Assembly: GCF_000313615.1 (NCBI RefSeq)
Contig: NZ_AMZQ01000001.1
Coordinates: 1 to 64,000, forward strand
Source of the DNA: Campylobacter showae CSUNSWCD
GTDB taxonomy: Bacteria; Campylobacterota; Campylobacteria; Campylobacterales; Campylobacteraceae
DNA: 64,000 bases
Direction: 5' to 3'
Shown: positions 1-64,000 of the stretch, piece by piece
How positions within the stretch are numbered: the first letter of the stretch is position 1
Layout: the number at the start of each line of letters is the position of its first letter
Made by a program: the position numbers and the translations under genes
Notes under the pieces: model-generated
What the model was told of the DNA's origin: nothing
Database searches by the model: none
The model's input: the letters and a program-made list of their open reading frames with translations, nothing else

Positions 1-73
1 CTTGTCCGCCAAACCCGCACCTTCGCGGCGTAAATTTATCTCCAAACGATATCAAGTTTAATCTCACGAAGTC

Positions 74-574
74 ATGTGTATCATAAACTATGAGAAGTTT
101 TCATTCCCCCTAGTGATAGTTTGTACAAGGGAGGCTATGAAGGATATGCAGACATTTGGCAGATCGGTTTTAGTCTGCGAGTTTTACAAGAATTTTAGCG
201 GGCAAACGATAGTCGCAAGCCGCACGCTAAATACTAAATTTATAGGCAAAAAAGAGCAGATGGACGATACTCTTTTTAACGATGAATTTAGAGTTTTTAC
301 AGACGACAAGGTCGAAGCAAGATATCTTTTGACGCCTGCGTTTATGAAGTGCTTGAGAGAGTTCAAGATAAAATTTGCAGGAGAGATGGGAGTGAGCGTG
401 GCGTTTATGGATGATAAATTTTATCTATTTTTAAACGGAGCGAAAAACAAATTTGAGACGACGCTCTTTTCGCCGCCGCCGAGCCTTTATGACGTAAAGC
501 AGATAAAAAAGGAAATTTCAGAACTTTTATCTATCATAGACGAGTTAAATTTACGCCTTGAGATTTTTAAGTGA
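74..574 (+). pseudogene. DUF3137-like C-terminal fragment (5'-truncated)
   Basis: The 166-residue reading frame resembles the C-terminal half of DUF3137 membrane-associated proteins, seen in KNFSGQT near residue 39 and a stretch reading TDDKVEARYLLTPAFM around residues 76-91. Members I know are about 300 residues or more and begin with membrane helices; neither is present here. The bases before the frame (1-73) hold an intergenic-type repeat word (AACCCGCACC) and no continuing frame, so the upstream half looks lost. An alternative start at the ATG at 137, preceded by AGGGAGG, would give 146 residues. A functional short protein is possible but less likely. The biological role of the family is unknown to me. 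Confidence 0.6.
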
Positions 575-681
575 TGGCAAATTTGACGGCTGCGGTTTTT
601 GCAGGCAAAGTTAAGGCGAGAATTTATGAATCAGCTAATATGCTAGTCGCTAGCCTTAATCCGTTTTTAGGCTTTTGATGA

Positions 682-687
682 TATAAT
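682..687 (+). promoter_or_regulatory. Candidate -10 box (TATAAT) for the oxidoreductase gene
   Basis: A perfect TATAAT sits about 120 bases before the ATG at 808. Campylobacter sigma-70 promoters depend mainly on the -10 box, so this is a reasonable promoter. No start-site data are available. Confidence 0.45.
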
Positions 688-807
688 TTCTCAAAAATAA
701 GACTTTTGCGGTTTGAGGCGAGGTTTAAAAATCAGCAAATTTAATCAGCTTAAATTTAACGCCCCCAAAGCGCAAATACTCTAAAATTTATCAAAAAAGG
801 AGCCAAA

Positions 808-1356
808 ATGAAAACGCTAGTAGTTTTATCCCATCCAAATTTCGCCGCCTCTCGCCTAAACAAGGCGCTGGCAAACGCCGCTAAAAGCGCAGGCGCCCAG
901 GTTCGCCACCTAGAGGGACTATATGGCACCGACGCCCTAAAAATCGATGTCGCGGCTGAACAAGAGGCGTTTTTGCGCACGGATCGCATCGTGTTTTTGT
1001 TTCCGATGATGGGCTTTAACGTGCCCTCCATGCTAAAGGCATACATCGACTACGTGCTTAGCCGCGGCTTTGCCTACGGCGATGGCGCGAAGATCGCGGG
1101 CAAACAGCTACAAATCGCCGTTAGCGCGGGTGGCGGACTGGGCGAATACTCCAAGCACGGCGCGATCAAATTTACCCTAAACGAGATTTTGCTGCCGCTT
1201 CAGTGCTGCGCGAACTTTTGCGAGCTCGTTTACGGACGGATTTTCGCTAGCTGCGGCGTGGAGCCGGGCGTGCCAGATAGCGCGATAGAGGCGCATGCAG
1301 CGAGATTTACGAAGCTCTTAAACGACGAGCTTGAAGAGCACGAATATCAAATTTAA
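808..1356 (+). CDS. NAD(P)H-dependent flavin oxidoreductase (flavodoxin-like fold, MdaB/KefF type)
   Basis: This 182-residue cytoplasmic protein begins with a flavodoxin-like strand and phosphate-binding region (MKTLVVLSHPNFAASRLNKA) and carries the mid-protein FLFPMMGFNVPSMLKAYID segment that in this family packs against FMN or FAD (more commonly FPLYWYSVPALLK.W.D). A GGG loop at about residues 110-112 matches the second flavin loop. Length fits the 170-200 residues of quinone reductases and KefF-like proteins. A good ribosome site (AAAAAAGGAG) precedes the ATG, and a hairpin terminator follows at 1399. It stands alone. Likely role is two-electron reduction of quinones or other electrophiles; the substrate cannot be read from sequence. 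Confidence 0.8.
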   Translation: MKTLVVLSHPNFAASRLNKALANAAKSAGAQVRHLEGLYGTDALKIDVAAEQEAFLRTDRIVFLFPMMGFNVPSMLKAYIDYVLSRGFAYGDGAKIAGKQLQIAVSAGGGLGEYSKHGAIKFTLNEILLPLQCCANFCELVYGRIFASCGVEPGVPDSAIEAHAARFTKLLNDELEEHEYQI

Positions 1357-1398
1357 CGAAGCAAAATAGCGCGCTTGCGAGCTTAAATTTGCTTTTCT

Positions 1399-1432
1399 AG
1401 CGGCGATTTTCTGCGCGGAGTCGCCGCTTTTT
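1399..1432 (+). terminator. Rho-independent terminator after the oxidoreductase gene
   Basis: AGCGGCGA at 1399-1406 pairs with TCGCCGCT at 1421-1428, and a short T run follows. It lies 43 bases after the stop codon at 1356. Confidence 0.75.
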
Positions 1433-1533
1433 CAAATTTAACCGCGTAAAATGCCCGCTTTGGTTTGAGCGAGCGGTTCGGCGTGTTTTTGACGCTTTTG
1501 CGTTGTAGTTTTTTGGGCGAGTTTTGCTAGGCG

Positions 1534-1558
1534 GCCCAGACCCGCACCTTTTTGGTGC
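1534..1558 (+). repeat. Dispersed intergenic word GCCCAGACCCGCACC with attached hairpin
   Basis: GCCCAGACCCGCACC at 1534-1548 belongs to a word found in several other gaps of this window (around 10, 22610, 24890, 25440, 47740 and 49940). Here the end of the word forms a small hairpin GCACC-TTTTT-GGTGC at 1544-1558. The rest of the 1433-1745 gap holds no convincing gene. Confidence 0.55.
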
Positions 1559-1745
1559 GTTGCTTTGGGGCGGATGTATTTTACGGCGCGGATTGGTCAA
1601 ATTTGCGGTATCGCAGAAAAGCTCGCGACCGTATCTTTTGCCGCGAGCGGTGATTTTGGTTTTATGAAATTTTTACGCATTGGGATTTGGCTTTAAATTT
1701 TGGTCGTTTTAAAACGGCGCAAATCCTTATAAATTCGGAGTTTTT

Positions 1746-2444
1746 ATGATTTTTGGCAAGATTGATTATCTAAATTTGCTTCCTTTTCACGTATTTTTAA
1801 AGCGCTCGCGCCTAAGCTCGCAGGATAAAAAAATCATCGAATTTAAAAAGGGCGTGCCAAGCAAACTAAACCGTGATCTGCGCTGCCGAAGGATCGACGC
1901 TGCCGTGGTCTCAAGCATCGAAAGCCGCAAAAAACGCTATAAAAAAGTGAGTCTGGGTATCGTCGCAAAAGGCGACGTCAAAAGCGTACTCGTGCGAAAG
2001 GGCACCGCCGCGCGTCCCGACCCCGCGTCTGCGAGCTCAAACGCGCTAGCCGAAGTGCTGGGGCTTGAGGGCGAGGTGCTCATCGGCGACCGCGCGCTAA
2101 AGGCGTATCTGCGGGAGGGCGAGGAGACGTTTTTTGATTTGGGGCGGGCGTGGCGCGAGCGGACGGGCTTGCCGTTTGTTTTCGGGCGATTTTCCTGCGT
2201 GAAGGGGCGCGGCGCGTATGAGCGGCTGGCGCGCGAGTTTTTGCGAGCAAATATCAAAATCCCAAACTACATCCTCGCCAAATACGCCCAAACCAGAGGC
2301 ATCAGCGCGGACGATATCAAATGGTATCTCAAATTTATCAGCTACGAAATCGGCGCGAAAGAGCAAAAGGCGTTGCGGATATTTTTCAAAGAAGTGCGAA
2401 AAAACGGGAGCACGGCGAAGCTTTTGGCGCGAGACGAGAAGTAA
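1746..2444 (+). CDS. mqnA: Chorismate dehydratase MqnA (futalosine menaquinone pathway)
   Basis: The 232-residue product opens with FGKIDYLNLLPFHVFLK, the substrate-site signature of the MqnA/MqnD periplasmic-binding-protein-like fold (K/R-I-x-Y-x-N-x-x-P), and carries VVSSIES near residue 58 and PFVFGRF near 142, both typical of MqnA. MqnA converts chorismate to 3-enolpyruvyl-benzoate, the first step of the futalosine route to menaquinone that Campylobacter uses in place of the o-succinylbenzoate route. It is shorter than actinobacterial MqnA (about 270-280) but near the size usual in Campylobacterota. CGGAG lies just upstream of the ATG. The menaquinone made would be the electron acceptor pool for the formate dehydrogenase encoded nearby. 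Confidence 0.85.
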   Translation: MIFGKIDYLNLLPFHVFLKRSRLSSQDKKIIEFKKGVPSKLNRDLRCRRIDAAVVSSIESRKKRYKKVSLGIVAKGDVKSVLVRKGTAARPDPASASSNALAEVLGLEGEVLIGDRALKAYLREGEETFFDLGRAWRERTGLPFVFGRFSCVKGRGAYERLAREFLRANIKIPNYILAKYAQTRGISADDIKWYLKFISYEIGAKEQKALRIFFKEVRKNGSTAKLLARDEK

Positions 2445-3325
2445 GCTCAAATTTACTCTAACGCGCCGCTTTTTAAATTTGCCTTTTTATCTCGGGCGAC
2501 TTTCGCAGTCGCCTCAAATGCCGTAGTTTAAAGCCTAACCGCCGCATAGCGCTAAATTTTAATCACTTTAAGCGACGCATTTTTTAGAAGTTAACAATAT
2601 TTGGTTAAATTTGAAATTTGGCAGGCAAATTTACGGTCGTTCTCGTCAAATTTACCCGCTTAAATTTAAATTTACGCCCGCCGCGAGCTCAAATTGTATT
2701 CGGCCGAATTTACCTTTTTACCTTCTCTATATGCCGAGCATTTGCCGCTTGTCTGCCTGTCCTTTTTTATAGCAAATATGGAATTGACTTTAGTTTGCTC
2801 GTTTGACCACGTTATAAACAATCTTGCGCTCTAAAAAGTTCTGTCTGGCTCGGCGCGATGTTTTTCTAATTTTCTTAGCCACAACTACGTAGGAATGTTT
2901 TTGTTTTGATGTTAGCTCCTAAATTTATCAAGGCATTAAAAGCGTTTATGCCATTTCTCAAGTTGTTTCGTCAAAAGCCTCAATCTCTTCTTTCGTTACG
3001 TATTTGCTTAGCTCTTAGCCTGGGATTATTTTGGTATCGGCGGTAACGGTGAAGTGAGTGGGCGAGACGGCTTTTTGTAAATAAAATTTACGAAATAGTA
3101 GCCAAAGGGCGGTTAAATTTGAGTGAAATTGGATGGGAAATTTGGAAAATGCGGGAGTAAATTTAGGCGGGTTAAAGAGGCTAAAAAATTGCGCCGAAAA
3201 CGGACGGGTTTTTCTAGCTAAATTTAAAGCGCAAATTTGACGAGAAAACGGCCGCTCGGGCGACTCGGGCAAGTTAAATTTGCCTGCCGGCACGAGCCTA
3301 GCAAGCAAATTTAAGCGCGCAAGCC
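2445..3325. other. 881-base gap, probably decayed sequence; no intact gene
   Basis: No frame here looks like an intact protein. On the minus strand between about 3014 and 2790, one frame reads as protein-like blocks separated by stops: ELSKYVTKEEIEAFDETT, then after several stops KQKHSYVVVAKKIRKTSRRA continuing through NFLERKIVYNVVKRAN. This looks like the eroded remains of a small basic protein, but I cannot name it. At 3274-3314 TTAAATTTGC pairs with GCAAATTTAA around a GC-rich centre, close to the end of the minus-strand chaperone gene, and may help end its transcript. Confidence 0.35.
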
Positions 3326-4045
3326 TCAGTCGTCGAACTCTTGCGAGATGACGGGCGAGAACTCCTCCCAGCGGAGTTTAGTTTTGGCCGTAGGCATCTT
3401 GCTTTGAAACGGTTCTTTTTTCATCGAGGCTACCGCAGCGCTGTCTCCGACCGGCGCAGGAGGAGCCTCCACGCCTAGCACCGCGCGCTCAAGCTCGATA
3501 AAATCGCGCAAGATAGCTGCGTAAGAGGCGAAAAAGTCCGCGTTTTTGTGAGAGGATAAAAATTTGATAAATTCGTCGATAAATTTATTCGTAACGTCCG
3601 TAAATAGCTTGCTGCTGATATCTGCAGCGCCGGCTGCTTCATCGCGCAAAAAAGTCGCCGTCGCTAAAAATATAAATCCGACGTAGTCCTCGCTGTCTTT
3701 GCAGACATTCGCGTCTCTGCGGTACGGGCTTAGCTTCAGGCACTCGATCACTCGCAGCCTAGCCGCGCCGTCGTCGCGCCCGTCCTCGTAAAACGAGGCG
3801 TTTAGCGGGATGTTGGAGTAAGAAAAGTCAAAAAGCACGTCGTTTTGCTCTCTAGCGAATTTCTCAAAGTCGAATTTTGCCAAATTTGCAAACGCGGCCT
3901 CGCTTTGGGGCGTAACTGGACTAGTCGCTAGGTAGGCTAGCTGCTCGCGCCAGCGGTTAAATTTGGTATCTTGCACGTGAAAAAACAGCGGATAGGCCAA
4001 AAACTCGTAAAAATACGCGCGCGCTTTAGTTAAGTTATTATCCAT
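3326..4045 (-). CDS. TorD/DmsD-family chaperone, probably for formate dehydrogenase
   Basis: This 239-residue, all-helical cytoplasmic protein matches the TorD-like chaperones that bind Tat signal peptides and guard molybdoenzyme apoproteins: an N-terminal YFYEFLAYPLFF helix and a central block with NIPLNASFYEDGRD followed by RRDANVCKDSEDYVGFIF, corresponding to the family's P-x-x-S-x-Y and E-D-H/Y-x-x elements. Its start overlaps the end of the polyferredoxin gene by 8 bases, so the two are translationally coupled. The C-terminal 45 residues are low-complexity and end WEEFSPVISQEFDD. In C. jejuni a homologue (Cj1514c) lies next to fdhA; here the gene is on the other side of selAB but still within 7 kb of fdhA, the only Tat-dependent molybdoenzyme in the window. 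Confidence 0.8.
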   Translation of the reverse strand: MDNNLTKARAYFYEFLAYPLFFHVQDTKFNRWREQLAYLATSPVTPQSEAAFANLAKFDFEKFAREQNDVLFDFSYSNIPLNASFYEDGRDDGAARLRVIECLKLSPYRRDANVCKDSEDYVGFIFLATATFLRDEAAGAADISSKLFTDVTNKFIDEFIKFLSSHKNADFFASYAAILRDFIELERAVLGVEAPPAPVGDSAAVASMKKEPFQSKMPTAKTKLRWEEFSPVISQEFDD

Positions 4046-5708
4046 TTAAAACCTCTTCTCTCATTTGATCCATTTGCGCTTTTATCATTACTTTGGCTTT
4101 GCAGTCCGAGCAGCAGTACAGCGCTTTTATCTTGGCTTTATCGCCGTTAAATCTAGGCTCCATGATCGAGGCGATCTTCTCGACGGCCTTTTTGGTCGCA
4201 AACTCCTTGCCGCACTCGATACAGGCGAAAAGCTCGTCTCTGGCTAGCTCGCTAAACGTAAAGAAACTAGGCTCCAGATCGATCTTGCCCGGGCGTAAAA
4301 ATATCGTGTCTTTTTCCGCGCAGCTAAGCTCGCAGTATCCGCACGCGGTGCAGACGCTCGGGTTAAAGAGGATGGAGTTTGTTTTCTTGTCCGCAACTAG
4401 TGCAGCGACGTTGCAGGCTCCCACGCAGCTTAGGCACAGCGTGCAGGTGTCGCGGTTTATTTCGACGCGGCCGTATCTGATGAGCTCGGTGGTGCTAACC
4501 GAGCCTAAATTTTGCCCGTCCACAAGCCACTCTAGGCGCTTGGCGAAAATTTCGCGCTTAGGCAGTGCGTACTCGGTGACGGAGTGCTGCGAGCCCTCGA
4601 TAAATTTAGCCTGAGATAGGGCGCTTTTTAGCTTGTCTTCGTTTGGCGCGACGAGGACGGCTTTTTCGTTAAATTTGAGCTCGTAAATTTGGTTTAAAAT
4701 ATCCACCGCGTCTTTGGTGCCTTTGCCGATATTTTTCTCGTAGATCACGACCTGCGCGCCGCTTTCTTGAAGCAATGTAAGCAGATGCGTCTCGCTCAAA
4801 AATCTCTCGCCGCTAATGGCAAAAGGCAGCACGTTTGCGGGTAAATTTACGCTTAGGTTTTCTAAATTTGCCTTTGCGGGTACGACGAGCGCGATCCGGC
4901 CGCGGTAGAGTTTGGCTATCTGGGCAAATGAATTTCTTGGCATATCGGAGTAATCAAGCGCGCCGCTAGGGCAGACGCTCACGCAGCCGCCGCAGTTTAT
5001 GCAGTCGATGTGGGAGAAAACTAGGTGCTTGGTCTCGTCCTCTTTTAGGATCGCGACCGTAGGGCAGGCCTCGACGCATCTGCCGCAGATCTCGTGTCTG
5101 CGCTCGTGGTACTGGCAGATCGTGGAGTCGTAGTGGACGTGGCTTTTAAATTTAAATTTCGGGCTTTGCGCGTCTAGCAGCGCGGCGATCTCGTCATCGC
5201 TTTTGCCCGCGATCTCGTAGCAGCCGCTTTGTTTTAGCATGTATTCGCGTGCGTTTTCTACGAGGAAAAAGTCGCAGTCCACCTCAAACTCGCCGTCCGG
5301 GCGCAGCACTAGCACGCTTAGCTCGCCTGCTGCTCCGTAGATAAATTTGATCTCAAAATGCGTTAGCTCGATGGTTTTAAAGCCTTTTTCCTTTAGCAAA
5401 TTCGCCAAATTTTCGCGGCCGCCGTTGCTAACGATAACGACGTTTTTGCCGACGGGTTTTTCGTAGTCGATGTCGCGCGCTAGGTCAAAGGCGCTGGCTC
5501 TTGCCTCATAAAGCAAAAGCGTGTTTTTAGCCTTATCCAGCACCGAGTCTGCGGTGTTTTTTAGATAAAAATTTATCTCAGGCGCTACGACGCTTGCCTT
5601 TAGTTTGGGCGAATTTGAGACGAGATAGTTGCCTTCGCCGTTTATCTCGATCTGCTCGTTTAGTATCAAATTCTCGTCAAAATCGTTGTAAAAACCAAAT
5701 TCTTTCAT
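4038..5708 (-). CDS. Multi-cluster 4Fe-4S ferredoxin (Cj1377c type)
   Basis: The 556-residue protein has a unique N-terminal half of about 200 residues and then four ferredoxin-type cysteine motifs: CGRCVEACP near 208, CINCGGCVSVCP near 236, CTLCLSCVGAC near 422 and CTACGYCELSC near 452. The C terminus adds CIEC and CCSDC pairs that look like a zinc or rubredoxin-like site. No signal peptide or membrane segment is visible, so it should be cytoplasmic. It is divergent from selA, with about 160 bases between starts, the arrangement seen in C. jejuni (Cj1377c-selA). Likely role is electron transfer, plausibly linked to formate dehydrogenase or its maturation because it is coupled to a TorD-type chaperone; partner and potential are unknown. 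Confidence 0.85.
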   Translation of the reverse strand: MKEFGFYNDFDENLILNEQIEINGEGNYLVSNSPKLKASVVAPEINFYLKNTADSVLDKAKNTLLLYEARASAFDLARDIDYEKPVGKNVVIVSNGGRENLANLLKEKGFKTIELTHFEIKFIYGAAGELSVLVLRPDGEFEVDCDFFLVENAREYMLKQSGCYEIAGKSDDEIAALLDAQSPKFKFKSHVHYDSTICQYHERRHEICGRCVEACPTVAILKEDETKHLVFSHIDCINCGGCVSVCPSGALDYSDMPRNSFAQIAKLYRGRIALVVPAKANLENLSVNLPANVLPFAISGERFLSETHLLTLLQESGAQVVIYEKNIGKGTKDAVDILNQIYELKFNEKAVLVAPNEDKLKSALSQAKFIEGSQHSVTEYALPKREIFAKRLEWLVDGQNLGSVSTTELIRYGRVEINRDTCTLCLSCVGACNVAALVADKKTNSILFNPSVCTACGYCELSCAEKDTIFLRPGKIDLEPSFFTFSELARDELFACIECGKEFATKKAVEKIASIMEPRFNGDKAKIKALYCCSDCKAKVMIKAQMDQMREEVLNG

Positions 5709-5837
5709 GATTTTCTCCCCGCGCTACGCGTTATCAAAATTGAGCGCATTTTAATACTAAAGGCATTAATAGGCTCTGAAATTTTATATTTATTTTTTTT
5801 AATAAGATTAGATTTATCCAAATTTATGCTAAAATCG

Positions 5838-5866
5838 CGCTCGGTAACACAAATTTACTAGGAGCG
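5838..5866 (+). promoter_or_regulatory. Leader stem that would cover the selA ribosome binding site
   Basis: CGCTC at 5838-5842 is complementary to GAGCG at 5862-5866, which overlaps the AGGAG ribosome site of selA. The loop starts with GGTAAC. A 5-bp stem with a 19-base loop is weak and may be chance, but its placement over the ribosome site is notable because E. coli selAB is repressed by SelB binding a leader hairpin. Confidence 0.25.
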
Positions 5867-5869
5867 AAT

Positions 5870-7195
5870 TTGAACGAACTACGAAAACTCCCGCAGATAG
5901 ATAAATTTATAAAAAATGAGCGATTTTTCGGGCTTGATATTAGCTTGCTGACCAAGGTCGCTAGGGCCGAGCTAGAGAGCCTGCGCGCGCAAATTTTAGG
6001 CGGACAAAACTGCCCAGAGTCAGGCGAGATCGTCCAAAATACGCTCGCAAGGTACGAAAAGGCGTCAAATTTGAGTCTGCGAGGCCTAATAAACGCAACC
6101 GGCGTCATCATCCATACAAACCTCGGCCGTAGCGCGATCGATCCTGAAATTTTACGCCGAGCTCAGCCTGTTATCACGGGATACTCAAACCTCGAGTACA
6201 GCGTCGAAAAGGGCGGCCGCTCAAACCGCTACGACTACGTGGGCGGGCTGCTGGCGGAGCTTTTCGGATTTGAGGACGCCGTCATAGTAAACAACAACGC
6301 AAGCGCCGTATTTTTGGTGCTAAATACCTTCTCAAAAGGCGGCGAAGCTATCATCAGCAGAGGCGAGCTAGTCGAGATCGGCGGGAGCTTTCGCGTGCCC
6401 GAAGTTATGGCAAACTCGGGTGCGATCCTGCGCGAAGTGGGCACGACGAATAAAACCAATCTGCGCGACTACGAGGACGCGATAAACGAAAACTCAAAGC
6501 TGATTCTAAAGGTGCATAGGTCAAATTTCGACATCGTGGGCTTCAGCGAGGAAGTAGCGATGCAGGGTCTTAGCGCGCTAGCAAGAGAGCGAAATCTCAT
6601 TGATTATTTTGATCTTGGCGGCGGATTTTACGGTGAGCTGCCATACGGTCTAGAGCGCAACGAGCCTAATCTAAAAAATCTAAAAGACGCCTCGCTCGTT
6701 AGCTTTAGCGGCGACAAGCTCTTTGGCTCCGTGCAGTGCGGCATAATCCTAGGTAAAAAGGGGCTCATCGCAAAGCTAAAGAAAAATCAGCTGCTAAGAA
6801 TGCTGCGCGTGGATAAGGTGATCATCTCAATTTTGGCTGAAAGCGTCAAAGCCTACGCAAACCGCGAATTTGAGCTTATCACGACGGTAAAGCAGCTCTA
6901 TAAAAGCGTGGATGAGCTGGAAAACACGGCAAATTTCATAAACTCACAGCTAAAAACTCCGCTTGAAATCGTGCGCACGACGACCTTCGTAGGCGGCGGC
7001 ACGATGCCAAACAAACGCATACCTAGCCTCGCGCTGGCCGTCAAAGGAAACGCGAACGAAAACGAGGCTAAATTTAGGAAAAATCTCGTGATCGGCCGCA
7101 TCGAGGAGGGCAAATTTTTGCTCGATCTTCGCAGCGTGCTGGACGCGGATGTGCAAAATTTGATAGAAAAAATCAACGAAACGGATGAAAAATGA
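5870..7195 (+). CDS. selA: L-seryl-tRNA(Sec) selenium transferase SelA
   Basis: The 441-residue PLP enzyme converts seryl-tRNA(Sec) to selenocysteinyl-tRNA(Sec) using selenophosphate. Visible features are NATGVIIHTNLGRS near residue 80, VNNNASAVFLVLN near 141 and the PLP-lysine block SFSGDKLFGSVQCGIILGKK near 279, where the lysine of GDKLFG is the Schiff-base residue. Length is close to that of E. coli SelA (463). The start is TTG at 5870 with TAGGAG 6-11 bases upstream; no ATG in frame nearby fits better. selB overlaps by 4 bases (ATGA). It is divergent from the polyferredoxin gene. Its selenium donor would come from SelD at 51953. Confidence 0.96.
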   Translation: MNELRKLPQIDKFIKNERFFGLDISLLTKVARAELESLRAQILGGQNCPESGEIVQNTLARYEKASNLSLRGLINATGVIIHTNLGRSAIDPEILRRAQPVITGYSNLEYSVEKGGRSNRYDYVGGLLAELFGFEDAVIVNNNASAVFLVLNTFSKGGEAIISRGELVEIGGSFRVPEVMANSGAILREVGTTNKTNLRDYEDAINENSKLILKVHRSNFDIVGFSEEVAMQGLSALARERNLIDYFDLGGGFYGELPYGLERNEPNLKNLKDASLVSFSGDKLFGSVQCGIILGKKGLIAKLKKNQLLRMLRVDKVIISILAESVKAYANREFELITTVKQLYKSVDELENTANFINSQLKTPLEIVRTTTFVGGGTMPNKRIPSLALAVKGNANENEAKFRKNLVIGRIEEGKFLLDLRSVLDADVQNLIEKINETDEK

Positions 7196-9012
7196 GCTTA
7201 ATAATAGGAACGGCCGGGCACATTGACCACGGCAAAACGGCGCTGATAAAGGAACTAAACGGCTTTGAGGGCGACAGACTCGAGGAGGAGCAAAAGCGCG
7301 GTATCACGATCGATCTTAGCTTTTCAAATTTGAGCAAAAACGGCGAAAATATCGCTTTTATCGACGTGCCGGGACATGAAAATTTGATCAAAACGATGAT
7401 CAGCGGCGCGTACGGATTTGACGCGTGTCTTTTCGTCGTGGCGGCAAATGACGGACTTATGCCGCAGTCTTTGGAGCATTTGGAAGTTTTAAATATCCTT
7501 GGCGTTCGCTCGCTCATCGTCGCACTAACCAAATGCGACCTAGCTAGCGCGGAGCTAATAGAGCAGCGAAAGAGCGAAATTTACGCCGCCGCGCAAAACT
7601 ACAAAAATCTGCAAATTTTAGAGATTTTCCCGGTTAGCATTAAAGATAGCGCGAGCATTGATGAGCTGCGAAATTATCTTTTCACGCTAAAGGCGGCCAA
7701 GCGCGAGCAAGATGGCGTTTTTAGGTATTACATCGACCGCGTTTTTAGCCTAAAAGGTATCGGAAACGTAGTCACGGGCACCGTGATAGAGGGCAGCGTA
7801 ACGAAAAACGAGAAGCTGTTTAACTATGACGCGGGCAAAGAGGTGCAAGTGCGAAGCGTGCAGAGTCACGATAATTTCGTCGACCGCGCGGGAGTTAGCA
7901 GCCGCGTGGCGCTAAATTTGACGGGAATCGAGCTAAACGATCTAAAAAAAGGCCAACTGCTCAGTAAAAAGGGCTTTTTTAGAGGATTTCGCGAGATAGA
8001 CGCGATCGTTTTCGCCCGAGAGCTAACGCATGGGCAGAGCGTGACGTTTTGCGTCGGCGCAAAGGCCGCACCCGCAAAAGCGCTGATCCTCAGCGAAAAA
8101 GACAGCGGGATATTTGCGACATTTAAATTTGAAAGGGATATGTTTTTAAAATTTGACGAGCCGTTCGTGCTCATCGCAAACGGCCGCGTCATAGGCGGCG
8201 GCAGAGTGCTAAACGCCGTGAGCGAGCCGATGAAAAAATCAAGCAAAATTTCGTTTTTAAGCTCGCTGCTCAAAAAAGATTTCGTAAGTGCCTTTGCGAT
8301 GCTAAAAGATACGCATAAAAACGGCTTTGGCATCATATCGGCCTATCAGCGTTTCGGGCTAAATCACGAGGAAGCCGTTGCTATCGCAAAGCAAGCACCA
8401 AATGTATTCGTCGATGAAAAGGCGCTAAATATCTATGATCTAAGCGCGGTCGATAGGATAAAAAGCGCGGTAAAATTTATGATAGAAAAAAACGAATTTG
8501 CGGTGTTTTCGGCTACGAGCATCAGCCTAAAGCTCTCGTGGGCTAGCGAAAATATCGCTCAAAAGGCGCTTGACGAGCTAGAAAGCGCGGGCATGATCGC
8601 TAAAAACGACGGCGTCTACACCAAAACCGGCGTGGATATGAGCAAGCTAAAAATCAGGCTCGAGGAGAAAATTTACGAAATTTTGCAAAGCGGAAATTTG
8701 GCTCCCTTGGCGCCCTATAACATCTACGACGAGCTTGAGATAGACCGCGTTAGCGGCGATAATGCGCTAAAAAAGCTAACTGGCATCGGACGCGTGGTGA
8801 GGCTCGCGCATAATCTTTTCGTAACGTCAAAAGCCCTAAACGAGGCGCTTGCGAAGCTAAAAGCCATCATCGCCGCGCAAGGATCCGTAAACGTAACGAA
8901 CGCGAAAGAGGCGCTAAATTTGAGTAGAAAATACGTAATCGCCTATCTAGAGCAGCTTGATCTGGATCCAAATATAGTAAAAAACGGCACGGACAGAGTT
9001 TTAAAAGCGTGA
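7192..9012 (+). CDS. selB: Selenocysteine-specific elongation factor SelB
   Basis: The 606-residue GTPase carries Sec-tRNA to the ribosome at UGA codons followed by a SECIS hairpin. The G-domain motifs are plain: GTAGHIDHGKTAL (P-loop), DVPGHE, and TKCD for guanine recognition; the switch I region reads EEEQKRGITIDLSF. EF-Tu-like barrels follow to about residue 340, then winged-helix repeats that bind the SECIS loop. Length matches bacterial SelB (about 610). Its start overlaps selA by 4 bases, a conserved selAB pair. Clients in this window are fdhA and selD. The tRNA(Sec) gene selC is not in the window. Confidence 0.96.
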   Translation: MSLIIGTAGHIDHGKTALIKELNGFEGDRLEEEQKRGITIDLSFSNLSKNGENIAFIDVPGHENLIKTMISGAYGFDACLFVVAANDGLMPQSLEHLEVLNILGVRSLIVALTKCDLASAELIEQRKSEIYAAAQNYKNLQILEIFPVSIKDSASIDELRNYLFTLKAAKREQDGVFRYYIDRVFSLKGIGNVVTGTVIEGSVTKNEKLFNYDAGKEVQVRSVQSHDNFVDRAGVSSRVALNLTGIELNDLKKGQLLSKKGFFRGFREIDAIVFARELTHGQSVTFCVGAKAAPAKALILSEKDSGIFATFKFERDMFLKFDEPFVLIANGRVIGGGRVLNAVSEPMKKSSKISFLSSLLKKDFVSAFAMLKDTHKNGFGIISAYQRFGLNHEEAVAIAKQAPNVFVDEKALNIYDLSAVDRIKSAVKFMIEKNEFAVFSATSISLKLSWASENIAQKALDELESAGMIAKNDGVYTKTGVDMSKLKIRLEEKIYEILQSGNLAPLAPYNIYDELEIDRVSGDNALKKLTGIGRVVRLAHNLFVTSKALNEALAKLKAIIAAQGSVNVTNAKEALNLSRKYVIAYLEQLDLDPNIVKNGTDRVLKA

Positions 9013-9040
9013 TTTTTTATCTATTTATAAAAAGCTAATA

Positions 9041-9046
9041 TAATCC
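9041..9046 (+). promoter_or_regulatory. Candidate -10 box (TATAAT) for the DsbC-like gene
   Basis: A perfect TATAAT lies in the 59-base gap after selB and 26 bases before the ATG at 9072, so the DsbC-like gene can be transcribed independently of selAB. Confidence 0.55.
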
Positions 9047-9071
9047 GCGCAAATTTTTAAAAAGGAATGAA

Positions 9072-9779
9072 ATGAAAAAAATAGTTTTGTCGCTAATGGC
9101 GGCCTGCGCGATGTTTGCTGCGTCAAACGAGCAAGTAGTCGGTTTTTATTCGCAGATGGTCGGCGAGGGCGTGAAAGTAAATGTAACTGAGCGCAAACCG
9201 TTAACCGACGGAATCGAAGCGGTCGTGGTAAATTTGAGCAACGGTCAAGTCAGCCAAGACGAGGTTATCTTTACTAAAGGCGACCTACTTTTCCCTGATA
9301 TCATCGACCTAAAGGCACAAAAAGCCTACCTGCAAGAGATAAAAAAGGAAATAGCGGCGAAAAACATCTCAAAAGTATATAAAAGCGAGCAAAAAGAAAA
9401 CATCATCACTCTAGGAAACGACTCTAAAAAGCCTACTATCGTGATGTTTTCGGATCCTGAATGCCCATACTGCCGCCTAGAGCTTGAAAAGATCGAATCG
9501 ACGCTAAAAGAAAGCAACGTAAAGCTAATCTTAACTCCGGTTCACGACGTTTCGTCTTTGCAAAAGAGCTTTTTGATCTATAAAGATGCCGCAAGCGCAA
9601 AAACCGATAGCGACAAGATCAAAATTTTACGAAAATATTTCGCGGACGACTATAAGGTAGCAGACGGCGCCGTTAGCGATGCTGACGTTAAAGCGATGGA
9701 TAATTTAAGACAAAAATACTCTGCCGCCGGCGTTCGCTCCGTGCCTTTCATAGTAAATTTAAGCGACCTTCAAAAATAA
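9072..9779 (+). CDS. Periplasmic thiol:disulfide interchange protein, DsbC/DsbG-like (Cj1380 type)
   Basis: The 235-residue protein has a signal peptide (MKKIVLSLMAACAMFAAS), a small N-terminal region corresponding to the DsbC dimerisation domain, and a thioredoxin fold with PECPYC near residues 133-138 as the redox-active CxxC and VPFIV near 227 as the cis-proline loop. DsbC and DsbG are isomerases or sulfenic-acid reductases of about 230-250 residues. In C. jejuni the homologue also follows selB, so the location is conserved, although a functional tie to selenoproteins is not shown. Ribosome site AAAAAGGA precedes the ATG. Confidence 0.85.
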   Translation: MKKIVLSLMAACAMFAASNEQVVGFYSQMVGEGVKVNVTERKPLTDGIEAVVVNLSNGQVSQDEVIFTKGDLLFPDIIDLKAQKAYLQEIKKEIAAKNISKVYKSEQKENIITLGNDSKKPTIVMFSDPECPYCRLELEKIESTLKESNVKLILTPVHDVSSLQKSFLIYKDAASAKTDSDKIKILRKYFADDYKVADGAVSDADVKAMDNLRQKYSAAGVRSVPFIVNLSDLQK

Positions 9780-9792
9780 CATCTAACGCAAA

Positions 9793-9823
9793 TTTGAGCT
9801 AAATTTGATAAATTTGGCTCAAA
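9793..9823. terminator. Long hairpin after the DsbC-like gene
   Basis: TTTGAGC at 9793-9799 pairs with GCTCAAA at 9817-9823, and the inner AAATTT-GAT-AAATTT extends it to about 14 pairs with one U-G wobble. There is no long T run, so it may be a transcript-end stabiliser rather than a classical terminator. Confidence 0.45.
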
Positions 9824-9964
9824 AGCCCTAAATTTTCATAAAATATACTTTTATAACTTGATATGTAGTATTGAAATTTAAGCTAAATTTCAGGTTATCT
9901 TAACTATTTATTAAGTTTCATAATTAATCTAATATTTTTACTTCATTTATTCTCAAAATATGCT

Positions 9965-10052
9965 AAATTTGCACAGTGATATTTTAAAATATGCTAGTGT
10001 CCTAAAATACGCGCCTGTAAGGCGCACTACGCCTAGGAAATGTGCAAAATTT
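9965..10052 (+). ncRNA. Candidate structured leader of the formate dehydrogenase operon
   Basis: AAATTTGCACA at 9965-9975 is complementary to TGTGCAAAATTT at 10041-10052 (one bulge), closing a domain. Inside it TAGTG at 9995-9999 pairs with CACTA at 10025-10029, and CGCCT at 10012-10016 pairs with AGGCG at 10020-10024 around a GTA loop; the palindrome ATTTTAAAAT lies at 9981-9990. A TATGCT -10-like box at 9959-9964 would start the transcript just at the closing stem; a second TATGCT lies at 9990. I do not recognise a known riboswitch class. Ligand or protein control is speculative. Confidence 0.35.
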
Positions 10053-10113
10053 GAACAATATCTTTCTAAAAACGTCTCAAAAATTTCAAATTTGAGATTA
10101 ATAAGGAGAAAAC

Positions 10114-10323
10114 ATGCAAGGATCAAGACGAGATTTTCTCAAAAAATCTCTGAAGGTCGGCGCGGTAGGCGGGACTGTATTGGCCGCTGCAGCTATCGCA
10201 AAACCGACCAGCGACGAGCTTGCTCCTGACGACAACGGCGTAGTTGTCGGCAAGTCGAGCAAAAAAGAGGTGCTTTACAAAAAAAGCAAAGAGTGGGAAT
10301 ACTACTATAAGATCGCTTACTAA
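10114..10323 (+). CDS. Small twin-arginine protein of the formate dehydrogenase operon (Cj1513c type)
   Basis: This 69-residue protein starts with a Tat signal (SRRDFLKKSLKVGAVGGTVL, residues 4-23), then a short hydrophilic tail rich in Lys and Tyr ending SKEWEYYYKIAY. It lies 11 bases before fdhA with its own AAGGAG ribosome site, as Cj1513c does in C. jejuni. Similar tiny Tat proteins occur with Sec-containing formate dehydrogenases in Campylobacterota, and the uncleaved-looking hydrophobic segment could anchor it or help dock FdhA at the membrane. Its exact job is not known to me; the family assignment is firm, the function is inferred from context. Confidence 0.85.
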   Translation: MQGSRRDFLKKSLKVGAVGGTVLAAAAIAKPTSDELAPDDNGVVVGKSSKKEVLYKKSKEWEYYYKIAY

Positions 10324-10334
10324 GGGAGAAAACC

Positions 10335-13295
10335 ATGAGTGATTCACGCATAGGAAGACGCTCGTTTTTAAAGCTTGCCGCTCTTGGTGCCGGTAGCACG
10401 ATGGCATTTGGCGAAAACGAGACGTTTAGAAAGGCAACCAACGAGGAGATAAAAAATCCTTACGAAGGTTCAAAAAAGGTTAGAACGATTTGTTCTATTT
10501 GTTCGGCTGGCTGCGGTATAGAAGCCGAGGTAAAAGACGGAGTATGGGTTCGTCAAGATATGGCGATGTTTCACCCGATCTCTCAGGGCTCGCACTGCTC
10601 TAAGGGAATCGATCAGATCGACCTTACGAAATCAAAACAACGCATCAAATTTCCGATGAAAAAAGTAAACGGAAAATGGGAGCGCATCAGCTGGGAACAA
10701 GCCGTAAACGAAATCGGCGATAAGATGCTACAAATCCGTAAAGAAGACGGTCCTGATAGCGTAGTTTTCCTAGGTTCAGCCAAATTTAACAACGAGCAGA
10801 GCTACTATTTCCGTAAATTTGCGGCGTTTTGGGGCACAAACAGCAACGATCACGTAGCACGCATTTGACATAGCGCAACAGTCGCCGGTGTGGCGAATAC
10901 TTGGGGTTATGGCGCGATGACGAATCACTTCGGAGATATGACGGCAAATTCAAAAGCGATCTTTTGTATCGGTGCGAATTCGGCTGTAGCAAATCCTGTC
11001 GGCGGTATGAAGCATATGTTGCAAGCCAAAGATAGAAACAACGCAAAATTAATCGTAGCGGATCCGAATTTTACTAAAACGGCTGCGCACGCGGATCTTT
11101 ACTTGCGTCAGCGTTCAGGAACGGACGTGGCTCTTATTTATGGACTTATTCACATTATCCTTAAAAACGGCTGGGAAGATAAAGAATTTTTAGAAAACAG
11201 AACCTATGGTATCGAAGAGGTTAGAAAAGAGGCTGAACACTGGACTCCTGAGCTTACTTCGGACGTTACCGGCGTACCGGTAGATAGACTCATAGAGGCT
11301 GCTAATATAATGGCGCATACGAAACCAGGAACGGTTATCTGGGCTCTAGGTATCACTCAGCACTCGGTAGGAACGTCAAATACCAGAATTTTACCTATCC
11401 TTCAACTAATCCTAGGCAATATGGGTAAACCTGGCGGTGGCTGTAATATCATCCGCGGTCACGATAACGTTCAGGGCTCTACCGATATGGGTAACCTTTC
11501 AGACACTCTTCCTATGTATTACGGACTAAGCGATGCTTCGTGGAAATACTACTGCAAAGGCTGGGGCGTTGATTACGACGAGTTTATCAAACGATTTGCG
11601 GTTTCGACAAAAGAGCCGAAACAGGGTGGCGCTCCGGTAAAAAATACCGTATTTGAAGAGTATTTTTATCACGATCCGCAAAATCCAGAGGATAGAAACT
11701 GGAGAAACGAAAAGGGTTGGTCGCTATCAAAATGGTGGCAAGGCGTTCTAAAAGAGGAAAAGACTTTTACTAGCGGTAAACTTCGCGTTCTTTGGGTTCA
11801 AGGAACCGGTATCACCTCTATGGCTCACCTTACAAAAATTCAGCAAGCCGTCGACAAACTAGATATGCTAGTGGTTGCGGAGCCATTTGTAAACGAAGTT
11901 GCGATCCTTTCAGATAGAAAAGACGGAATTTACGTACTTCCGGTGGCTACTGCGTTTGAAAACGAAGGTCATATAAGCTCGACTAACCGCTCTGGTCAGT
12001 GGAGAACAAAAGTCGTTGAGCCGCTTTACGAAAGTAAGGCCGACCACGAGGTCATGTTCTTATTTGCTAAAAAATTCGGCTTTTATGACGAATACGTAAA
12101 AGGCATGAAGATGGCGACCGTTAATCACGAGCCAAAACAAGTTAAAGACGACTTCGTATGGCCTGACGACGCTACAAACGAGATAGCTCGCATGGGTAAA
12201 TCTATCGGCTACACCGGTAGAACAGCCGAAATGTTTAGAAGACATCAGGCTAACTGGCAAAATTTCGACCCTGATACGCTAATGGGTATCGGCGGCGACG
12301 TAAAAGGCGAATACTACGGTAAGCCTTGGCCGGCATGGGACGAAAAACACCCTGGTACGCCGATACTTTATGATATGAGCAAGTCTTACGCAGAGGGCGG
12401 TTGCGGATTTAGAAATCGTTTCGGCTTAGAGCATAACGGCGTTAGTCAGCTAGCTAGCGAGGATACGACTTTAGTAGGATCGGACGTAAAAGGCGGCTAT
12501 CCGCAAATTACCAAAGAAAATATCGAAAAAGTCCTAGGCATAACCTTAACCGAAGAAGAGAAAAGACTGATGGGAGCTACTTGGAGCACGGATCACAGCG
12601 GACTTATCTTAGAAAAATGCCGCGAAAAAGGCGTAGTGCCGTTTGGTAACGCAAGGGCAAGAATGATCGTTTGGGAATTCCTAGATCCGATCCCTAAACA
12701 CCGCGAGCCTATCCACTCTCCGCGCTGGGATTTAGTGCAAAAATACCCGACTTTCGACGATCAGGCTAGAAATTTCCGCGTAGAGACTAAATTTAAAACC
12801 GAGCAGCAAGCAAAAGACTGGAGTAAGGAATTCCCTATCGTATTTAGCACATTGCGCCTAGTAAATCTAAGCGGCGCTGGTATGATCGAGCGAACGAGTA
12901 AATATCTAGCGGCAATCACGCCTGAGATGTTTGCTAACGTCCACCCTGAGCTTGCTCTAAAATACGGTATCCAAGATCGCGATATGATGTGGATCCACTC
13001 TCCGCAAGGCACTAAGATCAAGGTTCGCTGCTATCATACTCAGATGGTTACGCCGGATAGAATTTGTATGCCGTATAACTTCGCGGGCGTTATGCAAGGC
13101 GTGAGCTTAGAAGACCGCTATCCTGAGGGCACTAAGCCTTATACGATCGGCGAGAGCTTTAATACCGTAACAAACTACGGCTTTGACCCGGTTACTCAAA
13201 TTTCGGAATTTAACGCCGGACTTTGCAGGATAGAAAAAGCCGACGGAGAGGGCTTTAACACCTTCTTCCACGAATACGGCGAAAATAGAGTCTAA
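10335..13295 (+). CDS. fdhA: Formate dehydrogenase catalytic subunit FdhA, selenoprotein
   Basis: Read through the UGA at 10866-10868, this is one 986-residue protein with selenocysteine at position 178. The N terminus is a Tat signal (RRSFLKLAALGAG), then a 4Fe-4S site with Cys53, Cys56, Cys60 and Cys88. The Sec lies in ARI-U-HSATVAG, the exact context of the active-site Sec of FDH-N-type enzymes, and is followed by GAMTNHFGDM and the molybdopterin-binding domains to the C terminus. It oxidises formate to CO2 in the periplasm, feeding electrons to FdhB and FdhC. Automatic annotation that treats UGA as stop would split it into 177 and about 800 residue pieces. A hairpin suitable as SECIS follows the UGA. 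The Mo or W bis-MGD cofactor would rely on the mod, moa and moe genes of this window. Confidence 0.96.
10866..10896 (+). promoter_or_regulatory. Sec UGA and bacterial SECIS hairpin of fdhA
   Basis: The UGA is at 10866-10868. TCGCC at 10882-10886 pairs with GGCGA at 10892-10896 around the loop GGTGT, which starts 18 bases after the UGA. Known bacterial SECIS elements have an apical loop with a G in the first two positions at about this distance, so the hairpin fits. Confidence 0.8.
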
Positions 13296-13305
13296 GGAGT
13301 AAGAG

Positions 13306-13866
13306 ATGGCAAGAATGAAATTTTTCGTAGATACAAACAGATGTATCAGCTGCTTTGGATGCCAGGTCGCTTGCTCTTCGGCTCACGAGCTCCCGGTGGG
13401 GCTCTACCGCCGCAAGGTCATCACGCTAAACGACGGTATAGAGGGCAAGGAAGTATCGACTACGATAGCCTGCCAACACTGCACCGACGCTCCTTGCGAG
13501 CAGGTGTGCCCGGTGGATTGTTTTTACATCAGAGCCGACGGTATCGTGCTCCACGATAAAAACAAATGCATCGGCTGCGGATACTGCCTATATGCGTGTC
13601 CGTTCGGCGCGCCGCAGTTTCCTAGAGACGGAGCATTCGGCATCAAGGGCGCTATGGATAAGTGCACGATGTGTGCAGGAGGCCCTGAGGAGACGAACTC
13701 TCACGAGGAGCTTCATATGTACGGTCAAAACCGCATCTCAGAGGGCAAAGTCCCTATGTGCGCCGCCGTTTGCGCTACGAACGCGCTACTAGTAGGCGAT
13801 GCCGCAGACGTGTCAAACGTATATCGCAAACGCGTTATGCTAAGACAAGCGGGCACTACTATCTAA
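13306..13866 (+). CDS. fdhB: Formate dehydrogenase iron-sulfur subunit FdhB
   Basis: The 186-residue subunit has four cysteine clusters typical of four 4Fe-4S centres: CISCFGCQVAC near residue 13, CQHCTDAPCEQVCP near 56, CIGCGYCLYACP near 87, and CTMC with a distant cysteine pair near 121 and 155. It passes electrons from FdhA to cytochrome b FdhC. No C-terminal membrane helix is visible, unlike E. coli FdnH. It starts 10 bases after fdhA with AAGGAG upstream. A strong terminator follows, so the operon stops here and fdhC is not cotranscribed, unlike the order fdhA-fdhB-fdhC that I recall for C. jejuni. Confidence 0.93.
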   Translation: MARMKFFVDTNRCISCFGCQVACSSAHELPVGLYRRKVITLNDGIEGKEVSTTIACQHCTDAPCEQVCPVDCFYIRADGIVLHDKNKCIGCGYCLYACPFGAPQFPRDGAFGIKGAMDKCTMCAGGPEETNSHEELHMYGQNRISEGKVPMCAAVCATNALLVGDAADVSNVYRKRVMLRQAGTTI

Positions 13867-13870
13867 CTCA

Positions 13871-13903
13871 AATTCGGGGGCGACTCGCTCCCGAATTTTC
13901 TTT
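13871..13903 (+). terminator. Rho-independent terminator after fdhB
   Basis: AATTCGGGGGCGA at 13871-13883 pairs with TCGCTCCCGAATT (through 13897), with one mismatch, and is followed by TTCTTT. It closes the fdhA-fdhB transcript. Confidence 0.8.
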
Positions 13904-13942
13904 CAAATTTTACCTCTTAAATTTACTCAAATTTCAAAGTCG

Positions 13943-14034
13943 GATCAATCTGATAATCAAAAAATATAGCTTGTTGATAAGATTGATACTTGATATCCGT
14001 TTTTATTTTTGCTAAAGTTTTGAAATGGTAAAAT
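13943..14034 (+). promoter_or_regulatory. Promoter region of the iron-uptake operon with TTGATA repeats, possible Fur site
   Basis: Three TTGATA words lie at 13974, 13983 and 13990, preceded by the GATCAATCTGATAATCAA region at 13943-13960. This AT-rich array resembles Campylobacter Fur-box sequence (GATAAT-type repeats). A -10-like TAAAAT is at 14029-14034, 34 bases before the FTR1 start. Iron control of the P19 locus is known in C. jejuni; the exact operator here is inferred. Confidence 0.4.
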
Positions 14035-14067
14035 AGCCGCATAAAACATATTTTATCGGAGTTTTTT

Positions 14068-16044
14068 ATGAGCAAATTTTTGAAATTTATACTTGCTTTG
14101 TTTATCCCCTTTATGCTAAATGCACAGGACGCCGACTATGGCCCCGAGATACAGAGCATAAAAGATTCATTCGTAAGTATCATGCAGCAGTACAAGGACG
14201 GCAAGATCGACGAAGCCAAAACCACCACGCAAAACGCGTATTTTGGGCATTTTGAAAATATAGAAGCTGGCATAAGGATAAATTTAGGACAGAAAAAAGC
14301 CTATGCGATGGAGAAGCAATTTGGCGATATAAGAAAAGCCATCGTCGCCAAAAAGCCAGTCGAAGAGATACAAGCGATTATGGATAATCTCTCAAAAGAG
14401 ATGGACGAGGTCTTGCCTATCATAAATTCAGGACACAAGCTTGTAGCCGAATACTCCGACCCAAAAAATGCTGACACTGCCGCAAATACCGCTACCGACG
14501 CGAATGCGCCAGCCACCACGCAAACAGCGAGCACAAACATTGAGCCACACTGGCAAGTCGTTTATAATGATATAAAATCAGCCCTTGACGCCGCGTCCGC
14601 CGCATACGAAAAGGGTGATAAAGAAGCCGCAAAACAAGCGATAAACAACAAGGCTAAATTTGAGCTTTATCGCAACACCAAGCTCGAAGAGGCCGTGCGT
14701 AAATTTGTAGATGGCGGGCAGGGTATAGATGGCGACATCCAAAAAAGAATGGGCTCGGCGATCATCGCGATAAACGGCGACGTCGCAGCTGATGTGTTAA
14801 AGTCAAATTTAGAAGAGCTTGATAAGATCATATTGGAAACCGTAGCAAAGCTGCCTGCCGACTCTGGCGTGCTGGCTACAAATGTAACCTTGCCTGATGA
14901 TGGCGAGGATAGTGGCGCGACAGACTTTACCCAAGTTGTCGCAAATATCAATGCCAAGATCGCAGAAGCGATACAAGACTACAAGGCTGGAAACGTCCAA
15001 AAGGCGATCGCTGACGTGCAGGATTTATATTTTGACGAGTTTGAAGGCAGCGGTATGGAAAACAGCGTCGGAGCTCGCGATGTAAATTTAAAAACCGCTA
15101 TCGAAGGAAGCTTTGGTGCTATCCCGGCTCTGATGAAATCGGGCGCAAGCGTGGATAAGATAGAAGCCGCCGCAGCCACTATGAGCGACCAGCTAAACAC
15201 GGCTCTGGGCAAAACCAGCACTCCGACTTCGCCTTGGTTTTTATTTATCTCGGCATTTACTATTATCTTGCGCGAGGGCTTTGAGGCTCTCATCATCGTA
15301 GCAGCCGTCGTTGCCTACCTAATAAAAACTGGCAATAACGCCAAAATGGGCAACGTCGTATATAGCTCGGTCGGCGTGGCAGTCGTTTTGAGCTTTGTCA
15401 TGGCGTGGATCATGAACGTCATCTTTGGTCAAGCAGCCGGTCAAAAGCGCGAGCTGATGGAGGGCATCGTCATGCTCATAGCCACAGGGCTACTCTTTTA
15501 CGTTGGCTTTTGGCTACTATCAAACACAGGTGCGAAAAAATGGAACGAATATATCAAATCTCATGTCAGCGAGTCTTTAAAAAATGAATCGACTGCGGCA
15601 CTTTGGTGGACGGTATTTTTAGCCGTGTTTAGAGAGGGCGCAGAGACAGTGCTTTTCTACCAGTCGCTTATCTTTGACGCCAAAGACAGTAGTGGCTACT
15701 CGGCTATCGGCGCTGGCTTTGTCATCGGTCTTGTGATACTGCTTGTTGTGTATTTTGTGTTTAAGAAATTTTCTATCAAAATTCCCATCAAGCCGTTTTT
15801 CATCTTTACATCAGCGATCATTTTTTATATGTCGATCGTCTTTGTCGGCAAGGGCGTGATGGAGCTGGTTGAGGGTAAAATTTTCGTTCCGACTATCATA
15901 AACGGACTAGAATTCCCGCAATGGATGGGCGACTGGTTTGGCTTGAAGCCATACTATGAGAGCTTGATACCACAGATTTTGATGATCACGGCTTTGGTCG
16001 TTGGTATCGTTATAATGAAAAGAAAGCAAGCCAAAGAGGCTTAA
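14068..16044 (+). CDS. FTR1-family iron permease with periplasmic domain (Cj1658 type)
   Basis: The 658-residue protein has a signal peptide, about 370 residues of periplasmic helical repeats (three related units beginning near residues 25, 170 and 290, with KDGKIDEA, EKGDKEAA and KAGNVQKA), then a seven-helix FTR1 permease. Both iron-translocation motifs are present: REGFEALIIV near residue 402 and REGAETVLFY near 520. It should import iron across the inner membrane with P19 as periplasmic partner. The gene order FTR1-p19-DUF2318-two permeases-ATPase-thioredoxin equals Cj1658-Cj1665. Family: FTR1/FetM/EfeU. Confidence 0.92.
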   Translation: MSKFLKFILALFIPFMLNAQDADYGPEIQSIKDSFVSIMQQYKDGKIDEAKTTTQNAYFGHFENIEAGIRINLGQKKAYAMEKQFGDIRKAIVAKKPVEEIQAIMDNLSKEMDEVLPIINSGHKLVAEYSDPKNADTAANTATDANAPATTQTASTNIEPHWQVVYNDIKSALDAASAAYEKGDKEAAKQAINNKAKFELYRNTKLEEAVRKFVDGGQGIDGDIQKRMGSAIIAINGDVAADVLKSNLEELDKIILETVAKLPADSGVLATNVTLPDDGEDSGATDFTQVVANINAKIAEAIQDYKAGNVQKAIADVQDLYFDEFEGSGMENSVGARDVNLKTAIEGSFGAIPALMKSGASVDKIEAAAATMSDQLNTALGKTSTPTSPWFLFISAFTIILREGFEALIIVAAVVAYLIKTGNNAKMGNVVYSSVGVAVVLSFVMAWIMNVIFGQAAGQKRELMEGIVMLIATGLLFYVGFWLLSNTGAKKWNEYIKSHVSESLKNESTAALWWTVFLAVFREGAETVLFYQSLIFDAKDSSGYSAIGAGFVIGLVILLVVYFVFKKFSIKIPIKPFFIFTSAIIFYMSIVFVGKGVMELVEGKIFVPTIINGLEFPQWMGDWFGLKPYYESLIPQILMITALVVGIVIMKRKQAKEA

Positions 16045-16119
16045 ATTTAACTTTCCTATTTTCGCAGGTTTCCGAAAGATGTAAAATCAAATTTGCAAAC
16101 CAAATTTAAAGGAGAAAGT

Positions 16120-16641
16120 ATGAACAAATTTGTTAAAACAGCTTTGGCATTTAGCCTTGCTGCTTCAGTTGCCGTTGCAGGCGAGTTTCCTATCGGCGAT
16201 CCGGTAGAGATCAACGGAATGGAGATAGCTGCGGTTTATCTAGAGCCGATTGACATGGAGCCAAAAGGCATCGACCTTGCACCAAGCAAAGCTGACATCC
16301 ACTTGGAGGCTGACATCCACGCTATCGAAGGCAACAAAAACGGCTTTGGTGCTGGCGAGTGGATACCGTATCTAAAAATCAACTATGAGCTAAAAAACCT
16401 TGATAACGGCAAAGTTAAAAAAGGAACATTTATGCCTATGGTTGCAAGCGACGGTCCTCACTACGGCGCTAACCTAAAAATGGACGCCGGCGTGGGCAAC
16501 TACGAGCTAAAATTTCATATAGAAAATCCTGAAAAACAAGGCTTCGGTCGCCATGCGGACAAAGAAACAGGCGTAGGTAAATGGTTCGAGCCGTTCACTA
16601 CGACTTATAAATTCCAATATACTGGAGCGCCTGCTAAATAA
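16120..16641 (+). CDS. p19: P19 periplasmic iron/copper-binding protein
   Basis: The 173-residue protein is secreted (MNKFVKTALAFSLAASVAVAG) and matches Campylobacter P19 and E. coli FetP: EFPIGDPVEINGMEIAAVY at the mature N terminus, then Met, His and Glu residues that build the metal sites, including HLEADIHA, MPMVASDGPHYG and GRHADKETGVG. P19 is a dimer that binds Cu and Fe and feeds the FTR1 permease. I start it at the ATG at 16120, behind AAAGGAGAAAG, not at the in-frame ATG 27 bases upstream. A hairpin follows the stop and may set its level above the downstream genes. Confidence 0.95.
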   Translation: MNKFVKTALAFSLAASVAVAGEFPIGDPVEINGMEIAAVYLEPIDMEPKGIDLAPSKADIHLEADIHAIEGNKNGFGAGEWIPYLKINYELKNLDNGKVKKGTFMPMVASDGPHYGANLKMDAGVGNYELKFHIENPEKQGFGRHADKETGVGKWFEPFTTTYKFQYTGAPAK

Positions 16642-16648
16642 TTCGGGC

Positions 16649-16680
16649 TTAGAGCGGCTAAGTCCGCTCTAAATTTTATT
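16649..16680 (+). terminator. Hairpin after p19, likely partial terminator or mRNA stabiliser
   Basis: TTAGAGCGG at 16649-16657 pairs with CCGCTCTAA at 16664-16672, followed by ATTTTATT. It lies between p19 and the rest of the operon, so it could allow high p19 expression with reduced read-through. Confidence 0.65.
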
Positions 16681-16707
16681 CAAAATTCTCAAATTACAGG
16701 GCTGATC

Positions 16708-18075
16708 ATGTCTATATATTTCGTCCAAGTTATCTCATCGTTACTGGGATTTATACTTTTTGCAGCGTTAAACAACGACAAAAAGAGCCTAAAAGCGCTG
16801 TTTTTACCATCGGTTTTGGGTATAGCAGCTGGCATAGTCGTTTTTAAGATCGCTAGACTCACGCTTCACGACGTAGGCGTGAAAATGGCATTTGATGCGG
16901 CTACTTTGGTATTTTTGCTAGTTAGCGCGCTTTGGATTTTTATCAAATTTAACCCTGCAAAGATGATAACGTTTTTCGCTCTCGGTGCGGGCTATGGTTT
17001 AACCTACGCTCACGCTAGCGCGAATTTTCCGGTATTTGCCGGCGAGCTACTCGATACGCAGTCCATTATCAGCCTATTTTTGATGATATTTGCGTTTTTG
17101 CTTTTACTGATTTTGTTTTTCGTCGTTTCAAATTTAAAAGAATGCCTATGCAAGCACGTCTTATGGACGCTTTCGCTTCTTTTTCTTGCAGTTTTGATAG
17201 TGCAGGCTCTTTCAAACACGGGGCTTGAGTTTATGCGAGCGGGCATGATACCTACGTATCCGTGGGCGCTCTCGCTCGTGGCTAAGGGCATTTACTATAC
17301 GACCTTTTCGCAGTATTTTTTCATCTTTTTAGTTTTAGTTTTGGCGGTTATAAATTTCAAAAAACGCCCCGCCCCACTCGTAAAATCGGTCGTGGGCTCG
17401 AATAAATTTAGATTTAACAACGCGGCTAGAAATTTTATGGCGGCAAATTCAAAAAGTAGTGCGGCGATCGTCGTCACGGCTCTAATTTTTGGGCTTTACT
17501 ACGACCTGCACGCATCTAAGCCGCCCGAGATCTCTGATCCTATCATCGTAGAGCCCGTAAACAACGAGTTTAAATTTGACGTCGAAAAACTCGCCGACAA
17601 CGAACTTCACCGCTACGCCTATATAAACGACGAGGGCAGGGAGATAAGGTTTTTTCTTTTAAACCGCTTTTCAGACCGCGCTTCGCCGATCATCGTCTTT
17701 GACGCGTGCGCGATATGCGGCGATATGGGCTACGTTAAAAAGGGCGGCGATCTCATCTGCATCTCGTGCAATGTACGCATTTTCTTGCCGTCAGTCGGCA
17801 AAGAGGGCGGCTGCAACCCGATACCTATGCCTTTTGAATTTGACGGCAAATTCGTAACCGTAACGCTCGATACCATCCAAAGCGGTGCGAACTACTTCTC
17901 AAAAGTTGTCGAAAAAATGGTGCTAGATCCGGTAAGCCGCAAAAAAGTAAGCAACATCGGCTCGAAATCTTATTTATACTACAACAGGACGTATTTCTTT
18001 GAAAACGAAAAAACTCAGGCGGAATTTGAAGCCAACCCTGAAAAATACGTCGACACGAACGGGACTTTAAAATGA
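16708..18075 (+). CDS. DUF2318 Fe-S-type membrane protein (Cj1660 type)
   Basis: The 455-residue protein has about eight N-terminal membrane helices to roughly residue 265, then a domain outside the membrane containing DACAICGDMGYVKKGG and CISCNVRIF, the cysteine signature of DUF2318. It is the conserved partner of P19 and FTR1 and of the two MacB-like permeases downstream. The cysteine-rich end could bind metal or take part in redox exchange with the thioredoxin-like lipoprotein encoded at 21231. The molecular role is not established. Its stop overlaps the next start (ATGA). Confidence 0.88.
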   Translation: MSIYFVQVISSLLGFILFAALNNDKKSLKALFLPSVLGIAAGIVVFKIARLTLHDVGVKMAFDAATLVFLLVSALWIFIKFNPAKMITFFALGAGYGLTYAHASANFPVFAGELLDTQSIISLFLMIFAFLLLLILFFVVSNLKECLCKHVLWTLSLLFLAVLIVQALSNTGLEFMRAGMIPTYPWALSLVAKGIYYTTFSQYFFIFLVLVLAVINFKKRPAPLVKSVVGSNKFRFNNAARNFMAANSKSSAAIVVTALIFGLYYDLHASKPPEISDPIIVEPVNNEFKFDVEKLADNELHRYAYINDEGREIRFFLLNRFSDRASPIIVFDACAICGDMGYVKKGGDLICISCNVRIFLPSVGKEGGCNPIPMPFEFDGKFVTVTLDTIQSGANYFSKVVEKMVLDPVSRKKVSNIGSKSYLYYNRTYFFENEKTQAEFEANPEKYVDTNGTLK

Positions 18076-19352
18076 AAAATATGCAACTAAGGCTCATAAA
18101 AAGCTCGATCACCGGCTCGAAGGTGCAAAAAGGTATGGCTTTTATCACCATACTTTTGGCGACGGTTTTGATCGCTTGTATGCTAAATATCACGCTAAAA
18201 ATCGGTGATCAGATCGCTAGCGAGCTGCGCGGCTACGGCTCAAACATCGTCGTCTTGCCAAAGGGCGAAGCGCTAGCCATCGAGATCGAGGGTAAAAACT
18301 TCACTCCGCTAAAATCGCAAAACTACCTAAACGAAGAGGATTTGCATAAGATCAAGGAAATTTTCTGGCGAAACAACATCGTGGCTTTTGCTCCGTTTCT
18401 AAACGGCGAGGTAAAGGACGCTAGCGGAGAAAAATATCAAATCACGGGCACTTGGTTTGATAAATTTGCAAACGTGGCCGACGAGCCCGAGTTTAAAACT
18501 GGCGTGAAAACGCTATTTGGTTTTTGGGCGGTTGATGGCAAATGGATAGAGGACGACGACGTAACAAACGTGCTCGTAGGCGAAAATTTAGCGGCAAAGC
18601 GAAATTTGAGCGTCGGCGGCGAGCTAAATTTAAACGGACGTAGCGTAAAAATCGCAGGCGTGCTAAAAGGAGCCGGCGAAGAGAGCTATAAGATCGTAAC
18701 CTCGCTAAAGCTAGCCCAGGAGCTTTTAGGCAAGCCGGGGCAATACTCAAAAGCCGAGGTTTCAGCAATGACGATCCCGGAAAACGACCTCTCCGTCAAG
18801 GCCAGGCGAAATTTAGACAACCTAGACAGCGCCGAGTACGATATGTGGTACTGCTCGGCCTACGTTAGCTCCATAGCCTATCAGATCGAGGAGAACTACG
18901 CGGGCGTAGCGGCAAAGGCGATGATGCAGGTAAGCGACGCCGAGAGTAATATCGTGAAAAAAATCCAAAGCCTAATGGGTATCGTTAGCGTCATCGCGCT
19001 TGCGGTCTCCTCTATCGGCATTACATCGCTGATGACTAGCGAAATTTACAGACGTAAAAAAGAGATCGGCCTACTAAAAGCCATAGGTGCGAGCAACTTT
19101 GAAATTTACGCCCTTTTTGCGAGCGAAAGCCTAGTCGTGGCGTTTTTTGCGGGCATTTTGGGAGCGTTTTTGGGTTACGCGCTAAGCTACATAATCGCTT
19201 ACAGTATCTTTGGCTACGGCATCGGCATCGCTTGGATCGTGCTTCCGCTTAGTATCGCTTTTGCGCTTCTTATCTCGATCGCGGGCTCACTCGTGCCGAT
19301 GAGAAGCGTCGTTAAACTCTTGCCTGCGGAGGTGCTATATGATCGCAAATAA
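18072..19352 (+). CDS. FtsX/MacB-type ABC transporter permease (Cj1661 type)
   Basis: The 426-residue protein has one N-terminal membrane helix, a large periplasmic MacB-type domain to about residue 300, and three C-terminal helices with the FtsX-family coupling segment EIYRRKKEIGLLKAIGAS near 320. It pairs with the permease at 19339 and the ATPase at 20480. Because the complex lies inside the P19 iron locus, it probably helps move iron or maintain the redox state of the periplasmic parts, but no substrate is visible. It overlaps DUF2318 by 4 bases and the next permease by 14 bases. Confidence 0.9.
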   Translation: MKNMQLRLIKSSITGSKVQKGMAFITILLATVLIACMLNITLKIGDQIASELRGYGSNIVVLPKGEALAIEIEGKNFTPLKSQNYLNEEDLHKIKEIFWRNNIVAFAPFLNGEVKDASGEKYQITGTWFDKFANVADEPEFKTGVKTLFGFWAVDGKWIEDDDVTNVLVGENLAAKRNLSVGGELNLNGRSVKIAGVLKGAGEESYKIVTSLKLAQELLGKPGQYSKAEVSAMTIPENDLSVKARRNLDNLDSAEYDMWYCSAYVSSIAYQIEENYAGVAAKAMMQVSDAESNIVKKIQSLMGIVSVIALAVSSIGITSLMTSEIYRRKKEIGLLKAIGASNFEIYALFASESLVVAFFAGILGAFLGYALSYIIAYSIFGYGIGIAWIVLPLSIAFALLISIAGSLVPMRSVVKLLPAEVLYDRK

Positions 19353-20478
19353 GGGCTTTTTTTATAACGTCATCTTTAAAAGTCTGCGCTTTGGCGCGGC
19401 TAGAGTCGGCGTCATCATCGTCTCTATCTTGCTTGGCGCGTGCGTGACGGCGGCGTTTGTAAACGTGTATCTAGATATCGATTCAAAAGTAACCAAGGAG
19501 CTAAAAAGCTACGGCGCAAACGTGGTTTTTGCTCCAGCAGACCCCGTTAGCGACGCGGTAAACGAGGCTAAATTTAACGAAAAGATCGCCAAAATCCCAA
19601 GCGACAAGCTAATCGGACAGAGCGGATACCTTTTCACGCAGGTAAACATAGGCCCAACGACTGCGATTGCTATGGGCGTCAAATTTAGCGATCTAATGCG
19701 GGTTAAGCCGTTTTTAGAGGTTAAAGAAGGTCAGGGCATAACGCTAGATTTTGACGAGAGAAACGCGCTAATCGGCACCGATCTAGCCAAACAAAGCGGA
19801 TTTAAGGTCGGCGACGTGATTGAAGTGAGGCAAATCGGCGCGAATGCAGGCGAAAAGGTAAAGATCCGCGGCATCGTGCAAGACGGCGACAAAGAGGACT
19901 CGCTACTCATCATCTCGCTGCCTCTAGCGCAAAAGATAGCAAACGAGCCAAACACGCTAAACTACGCCGAAGCCGTAGTGACGGGCAAATTTGACTACAT
20001 AAGCGAGCTTGGCAAGAGCCTTAGCGACGAGCAAATTTCGGTTAAACCAGTGGCTAAAATTTCAAAATCAGAGGGTCTGATTTTAGATAAGATTAAGCTT
20101 TTGATGGCGCTAGTTAGCTTTGTGATCTTGCTGATTACTTCGATGTGCGTAAACACGACGCTAAGCGCGATTTTGTTCTCGCGCTCAAAAGAGATCGCGC
20201 TGCTTAGAGCACTGGGAGCTAGTAAGAAAAATGTATTAAATTTGTTTGGCGTCGAGACCTTCGTTACGGCGTTTGCGGCGGCTTTTGTAGGCGCTATTTT
20301 AGGCTACGGCTTGGCGCAAATTTTAGGCTACGCGATTTTTGATTCGAGCATAGATTTTAGATTTATGAGCATACCGATAGCGATGGCGATCTCGCTCGTT
20401 TTTGCGGGCGTAGCCTCGATCTATCCGATCAAACGGGCGCTAGAAAACAAGATGGCCGATATTTTAAGAGGAGAATGA
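19339..20478 (+). CDS. FtsX/MacB-type ABC transporter permease, second subunit (Cj1662 type)
   Basis: This 379-residue permease has the same layout as its upstream neighbour: an N-terminal helix, a periplasmic domain of about 220 residues, then three helices beginning near 250 with the coupling block FSRSKEIALLRALGASKK. The two are diverged paralogues that would form a heterodimer with the ATPase that follows one base after its stop codon. An AGGAGAATG at the end serves as ribosome site for that ATPase gene. Confidence 0.9.
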   Translation: MIANKGFFYNVIFKSLRFGAARVGVIIVSILLGACVTAAFVNVYLDIDSKVTKELKSYGANVVFAPADPVSDAVNEAKFNEKIAKIPSDKLIGQSGYLFTQVNIGPTTAIAMGVKFSDLMRVKPFLEVKEGQGITLDFDERNALIGTDLAKQSGFKVGDVIEVRQIGANAGEKVKIRGIVQDGDKEDSLLIISLPLAQKIANEPNTLNYAEAVVTGKFDYISELGKSLSDEQISVKPVAKISKSEGLILDKIKLLMALVSFVILLITSMCVNTTLSAILFSRSKEIALLRALGASKKNVLNLFGVETFVTAFAAAFVGAILGYGLAQILGYAIFDSSIDFRFMSIPIAMAISLVFAGVASIYPIKRALENKMADILRGE

Positions 20479-20479
20479 T

Positions 20480-21217
20480 ATGCAATACGCGATAAGATTA
20501 AACGGGATAGAAAAAAGATTCGGAGAAGTAAGGGCGCTAGAGTGTATTACATTTGACGTAAACGCCGGCGAGTGGGTTAGCATAATGGGCCCAAGCGGCA
20601 GCGGTAAAAGTACGCTGGTAAATATCCTCTCGCTGATGGATGAGCCCACAGCCGGCACGTACACGCTAGGCGGAGATGACGCTAGCAGGCTTAGCGACGA
20701 GGAGACGCTCAAATTTCGCCGCGAAAAGATCGGGCTGATATTTCAGCAGTTTCACCTCATCCCCTACCTAAACTGCGTCGAAAACGTGATGATAGCGCAG
20801 TACTATCACAGCAGCGTAGACGAAGAGGACGCTAAAAAGGCGCTCGAGCGGGTTGGACTAGGACACAGGCTAGATCACCGACCTAGCCAGCTTAGCGGCG
20901 GCGAGCAGCAGCGTCTGTGCATCGCGCGCGCTCTCATCAACGATCCTGATATCTTGATAGCCGACGAGCCGACTGGCAACCTAGACGAAGCAAACGAACG
21001 CGTGGTTTTGGAGCTATTTCAAAAGCTGCGAAGCGAGGGCAAAACCATCCTGCTCATCACTCACAACCCGGATCTTGGGCAGTTTGGCGACAAGATCGTC
21101 TATCTAAGGCACGGCAAGATGGAAAACATCCACTACGTGAGCGATGGTGAGCGTGCGGAGGCATGCGAGAGGCTAGCAAGCGAGCCAAAGGGTCAAACCG
21201 CCTTTGCGACGGTTTAA
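20480..21217 (+). CDS. ABC transporter ATP-binding protein, MacB/LolD type (Cj1663 type)
   Basis: The 245-residue ATPase has Walker [12 protein letters not shown] near residue 36, the Q-loop IFQQFH near 87, signature LSGGEQQRL near 140, Walker [16 protein letters not shown] near 161 and the switch histidine in LLITHN. It belongs to the MacB/LolD branch that works with FtsX-type permeases. It completes the ABC part of the P19 iron locus. About 25 residues extend beyond the usual end of the domain. Confidence 0.92.
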
Positions 21218-21230
21218 ATTTGGGAAAATT

Positions 21231-21728
21231 ATGATAAAAAAATATATATTTTTAGTTTTTGCGGCGGTGATGATCGCGGGCTGTGGAAATAGCGGCTTTG
21301 ACAAACACCACATCAGCCTAAACTCGCCAAAGGGCGTAGATACGCACTATTTCCCCGAGGGCAGACGGCTCAAAACGGACGGCAAGCCTTATATGCTCTT
21401 TTTCTTCGGTACTTCTTGCGGCGCCTGCGTAGCGCAAGCCCCGATCGTAAATGAAATTTACTCCGAGCTTAAGGACAAATTCGGCGTTTACGGGATATTT
21501 GGACCCAGCCTTGGATTTGATAAAGATATCGACATGGTTAGGCAGCACCATATCGACTACGACGTGATTAGCGATAAAATTTCGGTCGATTATTTCAGCA
21601 AAGCAGTTGGCGGCGTGATGGGCGTGCCTGCGATCTTCGTCTTTGACGGCGAGGGCAATCTCAAAAAGCGCTTCATCGGACTCACTCCAAAAGCTACTCT
21701 TGAAAACGAGATCAAACTGGTATTATAG
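21231..21728 (+). CDS. Thioredoxin-like lipoprotein of the P19 locus (Cj1664/Cj1665 type)
   Basis: The 165-residue protein has a lipobox (VMIAGC at residues 13-18) and a thioredoxin fold with FGTSCGACVAQAP near 61-73, so the active site is CGAC, and VPAIFVF near 136 as the cis-proline loop. It should be anchored facing the periplasm and act as a reductant, perhaps of the DUF2318 cysteines or of Fe(III). I start it at the ATG at 21231; an in-frame ATG 27 bases upstream lies inside the ATPase gene and lacks a ribosome site. C. jejuni has two thioredoxin-like genes here; this window shows one. Confidence 0.85.
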   Translation: MIKKYIFLVFAAVMIAGCGNSGFDKHHISLNSPKGVDTHYFPEGRRLKTDGKPYMLFFFGTSCGACVAQAPIVNEIYSELKDKFGVYGIFGPSLGFDKDIDMVRQHHIDYDVISDKISVDYFSKAVGGVMGVPAIFVFDGEGNLKKRFIGLTPKATLENEIKLVL

Positions 21729-21837
21729 ATTTACTCAAATGTAAAGATTTAGTAGTAAAATACACTTAAATTTGATCCTAAATTTGACCCGTCCGCGTTA
21801 AATTTGCGGCGGTCAAATTTGAGCTAGGAGACGCGAA

Positions 21838-22431
21838 ATGAAACTAAAAATTTTCTCTATTTTGCTATTTGCGATTTTTTTCGTAGGTTGCGGCGAACCG
21901 CGCACGCCCGAGCTTTACGCTAGAAGCACGATGCCGATTTTTATCACTAACGGCGACGTGAAAAAAGCCCCTCGTAGCGTCTACGTTTACTTTAAAAACT
22001 CCTCAGGCTACGCAAACACGCTAGAAAATACCGTGCGAAACAAGTTACTGCAAAACGGCTTTACTCAAAGCATGGATCAAAAGAGCGCAGATATCGTAAT
22101 AATGGGCGATTTTGCGAGCTTACAGCGCCTTGAGCGACGCGAACGCCCGCGAGTTTATATGAATATGGGATATGGCTTTGGCAGCTACGGGCGCACGCGA
22201 AGCATGGGCTTTGGCATGCTTTTTGGCGACCCGTTTGACGATGATTTTTACGATAGGACGGATTATTATCTTTATAGAGCCTATATCAGCGTGATGATCC
22301 GCGCAAACGGCAGCGAACAAAGGACAAATCTCGAGATCGAAAGCGGGCAAAATCTTTATTCGCCAAGTTATATAATCCCATACATAGAAGAAAAGGCAGC
22401 GACGCAGATACTTAGTTTCTTTTATCCTTAG
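21838..22431 (+). CDS. TraT-like outer-membrane lipoprotein
   Basis: The 197-residue protein has a signal peptide and lipobox (FFVGCGE), then a pattern recalling TraT complement-resistance lipoproteins: STMPIFI, RSVYVYFKNSSGYANTLENT and KLLQNGFTQSMDQKSADIVI, which align with the TraT segments for FVDIRNTSDK and AKGYQVVTSPDKA. The middle is glycine and arginine rich (GYGFGSYGRTRSMGFGMLFG). TraT forms outer-membrane oligomers that block conjugation and complement. Chromosomal relatives in Campylobacter have no proven function. It has its own GGAG ribosome site and is followed at once by a dispersed hairpin repeat. Confidence 0.6.
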   Translation: MKLKIFSILLFAIFFVGCGEPRTPELYARSTMPIFITNGDVKKAPRSVYVYFKNSSGYANTLENTVRNKLLQNGFTQSMDQKSADIVIMGDFASLQRLERRERPRVYMNMGYGFGSYGRTRSMGFGMLFGDPFDDDFYDRTDYYLYRAYISVMIRANGSEQRTNLEIESGQNLYSPSYIIPYIEEKAATQILSFFYP

Positions 22432-22432
22432 C

Positions 22433-22633
22433 GGCTTGTCTTTTTGCCCTATACTTCGTTACTTTTAAATTTGGCTCGGTCATTACCTACATGGTAACTC
22501 CCGTCGCCAAATTTAAAAGTGCCTCGTCTAGAACAAAAATACTTCGCCTTATCGTTTTACGTTCAAATTTGAAGACAAATTTGCAAATTTCGGCTCCAAA
22601 TTTTACCCATCGAGACCGCACCTTGAAAATGCT
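22433..22633 (+). repeat. Variable-stem hairpin element, copy A1
   Basis: Two bases after the TraT-like stop comes a fixed left flank (GGCTTGTCTTTTT ... TATACTTCGTT), then a hairpin 22461-22520 with arms ACTTTTAAATTTGGC and GCCAAATTTAAAAGT and an inner stem TTACC/GGTAA, then a fixed right flank GCCTCGTCTA. The flanks recur in inverted orientation at 30681-30787, although the stems differ. A tail containing ATACTTCGCCTTAT and ACCGCACCTTGAAAATGC recurs at 24830-24912. The remaining gap to 22854 is AT-rich and holds the promoter of the next gene. Confidence 0.7.
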
Positions 22634-22809
22634 AATTTGAGTTTTTAAATTTAACGTATCGATTTAGGCTATTCTCTCTTTGCCTAAAATTTACTTTTAT
22701 CAAATTTAACTTCGCTAGCGTCAAATTTGCCGTCGTATGCAAACCAAGTCGCGCAAAATTTATAAATCTTATCTTAACGAAAATCAAGAAATACTCAAAT
22801 ATTTTTCTA

Positions 22810-22844
22810 TATAATTATGATACAAAAAATCAAAATTATCATAA
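22810..22844 (+). promoter_or_regulatory. Promoter and dyad upstream of the TonB-type receptor gene
   Basis: A TATAAT at 22810-22815 is overlapped by the dyad TTATGATA (22815-22822) and TATCATAA (22837-22844). This placement just downstream of the -10 box would suit a repressor such as Fur, whose sites are GATAAT-like, but the half-site spacing of 14 bases is not standard. Confidence 0.45.
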
Positions 22845-22854
22845 AGGATACTAA

Positions 22855-24708
22855 ATGAGACTAGCTATCAGTCTGGCTGCGGCTGCGACGGCGCTATTTG
22901 CAAACGGCGCAAATCCCGACGTCATAAAGCCGGTAAAGGATTTTACGCCTCCTCCGCCTTATACGCCAAACATCGCTCAAAGCGCGTTTGCTGAAAATCA
23001 ATTTGACCGCACGCCCAGGGATGATTATTTTTTCGTGACGGATTTGCTTGATAATTCTATGGATAAATTTCACGTTGCTGGCGGATTTTACGGCAGGACG
23101 TTTTACGGCTCGGGACTTTTTAAGTACCGCGGCGCAAATTTCTACACGATTTTAAACACAAATTTCTCTAAAGCCAACCGCTACAAAGACGGCGGCGGCA
23201 GGGAGTGGAACTACGGTTACGCTAGGCAGGGGCAAAGCGCAGTCGTGGGCTTCGTGCCTAGCGAGCTAAGCGAGTTTAGATTTACGCTCGTGCACGATAA
23301 CATCGACGACGACAAGCAACCTCACCACCTAATGGACGCTGTTAAAACCGAGCGATACGTCGGTAAATTTAACGCTCGCATCGGCGCGGAGGATCTATCA
23401 AATACGCTAAATTTCGAGCTAATGCTACGCGACGTGAGCAGAAATGCCGACAACTACCGCCTAAGAAGCGCGGCTCAGACGGTCAAGGTCGAGATAGATA
23501 GAAAAATCGTAGACGCCGAGCTAAAATACGACGCTGATTTTGGCGACTTTCACAATCTTGCGGGCATCAGCTATCAGCACGATAATCACGAGGGCAAAAG
23601 GTATCAGAGGCAGCCCGGCGGATGGGTTTTTAACGGATATAGGTTTGCCGACGTGACAAATAAACGAACGAGGATTTTTGATACGCTAAGCTATAAATTT
23701 AACGACTTTCACAAGCTTAGTTTAGCTCTAAACTACGACTGGATGAGGTCAAATTTAAAGGGATTAAATGAGCCTTATTTTGCGCCTGCCGCGCCGCTTC
23801 GGACGGTAAAGGGGCTTGTCCGTAGCGTTTACGGATATGATTTTGACGGTAGCGTCAAACAAGACGGGCTAAGCGCCAGCCTAAAATATGACTTCACGCC
23901 AAACGAGCTAGATAGCTACTACGCGGTACTTGAGAGCTTGCAGCGCATACCTGGCAATATGGAGCGATTTAACACGCTTTACGGTCCGATGAATAACGGC
24001 TGGGTGAGTAACCCGCTGCTAAAACCGGAGCGCCACAACCGCGTAAATTTGGGCTTTACTTACAAGAGTGAATTTTATAAAGATTACTTAAGTTCGCGTC
24101 AGGGCGAGGATAGCTTTAGCGTGGGCGGGCACTTTATCGCAGACGACGCGCAGGATCTGGTTATCTACGATCGCCGTCATGCCGCTTCATCCACACCGCC
24201 AATAAACAGAAACGCCGTCATCACGCGCAACGTCGACGCTAGGATTTACAGCGTAAATTTGCGCGGCGAGTATAATTTCGCGTGAAATTTCGGGCTAAAA
24301 ACATCGCTATTTTACAACTACGGACAAAACAAAACTGACGGCAGACCACTCTATCAAATTCGCCCGTTTGAGGCAAATTTGGCCTTTGATTACAAAGACT
24401 ACGCGAGCTTTGGCAGCTACAACATCGGCACGGCGGTACGCTACGTAGCAAAGCAAAATAGGGGAGATTTCGATAAAACCACCGGCTTTGGCATCGACAA
24501 GCGCGAAGCGGCTAGGAGCTTTACGACGATGGACGTTTACGGCGGATTTGAGTTTAAAAACAGCTGGGGCGTGAGGCTTGGGGTCACAAATATCTTTGAT
24601 AAAGATTACGCCGAGTTTATCAGCGGCGAGCACGTAGGAGCGCTAGATCCTGCGGTGGTGCATGCGCCGGGGAGGGCGGTGTTTGTTAGCTTCCACTCTA
24701 GTTTTTAA
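22855..24708 (+). pseudogene. TonB-receptor-type outer-membrane barrel without plug, interrupted by an in-frame UGA
   Basis: The frame runs from 22855 to 24708 with one UGA at 24283-24285 (codon 477) and would give 617 residues. After a signal peptide and a proline-rich linker (PVKDFTPPPPYTPN) the sequence goes almost directly into alternating beta strands; I see no plug domain. The C terminus ends in a receptor-like last strand (GRAVFVSFHSSF) preceded by GVRLGVTNIFDKDY, the typical end of TonB-dependent receptors. The UGA falls in EYNFA-stop-NFGLKTSLFY, where an aromatic residue such as Trp would fit. No SECIS-like hairpin follows. So it is either a TGG-to-TGA nonsense mutant, a sequencing error, or read through. 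It may serve the ABC importer encoded 860 bases downstream. Confidence 0.75.
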
Positions 24709-24720
24709 AATTTGAGCGGC

Positions 24721-24918
24721 GGCTCGTCTCACGAGTGCTTTTTGTGGATTTTGTTAAAATTTGACTGGGTAGGCCATATGCCTTATCATCGTCAAATTTT
24801 AACTTCAAAACCCCAAAAATCATCTCGCGATACTTCGCCTTATTTTTTTGATTCAAATTTGAGGTCAAATTTACAAATTTTACTCGCCCAGACCCGCATC
24901 TTGAAAATGCAAATTTAA
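24721..24918 (+). repeat. Variable-stem hairpin element, copy C1
   Basis: Just after the receptor stop, arms GTTAAAATTTGAC (24753-24765) and GTCAAATTTTAAC (24791-24803) enclose an inner stem AGGC-CATAT-GCCT. The tail 24830-24918 (ATACTTCGCCTTAT ... ACTCGCCCAGACCCGCATCTTGAAAATGC) matches the tail of copy A1 at 22540-22633. GGCTCGT-CTC-ACGAG at the left end, followed by T-rich sequence, may act as a weak terminator of the receptor gene. Confidence 0.65.
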
Positions 24919-24929
24919 ATTTGCGACGC

Positions 24930-25281
24930 TTTGCGTCAGCAAAGCAGTGTCGCTACCTCTAACGTGCAGTGGGGTTGGAGAGGGCTTCTGCGTCGCTGCG
25001 CTAGCAGCTGCAAGCAGACGGGAGAGGGTCTGCCTTTGGCAGTTGCGAGTGCGTAGCACGACGCAAAGGAATGCGACGCTCTACTTCGCTTCGCTCGTAG
25101 CTGCAAGCAGACCGTAAGTAGAACCCCTTCCTCTCCCAAAGTAAAGAGAAAGGTGAACAACAAAGGGAGCTATTTTGCTAGCTTCGCTTCGCCTTGTGCT
25201 TGCACTCTCTTTGAGAGCTGCTAGCAGAGCGTAATTCAAGCCCCTTTCCCCATAACAAGAAAGTAAAAGTTGAAAGTCTTT
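24930..25281 (+). repeat. Degenerate tandem non-coding repeat
   Basis: Two units are clearly related: 25099-25165, starting AGCTGCAAGCAGACCGTAA and continuing into CCCCTTCCTCTCCC, and 25216-25281, starting AGCTGCTAGCAGAGCGTAA and continuing into GCCCCTTTCCCC. A third AGCTGCAAGCAGAC lies at 25006-25019. Each is preceded by CTTCGCTTCGCT-like sequence. The period is about 93-117 bases. No open frame explains it. Origin and function are unknown. Confidence 0.55.
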
Positions 25282-25335
25282 TTATTAAATTTTAAATTTA
25301 CCGTCCAAATTTAATGAATCAAATCAACAAAAAAA

Positions 25336-25378
25336 CAAGACTTAAATCAAGATTTTTGATTTAAATCTTGGGTATAAT
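25336..25378 (+). promoter_or_regulatory. Strong palindromic operator and promoter of the ABC-NnrS operon
   Basis: CAAGACTTAAATCAA (25336-25350) and TTGATTTAAATCTTG (25356-25370) form a 15-base dyad with one mismatch and a 5-base centre. A TATAAT -10 box follows at 25373-25378, so the palindrome lies over the -35 region. Each arm contains TTGAT-N4-ATC, close to the FNR/CRP half-site pattern TTGAT-N4-ATCAA. A CRP/FNR-family regulator is plausible, consistent with the NnrS gene in the operon. Confidence 0.6.
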
Positions 25379-25427
25379 TATCAAAAATAAGTTGAGGCAA
25401 AGTCAAATTTGCCTCGAGTAAATTTAG

Positions 25428-25460
25428 CATTTTTGCGGTACGGGTCTGGACGAGTAAAAT
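25428..25460 (-). repeat. Dispersed CCCAGACCCGC-type word (inverted) in the leader
   Basis: Read on the minus strand this is TTACTCGTCCAGACCCGTAC followed by CGCAAAAATG, a close copy of the tails at 24890 and 47740. It lies in the roughly 190-base leader of the operon starting at 25570. Confidence 0.55.
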
Positions 25461-25569
25461 TTAACGCTCAAATTTATCGTTTAAATTTGATCGTCAAATT
25501 TGACGCCCGAAGCCGATCCGCAAAAGCGAAGCGAAATAAAATTTAAAATCTTAATATAAGGAGAAAGCT

Positions 25570-26532
25570 ATGAACAGACGAGGATTTTTAGGACTTGGCG
25601 CGGCGCTAGGAGCGACTGCTTTTGCGCCAAATTTGCTTGCTAAAGAGAGATTTGACGTGTGGGGGATGCCCGCGATCCCTAGCACCATGCTAGCCGTGGC
25701 GAGCTTGCAAGGCGAGCTAACCAAAACTCACGACATAAAGCTAAGGATCTGGAACAGCCCCGATCAGCTGCGCGCTGGCGTGGCTAGCGGCGAGATGAAA
25801 CTAACCGCGGCGCCTAGCAACGTGGGCGTAAATTTGGCCAATCAGGGCATGAATTTTGGCCTGCTAAACATCATGACTAACGGCCTTCAAAACATCCTCG
25901 TTAAAGACCCTAGCATCAAAAGCATCGAGGATCTAGTCGGCAAAAAACTAATCATGCCGTTTAAAAACGATATGCCAGACCTCGTGCTACGCGCCATCTG
26001 CAAAAAACGAGGCATAGATATCTCTAAAATCGAGATCAACTACGTCCAAACCCCGCCCGAAGCCATAGGGCTGTTTTTGCAAAAGGATTTTGACGCGGCC
26101 TTGTCGATCGAGCCGATGAGCTCGGCTGCGATACTGCGCGGTAAAAAAATGGGCACGGACGTGCGCGTTGGCTTTGAGCTGCCCGATGTTTGGGGCGAGA
26201 GCTTCGGCATCAAGCCATATATCCCGCAAGCAGGGCTCATCGTGGATCTAGACTACTATAACGCAAACAGGGAGGTTTTTGAGATATTTCACAAAGACAT
26301 GCAAAACGCTCTAAAATGGATCCTAGAAAACAAACAAAGCGCGGCGCAAATCGGCGCGCAGTACCTGCCGGCTCCAGAGTCAGCGCTGGCAAACGCGTTT
26401 GAGCGTTCAAATTTGACCGTGACAAAGGCTAAGGATTTAACCGACGAGCTTATGAGCTTTTTTGAGGTGCTTTTTGAGCTAAATCCTAAGCTTCTTGGCG
26501 GCAAAATGCCTGATAAGAGCCTGTTTTTATGA
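25570..26532 (+). CDS. NitT/TauT (NMT1-like) ABC substrate-binding protein with Tat-like signal
   Basis: The 320-residue protein starts with NRRGFLGLGAALGATAFAPN, a twin-arginine signal, and continues as a two-lobed binding protein of the NMT1/SsuA/TauA class: DVWGMPAIPSTMLAV, TAAPSNVGVNLANQGMNFGL, and LVGKKLIMPFKNDMPDLVLR. The segment PPEAIGLFLQKDFDAALSIE is the usual hinge region of such proteins. Export by Tat suggests folding or cofactor loading before export. Substrate cannot be assigned; typical substrates are nitrate, sulfonates or pyrimidine thiamine precursors, but the receptor barrel upstream and NnrS downstream suggest something else, perhaps a metal or haem-related compound. Ribosome site AAGGAG. 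The stop overlaps the permease start by 4 bases. Confidence 0.82.
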   Translation: MNRRGFLGLGAALGATAFAPNLLAKERFDVWGMPAIPSTMLAVASLQGELTKTHDIKLRIWNSPDQLRAGVASGEMKLTAAPSNVGVNLANQGMNFGLLNIMTNGLQNILVKDPSIKSIEDLVGKKLIMPFKNDMPDLVLRAICKKRGIDISKIEINYVQTPPEAIGLFLQKDFDAALSIEPMSSAAILRGKKMGTDVRVGFELPDVWGESFGIKPYIPQAGLIVDLDYYNANREVFEIFHKDMQNALKWILENKQSAAQIGAQYLPAPESALANAFERSNLTVTKAKDLTDELMSFFEVLFELNPKLLGGKMPDKSLFL

Positions 26533-27326
26533 TACTCGTCGATAACGTCAAAAAAGACCGCGGAGCGCTTTTAAAGGTCGCGGACTACCTTTGGGGCGGC
26601 TTTAGCGGCCTTGCGACGATCGCGCTTATCATCGCGCTTTGGCAGATCGGCAGCGAGCTGGGAGGAGAGTTTTTACTCCCCGCTCCGCAGGCTGTTTTCG
26701 TGCGGGCTTACGAGCTTTTGGCCGACTATAAAAACAGCGAGATAAACATCACTCTCGTGCGCTCGCTAGTCGGTGTCGGTACGGCCTGTGCCATCGGTAT
26801 CACGCTGGGGCTGGTTGCCGGAGCGTATAAAAGCTTTGCCGCGTTTTTAAAGCCCGTGATCACCACGCTGCTTTCTATGCCGCCTATTATTTGGATCGTT
26901 TTAGCTATATTTTGGTTCGGGTTTGGAAACGCGAGCACTATATTTACGATCATCATCACGGTTTTGCCGCTAACCTTTGCTAGCTCGATGGTCGGCATGA
27001 TGAGCGTAAGCGAGGAGCTAAAGGAGATGTTTGACGCCTATAAACTAGGCGTTTGGAAAAAAATTCGCCACCTTTACGTTCCGCACCTAACTAGCCACAT
27101 CATCAGCTCTCTAAGCGTCGCTGTGGGCATGGGCGTAAAGATCGTCATCATGGGCGAGCTGCTAGGCGCAAACGACGGTATGGGCGCAAAGATCGCAAAC
27201 GCGCGCGTGATGCTAGATACCACCGAGGTGATGGCCTACGTAGTGCTTACTATCGCTATCATTATGCTTTTTGAGTATCTGGTTATCGAGCCGCTCAAGA
27301 TCACGCTAATGCCGTGGAAAAGGTAG
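26529..27326 (+). CDS. NitT/TauT-type ABC transporter permease
   Basis: The 265-residue inner-membrane protein has about six helices and the BPD_transp_1 coupling loop, seen as ELKEMFDAYKLGVWKKIRHLYVPHL near residues 160-185, where the conserved Gly lies in KLGVWKK. SMPPIIWIVLAIFWFG near 117 is characteristic of SsuC/TauC permeases. It overlaps the binding-protein gene by 4 bases and is followed 6 bases later by the ATPase, so the three form one importer. Confidence 0.9.
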   Translation: MILVDNVKKDRGALLKVADYLWGGFSGLATIALIIALWQIGSELGGEFLLPAPQAVFVRAYELLADYKNSEINITLVRSLVGVGTACAIGITLGLVAGAYKSFAAFLKPVITTLLSMPPIIWIVLAIFWFGFGNASTIFTIIITVLPLTFASSMVGMMSVSEELKEMFDAYKLGVWKKIRHLYVPHLTSHIISSLSVAVGMGVKIVIMGELLGANDGMGAKIANARVMLDTTEVMAYVVLTIAIIMLFEYLVIEPLKITLMPWKR

Positions 27327-27332
27327 TTTGAT

Positions 27333-28022
27333 ATGCTGGAACTTCAAAATTTAGAATACGAAATTTTACGCGACAAGGTCGTGCGCGACTTTAGTTTAAA
27401 GGTCGGCGCGGGCGAAGTAGTGACGCTCTTTGGCGCGAGCGGGTGCGGTAAAACCACGATCCTGCGCCTGATCTCGGGCCTCATAGATCCTCGCAAAGGC
27501 AAAATAATCAATAAATTTAACAAAACCACCTATCTATTTCAGGAAAATCGCCTGCTGGAGTGGAAAAATGCGCTCGAAAACGTACTGCTCGTGATGGACG
27601 AGCCTAGTGAAAAGACCGTGCTACAGCTCTTTGCGAGACTTGGGCTAACAGAGAAAGACGCGCTAAAATACCCTGACGAGCTAAGCGGCGGCATGCGTCA
27701 AAGGGTTGCTTTCGTGCGGGCGATCGTGACGAAGCCTGATTTACTACTGATGGACGAGCCGTTTTCGGGGCTTGATTATGATATGAAAGAAATTTTAATC
27801 GACATCGTCACGCACCGCGTCGAGGAGGGTATGAGCGTCGTGCTGGTGACTCACGACAGGATGGAGGCTGCGCGCATGTCTAGTAAAATTTGCTTTTTAG
27901 CGAGCAAGGGCGCGGTGATCGAGCGCGAGCTGGAGCTTGACCGCACCTTTTCGCAGCGGGATTTTGCCTACGCTAGCGGCGTGATAGACGCAAATTTTAA
28001 AGGAAAAATTTATTATGATTAA
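27333..28022 (+). CDS. NitT/TauT-type ABC transporter ATP-binding protein
   Basis: The 229-residue ATPase has Walker A GASGCGKTTIL near residue 33, a Q-loop in YLFQENRLLEW near 64, signature LSGGMRQRV near 116, Walker B LLLMDEPFSGLDYD near 136 and the switch histidine in VLVTHDRMEA. These are typical of SsuB/TauB ATPases. It ends 8 bases inside the start of the NnrS-family gene, so that gene is translationally coupled to the importer. Confidence 0.92.
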   Translation: MLELQNLEYEILRDKVVRDFSLKVGAGEVVTLFGASGCGKTTILRLISGLIDPRKGKIINKFNKTTYLFQENRLLEWKNALENVLLVMDEPSEKTVLQLFARLGLTEKDALKYPDELSGGMRQRVAFVRAIVTKPDLLLMDEPFSGLDYDMKEILIDIVTHRVEEGMSVVLVTHDRMEAARMSSKICFLASKGAVIERELELDRTFSQRDFAYASGVIDANFKGKIYYD

Positions 28023-29121
28023 CGACTTTTTTACCCATCCGATGAGAATTTTTTTCCTTACGAGCGCGGTTTGCGCGGTGCTAGGCGGGGTGGTGTTTTT
28101 TACGCCCGTGGATTTTGTTAGCTGGCACAAATTTATCTTTTTGCACCTTGTTGCAGCGCTTGCGTATGCTGGATTTTTGCTAACGGGACTAACTGATTGG
28201 ACGAATTTCGGCGGAGGGCTAAAAAAGCACGCCTACGTTATGTTTTCGTTTTTTGCGGCGAGTTTTGTTAGCGCATTTTTTAGCCTGTTTGCGGCACACT
28301 TTTTTATGTCGCTTTTTTGGGCGTATCTGGCCGGGCTTTGCGTTTATATGATCTGGCTCGACCGCAACGACGATCAGCTGGGCGTTTTGGCATTTTTGCT
28401 AGGCATTCTTGGCTTTGAGATTTATTATCTGCTTAGCGGTGAGGAGAAGTTTTTAAATTTACAAATCCATCTGCATGTTATCGCGATTTTGCTCGTATCT
28501 TTTCGCGTTAGCGTGGTGCTCGGCAAAGAGGCGCTAAACCGCGAGCCTGGCATGCAAGACGCGGCCTTTGTGCCAAATTTCGTTTATAAAAACATCGCGA
28601 TCGTTAGCGTTTGCGCGTTTTTGTTAGTTAGTGTGTTTTTTGAGGGCAGCAAGGCTGTAAATTTCGCCGCGATAGCCTGCGGTAGCGCGATTTTAGCCAA
28701 GCTAAAAGAGTGGCACTACAAGGAGCTTTTGCGTCATAGCTTCGTGATTTATTACTACCTGATGCAGCTTTTGCTGGCGGCGGCTTATGTCGGTTATGGC
28801 GCGAGCGGGATTTTGGGGCTTGGGCTGGAGACAAATATGCTGCACGTCATCGCGCTAAACGGCATTATTTTTAGCATTATGCTTATCTTTAACATCGCTG
28901 GCCTGCGCCACAGCGGGCAGGAGCTTGAGTTTTTACGCCTTAGCAAGATTGCCTTTGTGCTCGTTATCGCCGCCGGCATTTGCAGGGGCTTTTTGGCTTA
29001 CGTTTGGAGCGGATTTTATATCCATCTGCCCGCGACGCTTATCGCCGTAGCCTTCGCGCTTTGGTTTATTGATTTTTATAAAATTTTCAGAGATAACGAG
29101 TTTAGCGACGATCCGGAGTAG
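28015..29121 (+). CDS. NnrS-family haem/copper membrane protein
   Basis: The 368-residue protein has about twelve membrane helices. Histidines in helix contexts (FVSWHKFIFLHLVAALAYAGFLLTGLTDW near residues 33-62, LQIHLHVIAILL near 153, LLRHSFVIYYYL near 240, MLHVIALNGIIF near 276) and the final histidine helix match NnrS, a haem- and copper-containing family linked to nitric oxide stress and denitrification. It overlaps the ABC ATPase gene by 8 bases, an unusual tie between NnrS and an importer. The role could be cofactor-dependent sensing or detoxification; function of NnrS remains loosely defined. Confidence 0.85.
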   Translation: MINDFFTHPMRIFFLTSAVCAVLGGVVFFTPVDFVSWHKFIFLHLVAALAYAGFLLTGLTDWTNFGGGLKKHAYVMFSFFAASFVSAFFSLFAAHFFMSLFWAYLAGLCVYMIWLDRNDDQLGVLAFLLGILGFEIYYLLSGEEKFLNLQIHLHVIAILLVSFRVSVVLGKEALNREPGMQDAAFVPNFVYKNIAIVSVCAFLLVSVFFEGSKAVNFAAIACGSAILAKLKEWHYKELLRHSFVIYYYLMQLLLAAAYVGYGASGILGLGLETNMLHVIALNGIIFSIMLIFNIAGLRHSGQELEFLRLSKIAFVLVIAAGICRGFLAYVWSGFYIHLPATLIAVAFALWFIDFYKIFRDNEFSDDPE

Positions 29122-29238
29122 GCAGTTAGATTTTCATATTTATCTTTAAATTTGACTGCATTGTTGCAAGGCGCAGTTTTAAATGGCGTTGTCGGTATTT
29201 GGCATATTTGGTATAATGCGCCTCAAAAAAGGAGAAAA

Positions 29239-29724
29239 ATGACGACGAAAGAAAATAAAAAAGGGGCGGTAAGTGCGATATTTTTGGCGGCGGCGCTGTT
29301 TGTCGCGGGTTGCGCTGGGTATTTTTATTACGGCATAGGTGGGACCGGCATTTTTACCATGGTCGTTGCCGTGATCTGCGCCGTTTTTTGCGTGAAAAAG
29401 ATATTTCAAGTTAGCTTTTTGAGCATCGATGACGACGGATTTTTGGTGCAAAAGGGCGGCAAAAACGCCAAATTTTACTTTAAAGATATCGAAGAGATCA
29501 GCGTTCGCACGGTAGACGCCAAACGCAAAATCGACGTTTTAAACGTAAAATTTAAAAGAGGCAAACTAGACCGCGACACGGCTGATGGCCTCATGCAGCC
29601 TATCGGCGACGACGATGCCGTGATATACGATAAATACGAGCTTTCAAAGCACGAAGTTTTTAAAATTTTAAAGCAGAAATTTGAGGCGTTAAACGCGCAA
29701 AAAAGCGAAAATAAGAAAAAGTAA
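29239..29724 (+). CDS. Two-helix membrane protein with PH-like cytoplasmic domain, unknown function
   Basis: I start this 161-residue protein at the ATG at 29239, directly behind AAAAAAGGAG, rather than at an upstream in-frame ATG that lacks a ribosome site. Two membrane helices (AIFLAAALFVAGCAGYF and GIFTMVVAVICAVFCVKKI) are followed by about 100 residues of beta-rich sequence with a C-terminal helix (SIDDDGFLVQKGGKNAKFYF, DIEEISV), resembling bacterial PH-type domains. The C-terminal tail is lysine rich. I do not recognise a named family. It lies between NnrS and an esterase gene and is probably its own unit. Confidence 0.6.
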   Translation: MTTKENKKGAVSAIFLAAALFVAGCAGYFYYGIGGTGIFTMVVAVICAVFCVKKIFQVSFLSIDDDGFLVQKGGKNAKFYFKDIEEISVRTVDAKRKIDVLNVKFKRGKLDRDTADGLMQPIGDDDAVIYDKYELSKHEVFKILKQKFEALNAQKSENKKK

Positions 29725-29753
29725 AATTTGCGCGAACGCAAAAAGGGACCGCC

Positions 29754-30470
29754 GTGAAAGAGGAATTTGAAATAGCCCGTAAAAGAGTCACAATCTACCG
29801 CATTAAAGCGCAAAATTTAACGCTAAAGGCGGATGATGACGGTTTGCAAAACGCAGGTGCACCGATAGTATTTTATAGCGCGTTTGCGAACGAAGCAGAC
29901 GATATCGCGCGAGCTTTAAGCGAGCTTGATGGCGTAAATCTCACACTCGCGGCAGTGGGCGGACTGGAGTGGAGCTCCGAAATGACGCCATGGCCGATGC
30001 CTGCTCTTTTTAAGAAGGAGCCGCCTTTTGAGGGCGGGGCGGATGAGTATTTGCAAACGCTAACGCAGCAGATCGCGCCTGCCGTGCTGGCAAAAACGGG
30101 CGATGCGGCGTGGCTCGGGATCTCCGGGTACTCGCTAGGCGGGCTTTTCGCGCTTTATTCGCTTTATAAAACGCCTATGTTTACGCGCGTCGCTAGCGTT
30201 TCGGGCTCGCTTTGGTATAAGGATTTTCGCGAGTTTGCGCTGGGCTCGCATCTTGCGGGCAAGCCGGAGCGTGCGTATCTCTCGATCGGCGACCGCGAGA
30301 GCATGAGCAAAAACGAATACCTAAAAACGGCGCTAGACGCCACACGCGATATTGCCGCGCACTTTGAGAGTTCGGATGTCAGAAGCAAATTTGAGCTAAA
30401 TCCTGGCAATCACTATGCAGACGAGATAGGGCGCACGGTAAAGGCTCTAGTGTGGTTAGTCGACGGTTAA
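29754..30470 (+). CDS. Alpha/beta-hydrolase esterase (Fes/IroE-like)
   Basis: The 238-residue protein starts at GTG 29754 behind AAGGGA. The nucleophile elbow is GYSLGG near residue 126, preceded by WLGIS, and a likely acid-histidine end is at SIGDRES near 178 and NPGNHYADE near 219. This resembles the esterase D / Fes / IroE group that cleaves siderophores or small esters. No signal peptide is visible, so it acts in the cytoplasm. The substrate is not evident; a siderophore esterase would suit the iron locus upstream, but that is only a possibility. Confidence 0.7.
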   Translation: MKEEFEIARKRVTIYRIKAQNLTLKADDDGLQNAGAPIVFYSAFANEADDIARALSELDGVNLTLAAVGGLEWSSEMTPWPMPALFKKEPPFEGGADEYLQTLTQQIAPAVLAKTGDAAWLGISGYSLGGLFALYSLYKTPMFTRVASVSGSLWYKDFREFALGSHLAGKPERAYLSIGDRESMSKNEYLKTALDATRDIAAHFESSDVRSKFELNPGNHYADEIGRTVKALVWLVDG

Positions 30471-30680
30471 ATTTAACTCTAAATATGCCGCAAAATCGCC
30501 GTCAAATTTGAAAATTTAGCCGCAACAGAAGTTAAGATGGCGGGCTAAATTTGCTAACGGACGGCGTTAAATTTAAATTAGAAATTTGAACACACTATAA
30601 TAAGGTAAAGTATCGCTAGATGGATTGTGGTCACAACTGCTAACAAAAGCAACGAAAATTATAAAAATTTAGGTGCAGAA

Positions 30681-30787
30681 TTTTTCGCTTAGACGAGGCG
30701 AAATTTGATTTTTAAGCGGAGCGTATATGCGATACGTGAGCGTTAAAAATCAAATTTCAACGAAGTATAAGTAGAAAAAGGCAAGCC
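30681..30787 (-). repeat. Variable-stem hairpin element, copy A2 (inverted)
   Basis: Read on the minus strand, the flanks are GGCTTGCCTTTTT ... TATACTTCGTT on the left and GCCTCGTCTAAGCGAAAAAT on the right, the same as copy A1. The hairpin between them has different arms: GAAATTTGATTTTTAA at 30700-30715 pairs with TTAAAAATCAAATTTC at 30743-30758, with an inner stem CGTAT/ATACG. It lies between convergent genes. The rest of the 30471-30802 gap has nothing else I can identify. Confidence 0.7.
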
Positions 30788-30802
30788 TAATAAGTCTAAA
30801 TT

Positions 30803-32014
30803 TTAAACTTCGTATCTCTCTCCTGGCTTCATCTCTATCATCTCCCACGGCAACCCCTGCTTATTTAGCTCATCCATGAAAGGTTTTGCGTCAAAATTTT
30901 CCATATTAAAGACGCCTTTGCCGCTCCAGATGCCTTTTGTGACCATTAGCGAGCCTATCATTGCTGGCACGCCTGTGGTGTAGCTAACAGCCTGCGCGCC
31001 TGTCTCAGCGTAGCAAGCCTCGTGGTCGCAGACGTTGTAGATATAGACTTGGCGCTCTTTGCCATCTTTTAGACCGCGGATAACGCAGCCGATGTTTGTT
31101 TTGCCTTTTGTGCGCGGGCCAAGGCTCGCAGGGTCAGGCAGAAGCGTCTTTAAAAACTGGATCGGCACTATTTTCATGCCGTTATGCTCGACCTCGTCTA
31201 TGCGTAGCATTCCCACGTTTTCTAGGCACTTCATGTGGGTTAGGTAGCTTTGTCCAAAAGTCATGAAAAAGCGAATTCTCTTTAGCCCTTTGATGTTTTT
31301 TACTAAGCTTTCAAGCTCCTCGTGGTAGAGCAGATAGCTATCCTTGACGCCTACTTTTGGGTAGTCCCACTTAAACATGATCTGCATAGGCTTTGTCTCG
31401 ATCCATTTTCCAGCCTCCCAGTAGCGGCCATTTGCGCTAACTTCTCGTAAATTTATCTCTGGGTTAAAATTTGTTGCAAACGGATATCCGTGATCGCCTG
31501 CGTTGCAGTCAAGGATGTCGATCTCGTGGATCTCGTCAAATAAATTTTGCTGTGCATAGGCGCAAAATACGTTTGTCACGCCTGGGTCAAAGCCAGAGCC
31601 AAGAAGCGCCATGGTACCAGCGTTTTTAAAGTCACTATCCTTCGCCCACTGAAGCTTATACTCAAATTTAGCAGTGTCTGGGTGCTCGTAGTTTGCGGTG
31701 TCGATGTAAGGTATGCCAGCCTTTACGCAAGCGTCCATGAGCGTTAGGTCTTGATATGGCAGCGCGACGTTTAGAAGTAAATCAGCCTTTGTTTGCTTGA
31801 TAAGCTCTACCACAGCTGCTGTGTCGTCAGCGTCGATCTGCGCGGTGTTTATCTGCACGCCAAGGCGATCTTTTATAAATTTAGCGATCGCATCGCACTT
31901 GCTTTTTGTGCGGCTTGCTAGGGTGATATTTGTAAAAACGTCCGAGTTCATCGCACATTTTACGGTTGCGACTTGGCTAACGCCACCTGCTCCGATGATT
32001 AAGATATTTGACAT
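30803..32014 (-). CDS. Carboxynorspermidine dehydrogenase (saccharopine dehydrogenase family)
   Basis: The 403-residue protein has an N-terminal Rossmann motif (ILIIGAGGVSQVATVKCAM) and the saccharopine-dehydrogenase core: PYIDTANYEHPD near residue 115, ALLGSGFDPGVTNVF near 142, and DCNAGDHGYPF near 179. In Campylobacter the homologue Cj0172c makes carboxyspermidine from putrescine and aspartate semialdehyde in the alternative spermidine pathway; its partner, carboxynorspermidine decarboxylase NspC, is at 48689 in this same window. Cytoplasmic. The ATG is preceded by TTAAGGAG. The gene stands alone between convergent or divergent neighbours. Confidence 0.9.
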   Translation of the reverse strand: MSNILIIGAGGVSQVATVKCAMNSDVFTNITLASRTKSKCDAIAKFIKDRLGVQINTAQIDADDTAAVVELIKQTKADLLLNVALPYQDLTLMDACVKAGIPYIDTANYEHPDTAKFEYKLQWAKDSDFKNAGTMALLGSGFDPGVTNVFCAYAQQNLFDEIHEIDILDCNAGDHGYPFATNFNPEINLREVSANGRYWEAGKWIETKPMQIMFKWDYPKVGVKDSYLLYHEELESLVKNIKGLKRIRFFMTFGQSYLTHMKCLENVGMLRIDEVEHNGMKIVPIQFLKTLLPDPASLGPRTKGKTNIGCVIRGLKDGKERQVYIYNVCDHEACYAETGAQAVSYTTGVPAMIGSLMVTKGIWSGKGVFNMENFDAKPFMDELNKQGLPWEMIEMKPGERYEV

Positions 32015-32106
32015 TTTTGGCTCCTTAAAATTTTAGTGATTTTATCCAAAGCTTATATAAAATTTGCTTTTAGTAGTTACAATAGCGCGAAATTTTAAGG
32101 AAATTT

Positions 32107-32666
32107 ATGCGTCAAATTTTAATTTTTTTGCTTCCGGTTTGGCTGTTTGGGATGAGCTGCGAGGAGGCGATGCAGCTTACGAACGGTCACTAAAAATTTT
32201 GCAAAAAGGGCTCGGCAAAGAGTACAAAGGACTAGCAAAGCCCTATCATGGCGTGGCTAGCGCGCAGTCAACACTTGGGAGATACGATGATGCGATAGCG
32301 AATTTCGGCTCGGCGATCAGATGCTACGAGCTTGGCGGCGAGAAGATGCAAAAAGATCTGATGAGCTGCTACGCGGGGATCGGCGATACGCTTTATAAAA
32401 CGGGCGATTTTGAGGGCGCATACGTAAAACACGCCGTTGCGTTTAGGATTTGCGAAGAGGTTTTTGGCGCTGATAGCGTAAATTTGCTGCGAGCGAAGTA
32501 TTATGCGCTGATGGCTGGCGATCTAGCAGGGCTTGGCAATAAAAAAGAGGCGCTGCAAAACTGCGAAAAAGCTCTTAAAATCGCGAATAAAATTTTAGAA
32601 AAAAGTAGCGATAAACACGCAAAAAGCCTAAAAGCAGAGGTGGAAGCAAAGATAAAAGAGCTGTAA
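32107..32666 (+). pseudogene. Secreted TPR protein, frameshifted
   Basis: A signal peptide (MRQILIFLLPVWLFGMSCEE) begins at the ATG at 32107 behind AAGGAAA, but this frame stops after 27 codons. The tetratricopeptide part continues one frame back: from GCT at 32176 it reads AYERSLKILQKGLGKEYKGL and onwards through at least three TPR-like helix pairs to 32666. Restoring one base after 32175 would join them into about 187 residues. So the gene carries a one-base deletion, or the sequence has an error there. The protein would be a small periplasmic or lipid-anchored TPR adaptor of unknown partner. Confidence 0.65.
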
Positions 32667-32682
32667 ATTTAGCGATTGGATC

Positions 32683-32758
32683 TTGAGGCTGGCTAAATTT
32701 ATGCCTCAAATTTGGCTCGGTCGTTGCTACTTGGCATTTAACCGCTTTGCCAAATTTG
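32683..32758. terminator. Overlapping hairpins between convergent genes, including a variable-stem-like element
   Basis: TTGAGGC (32683-32689) pairs with GCCTCAA (32703-32709), and the overlapping CAAATTTGGC (32707-32716) pairs with GCCAAATTTG (32749-32758). The two hairpins share bases 32707-32709 and compete at that edge. AAATTTGGCTCGGTCGTTGC closely matches the element at 22468-22487. The stop codon and last codons of the flavoprotein gene lie inside the second hairpin. Confidence 0.5.
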
Positions 32759-34028
32759 CCGCGCACGCAAACGCAAAATGCAGGTTGTACCCGCCGAGCA
32801 TCCCCGTCACGTTTAAAACCTCGCCGATGAAATAAAGCCCGCGCACGCCATTTACGCCGCAGTCCGCCTCTAGCGCGTCCGTGTCTACGCCGCCTTTTGT
32901 GACTTCGGCTCGCTCGAAGCCAAATGTGCCAGCAGGCGCAAATTCGTAAGCAAATAGCCGCAAGATTTTCGTCGTTTCATCCGCTTTGTACTCGCCGTAA
33001 GGTTTGTCACTAAGCCCCGCCGCGCGCAAAAACTCGAGCGTAAATCGTCTAGGCAGCGGCAGGACGGTGCTGAGCTGTTTTTTGCTTTTTTGCGCGGTTT
33101 CGATGCTGAAATTTGGGCAAAAATTTATCGTGATCAAGCCCTTTTGCCAAAAAAGCGAAGCGTTTAGCACGGCCGGGCCGCTTATGCCTTTGTGGGTAAA
33201 AAGTATGTCGCCTGCAAATTTGCGCGGCGTTTTTAGTTCGCGATTTACAGCGTTTTTGCTCGAGCAAGCTACGCTAATCTCGGCAGGAAAGCAAACCCCG
33301 CTTAGATTTTTAAACCAAAACTCGTCTTTTTGCACGGTAAATCCCACGAGCGCCGGAGCTGGCGTGGTGACGCTGGTGCCAAAGCTCTGCGCTATTTTGT
33401 AGCCGATGTCGCTGGCGCCCAGGCTTTTGTAGCTTAGTCCGCCGCTAGCTACGACAAGGTTTTTGGCGTAAAATTTATCGCCGTTTTCGGCAACAACTTC
33501 AAAAATTTCGTTTAAATTTTGCTCGTTTTGATCAAATTTCATCTCAAAATCTGTCAAATTTTCATCGCGATTTTGCGCGGGAGAAACGTCTAAAATTCCG
33601 CCGTTTTCATCAGCCAAAATTTTCCTCGCGCTTTTTACGCAAACTCCGCAAAATATTTGTGCTCCGCTTTGTCTAGCGCGTTTTAAAAGTACGCTCAAAA
33701 CGTCTTTTGCGCCGCTTTCGCAGAAAAATTGGCTTTGCTTTTGCTCGTTAAATTTTAGCTCGCCAAAAAATTTTAAAACGTCTTTGAAGTCTAGGTTTTT
33801 TAGGATATTTTTGACGAAACCAGCGTCGCCTAGATAGTTTGACGCGTCGATACGGCGGTTTGTGACGTTACACCTGCCGCCGCCACTAGCTAGGATTTTC
33901 TTGCCGGAAGTTGCGTTTTTTTCGAGTATGGCGACGCTTTTACCGCGTAAATTCGCCGCCAAAAATAGCCCCGCCGCGCCAGCTCCGATTATCAAAACGT
34001 CGTAAATTTTGCAAATTTTAGCCATCAT
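32727..34028 (-). CDS. FAD-dependent oxidoreductase, HI0933/YhiN (BaiN) family
   Basis: The 433-residue flavoprotein opens with a dinucleotide-binding motif (DVLIIGAGAAGLFLAANL) and has the family hallmarks SGGGRCNVTNRR near residue 47, VVASGGLSYKSLGASDIGY near 190 and the C-terminal GVRGLYFIGEVLNVTGMLGGYNLHFAFA block. Length is usual (about 400-430). These proteins bind FAD; one relative reduces bile-acid intermediates, but most members have no assigned reaction. Here the final codons and the stop lie within an inverted repeat, so the C terminus may have been altered by element insertion. The start ATG is followed by MAKICKIYD; the alternative is the second in-frame ATG one codon on. Confidence 0.85.
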   Translation of the reverse strand: MMAKICKIYDVLIIGAGAAGLFLAANLRGKSVAILEKNATSGKKILASGGGRCNVTNRRIDASNYLGDAGFVKNILKNLDFKDVLKFFGELKFNEQKQSQFFCESGAKDVLSVLLKRARQSGAQIFCGVCVKSARKILADENGGILDVSPAQNRDENLTDFEMKFDQNEQNLNEIFEVVAENGDKFYAKNLVVASGGLSYKSLGASDIGYKIAQSFGTSVTTPAPALVGFTVQKDEFWFKNLSGVCFPAEISVACSSKNAVNRELKTPRKFAGDILFTHKGISGPAVLNASLFWQKGLITINFCPNFSIETAQKSKKQLSTVLPLPRRFTLEFLRAAGLSDKPYGEYKADETTKILRLFAYEFAPAGTFGFERAEVTKGGVDTDALEADCGVNGVRGLYFIGEVLNVTGMLGGYNLHFAFACAANLAKRLNAK

Positions 34029-34066
34029 AAAACCTTAAAATTTACGCGCGGCAAAGCTAGCTAAAA

Positions 34067-34561
34067 TCAAAAGCTGTTTTTTAGCGCTAGGAATTTTTGC
34101 TCTTGCGCTTCGTCTAGTTTCATTTTTTCGTTGCGATTTACGAAAAGCTTAAAGATCACGTTGTGATCCGCGTCGTAAAAGTGCAGGCTGTGCCCGAGAA
34201 ATCCCATAAATTTAGTGCTTACAAAGCCGATGCTTGCGATTGATTCTTCTTTTAGGTGGCCGCCCAAAAAGCCTGTTTTATCGGTGAAATTTAAAAATCC
34301 TCTCGCTTTTTTAGGCATAGGTACGCTCACTTTGATCTCGATGATAAATTCAGGCGTATTTTTGATGAAAAGCATCTCGCCCCAAGTACTGACTTCTTCA
34401 AAAATTTTCATCAAATTTTCTGCGCCGACTTCCTTAAATTCGTCATCGCCACGGTATTGCAGGATTTCGTATTCGCGTACGTTTAGCTGTTTGGCCGCAT
34501 CGTAAACGGACATCTTTTTATCCTGGAAAAGCTCGTCTATTTGTTTTTTTAGATCGCTCAT
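34067..34561 (-). CDS. Haem utilisation carrier protein, HutX/ChuX family
   Basis: The 164-residue cytoplasmic protein matches HutX/HuvX: an N-terminal helical part with KKMSVYDAAKQLNVREYEILQYR, then WGEMLFIKNTPEFIIEIKVSVP, LGGHLKEESIASIGFVSTKFMGFLGHSLHFYDADHNVIFKLFV, and a basic end. These proteins bind haem in the cytosol and pass it to degrading enzymes or act against oxidative stress. Residue positions around 100-145 carry the conserved GGH, FVS and SHSLxFF-like blocks. It is not next to a haem transporter here; the nearest iron genes are the P19 locus 12 kb away. ATG preceded by AAGGATAAAA. Confidence 0.82.
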   Translation of the reverse strand: MSDLKKQIDELFQDKKMSVYDAAKQLNVREYEILQYRGDDEFKEVGAENLMKIFEEVSTWGEMLFIKNTPEFIIEIKVSVPMPKKARGFLNFTDKTGFLGGHLKEESIASIGFVSTKFMGFLGHSLHFYDADHNVIFKLFVNRNEKMKLDEAQEQKFLALKNSF

Positions 34562-34728
34562 TTTTATCCTTTTTTGAGATTAGATTTTGATAATAGTATT
34601 TAAAAATATCTAAAAATCGGCTAAATTTACATGACAGGCGTCGTTGCGTTATCAAACGGCGCACGAGCCGAAGTTTTAGCGCTCGGCAGTGGATGGGTTT
34701 AGTAAATTTGCACCACCCGCAAAGCCTG

Positions 34729-36036
34729 CTAAACGCCTAAAATTCGCTTTATCTCCGCTTCGTTTGTTAGCTTGGAGTTGTATTTTACGACGAGATTTTG
34801 CGCGTTTTTATAGCACTCTACGACGCCTTTTTGCTTTTCGATCTCGGCTAGATCGGCGTCCGTGTCAGACGGCAGATAGATATTTTTAAAGATATTTGGA
34901 TTATCTAGCCATTTTAGCGCGATCAGCCATACGACGCAAAGCACCGTCACGACGGCGGAAAGCGCGCTAAGACCGTAAAATTTAAGCAAAGTACCGCCGC
35001 CGATACCGCCGATGAAGCTTCCCATGTAGCCAAATGCGTTAAAGATGCCTAAAACCGCGCCTTTTTGGCTTACTTTGCTAAATTTGGACGCCATTGATTG
35101 CAGGATCGGTTCGTGTAGGTTAAAGCCAATAAAAAATATAATCACGCCCGCGTAAAACAGCGGCTTGTGTCCGAGCGAGAGCGCGAAAAGTCCGTAGCAA
35201 ACGACGAAAAGCGATACGCCGATGACTAAAATTTGCTTTGTGATGCGCTTTGTTTCGCCGATCGCACCGCCGATACCCATCGCGATAAAGCCAAACACCG
35301 TCGCAACCGAGTAGATGCCGCTGAGGTCCTTTTTGTCCATGCCAAAATACTTCACTATAGCGATCGGAATCACGATAAAGGCCGCCGACATCAGCATTTT
35401 TTGCATGAAGTTGCTGATGTTCATGAGTAGTAAATTTCTGTTTGAGAGTAGCTTTACGGCCGGCGTTTTGGCCTGCGAGTGCGTAAATTTAGGCTCCTCG
35501 CCCACGGCCGTGTATAAAAGCACGATACAAACGACCGTAACCGCGATCGAGAGGTAAAAGAGGCTTGAAAGGCCGTATTTGGCGCTAAGTATCGGCGAAA
35601 GTATCATAGAAAGCGTAAAGCTAATGCCGATAAACGCGCCCATCATCGCCATCGCATGCCCGCGCACCTCCTCTTTGGTTATATCGCTCATCAGCGCGAT
35701 CGCCACGGCTCCTATCGCGCCCGCACCCTGGATAAATCTACCAAAAATCATCGTGTAGATATCAGTCGCCACCGCGCAGATCGCAGCTCCAACGATAAAG
35801 ACGAGCAGGCCTATTAGCATCGAGTTTTTGCGCCCGAAGCGGTCCGAGACGTAGCCAAAAACCACCTGAAACGTGATCTGCGACATCGCGTAAACGCCGA
35901 TGAGAACGCCGACTAAAAACTCGGTCGCCCCCTCGAGCTCGAGCGCGTAGACGCTGATAACGGGCAAAATGATAAATAGTCCGAAAAACCTGCTGCCGAT
36001 GATAAAAGATAAAGGTAAAGCGCTTTTTACTATCAT
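34729..36036 (-). CDS. Major facilitator superfamily transporter
   Basis: The 435-residue protein has twelve predicted membrane helices, the MFS loop motif GYVSDRFGRKNSMLIG near residue 61 after helix 2, and PIAIVKYFGMDKKDLSGIYS at the start of the second half. A cytoplasmic C-terminal tail of about 50 residues follows the last helix (DTDADLAEIEKQKGVVECYK). This is a drug:H+ antiporter-like branch, common in Campylobacter (Cj1375 type); the substrate is unknown. Ribosome site AAAGGAAA. No regulator is adjacent. Confidence 0.85.
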   Translation of the reverse strand: MIVKSALPLSFIIGSRFFGLFIILPVISVYALELEGATEFLVGVLIGVYAMSQITFQVVFGYVSDRFGRKNSMLIGLLVFIVGAAICAVATDIYTMIFGRFIQGAGAIGAVAIALMSDITKEEVRGHAMAMMGAFIGISFTLSMILSPILSAKYGLSSLFYLSIAVTVVCIVLLYTAVGEEPKFTHSQAKTPAVKLLSNRNLLLMNISNFMQKMLMSAAFIVIPIAIVKYFGMDKKDLSGIYSVATVFGFIAMGIGGAIGETKRITKQILVIGVSLFVVCYGLFALSLGHKPLFYAGVIIFFIGFNLHEPILQSMASKFSKVSQKGAVLGIFNAFGYMGSFIGGIGGGTLLKFYGLSALSAVVTVLCVVWLIALKWLDNPNIFKNIYLPSDTDADLAEIEKQKGVVECYKNAQNLVVKYNSKLTNEAEIKRILGV

Positions 36037-36266
36037 AAATTTTCCTTTTTAAAGGAGTAATTTTACCCGAATTTTGATAATACGTAAATTAAAGCCGAAT
36101 TTGATAAAATGTGAGCGGTAAATTTAAAAAATCGGCAAAGTTATCTTGCGATGAATTTAAATGTTGCGACGAAATTTTCGACCGAAGATAGAACATATAG
36201 TTCATCGAGGGAGGAAATTTCTAGCTCATTTAAAGGCGCGCAAGAGAAGCCGAAAAAGGAAAAATT

Positions 36267-36911
36267 TTGAAAATAGTTTTAGCAACATCCAACTCCGACA
36301 AAGTGCGCGAAATAAAAAATTTTTTAAAAGATTACGAAATTTACGCACTGCGCGAAATTTGCGAGCCCTTTGAGATCGTCGAGGACGGCGCGACTTTCGC
36401 CGCAAATGCGCTAATCAAAGCTCGCGCGGTGTACGCTAAGCTACGCGAGCTAAATTTGGCAGACGAGTTTATCGCGCTAAGCGACGATAGCGGCATCAGC
36501 GTGGAGGCTCTTGGCGGTAGGCCAGGGATTTACTCCGCGAGATTTAGCGATATGAACGAGCTGGGGCAGATAACTGGCAAAAGTGCGACTGATGCTAGCA
36601 ACCGCGCAAAGCTGATCTCGGAGCTAAAAGCGCTAAATTTAACCAGCTCGCCTGCGTTTTATACTGCTTGTATCGCGGTTAGCTCAAATTTGGGCGACTT
36701 TACGGCGCACGGCTTTATGCATGGCACTGCGATAAACGAGGAGCGCGGCAGCAACGGCTTTGGCTACGATAGCCTTTTTATCCCGCGCGGCTTTACGCAG
36801 ACTCTGGGCGAGCTAGACGACGCTACAAAGCTAAAAATCTCTCACCGCTCAAAGGGACTTGAGCTCATAAAGTACGTGTTAAAGAGCCTTGAGAGAAAAT
36901 TTGGGCGCTAA
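36267..36911 (+). CDS. rdgB: XTP/dITP pyrophosphatase RdgB (HAM1 family)
   Basis: The 214-residue enzyme removes ITP, dITP and XTP from the nucleotide pool. It shows VLATSNSDKVREIKNFL at the N terminus, LSDDSGISVEALGGRPGIYSARFS near residues 71-94 with the metal-binding acidic pair, GFGYDSLFIP near 172 and the C-terminal KLKISHRSKGLE. The start is TTG at 36267 behind AAAAAGGA; there is no suitable ATG. Length is slightly above the usual 195-205, owing to an insertion near residue 95. The gene is independent. Confidence 0.95.
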   Translation: MKIVLATSNSDKVREIKNFLKDYEIYALREICEPFEIVEDGATFAANALIKARAVYAKLRELNLADEFIALSDDSGISVEALGGRPGIYSARFSDMNELGQITGKSATDASNRAKLISELKALNLTSSPAFYTACIAVSSNLGDFTAHGFMHGTAINEERGSNGFGYDSLFIPRGFTQTLGELDDATKLKISHRSKGLELIKYVLKSLERKFGR

Positions 36912-36988
36912 ATTTAGGGCGCGAAAGAAAAAGCAAATTTGCGCGGCAAAAACCTGGCTAAATTTGCCGTCCCTTAACGCTAGCGCGG

Positions 36989-36994
36989 TATAAT
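36989..36994 (+). promoter_or_regulatory. Candidate -10 box (TATAAT) for the HAD phosphatase gene
   Basis: TATAAT within GCGGTATAATCGCG lies 27 bases before the ATG at 37022. Confidence 0.55.
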
Positions 36995-37021
36995 CGCGCA
37001 AATTTAAAATTTGAGACGAAG

Positions 37022-37609
37022 ATGAATCTGGTTTTATTCGACTTTGACGGGACGATCACGCGCGACGACTCGCTGCTGGAGTTTATCGCCTACGTCGTGG
37101 GATTTAAGAAATTTTTTCGGGGTATTTTTTGGCTTTCGCCCGTTTTGATCGGCTATAAGCTAAAAATTTGCAGCAACAACTACGCTCGCAGGCGGCTGAT
37201 GACGTACTTTTTCGCGGGGATGAGCGCGGATAAATTTGCTCAAATTTGCAAAAAATACTCAAACACGCACATCGAAGATATCGTGAAATTTTCCGCGATG
37301 GCAAAGATCGCCGAGTATAAGGCAAACGGCGACAAAGTCGTGATCGTGACGGCGTCGCTCGAGGACTGGCTAGCTCCGTGGTGCAGGGCGCAGGGGCTTG
37401 AGCTACTGGGCACTCGTATCAAGAAAAAGGGCGGCGTGATAACGGGCGAGATCGACGGTGCCAACTGTTATGGCGCTGAGAAGGTGCGCCGCGTGCGCGA
37501 GGCGTACGACACGGATGCCTTTGATCGCGTGATCGCATACGGCGACAGCAGGGGCGATAAGGAGATGCTGGAGTTTGCCGACGAGGCGCATTATAGGGTG
37601 TTTGATTGA
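37022..37609 (+). CDS. HAD-IB family phosphatase (SerB-like)
   Basis: The 195-residue protein has the HAD nucleophile motif FDFDGTITRDDS (Asp8 and Asp10), motif II in VVIVTASLEDW near residue 110 and motif III/IV as AYGDSRGDKEML near 173. A helical cap region (SNNYARRRLMTYFFAGMSAD) lies between motifs I and II. This is the HAD-IB subfamily, which includes phosphoserine phosphatases and phospholipid phosphatases. Substrate unknown; the small cap is like that of the lysophospholipid-type members. Cytoplasmic or peripheral. Confidence 0.85.
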   Translation: MNLVLFDFDGTITRDDSLLEFIAYVVGFKKFFRGIFWLSPVLIGYKLKICSNNYARRRLMTYFFAGMSADKFAQICKKYSNTHIEDIVKFSAMAKIAEYKANGDKVVIVTASLEDWLAPWCRAQGLELLGTRIKKKGGVITGEIDGANCYGAEKVRRVREAYDTDAFDRVIAYGDSRGDKEMLEFADEAHYRVFD

Positions 37610-37701
37610 GTCGTAAAACCGTAGGACAATCTCAACCTGAATTTCTTTTTTGATTAAATTTACATTTCATAAAAATCTTTTTGAGCAAAATAGCGTATTT
37701 T

Positions 37702-37878
37702 TTAGAAGCGTTTTATGATTTTAAAGTTCAAATCGAGCAATCGTTCAAACGGTGTTTTGTAGTTTTTGTAAATTTTTAAAGCTTGTATATTTACCTCTTT
37801 GATGAGTCTTGCGATATTTAAAACCTTATTTTTTTGCTTATTAAGCGTGAGAAAAGGAGCTTTTCGGTACTCGCTGCG
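37702..37878 (-). pseudogene. Fragment of an unidentified gene (58 codons)
   Basis: The minus strand carries a protein-like frame without a start: RSEYRKAPFLTLNKQKNKVL and onwards to KTPFERLLDLNFKIIKRF, ending at TAA (37702-37704). In the neighbouring frame upstream, TVGFIINEALTQR may be its continuation, which would imply a frameshift near 37880. I do not recognise the family. The whole 37610-38046 gap is AT-rich compared with its surroundings and opens the accessory islet that continues to 40.98 kb. Confidence 0.4.
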
Positions 37879-38046
37879 TTAAGGCTTCGTTTATAATAAA
37901 ACCTACAGTGTTATCATTTTAGTATCCTGTCTCTAAAACGAAATGAATGTCTTTTGTTTATTCGAAATGTTGCAAAAATAGTAATTTGTTTTTTGAGAAT
38001 ACTTCTAGTTTGTGTCGGTTTTATTGCACCGATATTGCGTTGTATT

Positions 38047-38835
38047 TTAGCTCTTGCTTAAAAATCTTATAGCTGATTTCCTAGCTTTTTCTATTTTTTC
38101 TTCATTTTTGTTTTCAACTGAGGTAGATGATATCCATTTTTTACCAAATAAAATTTGGGCTGCTTCTACCATGATCCCGCAAGCGTACAGATCTTTTTCG
38201 GCTGAAATGCTTTGAATAAATGCGGTTTTTGTTTTGATGCGTAATATCTCTTGTTTGACTCGGTGAAAGGACATTTGCATGAGGCTCGCTGCCGACCATG
38301 CCCTACAAAGGCTATCTTTGTTGCTTAGCATCTCTCCCGTCAAGATATCTATCTCCTCTTGTCTGCCTATCCAGCCTAAGGCTATTATGAGCTTTTGGCG
38401 AAGTATATTATCGGCGTTCATAAAAGAGAGGATCTGCGGGATAAGGCGGTCGCAAAACGGTGCGTAAAAATCTCTATGCTTGGATCTAGAAAGGATCTGC
38501 GCCGCAAGATAGATAGTTGAAATTTTTAGATTTTGATCGGCTGTTTTGGTTAGCTGCTCAAGTAAAAACTCTATCCCATCTCCTCCATGCTTATCAAAGC
38601 TGCTTTCTAAATTTAGCCTCTTATCTTCTCGCCACTGCTTGCAGATGAGCTCATAGTGGTAGGCTACCTCGTCGCTGTCGCCTAAATTTGCAATAAATTC
38701 GATCCTTTTATTGTCTGGGAAATTTTCTTTTCCTAAATTTAAGTAGATTTTTTCAAAATCCGCTCTTGTAAGATTTTCATGGCTTATTCCCTGCTGCTTA
38801 AGCTCTTTTGAAATTTCGTCGGCTAAATTTGACAT
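38047..38835 (-). CDS. HEAT-repeat protein, unknown function
   Basis: I choose the ATG at 38835 (262 residues) because GGAATAAAG precedes it; an in-frame ATG 33 bases further upstream is possible. The protein is helical with repeating pairs such as IEFLLEQLTKTADQNLKISTIYLAAQIL and LIPQILSFMNADNILRQKLIIALGWIG, a HEAT-like superhelix in the C-terminal two thirds. It is cytoplasmic and AT-rich relative to core genes. Similar HEAT proteins are frequent among immunity genes of polymorphic toxins, and the next gene is a DUF1963 protein often found in such clusters, but no toxin is seen here. Function unassigned. Confidence 0.65.
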   Translation of the reverse strand: MSNLADEISKELKQQGISHENLTRADFEKIYLNLGKENFPDNKRIEFIANLGDSDEVAYHYELICKQWREDKRLNLESSFDKHGGDGIEFLLEQLTKTADQNLKISTIYLAAQILSRSKHRDFYAPFCDRLIPQILSFMNADNILRQKLIIALGWIGRQEEIDILTGEMLSNKDSLCRAWSAASLMQMSFHRVKQEILRIKTKTAFIQSISAEKDLYACGIMVEAAQILFGKKWISSTSVENKNEEKIEKARKSAIRFLSKS

Positions 38836-38970
38836 AACTTTATTCCATTTTATTTTAATTCGTTGCACATGTTTTATGTAAATATATTTTAAAATTAAAT
38901 ATGCATCATAAAATACTACAATGCCTTTTAAGTTTACAAAAATCTAATTTTATAATCTGTTTTTGGCTTT

Positions 38971-39732
38971 TTAACAGCAATCCCAATACATCCACGTCTT
39001 ATCGAAATTCCTGTTTTTCAAATCGTCTTTATTGATAAAAAAATGAGCCGTGCCGGTATCGCCGAACATAATCTTATCATCGCTGTCGATTTGCAAAAGC
39101 GAAACATCATTCTTATGTTCTTGCCCGTAATCGCGCGGATCGGTCTGCGCAAAATACGAGTAGCCGCCTATCTTGTGCCCAGTGCCGTAAAATAAATCAT
39201 CAAATGCTTCTTTTTGGGCAGATTCAAGCGTATCATAAAGATCCCACGGACTTTTTCCGTTGAACATACAGTTGCACCGAAAATCTTCGGTACCGCCGTA
39301 CTCTTCAGCTTCTTTAAACTGCAAACGGTGCCCGCACCATATCGGGCAGTCTTCGTACAAATCTTCGGTTAAGAACGGAAAATCAGTTTGAGGCGGCGCG
39401 TCCGTATGCTCGTGGAAAAGTACTTTTATTTCTTCGCAATCGTACCACCCATCCGCCGAAACGAAAAACTGCATAATACCATTTTTGGGATAATCGTCCA
39501 AATGCGGAATTTCCGAAAAATTTAATTGCGCCCATAAAATAAGCGGCTTGCCATCCTTGTCTTTTGGATAGTCCGTACCGATAGGCAAATAAGGGGCTCC
39601 CAAAAACTTGGAACTTTTTATATTCGTTGTTTCACCGCTTTTTAGGGGTTCGGCAAGAATTCGGGCAGAACGCAGTTTGTATTTTTGCAGGGTGGGTTCG
39701 TACTCTCTTAGAAAATCCGGAAATTGTTTCAT
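38971..39732 (-). CDS. YwqG/DUF1963 family protein
   Basis: The 253-residue protein has the YwqG pattern: SSKFLGAPYLPIGTDYPKDK near residues 40-60, PLILWAQLNFSEIPHLDDYPKNGIMQFFVS near 63-92, a central cysteine and histidine-containing insert (CPIWCGHRLQF), KIGGYSYFAQTDPR near 186, and the end LLQIDSDD...MFGDTGTAHFFI. All these blocks are family hallmarks. YwqG-type proteins are cytoplasmic and of unknown activity; they often accompany toxin-immunity loci. ATG preceded by AAGGAG. It adjoins the HEAT gene and the duplicated moeA end. Confidence 0.85.
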   Translation of the reverse strand: MKQFPDFLREYEPTLQKYKLRSARILAEPLKSGETTNIKSSKFLGAPYLPIGTDYPKDKDGKPLILWAQLNFSEIPHLDDYPKNGIMQFFVSADGWYDCEEIKVLFHEHTDAPPQTDFPFLTEDLYEDCPIWCGHRLQFKEAEEYGGTEDFRCNCMFNGKSPWDLYDTLESAQKEAFDDLFYGTGHKIGGYSYFAQTDPRDYGQEHKNDVSLLQIDSDDKIMFGDTGTAHFFINKDDLKNRNFDKTWMYWDCC

Positions 39733-39809
39733 GGTTATACTCCTTAAATTTGGCGCTGGAGGAATTTACCCTGCGCCCCTAAGTTGCAAAACTAAATTTA
39801 ACCTCAAAT

Positions 39810-40028
39810 TTAAACCATTTTGAGCACTTCGACTATCTCGCCCTTTGCGATAAATTCGGTTTCTTTGGGGATGATTAAAAGCGCGGCACCCCCTGTTAGA
39901 TTGTTTACAATCGCCGAGCTGCCCAGCTTTTTGCCGTCTAAATTTACGTAAATTTTGCCGCCCAGATTGACTAAATTTACCGCCGTAAACTCCAAAAACG
40001 GCGAGCGTTTTTTGTAATTTAATATCAA
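39810..40028 (-). pseudogene. Duplicated 3' end of moeA
   Basis: This 72-codon frame repeats the last 70 or so residues of MoeA at 41002, from YKKRSPFLEFTAVNLVN to EIVEVLKMV, with a few changes (LGGK for RDGK, KKLG for KKMG). At DNA level 39813-40019 and the end of moeA (about 41004-41213) look roughly 90 percent identical. There is no proper start or ribosome site. It marks an imperfect direct repeat flanking the unknown gene at 40034-40977, as would arise when a segment was inserted next to moeA by recombination through homologous DNA. Confidence 0.85.
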
Positions 40029-40033
40029 AGCGG

Positions 40034-40977
40034 CTAAATTTTAGCCTCTACCCACTCGCCTAAAATTTTACTAAAATCCTCTATCATCGCGGCAAAATCA
40101 TACTCAAGCTTGCTTTGTTTGCGCGCGATCTGTTTTAGCGCCGTTAAAAAATACTCGCCTATTTTTTGCTTTTGCTTTGCGTGTGAAAGCTCGCTAAACT
40201 CGCGCTCAAAATATATCTGCGCGCCCGTTTTGCCCGTATCTTTTCTAAACGGCGCATACTCGAATCTATTTCGCAGATAGTAGCCCCCAGCACGGCGCTC
40301 CTCCTCGCTCATCATTTCGCGTATCAGCTCCCATGCGCGCTGCGAGCTTAGGCGCGGCTTATCGGGCGTGATGATGTAGTGTGTTTTGCAGCCGTCATCC
40401 GAGAAGCTAAATGCGCACGATAGCTTGATGTAGTTGATCGCACAGCCGTAAATTTTAGGGCGCATTTTGGCATTTAGCGCCGGTTGTAGATCCGCAAAGT
40501 GCTGATAGCGCGCGTGATGCGGACCGGATTTTTGGCTATCCAGTTGCGCTGGCTGTTTAATTTGACGTCTTGTATGTCCTCTTTTACTGGGCGCGAGAGC
40601 GTTTTGCCCGCCGCATCCGGGCTTTCGTGAAAGAACGTATCGCCGTCTTGCATGCTTAGCCCGGTTTTGCGTTTCGACCACGTAGCTTCTACAAAGCGCG
40701 GCTCGCCGTGCGCATTTAAAAAATAGGTCATCGCATAACCGTTGTAAAATTTCCCGCGCAGCGCTTCTAAGCTCTCGCGCTCGCCCCAGCCTATGATCGC
40801 TAGGCATTCGCAAATTTTAACGGCCCTGTTCCACTCGCTAGCGTTTTTATAAAAGGCGTAGCGGTCAAATTCGCCCAGCAGCCGCTCGCGGATTAAAATT
40901 TGATCCTGGGTGCGCAGAAAAATTTCTAGTTCGGCGAGGTTTTCTATTTCGTAAATTTGCTCTAAAATTTCACTCAT
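40034..40977 (-). pseudogene. Unknown accessory gene, frameshifted
   Basis: The N-terminal part (from ATG 40977, behind AAAGG) reads SEILEQIYEIENLAELEIFL onward to SQRNWIAKNPVRI and then stops at 40474. The C-terminal part continues in another frame: RYQHFADLQPALNAKMRP, then KIYGCAINYIKLSCAFSF and on to the end ILGEWVEAKI at 40034. Joining them near 40510-40540, where there is a run of five A on the coding strand, gives about 315 residues. I do not recognise the family. The gene lies between moeA and the duplicated moeA end, so it is probably imported cargo. Either a true frameshift mutation or a sequencing error explains the break. Confidence 0.6.
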
Positions 40978-41001
40978 TATCAACCTTTAAATTACTTAAA
41001 T

Positions 41002-42198
41002 TTAAACCATTTTTAGCACTTCGACTATCTCGCCCTTTGCGATAAATTCGGTTTCTTTTGGGATGATTAAAAGCGCGGCGCCTCCCGTGAGGTTATTTAC
41101 GATCGCCGAGCTACCCATCTTTTTGCCGTCTAAATTTACGTAAATTTTACCGTCGCGATTTACTAAATTTACCGCCGTAAACTCCAAAAACGGCGAGCGC
41201 TTTTTGTAGTCCTCGTCCATGATCGCCGTGATTTTAGGCTCACTAGCACCAAACCACGCGTTTAGCAGCACTCGCACGTAGAGCACGCACATCACTATCG
41301 CCGAGTACGGAAAGCCCGGCAGCGCAAAAATGTATTTTTCGCCCGCTTTTGCTACTTTGATGTGGCGGCCCGGCTTGATCGCGGCGCTGTCGATGATAAT
41401 GTCGAAATTTTCGCCCAGCGCGCCCTTGACGAAGTCGTAGTCGCCCATGCTGATGCCGCCGGTGGTGACGAGCACGTCGGCTGATTTTAGCGCGCGGACG
41501 ATGGCGTCTTTTACGAGCTCGGCGCGGTCGCGTACTATCTCGCACAGCACGGGTTCGCCGCCCATTTTGCGCACCATGGCCGCGATGCCTACGTGGTTTG
41601 AGCTGTGGATCTGCGCGGCGTTTTCTAGCGGTTCGCCGAGGTCTTTTATCTCGCTTCCAGTCGCCAGTACCGCAACGCGCGGCCGCACGAATACGCTAAC
41701 GTTAAAGATCCCAAGCTCGGCTAGCAGCGCAGTCTCGGCGTAGCCTATCGTCGCGCCTTTTTTGATTAGGATTTCGCCTTTTTTGTAGCTTTCGCCCACT
41801 TCGCGTACGGCAAAGCCCTTTGCGACGGATTTTTTGATCACGACCTTGCTACCTACGACCTCGACGTTTTCGACCGGGATTAGCGTGTCGGTACCTTCGC
41901 TCATCAGCGAGCCGGTGAAGGTTTTGACGCATTTTACGCCCTCGACTTTTAGCCCTTTGTCGCTGCCTGCGGGCAGATCGGTGATGAGCTCAAGCTCGCT
42001 CAGCCCCTCTTGCCACGCAAACGCGTAGCCGTCCATAGCGGAGACGGGACGCTCCGGGTAGTTATCCTGCGCCGCGATATCTACGGCGATACGGCGATCA
42101 AGTGCTTGCGTGAGCGTGACCTTTTCCACGCGGTCCCACGGAGCCAGCGTAGAGCGTAAAATTTCAAGAGAGGCCTCATAACTCATAAATTCTTTCAT
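41002..42198 (-). CDS. moeA: Molybdopterin molybdenumtransferase MoeA
   Basis: The 398-residue enzyme inserts molybdate into adenylylated molybdopterin. Typical blocks are VSAMDGYAFAW near residue 48, TGSLMSEGTDTLIPVENV near 95, VLATGSEIKDLG near 185, DVLVTTGGISMGDYDFVKGAL near 244 and PGFPYSAIVMCVLY near 300. Length is normal (about 400). It supplies cofactor for FdhA. The gene is divergent from the TelA-like gene; the gap between them contains hairpin element B1. Its last 70 codons have a second, diverged copy at 39810. Confidence 0.95.
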   Translation of the reverse strand: MKEFMSYEASLEILRSTLAPWDRVEKVTLTQALDRRIAVDIAAQDNYPERPVSAMDGYAFAWQEGLSELELITDLPAGSDKGLKVEGVKCVKTFTGSLMSEGTDTLIPVENVEVVGSKVVIKKSVAKGFAVREVGESYKKGEILIKKGATIGYAETALLAELGIFNVSVFVRPRVAVLATGSEIKDLGEPLENAAQIHSSNHVGIAAMVRKMGGEPVLCEIVRDRAELVKDAIVRALKSADVLVTTGGISMGDYDFVKGALGENFDIIIDSAAIKPGRHIKVAKAGEKYIFALPGFPYSAIVMCVLYVRVLLNAWFGASEPKITAIMDEDYKKRSPFLEFTAVNLVNRDGKIYVNLDGKKMGSSAIVNNLTGGAALLIIPKETEFIAKGEIVEVLKMV

Positions 42199-42210
42199 TT
42201 TTTTCCTTTT

Positions 42211-42340
42211 TGATTCCCCGGCTCGGCTGGATTTTAAATAGTTTTCGGCTAGGATACTCGGGTCACGGACGACTGGTCCGCTCCCGTCGTATCCGCCGCA
42301 AACTATTTAAACTACACACAATCCGTCTGGAATATTTTTC
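42211..42340 (+). repeat. Variable-stem hairpin element, copy B1
   Basis: TGATTCCCC begins the element. Arms TTTAAATAGTTTTCGGC (42233-42249) and GCCGCAAACTATTTAAA (42295-42311) pair with one mismatch; GGATAC/GTATCC and CGGAC-GACTG-GTCCG form inner stems. The right flank ATCCGTCTGGAATATTT recurs in copy B2 (47673-47689). The internal words CTCGGGTCA and CTCCCGTCG around the inner stem are almost those of copy A1. Confidence 0.7.
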
Positions 42341-42424
42341 CGATTTTACTAAATTTAATCGTAAATTATGCTAATAAGGCATAGAAGTTTATTATTAAGC
42401 CTGCAAAAAGCGTACAAATTTAGT

Positions 42425-42430
42425 TATAAT
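42425..42430 (+). promoter_or_regulatory. Candidate -10 box (TATAAT) for the TelA-like operon
   Basis: TATAAT lies 30 bases before the TTG start at 42460. Confidence 0.55.
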
Positions 42431-42459
42431 AACTCTCAAATTTAAGCAAAGGACAAGCT

Positions 42460-43527
42460 TTGAATCAAATCGCTAAAACTCCACAAGACGTCGTCGCTCT
42501 ACTTATCGAAAAAAGGAAAGAATTTACCGATCCCAAAGAATTTATCGTATCGTTTGGCAAGGATGAGCTCGGCGAGTTTGAAAAGCTAAACGGCGATATG
42601 GATATGAAGGTCGGCGACTTGCTTAGTATGAGCCAAAGCGTAGGAAGCTCGGTTGGCGAGTCGTTAAAGTCGGTCAAAAAATACTCCGCCGAACTCATCA
42701 AAGCAAGCGACAAGATGAAAGAGGGCGGACTGGGGGCGAAATTTATAAATTTCTTGCTCGGCAAAGACCTGGCCGCCGAACTAGCTAGCAAATATCAAAG
42801 CGTGTCAAGCTTGTTTGAAGAAATCACGGCAAATTTAAAACACTCCATAAATGTTTTAGAAGCTAGAAACGCCGAAATCTCCGAGAAGCAAAAGGAACTT
42901 TCACTCATCATCGAAAGCATAAAAGGCAAAATAGAAATTTTAAGCAAAACAGACGAGCTCATCGAAAATTTAGCGGCAAATCAAACAGACGAAGAGCAGA
43001 AAAAATTCCTCCTCGAAGAGGCGCTATTTTACATCCGTATGCATTTGCAAAATTTGCAACAGGTACTGGTCGTGATGCAGCAAAGCCTCGCAAACTACGC
43101 TACTATCAAACACAATAACTCGCTTTTGAGTTTCGCCACGCAAAACACGATCACAACGAGCATCACGGCGCTAAAAACCAACGTCTACATCGCAAGCGCA
43201 GCGCAAGAAGGCAAGAAGCAGTTAAAAGCGGTTTCTGAGATGGATAAGCTCGCAAACGACATCATCTTAAAAAACGCGCAGGACGTAAACGATACGGCAA
43301 CGGACGTGATGGCAAAGGTCGCAGGCGGCGCGCTAGATAACGAGAACCTTGAAAAAGCGATAAATTTGATGATAGATTCGCTAGATAAGATAGAAAATTT
43401 CAAAAACGAGGCGCTACCGAAGATGAAAGAAAATATCGCTAAAATCGCGCAGATGAGCAAGACGCTGGAAAGCAAGGTAAATAAACTCGAAAAGATCGAG
43501 CAAAGCGACGTGTATAGCATAGAGTAG
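42460..43527 (+). CDS. TelA-like (toxic anion resistance family) helical protein
   Basis: The 355-residue protein starts at TTG 42460 behind AAAGGAC. It is almost entirely helical with coiled-coil stretches (ISEKQKELSLIIESIKGKIEIL, KAINLMIDSLDKIENFKNEA) and has the TelA/KlaA-like layout: MHLQNLQQVLVVMQQSLANYATIKHNN, then NTITTSITALKTNVYIASAAQEGKK. TelA relatives are named for tellurite resistance but probably act in envelope stress. The gene precedes yqiJ- and flotillin-like genes in one direction, suggesting a membrane-stress module. No signal peptide. The assignment rests on pattern, not on alignment. Confidence 0.65.
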   Translation: MNQIAKTPQDVVALLIEKRKEFTDPKEFIVSFGKDELGEFEKLNGDMDMKVGDLLSMSQSVGSSVGESLKSVKKYSAELIKASDKMKEGGLGAKFINFLLGKDLAAELASKYQSVSSLFEEITANLKHSINVLEARNAEISEKQKELSLIIESIKGKIEILSKTDELIENLAANQTDEEQKKFLLEEALFYIRMHLQNLQQVLVVMQQSLANYATIKHNNSLLSFATQNTITTSITALKTNVYIASAAQEGKKQLKAVSEMDKLANDIILKNAQDVNDTATDVMAKVAGGALDNENLEKAINLMIDSLDKIENFKNEALPKMKENIAKIAQMSKTLESKVNKLEKIEQSDVYSIE

Positions 43528-43670
43528 AGCGGCGCGAAGGTCAAATTTGACGCAAGGCGCGATGAATTTTGGGTTCTCTAGCGGTAAACGTCAAATTTGT
43601 ATCTAGCGAGTAAATCCACGTTTAAATTTGATTTTGAAAACGGCAAAATTTAAAAACAAAAAGGTAAAAG

Positions 43671-44291
43671 ATGGATCAATTTTTAACGCTTATTGGCAAC
43701 AATCTCATATTTTCCGTTCCGCTGGTTATCGTTGTAGTTTTTGCCTTGCTTGAGGTTATTTTGATGATGACCGGATTTTCGGTGCTTGAGCCGATAAACG
43801 GGCTGTTTGACGGAGCCGAGGGCATCGACGCTCCTGGTACCGAGCTACTAGCGTGGGCGAACAAAGGCGGCGTGCCTAGCACCGTTTTTTACGGGATTTT
43901 GCTTATGAGCTTCGGAGCGTGCGGGCTTTTTATCGTTAGCGTTTTTTATGGATTTGCGGCGCCAGCGTGGTACATGAGCGCGGTTATTGCCGCGGTTTCG
44001 TTTTTTATCGCTTTGACTTGGACTAGATGGGTTAGTCTGCTCGCGGCAAAATACCTGCCTCAAGTGCAAAGCGCTGCGTTTAGCAAAAAGGAGCTTCTTG
44101 GCTGCGAATGCGAAGTAAAGGACTATAAAATAACCAAAGAGCAAGGCGGCGACGTTAAGGTTGCGGATAAAAACGGAAAAGAACGTTTCGTTTTTGCACG
44201 AGCTACCGGCGATGATGAGCTTGTAAAAGGCGATATCGCGCTCATCGTTAGAGTCGAAAAAAATAACTTTTACATTAAGAAAAAACAGTAA
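43671..44291 (+). CDS. YqiJ-like inner-membrane protein with OB-fold domain (flotillin partner)
   Basis: The 206-residue protein has about four membrane helices in its first 125 residues (FSVPLVIVVVFALLEVILMM, VFYGILLMSFGACGLFIVSV, AVIAAVSFFIALTW) and a small beta-barrel C terminus (CECEVKDYKITKEQGGDVKVADK), the NfeD/YqiJ OB-fold arrangement. It lies 21 bases upstream of the flotillin gene, as yqiJ precedes yqiK in E. coli. NfeD-type proteins bind flotillin and help organise membrane microdomains. Confidence 0.8.
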   Translation: MDQFLTLIGNNLIFSVPLVIVVVFALLEVILMMTGFSVLEPINGLFDGAEGIDAPGTELLAWANKGGVPSTVFYGILLMSFGACGLFIVSVFYGFAAPAWYMSAVIAAVSFFIALTWTRWVSLLAAKYLPQVQSAAFSKKELLGCECEVKDYKITKEQGGDVKVADKNGKERFVFARATGDDELVKGDIALIVRVEKNNFYIKKKQ

Positions 44292-44312
44292 ATTTAATCA
44301 AAGGAGAATAGC

Positions 44313-46115
44313 ATGAACATTGACGCAATGACTTCTATGGCCGTATTTGCCGGCATAGGACTTTTTTCTATCATTATCTTAGGTATCGTTTTTTCGAGGC
44401 TTTACCGAAAAACGACAAAGGAGCTTACGTTCGTGCGAACGGGCTTTGGCGGTGAAAAGGTCGTCGTGGACGGCGGCGCGCTGATACTGCCGATACTGCA
44501 TGATTATATCGACATAAATATGCAGTCGATGAAGGTCACGGTAGCTCGCTCTAAAAGCGATAGCTTCATAACCAAAGATAGAATGCGCGTGGATATCACG
44601 GCTGATTTTTACATCAGAGTGGGCGAGGATAGAGAGTCTATCTCGCGCGCGGCGCAGACGTTAGGTAAAAAAACGATTGATCTACGCGAACTAACCGGTC
44701 TTATCGAAGGTAAGCTAATCGCCACGCTCCGCTCGGTAGCAAGCTCGATGGAGATGAAGGAGCTACACGAAAAAAGGGATGAATTTAGTTCGCAGGTAAA
44801 AAACGCTATCGAAGCCGACCTATCTAAAAACGGCCTTCAGCTAGAGTCGGTTTCGCTTACTTCGCTAGATCAAACGGCTAAAGAGTTTTTTAACGAAAAC
44901 AACGCTTTTGACGCAGAAGGTTTAACGAGCCTAACGCAAACTATCGAAGAGCGCAAAAAGCTACGAAACGATATCGAACGCTCTACCGAGGTGCAAATCG
45001 CGCAGAAAAACTACGAAACGCAGTCGGAGAAATTTGAAATCCAAAGAAAACAAGCCGAGGCTGAAGCGACGCAACAAACCAAGATAGCAAATTTCCAAGC
45101 CGAGCAAGAAGCGCTAAGGGCAAAAGAGGCCGAAAGTAGGCGAAAAGAGGCCGAAGAAGCCAAGATCGTCGCAAACAAAGCTATCGAAGAGGCGCAGATA
45201 AACAAAGCGCGCGCTATCGAAACCGTCGAGATAGAAAAGGCTAGAGCTATCAGGGAAGCCGAGATCAACAAAGAAAAAGCCGTCGAGCTCGCAAATCAGA
45301 GCAAAAACATAGAAATCGCCAAAAAAGTCGAGGAAGAGGCCGCGGCTAAAACGCTAGCCAACGAGAAAAAGGCGCTAGAAGCCGCATCTTTTGAGAAGAT
45401 TAAAACATCGTCCGAGACTGAGCAGGCCGAGCGCGCTAAAAAGCTAGCGCTAATCGAAGCGCAAAAAGAGGCCGAGCAACTCTCTATCGAAAAAACGGTT
45501 GCCGCAAAAGCTGAAAAAGAAGCCGAAGAAAACCTAGCCGAAGCCGCTAAAATCAAAGCAATGGGTGCAAGCGAAGCGCTAAAAATCAAGGCCACCGCAG
45601 AAGCCGAAGCTATAAAGATAACGGCTGAAGCCAACAGGCTAAACTACGAGGTTGAGGCTAAGGGTAAAACCGAGATAAATAACGCAGAAAATATCGTCTC
45701 GGCGGAGATTTTGGAAAATAGATTTAAACTCGCATTGGTCGAGTTTATGCCGCAAATAATCGCCCAGGTCGTAAAACCCGCAGAAAAAATCGACTCTATC
45801 AAAATCGTGCAAATGGCAGGCCTTGGTGGCGCAAATCAAGGCGGAATCGGTTCAAATACTAACGGCGTTGTTAGCAATGCGGGCGCGTCTCTCTCCGATC
45901 AAATCGTAAACGCGTCTTTAAACTATAAAGTAAATGCACCGATAATCGACGATCTTATGAAGCAAGTAGGTATCGATCTAAACGGCGGGATACAAAATAT
46001 CGCCTCGCCCCTGCTAGATGGTTGCGAAAAAGCTAAAGACAAGTCAAATTTTAGCGCAAAAGAGACTGAGAAATTTAATGCTGCAAGCGAACAAAAAGAC
46101 AGCAAGAAAAAGTAA
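44313..46115 (+). CDS. Flotillin-family protein (YqiK type)
   Basis: The 600-residue protein has one N-terminal membrane helix (AVFAGIGLFSIIILGIVFSRLY), an SPFH/band-7 domain to about residue 200 (VRTGFGGEKVVVDGGALILP, SITKDRMRVDI-like block, SLDQTAKEFFNENNAFDAEGL), then a long alanine and glutamate-rich coiled coil (roughly 205-480) with many KAE, EAE and EKA repeats, and a glycine and asparagine-rich tail. This is flotillin architecture. It probably forms membrane rafts together with the YqiJ-like protein. Highly biased composition over the coiled coil is normal for the family. AAAGGAG precedes the ATG. Confidence 0.9.
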   Translation: MNIDAMTSMAVFAGIGLFSIIILGIVFSRLYRKTTKELTFVRTGFGGEKVVVDGGALILPILHDYIDINMQSMKVTVARSKSDSFITKDRMRVDITADFYIRVGEDRESISRAAQTLGKKTIDLRELTGLIEGKLIATLRSVASSMEMKELHEKRDEFSSQVKNAIEADLSKNGLQLESVSLTSLDQTAKEFFNENNAFDAEGLTSLTQTIEERKKLRNDIERSTEVQIAQKNYETQSEKFEIQRKQAEAEATQQTKIANFQAEQEALRAKEAESRRKEAEEAKIVANKAIEEAQINKARAIETVEIEKARAIREAEINKEKAVELANQSKNIEIAKKVEEEAAAKTLANEKKALEAASFEKIKTSSETEQAERAKKLALIEAQKEAEQLSIEKTVAAKAEKEAEENLAEAAKIKAMGASEALKIKATAEAEAIKITAEANRLNYEVEAKGKTEINNAENIVSAEILENRFKLALVEFMPQIIAQVVKPAEKIDSIKIVQMAGLGGANQGGIGSNTNGVVSNAGASLSDQIVNASLNYKVNAPIIDDLMKQVGIDLNGGIQNIASPLLDGCEKAKDKSNFSAKETEKFNAASEQKDSKKK

Positions 46116-46149
46116 ATCTAGCCTCAAAATTGATTAAAGTTGTGTGAGG

Positions 46150-46199
46150 GGGCGGCACGCTAGCGCGGTAAAGCCAGCTAAATTTGGCCGTCCTTTTTT
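46150..46199 (+). terminator. Probable terminator after the flotillin gene
   Basis: GGGCGGC near 46150 pairs imperfectly with GCCGTCC near 46187-46193, followed by TTTTTT. The long loop contains ACGCTAGCGCGGTA, a word also seen at 36977-36990. The remainder of the 46116-46450 gap is AT-rich, with the yedE leader hairpin at its end. Confidence 0.45.
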
Positions 46200-46396
46200 A
46201 CAATCAAAACAATAGCTACTTTTTGTGGTTGTTTTTGGCATATTTTGAGCTGTCTACACGGCTGTAAATTTAACATCTGCAAATTTTAAACACGTTTAAT
46301 ATTTATGTAAATTTAACTGCTTAAGTTAAATTTTATATTCCCTTTCAAATTTGATTAAATCGCAAGTAAATTTTATTAATTTTTTATTTTAACATC

Positions 46397-46433
46397 AGTA
46401 AAATAACGCTTAAGAAATCGGGTCGATTTTACT
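46397..46433 (+). promoter_or_regulatory. Leader hairpin upstream of yedE
   Basis: AGTAAAAT (46397-46404) pairs with ATTTTACT (46426-46433), ending seven bases before the AAAGGAC ribosome site. From memory, fdhT in C. jejuni responds to selenium, so a leader hairpin is worth noting, but no regulator can be named. Confidence 0.35.
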
Positions 46434-46450
46434 TTTTCAAAGGACACTTC

Positions 46451-47518
46451 ATGAATTTTTCAAATTCAAAATGGTTTATCGTTTCAGGTGCAGCGCTCGG
46501 CGCTCTAGGCGCATTGCTCGTGTATTTTGGCAACCCCGGCAACATGGGCGTTTGCGCGGCTTGCTTTTTGCGCGATACGGCGGGAGCGCTGGGCTTTCAC
46601 CGCGCAGGAGTCGTGCAGTACGTGCGCCCCGAGATCATCGGGCTCATTTTGGGCGGCTTTTTAGCCAGCGTGCTTTGGACGAAGGAGTTTAGCGCGACCA
46701 CGGGCTCTTCGCCTTTCGTGCGCTTTTTTCTCGGATTTTTCGCGATGATCGGTTGTCTCGTGTTTTTGGGCTGCCCGTGGAGAGCGTTTTTGCGTCTCGG
46801 CGGCGGCGATATGACGGCGATTGCGGGAGTCGTCGGTATTTTTGCAGGCGTGTGCGCGGGCGTATTTTTCAAAAAGCTCGGCTACGGCCTCACGCACGAG
46901 ACTAAAGCTCAGGCCGCGATAGGCGTTTTGCCGACGGTTATGGGTATTTTGCTGCTTGCGGCGCTGGCTCTTGGGCTAAAGCTTGGCGAAAACGGCGCGC
47001 TTTTTACCTCCGCAAAAGGCCCTGGCTCCATGCATGCTCCGATCCTGATCTCGCTTGGATTTAGCATCGTCGTGGGCGCGCTAATGCACAAAAGCAAATT
47101 TTGTAGCGTAGGGGCGTTTAGTAGGCTTTTAAAAGGGGATTTTTCGATGTTTACGGGCATTGTCAGTATCGTGGTTTTTGCCAGCATCGTAAATTTAGCG
47201 CTTGGGCAGTATAAATTCGGCTTTGAAGGCCAGCCTATCGCGCACAACGACGTGCTTTGGAACTTCCTTAGCATGACGCTAGCAGGGCTTTGCTTTAGCC
47301 TGAGCGAAGGCTGCCCGGGCAAGCATCTCGTGCAAATGGGCACGGGAAATCTAAGCTCGGTAATCTTTGTCATCGGTATGGCGGCTGGCGCGGCCGTAGC
47401 GCATAACTTCTTGCTCGCTAGCTCTCCTAGCGCCATAACGGCGGCGGCTCCGTGGGCGGTGGCGATGGGGTTTATTTTTGCGGCTTATGTGGGATTTTTT
47501 CACAAAAAAGCAGCTTGA
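46451..47518 (+). CDS. yedE: YedE/FdhT-family selenium-related membrane transporter
   Basis: The 355-residue protein has about nine to ten membrane helices and two sulfur-transport-type half repeats. Key features are CAACFLRDTAGALG near residue 35, FLGCPWRAFLRLGGGD near 102, HKSKFCSVGAFSRLLKGD near 215 and LSEGCPGKHLVQMGTGN near 283, matching YedE proteins with conserved cysteines in pore-lining positions. In C. jejuni the homologue FdhT, with FdhU, is needed for selenium-dependent formate dehydrogenase. Here the fdhU/yedF homologue is 4 kb away at 51357, with moa, nspC and fdhC genes between them. Predicted role: uptake of a reduced selenium species. Confidence 0.9.
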   Translation: MNFSNSKWFIVSGAALGALGALLVYFGNPGNMGVCAACFLRDTAGALGFHRAGVVQYVRPEIIGLILGGFLASVLWTKEFSATTGSSPFVRFFLGFFAMIGCLVFLGCPWRAFLRLGGGDMTAIAGVVGIFAGVCAGVFFKKLGYGLTHETKAQAAIGVLPTVMGILLLAALALGLKLGENGALFTSAKGPGSMHAPILISLGFSIVVGALMHKSKFCSVGAFSRLLKGDFSMFTGIVSIVVFASIVNLALGQYKFGFEGQPIAHNDVLWNFLSMTLAGLCFSLSEGCPGKHLVQMGTGNLSSVIFVIGMAAGAAVAHNFLLASSPSAITAAAPWAVAMGFIFAAYVGFFHKKAA

Positions 47519-47753
47519 TTCCCCATAATTTTGCTTCGACTTCGTCTCGCAACCGCTAATCGCTTCGCTGCGGACGAACGGATTTCAAGCTTTAAAATTT
47601 TAAACCCGTTTTGGTTACGTATTTCATATACGCGCCCTAACGGGTTAAAATTTTAAAGTTAAACTACGCCTATTGCGTCTGGAATATTTGTCGCATATCT
47701 TGCTAAATTTATAAATTTGACATTTTCGCGGCGCGGGTCTGGGCGAGTAAAGA
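47519..47753 (+). repeat. Variable-stem hairpin element, copy B2, with inverted CCCAGACCCGC word
   Basis: Directly after the yedE stop comes TGATTCCCC as in copy B1. Arms CTTTAAAATTTTAAACCCGTT (47590-47610; one bulge) and AACGGGTTAAAATTTTAAAG (47639-47658) pair over about 20 bases; the inner stem is CGTAT/ATACG. The right flank has GCGTCTGGAATATTT as in B1. At 47720-47752 the minus strand reads TTTACTCGCCCAGACCCGCG, the dispersed word. Confidence 0.7.
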
Positions 47754-47831
47754 GACAAGGTGCCGAGTTCTTAAATTTGAGTTAATATGAAAAGCGAGCT
47801 GGAATTTGCCAAATTTTGATGGCGATCCAGA

Positions 47832-47866
47832 GTAAAAAGCGGGCTAAACATCATAGTCTAGCCCGC
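47832..47866 (-). terminator. Rho-independent terminator of moaD-moaE
   Basis: On the minus strand GCGGGCTA (47866-47859) pairs with TAGCCCGC (47846-47839) and is followed by TTTTTACT. It lies about 75 bases after the moaE stop. Confidence 0.8.
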
Positions 47867-47939
47867 AAGAAACAAATCTTTTATCTAAAAAGTCGTAAAA
47901 TTTGCTCAGGCGCGCGTGATAAGGCCGCGCCGAGAAATT

Positions 47940-48374
47940 TTATCCTAAAAGCCCGGCGCCTTTGATCGCTTGACTGCGCTCTTTTGCGTAGATACGCTCG
48001 CCTCCCACTACGTCGTATTTCCAGATCGGCGCGTTAGCCTTAAAGTCCTCGACAAACTCGTTTATCAGCTGCAAGGCGACCTTTCTTTGTGGGCTTACCA
48101 CGCCTGCGACGTAGGAGCTCTCGTGCACCGGCACGTCTCCGCGAGAATGTGCGAAAAGCACATATGCACCCAGATCCTTTGCCTTTTGCTCCCAACTAGA
48201 TAGCCATTTGCGCAGGATCGGCTCGTAGATGTCAAAGCTAAGCGCGCCGATGCCGCCTTCCTCGCGCACGATGCCTGTAAACGTGATGAGCGCGCCGCAG
48301 TTTTTGTCCCTAAACTCGTCGTACCAGGCGTTTGTGATCGCTTTGGCGTCGAGACTTCCTTCAAATATCTGCAT
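47940..48374 (-). CDS. moaE: Molybdopterin synthase catalytic subunit MoaE
   Basis: The 144-residue subunit works with MoaD to put two sulfurs on precursor Z, giving molybdopterin. It shows CGALITFTGIVREEGGIGALSFDIYEPIL near residues 26-55, AHSRGDVPVHESSYVAGVVSPQRK near 84-107 and PIWKYDVVGGERIY near the end, where Lys residues contact MoaD. Length is typical. It starts 1 base after the moaD stop and shares its transcript. Confidence 0.95.
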   Translation of the reverse strand: MQIFEGSLDAKAITNAWYDEFRDKNCGALITFTGIVREEGGIGALSFDIYEPILRKWLSSWEQKAKDLGAYVLFAHSRGDVPVHESSYVAGVVSPQRKVALQLINEFVEDFKANAPIWKYDVVGGERIYAKERSQAIKGAGLLG

Positions 48375-48375
48375 A

Positions 48376-48597
48376 TTAACCTCCGCAAACTGGCGGTAAA
48401 ATGGAAATTTTATCTCCGTCTTTTAGCGGCGCGTCAAGAGAGCTTGCGATCTCGTCGTTTACGGCGACGGCGCAGATTTTTAGCCACTCGGACAACTCCG
48501 CATACTCGCCTAGTTTTTCTTTTACTTCGCTTAAATTTGCCGCTTCCAGCTTTAAATTATTCATCTTTATCGGGCCCAAAAACTCGATTTCTACCAT
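48376..48597 (-). CDS. moaD: Molybdopterin synthase sulfur carrier subunit MoaD
   Basis: The 73-residue ubiquitin-fold protein begins MVEIEFLGPIKM and ends DGDKISILPPVCGG, the Gly-Gly tail that carries thiocarboxylate. LAVNDEIAS-like residues (AVNDEIASSLDAPLKDGDKI) match the family. It is the first gene of moaD-moaE and is divergent from nspC, the neighbourhood also seen in C. jejuni (Cj1515c-Cj1518). Confidence 0.93.
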   Translation of the reverse strand: MVEIEFLGPIKMNNLKLEAANLSEVKEKLGEYAELSEWLKICAVAVNDEIASSLDAPLKDGDKISILPPVCGG

Positions 48598-48688
48598 AAA
48601 TTCGCCTTTGAAATTAAATTTTTTTCTTGATTTTACTTAAAAAAATATTTAGATATACTTACGCCAAATTTTAAACGAAAGAGCCGTA

Positions 48689-49828
48689 ATGAACGAAATC
48701 TTAAGCAAAATAAAAACGCCCGCCTACGTCTGCGAAGAGGCCAAGGTGCGCGCAAATCTCGAAATTTTAAAACGCGTCAAGGTTGAGAGCGGCGCAAAGG
48801 TGTTAGTCGCCCTAAAAGGCTTTGCATTTAGTGGCGTGATGGGGCTTGTGGGCGAGTATCTAGACGGCGCGACATGCAGCGGCCTACACGAGGCTAAATT
48901 TGCCGCAAAATACGTTCGCGGCGAGATCCATACCTATTCGCCTGCATTTAAAGACGAGGACATAGATGAGGTGCTAGCGCTTTCAAAGCACGTGGTTTTT
49001 AACTCCTTTGCGCAGTGGGCTAAATTTAAAGAAAAAGCTCTAGCCGCGGGCGTTACCTGTGGGCTTCGCGTAAATCCAGAGCTATCCGTCGCACCAACTG
49101 ATGCTTATAATCCTTGCGGCAGGTATAGCCGACTAGGCATCACGCGCGCAAATTTCGACGCTGACGCGCTTGATGGTATCACGGGGCTACATTTTCACGC
49201 GCTTTGCGAGGAGAGCGCGCAAAGCCTGGAGACCGTGCTGATGGCGTTTGAGGAGAAATTCGGTGAGTTTATACCGCGTATGAAGTGGGTAAATTTCGGC
49301 GGCGGACATCACGTCACCAAAGAAGGCTACGACGTGGATCTGCTCATAAGTTTGATCAAAAATTTCCGCAAAAAGTACGGCGTCGAGGTCTACATCGAGC
49401 CAGGTGAAGCGGTGGGCTGGCAGACGGGATTTTTGGCTGCTTCGGTGCTTGATTTCGTGCAAAACGAAAAAACCATAGCGATCCTGGACGTCTCAGCTGA
49501 GGCGCACATGCCAGACACTGTGCTGATGCCGTACCGACCGGCTGTGCGAGGTGAGAGCAGGGGCGGTAAATTTAGCTACCGTTTTGGCGGAAATACCTGT
49601 CTAGCCGGCGATATCGTAGGGCTTGACGCCGGCGAGCCCGAGTATAAATTTGACGCGCCGCTAAGCGTGGGCGACAAAGTGATCTTTGAGGATCAGATCC
49701 ACTACACGATCGTGAAAAACACGACCTTTAACGGCATCAAGCTGCCCGATTTGCTGCTTTTAAAAGAAAACGGCGAGCTTGTAACCGTACGGGAATTTGG
49801 CTTTGAAGAGTATGAGAGACGAAACTAG
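48689..49828 (+). CDS. nspC: Carboxynorspermidine decarboxylase NspC
   Basis: The 379-residue PLP enzyme is of the alanine-racemase-fold decarboxylase group. Lys43 in VLVALKGFAF is the likely PLP lysine; LRVNPELS near residue 131, GLHFHALCEES near 169, NFGGGHHVT near 202 and EPGEAVGWQ near 236 are the usual active-site blocks. The catalytic cysteine region is NTCLAGDIVG near 303. It makes spermidine from carboxyspermidine, paired with the dehydrogenase at 30803. In C. jejuni nspC adjoins the fdh locus, and here it is followed by fdhC. Confidence 0.95.
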   Translation: MNEILSKIKTPAYVCEEAKVRANLEILKRVKVESGAKVLVALKGFAFSGVMGLVGEYLDGATCSGLHEAKFAAKYVRGEIHTYSPAFKDEDIDEVLALSKHVVFNSFAQWAKFKEKALAAGVTCGLRVNPELSVAPTDAYNPCGRYSRLGITRANFDADALDGITGLHFHALCEESAQSLETVLMAFEEKFGEFIPRMKWVNFGGGHHVTKEGYDVDLLISLIKNFRKKYGVEVYIEPGEAVGWQTGFLAASVLDFVQNEKTIAILDVSAEAHMPDTVLMPYRPAVRGESRGGKFSYRFGGNTCLAGDIVGLDAGEPEYKFDAPLSVGDKVIFEDQIHYTIVKNTTFNGIKLPDLLLLKENGELVTVREFGFEEYERRN

Positions 49829-49845
49829 ATTTGCTTCCTGAAACT

Positions 49846-49888
49846 GCGCCCTTTAGAGTGTAAATTTGATGTTTGAGGGCGCCTTTTT
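49846..49888 (+). terminator. Rho-independent terminator of nspC
   Basis: GCGCCCT (49846-49852) pairs with AGGGCGC (49876-49882), followed by CTTTTT. It lies 18 bases after the stop codon. Confidence 0.75.
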
Positions 49889-50268
49889 GGTCGTAAATTT
49901 AAGTCAAATTTGGTGTCGATTTTTTGCCTGAAATGCGGATGCGCTAAACCCGCGCCTTTTCAGCTTTAAATTTAAAATTTGGTTTATTGTCCGTCAAATT
50001 TGCTGCAAATTTAATCCCAAACGAAGTTAAATTTAAGATAAATAAAATCTAGCTTATATAAATGAATTAATATAGTAGATTATAAATTTGACTCCTATTT
50101 TGATAAAAATACGCCCGAACTACCTAAAAAAGCGATGTTTCGACGCTAAGCTTGTATTACGTTATTTTTTGATATAATTTCATAAAAATCCGCACAATTT
50201 AGCCTTTGGCTGGATGCCGACCACAACAAGCTTTTTAAGACGGAAAACAAAAACCAAAGGGAGATAGC
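49889..50268. other. Intergenic region before fdhC with promoter and a dispersed word
   Basis: TGCGCTAAACCCGCGCCTTTTCAG at about 49932-49955 is a weak copy of the CCCAGACCCGC word. A TATAAT -10 box lies at 50173-50178, giving an fdhC leader of about 85 bases that contains a small hairpin AGCC-TTT-GGCT at 50201-50211. I see no gene in the gap. Confidence 0.5.
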
Positions 50269-51216
50269 ATGACGAGAATTTTTAGTTTGCTTTCAGTTTT
50301 CGCCTGTTGGGCCTTCGCTATCGAGGCGAGTCCTAGCACGAACCAGTACCAGAGCAATATCTGGGCTGCGGGCAGAATCGAGAACATTAAGCCTTACGAA
50401 GACGGTTTGGGGCCGATTTTTACGTTTCTTCAGGGCAACGACTACTTCGCGATAGCGGCCTTGTCGCTTATTTTGGCTGTTATCGGCGCGTTCGTTCTGC
50501 ACTTTTTGATCATCGGACCGAAACACTTCAGCCACGACGGCAAAAAAGTCTATGCGTTTAATATGATAGAGCGCGTATCTCACGGCGCTGCGGCGATCGC
50601 ATGGATAGTGCTCATACCGACGGGCGTCATCATGATGTGGGGCGCAGAGCTTGGTGGAGGCGCGTTTGTTAGATTTTGTAAAGACATCCACGGATTAGCT
50701 ACGATTTTATTTGCCGTTTCGGTGCCTCCGATGCTGATAGCTTGGACAGTGAGGATGCTACCTGCGGTTTATGATATCAGATGGATGCTGATCGTCGGCG
50801 GATATCTCTCAAAGATTAAACGTCCAGTACCTGCGGGCAAATTTAACGCCGGCCAAAAGGCGTGGTACTGGGTGGCTATCCCTGGCGGTATCGTGATGAT
50901 ACTAACAGGTGCAGCTATGTTTTTCCTTGACTTTAGAGCTCCAGACGTTGCGAGCTGGCTTGGCGTATCGCAGATTGAAATTTTAAGAGCTTCTGCACTA
51001 ATTCATAACGTGCTTGGCATCGTGTGCGCGGTATTTTTCCTAGTGCACATCTACATGGCGGCCATTGCTATTCACGGCGCTATCTGGTCGATGATAACTG
51101 GCTATAAAGAAGAAGAAGAGGTTTACGTACTTCACCACTACTGGTATCAGGAACTCATCTCTAAAAACAAAATCCCCGTATCTGAATACGAAAAAACTTA
51201 CGCGAAATTAAAATAA
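50269..51216 (+). CDS. fdhC: Formate dehydrogenase cytochrome b subunit FdhC
   Basis: The 315-residue protein has a signal-like first helix, then four further membrane helices with haem-ligand histidines in ERVSHGAAAIAWIVL near residue 103, CKDIHGLATILFAV near 139 and LIHNVLGIVCAVFFLVHIYMA near 241-261, the FdnI/FdhC pattern for two b haems. It accepts electrons from FdhB and reduces menaquinone. An N-terminal extension of about 60 residues is typical of Campylobacter. It is separated from fdhAB by about 36 kb but lies immediately before yedF-selD, with a bidirectional terminator between. AAAGGGAG precedes the ATG. Confidence 0.93.
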   Translation: MTRIFSLLSVFACWAFAIEASPSTNQYQSNIWAAGRIENIKPYEDGLGPIFTFLQGNDYFAIAALSLILAVIGAFVLHFLIIGPKHFSHDGKKVYAFNMIERVSHGAAAIAWIVLIPTGVIMMWGAELGGGAFVRFCKDIHGLATILFAVSVPPMLIAWTVRMLPAVYDIRWMLIVGGYLSKIKRPVPAGKFNAGQKAWYWVAIPGGIVMILTGAAMFFLDFRAPDVASWLGVSQIEILRASALIHNVLGIVCAVFFLVHIYMAAIAIHGAIWSMITGYKEEEEVYVLHHYWYQELISKNKIPVSEYEKTYAKLK

Positions 51217-51248
51217 TAAAAAAGGAGAAGTTTTTCTCCTTTTTTATT
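51215..51248. terminator. Perfect bidirectional terminator after fdhC
   Basis: AATAAAAAAGGAGAA (51215-51229) and TTCTCCTTTTTTATT (51234-51248) form a 15-bp perfect stem with loop GTTT; the T run is part of the stem. The fdhC stop codon (51214-51216) touches the stem. Confidence 0.85.
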
Positions 51249-51318
51249 TTAAAGCCCAGGCTGAAATCCGCCTTTTTATACAAAATTTAAAATCTTTTAG
51301 ATAAAATCTCTCCCTAGA

Positions 51319-51331
51319 CTTCAGGTTGAAG
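51319..51331 (+). promoter_or_regulatory. SECIS-like mini-hairpin in the yedF-selD leader
   Basis: CTTC-AGGTT-GAAG is a compact hairpin 25 bases before the yedF start. Its loop begins AGGT, like the AGGTCT apical loop of the E. coli fdhF SECIS element that SelB binds. A SECIS-like leader element in selAB mRNA of E. coli is a known precedent for SelB-mediated repression. Here there is no nearby upstream UGA to decode, so a regulatory role is the inference. Confidence 0.4.
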
Positions 51332-51356
51332 AGTAATAAATTTTAAGGAAAAATCA

Positions 51357-51956
51357 ATGCAAATCGATTGTAGAAATTTGGCTTGCCCTGAGCCCGTCAT
51401 CAGGACGAAAAATGCGCTTGAGAGCCTAAAAGTCGGCGAAAAGCTTGAGATTTTAGTAAATTCTATCGCTCCAAAAGAAAACATTAGCCGTTTTTTAAAA
51501 AATCAAAACGTCGAATTTAGCGTAGAACAAAACGGCACCGAGACAAAAATCACTGCCGTTAAGGGCGAATCAAAGCTGGAGCTAGCAAATTTTGACGAAT
51601 TCGTCTGTGAAATCACGCCAAAGGCTAAAAAAACAGCCCTTTATCTAAATGAAGAGCGTGCCGGTAGCGGCGACGTAGGCGTTAATTTGCTGGCTAAATT
51701 TTTAGGCGCGCTTTTGCAGGTAAAAAATAAACCCGAATACGTAATCTGCGTAAATAACGCCGTCAAAATGACGACGAACCGCGCGCATGCGAGCTTTAAA
51801 CCGCTTAAGGATTTAGAGGCTGCGGGCGTTAAAATTTTAAGCTGCGGCAGCTGCCTCGAGGCATATAAACTCGTAAGCGATCTAAGCGTCGGAGAGATAT
51901 CAAATGCCTACGAAATCATGCAAATTTTAACTACGCACGAGCAAATCAAACTATGA
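51357..51956 (+). CDS. yedF: Selenium metabolism protein YedF (FdhU)
   Basis: The 199-residue cytoplasmic protein has an N-terminal TusA/SirA-like domain with the CPEP motif (RNLACPEPVIRTKNAL) and a C-terminal DsrE-like domain of about 100 residues with LSCGSCLEAYKL near 160-171 as its cysteine site. This fusion is the YedF family associated with selenium use; C. jejuni FdhU is needed for formate dehydrogenase activity. It likely relays selenium as a perselenide to SelD, whose start overlaps its stop (ATGA). The leader holds a SECIS-like hairpin. Confidence 0.92.
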   Translation: MQIDCRNLACPEPVIRTKNALESLKVGEKLEILVNSIAPKENISRFLKNQNVEFSVEQNGTETKITAVKGESKLELANFDEFVCEITPKAKKTALYLNEERAGSGDVGVNLLAKFLGALLQVKNKPEYVICVNNAVKMTTNRAHASFKPLKDLEAAGVKILSCGSCLEAYKLVSDLSVGEISNAYEIMQILTTHEQIKL

Positions 51957-52975
51957 TCTATAACGACAAACGTCTCACGAAATTCGTCCGAGCGGCGGGT
52001 TGAGCGGCCAAGCTTGACCCGTCGGGTCTACACAAAACTATCGGCGATTTAAATTTAGCTCACCCAAATTTGCTCTCAAACATCGGTACAAACGAGGATG
52101 CGAGCGTATTTAAGATCACGAACGACATCGCGCTAGTGCAGACGCTAGACTTTATTACGCCGGTAGCGGACGATCCGTTTATATTCGGTCAGATTGCGGC
52201 TGCAAACAGTCTAAGCGACGTGTTTGCGATGGGCGGTAAGGTGCTAAACGCGCTAAATATCGTCGGTTTTGATAGCTGTAATCTAAGCGGCGAAATTTTG
52301 GGCGAAATTTTACGCGGTGGGCAGGACAAAGTCGCCGAATGCGGCGGCGTGATCGTCGGCGGACACACGATAGAGACGCAGCAGATGTATTATGGACTCA
52401 GCGTCACGGGCGTCGTTTCGCCAAGCTCTTTTTGGTCAAACAACACCGCGCGAGATGGCGACGCGTTCATACTCACAAAGCCGCTGGGAACGGGCATTTT
52501 AAGCACGGCGATCAAGGCCGATCTGCTAAATTTAACCCAAATCAAGCAGGCCGTCGAGACGATGCGGCAGCTAAATTTCTATGCCGTGGACGCGCTAAAA
52601 GATATCAAAGTAACGGCGGCGACCGACATTACGGGATTTGGCTTTTTGGGGCATTTAAGCGAAATGCTAAACGACAAAATCAGCTTTGAAATTTACGCGG
52701 ATAGCGTGCCCGTGATAGCTGCTGCGCGCGAGTTTGCCGATATGGGCATCATCCCCGAGGGCAGCTACAAAAACCGCGAATTTGCGAGTAAATTCGTTAG
52801 CGGCGAGGCAGATATATTGCTCTACGATGCGCAAACTTCGGGTGGGTTGCTGCTAGCGGTACCGCAAAGCGAGGCAAATTTGGCTCTATCTCGCTTAAAA
52901 GAGGCGGGTTACGAGAGCTCGGCGATCGTAGGCATAGCTAAAAAGCGCGGCGAATACGGCATAAATTTAAGGTAA
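51953..52975 (+). CDS. selD: Selenide, water dikinase SelD, itself a selenoprotein
   Basis: The true start is the ATG at 51953, overlapping the yedF stop, and the frame passes through a UGA at 52001-52003 (codon 17): FVRAAG-U-AAKLDP. In SelD this position is Cys or Sec in the GAGC/U motif that attacks ATP or selenide, so Sec is expected. The full product is 340 residues; the glycine-rich loop with TNEDASVF, the metal-binding LDFITPVADDPFIFG and GGVIVGGHTIE blocks follow. It makes selenophosphate for SelA. Annotation that ignores UGA would lose the catalytic N terminus and start at 52070. Confidence 0.95.
52001..52028 (+). promoter_or_regulatory. Sec UGA and SECIS hairpin of selD
   Basis: UGA at 52001-52003 is followed by GACCC (52016-52020) and GGGTC (52024-52028) around loop GTC, whose first base is G and lies 17 bases past the UGA, within the usual range for bacterial SECIS. 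Confidence 0.7.
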
Positions 52976-53411
52976 TTAAGCCTTTAAATTTAAACGCGCA
53001 AATTTAATCAAATTTGACGGGTTTAAATTCGGTCAAATTTTGAAATATCAAGTTTAAAACGGCAAGCCCGCCAAATTTATTTATATAAACTGACAAAGCC
53101 CCCGAGTTTATAAATTTAGTCAAATTTGAGCCGTCTAAAATACAAAAAAGCTAAAATCCTTAAAAATGAAATTTAACTAAAATAAAAAATCATAGCAAAA
53201 TAAAATAGCAAATTTATGCGTAATCCCGTGTTCAAATATCCGTAAATTTAGCTATTTGTTCGCAAACCAAATCCGTTAAATTTCTAAAATATTTACCCAA
53301 ATTTTAGAGTAATCTGCAATGTATTATCAAAAAAATTCCGTATTTTAGGCGAAAATATAAAAGAATTAAATTAAAATGACAATCTAATCTTAATGAGATA
53401 AAGGAGATAAA
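52976..53411. other. 436-base AT-rich gap before dba
   Basis: No gene-like frame or strong hairpin is visible. The region is rich in AAATTT words and A runs. It must contain the promoter of dba-dsbI, for which AAGGAGATAA at 53401 is the ribosome site. Confidence 0.5.
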
Positions 53412-53579
53412 ATGGAATTTTTATCGTTTCTCTTTCTGGTCATAGCCGTTTTCATCGCATGGAAAAAGCCAGAGAAAGAGGGCTTAGCCTTTGGTGCATT
53501 TGCCGTGGAGACGGCGATATGCTTTATCATGTTTTTCATCGCCAGCTGGGCATCTCTTTTACCTTTTGCAGCATACTAG
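53412..53579 (+). CDS. dba: Dba-like small membrane protein, partner of DsbI
   Basis: A 55-residue protein with two hydrophobic segments (LSFLFLVIAVFIAWKK and FGAFAVETAICFIMFFIASW) joined by KPEKEG. It is too short for many gene callers. In C. jejuni dba (about 56 residues) is cotranscribed and translationally coupled with dsbI; the same arrangement is seen here, 8 bases before the dsbI start. AAGGAG lies upstream of the ATG. Dba is thought to assist DsbI in periplasmic disulfide formation, although its exact activity is unclear. Confidence 0.85.
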   Translation: MEFLSFLFLVIAVFIAWKKPEKEGLAFGAFAVETAICFIMFFIASWASLLPFAAY

Positions 53580-53587
53580 GAGAGCAA

Positions 53588-55135
53588 TTGAGTTTTTTTA
53601 ACGAGAAAAATTTCGACTTTATCATGGCCACCGCGGTCTTGCTCGTGCTTGCTATCCCTGTTGGTATCGCAAACATCTATCTTGGCTACGTCATCGGCGA
53701 GGGGCCTTGCACGCTTTGCTGGTGGGAGCGTATCGGCATGGTCGTGGTCGGCGTCGCGGGTATCTTGATACTGCGCTACGGACTAAAGGCGCGCTACATA
53801 GCCGCCGTGCTTTTTGGTGCAGCATATGGAATCTTTATGACGCTAAGACACGCTAGCTTTAGTTTATATAGAGATGTTGGCATGGGCTTTGGCGGCGATA
53901 TATTTGGCGCTCACACATATACGTGGGGTATTTTGGTGTACTGAGTCGTGGTTGTAGCGATGGGGCTTATGATGCTTTTTGCCAAAGACAAGGTTGTCTC
54001 GGACGATATTTCGCGCTCGGACACTAGGATAAAGCCTCTTAGCGCGTATTCAAAATTTGTGATCGCATTAAGCCTATTTGTTATCCTATCAAATGCCGTT
54101 CAGACGCTCATCTCAGCAGGCATCCCGCCGTATAGCGGCAAGGACGATCCTGAGCGTATCAGTCTAAATAACACTTGGACCTCAGGCGTTTGGAAAAGGT
54201 TTGAAAAGCCGTTTTCATTTGTCGGCGCAAATGTCGTCGAGGATCCGTTTATAGCGGGCGAGCCTAAAGATATAAGCGTCAAATTTAACTCTGATCCAAG
54301 CGCTGGCGCGTTTGTTGACGTAAAGCCCGCGCTTAGCGTGAAAAATAGCTTCCCGCTTCCTTTTGAAACAAAGGGAATTTTTGGCAAAGGCGTAACGAGC
54401 GGACTTGCGTATAACGCTAAAAGCGATACTTTTGGCATCTCAAACACCGAAGGCGGAGTTTATTTTACGGACGCGAATTTTAAAGAGATCGCTCATGCTA
54501 TCATCGACAAACCAAACGGCCGCAATATCAAAAAGGCCGTCGCATCGACCTTTGTCGGCGATATGCTGGTGACTACGGGCTTTAACAAAACGACATTCGC
54601 CGTTAAGCCTGCCCAAAATGTGGACGCGTATCACGAGTGGAGATATTTTAGAGAGAGTAGTGGCGGACTCGAGTCTGCATGGAAATTTGACCGCCCGGCG
54701 CTTTTAACGATAAGAGCGAAAAAACAATACGTCCTAACGCTCGCAAAAGACCCGCAAAGCACATATCTGTATATGATCACGGTGCCAAACGAGCGCGCCA
54801 AGAACTTGATCCTCATAAAAGTCGATAGCAAGGATAAAATGCTAAGCGGCGAAGCTATCGTGACATCAGCCATTGCACTAAAAGATAAGCACGATCTAAA
54901 AGACTACTACGTCACGGCTGGCGATATCGTGGGCGGTAAATTTTTAGCCTACTCTAAAAATTATAACACCTTGCTCGTGATCGACCTTGCAGATGCGAAG
55001 GTGACTGACGCATACGCTATGCCGCAAATTGGCGACATCTCGGGCATGGCGATAAAAGGCGGCAGTATCTACGCTCTAGCTCATAAAGACGGCAAAGTAA
55101 ATGTCGTAGAGCTAAATAACCCTTTGGCTCAGTAA
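53588..55135 (+). pseudogene. dsbI: DsbI thiol-oxidoreductase with beta-propeller, interrupted by an in-frame UGA at a Trp position
   Basis: From TTG 53588 (behind TAGGAG) the frame reads SFFNEKNFDFIMATAVLLVL, then PCTLCWWERIG with the DsbB-type CxxC at Cys41 and Cys44, four membrane helices in total, and a large periplasmic propeller-like domain to 55135 (515 residues if read through). A UGA at 53942-53944 (codon 119) interrupts TWGILVY-stop-VVVVAMGLMMLF in the middle of a membrane helix. As I recall DsbI, this position is Trp (VFW-A/V-VV), so TGG to TGA is the simplest account. I see no SECIS-like hairpin after it. Both halves keep good coding character, which suggests a recent mutation, a sequencing error or tolerated read-through. 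Confidence 0.8.
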
Positions 55136-55151
55136 ATTTAGCCCAAAATAA

Positions 55152-55182
55152 CAAATTCGTCCGCACAAAGCGGGCGAATTTG
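55152..55182. terminator. Terminator hairpin after dsbI
   Basis: CAAATTCGTCCGC (55152-55164) pairs with GCGGGCGAATTTG (55170-55182), including one T-G pair, around ACAAA. GATTGTTT follows. Confidence 0.65.
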
Positions 55183-55283
55183 GATTGTTTACATTTAAAG
55201 CCGGCCTTTTTTGCTGGCTACTAAATTCCCTTTAATTTACCTAACCGCTCTATAATTTCAAGAAATTTAACAAAGGAGATATG

Positions 55284-55913
55284 ATGAACTATCTTGAAAT
55301 TTTAAAATTTCGTCACGCTTGCAAAATTTTTGACGAGAGCAAAAAGATAAGCGCTGGCGAATTTGACTTTATACTAGAGGCTGGCAGACTAAGCCCAAGC
55401 TCGACTGGCCTTGAGCAGTGGGACTTTTTGGTCGTGCAAAACAAGGAGCTTAGAGAAAAGATAAAAGCCGTTTCGTGGAACCAAGTGCAAATCACTTCTT
55501 GCTCGCATTTGGTGGTCATCTTAGCAAAGATCAAAGAGATAAAATTTGGTAGTAGTTATGTTGATAAAATGATCGCTAGACGTGCAGATAAAGATCCTGA
55601 AGCCATCGCTGCGAGGCAGAAATTTTACAACGACTTTTTGCTAGGAAATTTCAAAAACGACGATGAGCTAACATTTCAGTGGTCGCACGAGCAGTGCATG
55701 ATAGCTGCGACAAATATGATGAACGCAGCCGCAAGCCTTGGGATTGACAGTTGCCCGATCGAAGGCTTTGACAGACACGCTTTAAATGAAATTTTAGGGC
55801 TTGATGAGAGCGAGCAAAGAGTGGCTATCGTAGTGCCATTTGGCTACCGCCTAAATCCACAGCCTGAAAAATATCGCCGCGAAATAAGCGACATCGTGAA
55901 GTGGATATATTAA
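55284..55913 (+). CDS. Nitroreductase-family flavoprotein (NfsB-like)
   Basis: The 209-residue FMN enzyme shows FRHACKIFDESKKIS near the N terminus, RLSPSSTGLEQWDFLVVQ near residues 34-51 and the C-terminal NILGLDESEQRVAIVVPFGYR-like block, all typical of NAD(P)H nitroreductases. Two ATG codons are adjacent at 55281 and 55284; spacing from AGGAG favours the second. It may reduce nitro-compounds or quinones; related Campylobacter enzymes influence metronidazole activation. It stands alone. Confidence 0.88.
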   Translation: MNYLEILKFRHACKIFDESKKISAGEFDFILEAGRLSPSSTGLEQWDFLVVQNKELREKIKAVSWNQVQITSCSHLVVILAKIKEIKFGSSYVDKMIARRADKDPEAIAARQKFYNDFLLGNFKNDDELTFQWSHEQCMIAATNMMNAAASLGIDSCPIEGFDRHALNEILGLDESEQRVAIVVPFGYRLNPQPEKYRREISDIVKWIY

Positions 55914-56348
55914 AATTCGGTAGTTGCGTAAATTTGAAATTTGACGCGGTCGGCGCGAGTTAAATGCGTTTTTGGCGCTGGCCGAGTTAAATTTGAGTTT
56001 TGTCGCTCAAATTTTTGCAAATTTATTTGCTAAGGCGACAAATATGCAGTTGGGGCATGTACGACGCAGGCGACATGAAAACGCAAGCTACAGCCGGTCT
56101 GGCGAGTGGTCATATCTAGGTTGATCGCAATAGACGCTAGCGATCTAGACTGGATAATCGTTTGTGACAACTTGTTTTTTGTGGCATTTTATTTTAGGCG
56201 AGCGAGTATTTACTCGCGCTATACGATGAAAATCGGTATGGGCTAATTAATGTGAATACGTATTTGTTTTGCAAACAGCTGACAAATCCACAAAGTTCAA
56301 ATTGCAAAAATTGACAACAGCTAAAATTTGCCAATACTCCAAGTTAGG
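55914..56348. other. 435-base gap, no gene; hairpins and a partial dispersed word
   Basis: GGTCTGGCGAGT near 56096 is a short inverted match to the ACTCGCCCAGACC word. GCGAGTA-TT-TACTCGC near 56202-56217 is a perfect small hairpin. No protein-like frame is convincing, although a region around 56160-56260 may be eroded coding sequence. Confidence 0.4.
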
Positions 56349-57455
56349 TTAATTATCGCTCTGCCCGTTTAGCAGCTTATCCACGACGTAAAGAGCGACC
56401 TTTTTGGCGCCGTTCATGCTGATGTGCATGCCGTCGTCCTTGCGCAGCGGCTTTTTGTCGGCGCCTTCTTTTAGATACTTGCCGTTATCGCAGATCGCGT
56501 CGCTGATATCGATGTAGCGCGCGCCGTATTTTTGCGCCGAGTCCTTGTAGATCAGGTTTAGCGCCTTCATTTTTTTGTCGAATTTCTCGCTCTTCATGCA
56601 CGGCACTCCCAGCCACACGACCTGCGCGCCGTACTCTGTGGCGATCTCGTAGATCTCGGCGATCCTGCCTTCATACGCCTCGCGCCACGCATCGGTGCCA
56701 AAGTCCAGCGCCTGCTCGTCAAAGGTGTAGCTATAAGCATCGTTTGCGCCAAAAAGCGCGAAGATTAGCAGATTTCGCGGGCGATTTTCTAAGCCTGCTA
56801 GCGCCGCTTTTAGCTCCTCGCTCCAGTCGTAAAATTTCTTATTTGTTAGCCCCGTGCTTGCTTTTGCCATATTTTTGATTGAGATTTTGCTCGTTTTTAG
56901 CGCGTTTTCAAACCCCCAGCCAAAGCCTTGCATTATGGAGTCGCCTATCAAAATGACGCCTAAATTTTCATTTAGCTCGATATCAAAAGTTGCGGATTTG
57001 TTTGTTTTGTCTGGAGTGCTCGGCGTTAAATTTGACGCTAGCGAGCCGTTTTTATCTAAATTTAAAGCGGTTTTAGCGGGATAAATTTGAGCGGTTTGCG
57101 CCGTCAAATTTGCTTCTTTTACCGTGCCGATAGTAGGCGTTAAATTTTGCGTATTTTGAGCGTTTAAATTTGCCGGTTCGGTTTGTAAGGCGGTTAGATT
57201 TTGCTCTGTTTTAGGGCTAGTCGCGACCTGTTTTTTATCGCCCGAAAAAAAACCCGTAAATTTATCGATGGCCGATTTTGCGCTTTGCAAGCCGTCCTCG
57301 GTCGCACTTATAAATTTATCGCTCAGTGCCATCGCGCGCTCATCCGTGATGAAAAAATCCTTTTGATATTTAGCTTCGTAGTAGTTTGACAGCGGTCGCA
57401 AAAATAGCGCAATCAGCGTAAAAAACGCGAGAAATACCCCAAAAAACGCTCTCAT
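56349..57455 (-). CDS. Periplasmic SGNH/GDSL hydrolase, acetyl-transfer partner of the MBOAT protein
   Basis: The 368-residue protein has one N-terminal membrane helix (FFGVFLAFFTLIALFLRPL), a low-complexity linker rich in Asn, Thr and Leu (about residues 75-150), and an SGNH domain: GDSIMQGFG block I near 170, LFALFGANDAY (G/N blocks) near 228 and DGMHISMNGAKK with the catalytic Asp-His near 346. Its start overlaps the MBOAT stop by one base (TAATG). MBOAT-SGNH pairs move acetyl groups across the membrane onto peptidoglycan (PatA/PatB in Campylobacter) or onto exopolysaccharides. I favour peptidoglycan O-acetylation but cannot exclude an esterase. Confidence 0.8.
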   Translation of the reverse strand: MRAFFGVFLAFFTLIALFLRPLSNYYEAKYQKDFFITDERAMALSDKFISATEDGLQSAKSAIDKFTGFFSGDKKQVATSPKTEQNLTALQTEPANLNAQNTQNLTPTIGTVKEANLTAQTAQIYPAKTALNLDKNGSLASNLTPSTPDKTNKSATFDIELNENLGVILIGDSIMQGFGWGFENALKTSKISIKNMAKASTGLTNKKFYDWSEELKAALAGLENRPRNLLIFALFGANDAYSYTFDEQALDFGTDAWREAYEGRIAEIYEIATEYGAQVVWLGVPCMKSEKFDKKMKALNLIYKDSAQKYGARYIDISDAICDNGKYLKEGADKKPLRKDDGMHISMNGAKKVALYVVDKLLNGQSDN

Positions 57456-58789
57456 TAAAATCCTTGATATATAAAGTTAGGCATGCCTGACGGCATCAAA
57501 AAGTAAATAATTATCCCAAAAATCGCCAAAAAAACGGCTGAAAAAAGGGCGTTTATATTTTCAAAAAATTTAACCAAAAGCGGATAAACGTCAAGCGCGG
57601 CGTATAAAAATACGAATACGAAAACGCCCGCAAATAGCGCGCAAATCGCAAGAAGCTCGCCGCCCGAGTTTCTAAAAATAGCTCCGATGTAGCGCACCGC
57701 TCCCTCAAAATCCATCGTGAAAAATACCCAAACCATACTCACGAAAATAAATGTAAAATATCGTCCAAGCATAGCCGAGTTTAGCCATTTGCGCTCGCCG
57801 GTTAAGTTTAAAAATACGACGCCAAGGCCGTGGATAAGCCCCCATAGTAAAAAGCTAAGCCCCGCGCCGTGCCAGATGCCAGATATCGCAAAAACTAGCA
57901 TGACGTTTAGTTGCGTTTGCGCCTGTGTGCCGCGACTGCCTCCCAGCGGAAAATAGACGCACTCTTTAAAAAAATTCATAAGGCTGATGTGCCAATTTTG
58001 CCAGAAAATTTTTAAATTTCGCGCCGTAAAAGGGCGGTTGAAGTTTTGCGGCAAAACAAAACCGCACATGAGTCCAAGCGCCGTCACGAAGTCCACGTAG
58101 CCGCTAAAATCGGCGTAAAGCAGCACGCTGTAGCTAAAAAGCGCGCCAAGAAGCTGCGACGCGGGCAGGGTGGGCGCGGCAAAAACGGGATTAACTATCT
58201 CGAAAAGATGGTTTGCGACGATGAGCTTTTTAAAGAGCGCAGAGCACAAAAGCGCGAATATGGCGGGGCTAGCGCGAAAAACTTTGGGAGAGTTTAACGC
58301 CTCGAAAAATGGCTTTGGCCGTAAAATCGGACCCGAAATAATCGCGGCAAAAAAGCTAAGAAAAATCAGCGTATCAAGATAGCTAGGCGCCTCTAGCTCG
58401 CCCTCTCGCACGGCCTTTAGCAACAAAATGCTCATAAACGAATAAAACGAAATGCCAAGCGGAAGCGCGATGGTTTCAAGCCTCATGACGCCAAATTTGA
58501 TCGTAAAATAGCCGCCGTATTTAAAAAACGCAAGCGCACAAAGCACGAAAATAATGCCCGCGGCAAACGGCAATGCCGAGTCTTTGCTCTGAGCCGCCCT
58601 TGCGAAAAGAAAAATTGCCGTGCTAAAGATAAAATTTATGATTAGAAATTTAAGTCCGAACGAGGCTAAAAAAAGGTATGAAAAGGCGAGTAAAACGGCT
58701 TTTTGCAGGTGCGGGCGCGTGTTTAAAAAATAATAAATCGGCCAAAAAATAAAAAAGCACAAGCCAAATTCTATGGAAAAAAGATTCAT
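57455..58789 (-). CDS. MBOAT-family membrane O-acyltransferase (PatA/AlgI-like)
   Basis: The 444-residue protein has about eleven membrane helices, LYADFSGYVDFVTALGLMCGF near residues 230-250, NFNRPFTARNLKIFWQNWHISLMNFFKECVYFPLGGSR near 256-293 and SGIWHGAGLSFLLWGLIHG near 310-328, where the last histidine is the catalytic MBOAT His. This is the AlgI/PatA/DltB group. Together with the coupled SGNH protein it should acetylate a periplasmic sugar polymer, most likely peptidoglycan, using cytoplasmic acetyl donor. Confidence 0.9.
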   Translation of the reverse strand: MNLFSIEFGLCFFIFWPIYYFLNTRPHLQKAVLLAFSYLFLASFGLKFLIINFIFSTAIFLFARAAQSKDSALPFAAGIIFVLCALAFFKYGGYFTIKFGVMRLETIALPLGISFYSFMSILLLKAVREGELEAPSYLDTLIFLSFFAAIISGPILRPKPFFEALNSPKVFRASPAIFALLCSALFKKLIVANHLFEIVNPVFAAPTLPASQLLGALFSYSVLLYADFSGYVDFVTALGLMCGFVLPQNFNRPFTARNLKIFWQNWHISLMNFFKECVYFPLGGSRGTQAQTQLNVMLVFAISGIWHGAGLSFLLWGLIHGLGVVFLNLTGERKWLNSAMLGRYFTFIFVSMVWVFFTMDFEGAVRYIGAIFRNSGGELLAICALFAGVFVFVFLYAALDVYPLLVKFFENINALFSAVFLAIFGIIIYFLMPSGMPNFIYQGF

Positions 58790-59023
58790 ATACCGCCTAA
58801 ATTTTTGCGTAATTATATAAAAAAATTATTTTGGGTTAGGTTAAATTTATGTTTGACGGGAATTTAAAATTTACTTGCTGTTTTGTTTGTGCGTATTTTA
58901 AATTCGGCGTCAAATGTGGGGTTTAAATTTGAGTTCAAAACGGCTCAAATTTGCTTGGATTAAATTTGCTTCCAAATTTGAGCCCTAAAGTCGCTCGCCG
59001 TCTTGCGTAAATTTGACGGAAAT

Positions 59024-59491
59024 TTAAAGCCGCTCTATCGCCGCAAGTACGTTTGTAGCGTCGTTTGCTGGCTCTGCCACGTCGTTAAATCTTTTTACGA
59101 CTTCGCCGTTTTTCATAATCAGCGTTTGGCGGCGGTAAAATTTCTTGCCGTCGTTTGTGGTAAAAGTTTGCAAATTTAGCGGGGATTCTAGCTCAAAGTT
59201 CTCATCGCTCAAAAATATAAAATTTGCGCCTACGCTTTGTTTAAACTCGTTCATCTTTTCTACGCTTTGAGAACCGACAGCTATTAGTGTAAAGCCCAAA
59301 GATTCAAGCTTTTCAAGGTTTTCTTGGTAGGCTTTGCACTGAAGCGTGCAGCCGGTTAACCCCTTTAAATCTTTTAAATTTTCAGGCAAAAACTTCCCGC
59401 TCTCGCCCATTTTAGGATATGTAAAAACTATGCAGTTTTTGCCGCCCGTTAGCTCGATAAATTTGACCGAATTTGCGTTTATATCTTTCAT
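59024..59491 (-). CDS. Peroxiredoxin-like protein (BCP/AhpC-TSA type)
   Basis: The 155-residue protein has CIVFTYPKMGESGKFLPE and then LTGCTLQCKAYQENLEKL near residues 46-63; the first Cys in GCTLQC matches the peroxidatic position of BCP-type peroxiredoxins (more commonly PGCT.QA), and Cys52 could be the resolving partner. LIAVGSQSVEKMNEFKQSVG and FLSDENFELESPL follow the family pattern. Its start overlaps modB by 4 bases, so it is translated with the molybdate transporter, an unusual link. Cytoplasmic; the peroxide substrate is not evident. Confidence 0.75.
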   Translation of the reverse strand: MKDINANSVKFIELTGGKNCIVFTYPKMGESGKFLPENLKDLKGLTGCTLQCKAYQENLEKLESLGFTLIAVGSQSVEKMNEFKQSVGANFIFLSDENFELESPLNLQTFTTNDGKKFYRRQTLIMKNGEVVKRFNDVAEPANDATNVLAAIERL

Positions 59492-60162
59492 TGTGTCCTC
59501 TTTGAGTGTGAATTGTTGAAAAAATAGACTAAAAATAGCACCGCAAAGCTTATAAACAGCATAATCGCCGAATAAACGTGCGCCTTAGTATAGTCCATGA
59601 GCTCGACGGCCTCGTAGATGGCGATACTGGCGACCTTGGTTTTGTCTCCGACGCTGCCGCCTATCATCAGCACGACGCCAAACTCGCCCAAAGTGTGCGC
59701 GAAACTTACTATGAGAGCGGTTAGAAGCGAGAGTTTGATGTTTGGCAAGGCGACTCTAAAAAGCGTCTCCCATTTGCCTTTGCCTAGCGAATAGCTCGCC
59801 TCAAAAAGGCTCTTTGGCAGGCTCGCAAAGCCCGCCTGAAGCGGCTGAAACATAAACGGCAGCGAGTAAATGCAGCTAGCGATGATGAGGCCTGAGAAGT
59901 TAAAAACCAAGCGTATATCAAAGGTTTCTTCAAAAAATTTGCCCAAAAAGTTGTAAGGCGAGAGAAAAACCAGCATGTAAAATCCCAGCACCGAAGGCGG
60001 TAGCACGAGCGGCAGCGAGATCACGGCTTCTAGCACGGGTTTAAATCTAAAACTCGCGCGGCTAAGCCAAAACGCAACCGGTAGCACGAGAAAAAATAAA
60101 ATCGCAGTCGAGATAAAAGCAAGCTTTAAAGAGAGGTAAAACGGCGTAAAGTCGATATTCAT
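59488..60162 (-). CDS. modB: Molybdate ABC transporter permease ModB
   Basis: The 224-residue permease has about five to six helices and ModB hallmarks: FLVLPVAFWLSRASFRFKP, SLPLVLPPSVLGFYMLVFLSP near residues 49-69, LPFMFQPLQAGFASLPKSLFEASYSLGKGKWETLFRVALPN near 100-140 with the EAA coupling loop, and HTLGEFGVVLMIGG near 155. It pairs with ModC, whose stop overlaps its start by 4 bases. Confidence 0.93.
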   Translation of the reverse strand: MNIDFTPFYLSLKLAFISTAILFFLVLPVAFWLSRASFRFKPVLEAVISLPLVLPPSVLGFYMLVFLSPYNFLGKFFEETFDIRLVFNFSGLIIASCIYSLPFMFQPLQAGFASLPKSLFEASYSLGKGKWETLFRVALPNIKLSLLTALIVSFAHTLGEFGVVLMIGGSVGDKTKVASIAIYEAVELMDYTKAHVYSAIMLFISFAVLFLVYFFNNSHSKRTQ

Positions 60163-61094
60163 TTCGGCTCGCTTTGCGGGTAAATTTCGCCACTTGGGTC
60201 GTCAAATTTGGCGCCGTAAGTCGCGCCTCTTTCACTGTCGCTTTTTTGCAAATTTAGCCCAAACGCCTTGGCGCTTATCGCTGCTTCGTCGCCCGCTTTT
60301 AAATTTGTAGCTTCCGCGGCGCTTAGAGCCACTTCGCAAAGCTGCCCACCGACGGAGACGACGGCTACGTAGATGGCGTCGCGCTTTGAGATCTCTAAAA
60401 TTTTTGCCGGCAGGCTAAATTTCTGCGAGCCGCTGTGGCGCAAAAATATCTCGCCAGGGCTACCTTCTTGCGCGATTTTACCGCCGTCTAGTACGAAAAC
60501 TTTTGAGGCGAGTTTGTAGATCTCCGCGACGTCGTGGCTAACTAAAATCGTCGTCATATCAAACTTTGCGTGCACCTTAGCAAGATAGTCTTGCAGTTTT
60601 TCGCGCATGGCGTTATCAAGCGCGGAGAGCGGCTCGTCGAGTAGTAAAATTTCAGGCTTTCGCATGAGAGCGCGGGCTAGGGCGGCGCGCTGCTTTTGAC
60701 CGCCGGAGAGCTGCGAGATAGCGGCGTTTTCTAGCGAGCTCATCTCGACAAGACCCAGCAGCTTGCGGGCTAAATTTACGTCGTCGTTTGCGAAAAGCAG
60801 GTTTTTCATCACGTTCATATTTGGAAAAAGCGCGTAGTCTTGAAACAAAAACCCGATATTTCGGCTTTGCGGCGGAGTGAAGTTTTTACCGTCAAATAGC
60901 GTCTGGTCGCCTGCTTTTATCGTTCCGCTATCAGGCGTTTCAAAGCCTGCGATTAGGCGCAGTAGCGTTGTTTTGCCGCTACCGCTTTTGCCGTAGAGAG
61001 CGACGAATTCGCCCTTTTTTACGTTCAAATTTACGTCTAAATCAAATTTTCCGTTCGCGCCGTTTAAGCTTTTTATGCAGTTTAATTCTATCAT
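60159..61094 (-). CDS. modC: Molybdate ABC transporter ATP-binding protein ModC
   Basis: The 311-residue ATPase has Walker A GKSGSGKTTLL near residue 35, Q-loop FLFQDYALFPNM near 83, signature LSGGQKQRAALARAL near 127, Walker B ILLLDEPLSALD near 149 and switch His in LVSHDVAEIY. The C-terminal part from about 235 is a shortened TOBE/Mop-like domain, followed by a tail of about 25 residues. It overlaps modB and the Mop gene by 4 bases at each end. Confidence 0.94.
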   Translation of the reverse strand: MIELNCIKSLNGANGKFDLDVNLNVKKGEFVALYGKSGSGKTTLLRLIAGFETPDSGTIKAGDQTLFDGKNFTPPQSRNIGFLFQDYALFPNMNVMKNLLFANDDVNLARKLLGLVEMSSLENAAISQLSGGQKQRAALARALMRKPEILLLDEPLSALDNAMREKLQDYLAKVHAKFDMTTILVSHDVAEIYKLASKVFVLDGGKIAQEGSPGEIFLRHSGSQKFSLPAKILEISKRDAIYVAVVSVGGQLCEVALSAAEATNLKAGDEAAISAKAFGLNLQKSDSERGATYGAKFDDPSGEIYPQSEPK

Positions 61095-61471
61095 GCGATG
61101 TAGAGCGAGGTTGCCTTGACGTAGGCGTAAATTTGATCGCCAGGCGCTAAATTTAGCCGCTTTAGCGATGCCGTGGAGATAATGCTTTCAAACTCAAACT
61201 CGCCCGCGTTTAGATGCAGCGAGCTCGTGATTTGCCCTCTTTGGATATCTGAAATTTGCGCTTTTATCTCGTTTGAGACCGAGCAGTTTAAAAGCGGGGA
61301 AGTAGCGACGAAGACGTCTGAGCTTTTAAAGCCCAGCCTCACTTCGTCGCCGATTTTTAAATTTTGCAGATTTTCCAAGGATAGCATTTTTAGGCTCAAA
61401 TTTTCGGCGCTAAACTCAAAAACGCTAACGCCGCCCGTTTGCTCTATCGCCGAAATTTTAGCCTTTATCAT
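61091..61471 (-). CDS. Molybdate-binding Mop/TOBE-domain protein
   Basis: The 126-residue protein is made of two Mop (TOBE) units: the first about residues 1-60 (ISAIEQTGGVSVFEFSAENL, GDEVRLGFKSSDVFVAT) and the second 67-126 (KAQISDIQRGQITSSLHLNA, GDQIYAYVKATSLYIA). Such small proteins store or buffer molybdate in the cytoplasm; the equivalent in C. jejuni is the gene between modA and modB (Cj0302c). It touches modA by one base and overlaps modC by four. Confidence 0.88.
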   Translation of the reverse strand: MIKAKISAIEQTGGVSVFEFSAENLSLKMLSLENLQNLKIGDEVRLGFKSSDVFVATSPLLNCSVSNEIKAQISDIQRGQITSSLHLNAGEFEFESIISTASLKRLNLAPGDQIYAYVKATSLYIA

Positions 61472-62217
61472 TAGATGTTGTATCCAAATTTTCTAAAAAT
61501 TTCCTTCGCGCGGTCGCTTCTGATGAAGTCATAGAAAGCCTTTGCTTCAGGATTGTTCTCGCCGTGTTTTAGGATAACCATGCCTTGATCGATCGGAGTG
61601 TAGAGCTTTGGATCGATTAGAACGAAATTTTTACCCTCTTTATACTCAGCCATTTTCTTGTCATGCATTGCAGAAGCCGCGATAAAGCCCACGTCAGCTG
61701 CGCTTAGAGCTTGGCTTAGCGCGTCGCCGATTGATTTTGAGATGACGATGTTTTTCTCGACTTTGTCGTAAATTTTAGCGTTTTTCAAAGCCTCGATGCT
61801 TGCCTTGCCGTATGGAGCAGTCTCAGGATTTGCTATCGCGATAGCTTTTAGCCCTTCAACGGCGTTTATGCCTTTAGCTAGATCGATATCTCTGATCGTA
61901 AATAGAGCAAGCGCGCCCTGAGCGTATACTACGGGCTTGGTTACGGCAAATTTGGTGTCGTATAGGTCCTGGACGAATTTCATATTTGCAGCCATGAAAA
62001 CGTCCGCCGGAGCGCCGTTTTTGACCTGTGTAGATAGCGCGCCGCTAGCTCCTAGCGTGACGGTTACATTGGTGTCCGGATTTGATTTGGCAAACTCCGC
62101 TTTTAGCTCGCCAAACGCGTATGTCACGTTTGCAGCGGCAAATACGTTGATCTTGCCCGCGTTTAGGTTAAAAGCGGCGATGGCCGCGACTACTAACGAA
62201 AAAAATATTTTTTTCAT
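61471..62217 (-). CDS. modA: Molybdate-binding periplasmic protein ModA
   Basis: The 248-residue protein has a signal peptide (MKKIFFSLVVAAIAAFNLNA) and the ModA/WtpA core: INVFAAANVTYAFGELKAEF, VTLGASGALSTQVKNGAPADVFMAAN near residues 52-78 with the Ser/Ala oxyanion loop, AIANPETAPYGKASIEALKN near 128 and the end AKEIFRKFGYNI. It delivers molybdate (or tungstate) to ModBC. It starts 2 bases after the modE stop. Confidence 0.94.
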   Translation of the reverse strand: MKKIFFSLVVAAIAAFNLNAGKINVFAAANVTYAFGELKAEFAKSNPDTNVTVTLGASGALSTQVKNGAPADVFMAANMKFVQDLYDTKFAVTKPVVYAQGALALFTIRDIDLAKGINAVEGLKAIAIANPETAPYGKASIEALKNAKIYDKVEKNIVISKSIGDALSQALSAADVGFIAASAMHDKKMAEYKEGKNFVLIDPKLYTPIDQGMVILKHGENNPEAKAFYDFIRSDRAKEIFRKFGYNI

Positions 62218-62219
62218 TT

Positions 62220-63002
62220 TTATACTCCTATTATGATTTGACTTGCTTTGATTATAGCGGTGAGCTCGTCGCCCACGCCAATACGCATCTGCATCGCGCT
62301 TTCTTTGGTGATGATAGATGTTAGCGTCTGATGATTGCTGATTTCTAGCACGATTTCGGCGTTTACGGAGCCGATTTTAGCCTCGATCACGCGTCCTTTT
62401 AGCAAATTTGCCGCGCTTAGTTTTAGATTTTCCTCTTTTGCGAGCATTACGCTCGGGGCTTTAAAGATAAATACGACCTTTTTGCCGACTTTTAAATTTA
62501 GATTTTTTTCAGACTCGACCGTGACGTTAGCGCGTAAAATTTCGCCGTTTGAGAGTTTGGCGCTGATTTGCGAATTTACCGCGCCAGTTTTTACCTCGGT
62601 TATCTCACAGCTTAGTTGATTTCTGGCGCTTAAACTCATGCTCATGCGCTGTAAATTTAAAATTTCGTTCGTATCGATGTTTATATTTGAACAAACTTTT
62701 TCTAAAAATATCTTTTGGCTCTCTAGCATCGCGTCGTATAGCGCGATCATCTTTTTGCCGTAGGGCGTGAGCTCCGAGCCGCTGTTTTTCTTGTTGCCTT
62801 CGGCTCTTGCGATTAGCGGTTCGTCCGAGCGGTTATTTAGCGCGTCTAGGCTGTCCCATGCGTTTTTGTACGAGATGCCGACATACTCGGCCGCTTTTGT
62901 TATGCTTTTGGTGTGCTCTACGGCCTTTAAAAGCTCTATGTGCTTGGCTAACACCGATACGCCGCTATCTAAAAATAGCTCTAAACTAACATCTGCTTTC
63001 AT
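62220..63002 (-). CDS. modE: Molybdate-dependent transcriptional regulator ModE
   Basis: The 260-residue regulator has an N-terminal winged helix (AVEHTKSITKAAEYVGISYK near residues 29-48, LIARAEGNKKNSGSELTPYGKK near 79-100) and two C-terminal Mop domains (LSARNQLSCEITEVKTGAVN, and ASQIIIGV at the end). This is full-length ModE, about 260 residues. It is the first gene of modE-modA-mop-modC-modB-prx, so it likely controls its own operon. The ATG is preceded by GGGAGA; a TATACT -10-like box lies in the gap upstream. Confidence 0.94.
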   Translation of the reverse strand: MKADVSLELFLDSGVSVLAKHIELLKAVEHTKSITKAAEYVGISYKNAWDSLDALNNRSDEPLIARAEGNKKNSGSELTPYGKKMIALYDAMLESQKIFLEKVCSNINIDTNEILNLQRMSMSLSARNQLSCEITEVKTGAVNSQISAKLSNGEILRANVTVESEKNLNLKVGKKVVFIFKAPSVMLAKEENLKLSAANLLKGRVIEAKIGSVNAEIVLEISNHQTLTSIITKESAMQMRIGVGDELTAIIKASQIIIGV

Positions 63003-63049
63003 GAAAATCTCCCAAATTTATCAGTATAAAAAAATAATTTGTTAGAAAG

Positions 63050-63063
63050 TATATTTAAATATA
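63050..63063. promoter_or_regulatory. Perfect palindrome between modE and mlaA, possible ModE operator
   Basis: TATATTTAAATATA is a perfect 14-base palindrome about 50 bases upstream of the modE start. E. coli ModE sites contain TATATA arms. The match is loose, and AT-rich palindromes arise by chance, so confidence is low. Confidence 0.25.
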
Positions 63064-63184
63064 TATGAAAAATAACTTAAACAAACTTCGTAATACCGGG
63101 CATTTTGAAATTTATAAATTTAAAAGCTACATTGAGATAAAATATCAGATTACTGCCTTTGCAGACTTAAAATTCGGAGATTCA

Positions 63185-63886
63185 ATGAGAAAATTTTTAC
63201 TCTCTTTTTTGCTTTTTTTTAGTTGCGTTTTTGCCGAACAAACGCAAGAAAAGAGCGAATTTGACGACGAATTTACGCAGCCTAGCGAGGTTTTCGATCC
63301 GCTTAGCGGCTATAATAGAATGATGACGGGATTTAACGATTTTATGTACGTAAACGCCATCCACCCCGCAATAAAAGGCTATAACTACGTAGTGCCCGAG
63401 GCTGCTAGAACTGCGGTAGGGAACTTTTTTGACAACCTTTTATATCCCGTTCGCTTTGTAAATAACCTCTTGCAGTTTAAATTTAGCGAGGCGGGCGAAG
63501 AGACGCTGAGATTTTTAGCAAACACGATCATCGGCTTTGGCGGGCTAACCGACGGCGCGAAATACTATAATCTGCAGCGCCATGACGAGGATTTTGGCCA
63601 GACGCTTGGATACTGGGGTGTGGGTAGCGGGTTTCATGTGGTTTTGCCATTTCTGGGTCCTTCAAATTTACGCGATATGGCAGGCCTAGTCGGCGATTAT
63701 TATCTCGATCCCATAAGCTACGTAAAGCCGGCGCTAGACTCCTTTGCGATAAAAACTTTCCGTCAGGGCAACCTTTTGTCCTTGCATCCAGATGCTTACG
63801 ACAATCTTAAAAAAGACGCGATCGACCTGTATCCGTTTCTACGCGACGCATACGAACAGCGCCGCAACCACTTAATAAAGGAATAA
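63185..63886 (+). CDS. mlaA: Outer-membrane lipid-asymmetry protein MlaA (VacJ)
   Basis: I start this 233-residue protein at the ATG at 63185 behind GGAGATTCA, which yields a signal peptide (MRKFLLSFLLFFSCVFAEQT); upstream in-frame ATGs give an implausible N terminus. The VacJ blocks are clear: DPLSGYNRMMTGFNDFMYVNA, NFFDNLLYPVRFVNNLLQFKF, FLANTIIGFGGLTDGAKYYNL, EDFGQTLGYWGVGSGFHVVLPFLGPSNLRD. The cysteine in FSCVFA may be a lipid site or just part of the signal. MlaA removes phospholipid from the outer leaflet and passes it to MlaC, whose gene follows. Confidence 0.92.
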   Translation: MRKFLLSFLLFFSCVFAEQTQEKSEFDDEFTQPSEVFDPLSGYNRMMTGFNDFMYVNAIHPAIKGYNYVVPEAARTAVGNFFDNLLYPVRFVNNLLQFKFSEAGEETLRFLANTIIGFGGLTDGAKYYNLQRHDEDFGQTLGYWGVGSGFHVVLPFLGPSNLRDMAGLVGDYYLDPISYVKPALDSFAIKTFRQGNLLSLHPDAYDNLKKDAIDLYPFLRDAYEQRRNHLIKE

Positions 63887-63887
63887 A

Positions 63888-64000
63888 ATGAAATTTTTAA
63901 AAATCATCCTACTTGCGCTTTTTAGCGCGGTTAGCCTCTTTGCGATTAGCGAGGAGCAGATAAAGCCTACGATGCAAAAAACGACGCAAGACGCCATCGA
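63888..64000 (+). CDS. MlaC-like periplasmic phospholipid-binding protein, N-terminal part
   Basis: Only the first 37 codons are in the window. They read as a signal peptide (MKFLKIILLALFSAVSLFAI) and a mature start SEEQIKPTMQKTTQDAI, as expected for MlaC/Ttg2D. The ATG is 1 base after the mlaA stop, so the two are coupled. The assignment rests mainly on position after mlaA. Confidence 0.7.
   Translation, partial: MKFLKIILLALFSAVSLFAISEEQIKPTMQKTTQDAI

What the first reader, a model, noticed from the sequence alone, without database searches (positions are those of the whole stretch)
22433..22633. Dispersed intergenic element with fixed flanks and a stem that differs between copies yet always pairs
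Seen directly: copies A1 (22433-22530) and A2 (30681-30787, inverted) share flanks GGCTTG-x-CTTTTT ... TATACTTCGTT and GCCTCGTCTA ... AAAAAT, but the 15-16 bp stems between them are unrelated in order of bases while both remain self-complementary. Copies B1 (42211-42340) and B2 (47519-47690) share other flanks (TGATTCCCC and CGTCTGGAATATTT) and again have different stems. Inference: selection keeps the fold rather than the bases, as in a functional RNA or a DNA cruciform target, or the stem is rewritten by an unknown process. I know no described Campylobacter element with this behaviour.
Basis: partly seen in the sequence, partly recalled or inferred. Interest (0 to 1): 0.75.

Follow-up and report, generated by a model that had tools for sequence, protein, structure and literature searches.

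The report
ERIC-like hairpin repeats in Campylobacter
Scattered DNA hairpins in a Campylobacter genome, whose stems differ from copy to copy but still pair, look like distant relatives of the small ERIC repeats known from gut bacteria, and similar hairpins turn up in many other groups of bacteria.

Summary
A model built from 9 copies finds 21 in the genome, 16 with A flanks and 5 with B flanks. Copies with the exact A core occur under titles from many phyla. A 31-copy alignment covaries strongly: 303 double-change cells against 103 +/- 9 shuffled.

The Campylobacter-only model picks out the two ERIC sites in 100 kb of E. coli K-12 as its only good hits. One family (genome G092) joins this core to ERIC's own ends, length and TA target. 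I read the elements as ERIC-like, MITE-like hairpins. The Campylobacter copies lack ERIC's ends, do not align to ERIC by sequence alone, and the full-length model hits ERIC only weakly: relatives, not ERIC itself.

Stems differ through compensatory change and swapping of whole stem modules; no rewriting process is needed. The moving enzyme and any host effect are unknown; Y1 transposase was not found in 48 genus genomes. A 2024 review places ERIC in Enterobacteriaceae and Vibrionaceae.

The parts
22433..22548 (-). It starts 2 bases after the stop codon (22429-22431) of ORF 21838-22431.
   Evidence: R2 hit 22438-22542 minus, 96.9 bits; R1 hit 22472-22507
22441..22451 (.). A1 outer stem, first arm (partner 22529-22539)
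22452..22460 (.). A1 core loop, first side TACTTCGTT (other side GCCTCGTC at 22521-22528)
22461..22475 (.). A1 free-sequence inner stem, first arm (partner 22506-22520), pairs 15 of 15
22472..22507 (+).
30672..30787 (+). Copy A2, whole hairpin, between convergent ORFs 29754-30470 (+) and 30803-32014 (-)
   Evidence: R2 hit 30678-30781 plus, 91.7 bits; R1 hit 30712-30747 minus, 24.6 bits
42211..42340 (-). Copy B1: same apical motif (R1 42255-42290), other core and flanks; R2 does not report it
47518..47690 (-). Copy B2: same apical motif (R1 47607-47642), right after ORF 46451-47518; R2 hit 47581-47667, 27.6 bits

Best explanation
A and B are non-autonomous, MITE-like hairpin repeats of an ERIC-related superfamily. 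Each copy is one long imperfect hairpin of roughly 115-175 bp. From the ends inward an A copy has short paired ends, an internal loop, an outer stem of about 11 bp, a conserved core loop (GACGAGGC opposite AACGAAGTA), a free-sequence inner stem, a GAG/TGA loop that can form tandem G.A pairs, and a 5-bp apical stem. Shown: the fold, the covariation, the spread, the recurrence and swapping of stem types, and target duplications in two related families of other bacteria. An effect on mRNA ends, as reported for Yersinia ERIC, is plausible and untested here.
For: 21 copies with a clean score gap; 42 of 48 genus genomes, 0-38 copies. Covariation and own-partner pairing. Same junction, different stem type at A1 in G000, G035, G039 and another hairpin in G038, and at two more junctions. 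All four combinations of two outer spacers and two inner stems (L156, L157, L175, L180). R1, from Campylobacter copies alone, scores 22.3 bits on E. coli ERIC and in 100 kb of K-12 its only good hits are the two ERIC sites there (E 8.5e-4 each, next 3.2). Family G092: R2 60.8-66.1 bits, ends TATACTC/GAGTATA, mostly 126-127 bp, TA on both sides in 10 of 10 copies, aligned to ERIC at z 7.8. Family G228: 4-bp identical flanks in 5 of 9 copies, reached in 19 of 10000 shuffles.
Against: Campylobacter A copies do not have ERIC's ends; A1 and A2 align to ERIC no better than shuffles (z -0.2 and 1.1) and to G092 only at 2.1 and 1.8. R2 hits ERIC weakly with filters off (10.1-16.9 bits, E 0.0036-0.25) and with default filters not at all in 100 kb, where a non-ERIC stretch scores 15.1 bits. 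The E. coli test rests on two ERIC sites only. ERIC aligned to the reverse complement of G092 also gives z 3.3, as palindromes do. No transposase, transcript or precise empty site was found in Campylobacter. The strand signal is clear only in the outer stem; in the inner stem it is absent or reversed.
Confidence: 0.7

Rival explanations
1. A fixed, functional structured RNA (cis-element or small RNA) that simply occurs in many copies, not a mobile repeat.
For: Conserved loops, free stems and covariation are the mark of structured RNA; G.U is favoured over A.C on one strand in the outer stem, 29 to 2; orthologous copies with paired changes stay in place in L070, L081, L092.
Against: Copy number runs from 0 to 38 within one genus; near-identical copies at many sites with target duplications in G228 and G092; no constant neighbour gene; no Rfam match.
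Confidence: 0.12
2. The hairpin acts as a transcription terminator or mRNA 3'-end stabiliser and is kept and exchanged for that.
For: Copies often start right after a stop codon and are co-directional with the upstream gene (42 against 11 anti-directional among 102 copies, the rest convergent, divergent, in ORFs or without neighbour; 20 against 11 of 50). At the A2 site G038 and G040 carry an ordinary terminator-like hairpin instead (by eye).
Against: A terminator does not need conserved internal loops shared by many phyla; copies lie within rRNA operons, one inside 23S; many copies have no T-run after the stem (by eye).
Confidence: 0.12
3. Convergence: the Campylobacter element and ERIC arrived independently at the same apical loop.
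For: The invariant letters shared with ERIC are few; full-length similarity to E. coli ERIC is weak; the ends differ.
Against: Same order of parts from end to tip in ERIC, G092 and A; G092 joins the R2 core to ERIC's exact ends; R1 singles out ERIC in K-12.
Confidence: 0.15
4. Stems are rewritten by fold-back templated repair (one arm copied from the other), so that both arms change together without selection.
For: Arms stay complementary while sequences differ; small extra hairpins are inserted in some copies.
Against: Mismatches of the conserved internal loops are kept and not corrected; stems recur as shared types at many loci and reassort as blocks.
Confidence: 0.05

Closest known systems
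ERIC / IRU / RU-1 repeats (enterobacteria, Vibrionaceae)
   Same: Long imperfect palindrome of about 127 bp, intergenic, no gene; central GGAG-5 bp-loop-5 bp-TGA motif; order of end repeat, internal loop, outer stem, core loop, inner stem, apical motif; family G092 even has the same ends.
   Different: Campylobacter copies have other ends, another core sequence and no alignable sequence; they occur outside the groups named in the 2024 review (PMC10969869, passages seen).
REP / REPIN elements with RAYT transposase
   Same: Dispersed intergenic palindromes.
   Different: No Y1 transposase found in 48 genus genomes; no constant stem sequence.
RUP, Correia/NEMIS, RPE, YPAL and other bacterial MITE-like repeats
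   Same: Small repeats that fold into long stem-loops (PMC2229807, passages seen).
   Different: Not compared by sequence here; the comparison is from that review and recall.
23S rRNA intervening sequences
   Same: One copy (Legionella impletisoli, L107) lies inside a 23S rRNA gene.
   Different: The other copies seen are elsewhere. The IVS protein family PF05635 was not found in 48 genomes, but that search had no working positive control.

Membership tests
ERIC | Central conserved inverted repeat (ERIC-PCR primer site) | tested here: met
   R1 built from Campylobacter copies hits ERIC centres at 22.3 bits and only those in 100 kb of K-12; two ERIC sites in all
ERIC | Length near 127 bp and one long imperfect palindrome | tested here: met
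   A1 116 bp from GGC to GCC, G092 copies mostly 126-127 bp, E. coli 127 bp; B2 is longer, about 173 bp
ERIC | Ends TATACTC/GAGTATA with TA target | tested here: not met
   Not met by Campylobacter A or B copies; met by G092 family, TA on both sides in 10 of 10 copies
ERIC | Full-length similarity to E. coli ERIC | tested here: inconclusive
   R2 weak with filters off, missed with default filters; plain alignment z -0.2 and 1.1 for A1, A2 and 7.8 for G092
ERIC | Intergenic, multi-copy | tested here: met
   21 copies, 19 of them outside naively called ORFs
REP/RAYT | Y1 transposase in the genome | tested here: not met
   PF01797: 0 of 48 genus genomes, control genomes positive in 5 of 14
Known RNA family (Rfam 15) | Match at or above gathering score | tested here: not met
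   No match in the window; in 10 loci no family at the elements except a sub-threshold long-hairpin microRNA model in L086
MITE (general) | Terminal inverted repeats, target duplication, no transposase gene, many copies | tested here: inconclusive
   Met in families G092 and G228; for Campylobacter only copy number and lack of a gene are shown
ERIC | Effect on stability of upstream transcripts | not testable with these tools
   Reported for Yersinia in PMC2229807 and PMC10969869 (passages seen)

The most novel reading that the evidence does not exclude
ERIC is one local branch of a bacteria-wide superfamily of structured mobile hairpins. The conserved fold (core loop plus tandem G.A apical loop) is a module carried across phyla inside MITEs with different ends and target sites (TA for G092 and ERIC, 4 bp for G228), so probably moved by different transposases; it is kept for what the fold does, not for what a transposase binds.
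Probability: 0.45. Interest if true: 0.78.

Novelty: new variant of a known kind. Interest (0 to 1): 0.6.

Why it matters
ERIC repeats were described in 1990-91 and underlie ERIC-PCR typing, but a 2024 review still places them in Enterobacteriaceae and Vibrionaceae (PMC10969869, passages seen) and their moving enzyme is unproven (PMC2229807, passages seen). A wide set of relatives with strong covariation shows which letters matter and hints at which strand, offers families with clean ends and target duplications in which to look for the enzyme, and makes the old question of what the ERIC fold is for directly testable.

Tried and rejected
REP/RAYT: rejected, no Y1 transposase match in 48 genomes. 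23S IVS protein: no match in 48, but no control rang. Known Rfam RNA: none at the window copies. A shared neighbouring gene: ORFs of 80 aa or more in loci L061-L155 clustered by blastp gave groups from at most 9 loci; I did not annotate them and took none as a partner. Phage-borne element: 2 stretches, both of one viral contig, match the exact pattern. Literature: the two core words give 2 and 43 papers; the 2 and the 20 listed of the 43 are unrelated by title; 'ERIC-like' phrases give 3 papers, ERIC with 'covariance model' 0, Campylobacter concisus/showae with repeats 1, unrelated by title; other searches were made; listings only, open-licence papers only. An autonomous copy with the G092 ends: in 30 loci of about 1.5 kb on each side, most left ends had a right end at 123-137 bp, eight or so had none recognised, and no longer element was seen. 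blastn of a G092 copy against E. coli genomes and plasmids: no match, so the ERIC link is not visible to BLAST. A MAFFT alignment of 56 copies (A3) was set aside for A4: of 107 pattern copies, 53 passed the geometry filter, 37 were non-redundant, and I left out six more by hand before aligning (L062, L066, L086, L094, L096, L133), so copies of unusual geometry are not in the covariation count. L150 is a coding false positive of the pattern and was dropped from later counts.

Full report
CHECK OF THE OBSERVATION. The four copies are at the stated coordinates with the stated flanks. A1 and A2 share TATACTTCGTT and GCCTCGTCTA; their 15-base inner arms are unrelated and pair 15 of 15 in each (L015, L030). 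A pattern of the two core words finds 7 exact copies in the genome and 0 for the reversed control. A covariance model of that motif (R1, 36 positions, 9 copies) finds 21 copies at E 0.0042 or better in the 2.12-Mb genome; the next hit is at 8.9. By their flanks 16 are A and 5 are B.

ANATOMY. The nnn of the outer stem also pairs in part and covaries in the cross-phylum set. The G.A pairing is inferred from sequence. In the 53 copies that pass the geometry filter the arms between core and apical stem are 21-25 bases.

COVARIATION. On 134 distinct copies, arms pair with their own partner far more than with partners shuffled between copies: inner 0.609 against 0.277 (maximum of 1000 shuffles 0.322), outer 0.773 against 0.412 (maximum 0.451). 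On the alignment of 31 copies (A4), 303 cells have both sides changed, against 102.8 +/- 9.1 in shuffles and 87-120 in slid structures; the covariation score is 0.744 against 0.215 shuffled and 0.134-0.217 slid; 81.9% of cells pair against 52.7%. Two measures are less striking: 28 pairs with a double change (85 of 500 shuffles reach it) and 91 further pair types (16 of 500). In the outer stem, G.U on the modelled strand outnumbers A.C by 29 to 2, and 22 to 0 where neighbours pair; letters shuffled give 34.4 to 15.2. The inner stem gives 14 to 23, and 6 to 6 where neighbours pair; the outer count is 59 to 3 and the inner 3 to 9, the other way. So the inference that the fold is selected on the opposite strand rests on the outer stem alone.

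SPREAD. R1 is found in 42 of 48 genomes of the genus, 0 to 38 copies each. The exact-core pattern finds 93 stretches in genome contigs, of which 80 titles were listed; they name Campylobacter concisus and showae, Legionella impletisoli, Vibrio aestuarianus, Kangiella, Phascolarctobacterium, Clostridia, Saprospiraceae, Elusimicrobium, Endomicrobia, Synergistaceae, Planctomycetota, Bdellovibrionales, Deltaproteobacteria and Auribacterota. Most are MAGs, so single cases may be contamination; but 16 of 16 genomes chosen from these loci, four of them isolates by title, carry R2 matches, 1 to 51 each (they were chosen because they have it). In samples drawn evenly from two classes, R2 at E <= 1e-4 occurs in 104 of 369 genomes (class of Legionella; at least two known beforehand to have it) and in 20 of 391 (class of a Clostridia MAG; at least one known beforehand). 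Only 10 candidates were scored per genome under stricter filters, so these are lower bounds.

HOW STEMS DIFFER. At the A1 junction G000, G035 and G039 carry three different inner stems between the same flanks, and G038 carries another kind of hairpin. L041 against L174, and L016 against L167 and L178, show the same. Stem types recur at many loci, and outer and inner modules reassort. In Campylobacter all four combinations of two outer spacers and two inner stems occur (L156, L157, L175, L180); in Phascolarctobacterium likewise, one of the outer modules with a one-base variant (L064, L065, L106, second copy of L098). Two Phascolarctobacterium copies look by eye like chimeras whose halves come from different types and do not pair (L078 at 2750, and the outer arms of L069). 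Copies at what looks like one site in three gammaproteobacterial MAGs (L070, L081, L092) differ by paired changes.

LINK TO ERIC. R1 scores 22.3 bits on four E. coli loci, which are two ERIC sites in four strains. In 100 kb of K-12, chosen to hold the same two sites, these are its only good hits (E 8.5e-4 each, next 3.2). R2, the full-length cross-phylum model, has ERIC as best hit in each of the four loci but weakly (E 0.0036-0.25, filters off); with default filters it misses ERIC in the 100 kb and its one hit there is elsewhere (15.1 bits, E 0.34). A1 and A2 do not align with ERIC by plain alignment (z -0.2, 1.1), nor clearly with G092 (2.1, 1.8), and BLAST finds no E. coli match for a G092 copy. 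A second family (G228, 142-143 bp) has the core but other ends, and 4-bp identical flanks in 5 of 9 copies. I therefore call the window's elements ERIC-like relatives and not ERIC.

MECHANISM. Shown: fold, covariation, dispersal, module swapping, and target duplications in two other families. Inferred: transposition in trans, recombination through conserved loops, selection on the fold of one strand. Not shown: the enzyme, any transcript, any effect. Y1 transposase was not found (0 of 48). PMC10969869 and PMC2229807 (passages seen) report that ERIC at the 3' end of Yersinia genes can destabilise transcripts through an RNase E site, in an orientation-dependent way, and that movement by transposases is not shown. 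Copies in rRNA operons argue against a simple terminator.

NOVELTY. The 2024 review gives ERIC as found in Enterobacteriaceae and Vibrionaceae. My paper searches showed no report of relatives in Campylobacter or other phyla in their listings; they cover open-licence papers only, and the papers of De Gregorio 2005 and Wilson and Sharp 2006 were not held.

Noticed in passing
window 36134-36256: A further dispersed hairpin repeat with many matches in relatives (query 7135-7257). Its tip GATAGAAC-loop-GTTCATC resembles by eye that of Clostridia copies such as L062. R1 and R2 do not report it.
   Followed up: partly
L107 2320-2399: In Legionella impletisoli a copy lies inside the 23S rRNA gene (425-3433), like an intervening sequence.
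   Followed up: no
L166, L046, L050, L052, L054, L086: Copies lie between 23S and 5S rRNA genes in Campylobacter and in one deltaproteobacterial MAG.
   Followed up: no
L074 3964-4045: In Vibrio aestuarianus a copy lies next to a CsrB-family small RNA match (4071-4383).
   Followed up: no
L024, L026, L181, L177: Small extra hairpins (ending in ..GCAAGCAGA) are inserted in the core region of some copies.
   Followed up: no
L310 from 1501: A G092 copy looks collapsed to its two ends, with the inner palindrome missing.
   Followed up: no
window 39803-40016 and 40995-41208: A 214-nt direct repeat, 92% identical.
   Followed up: no
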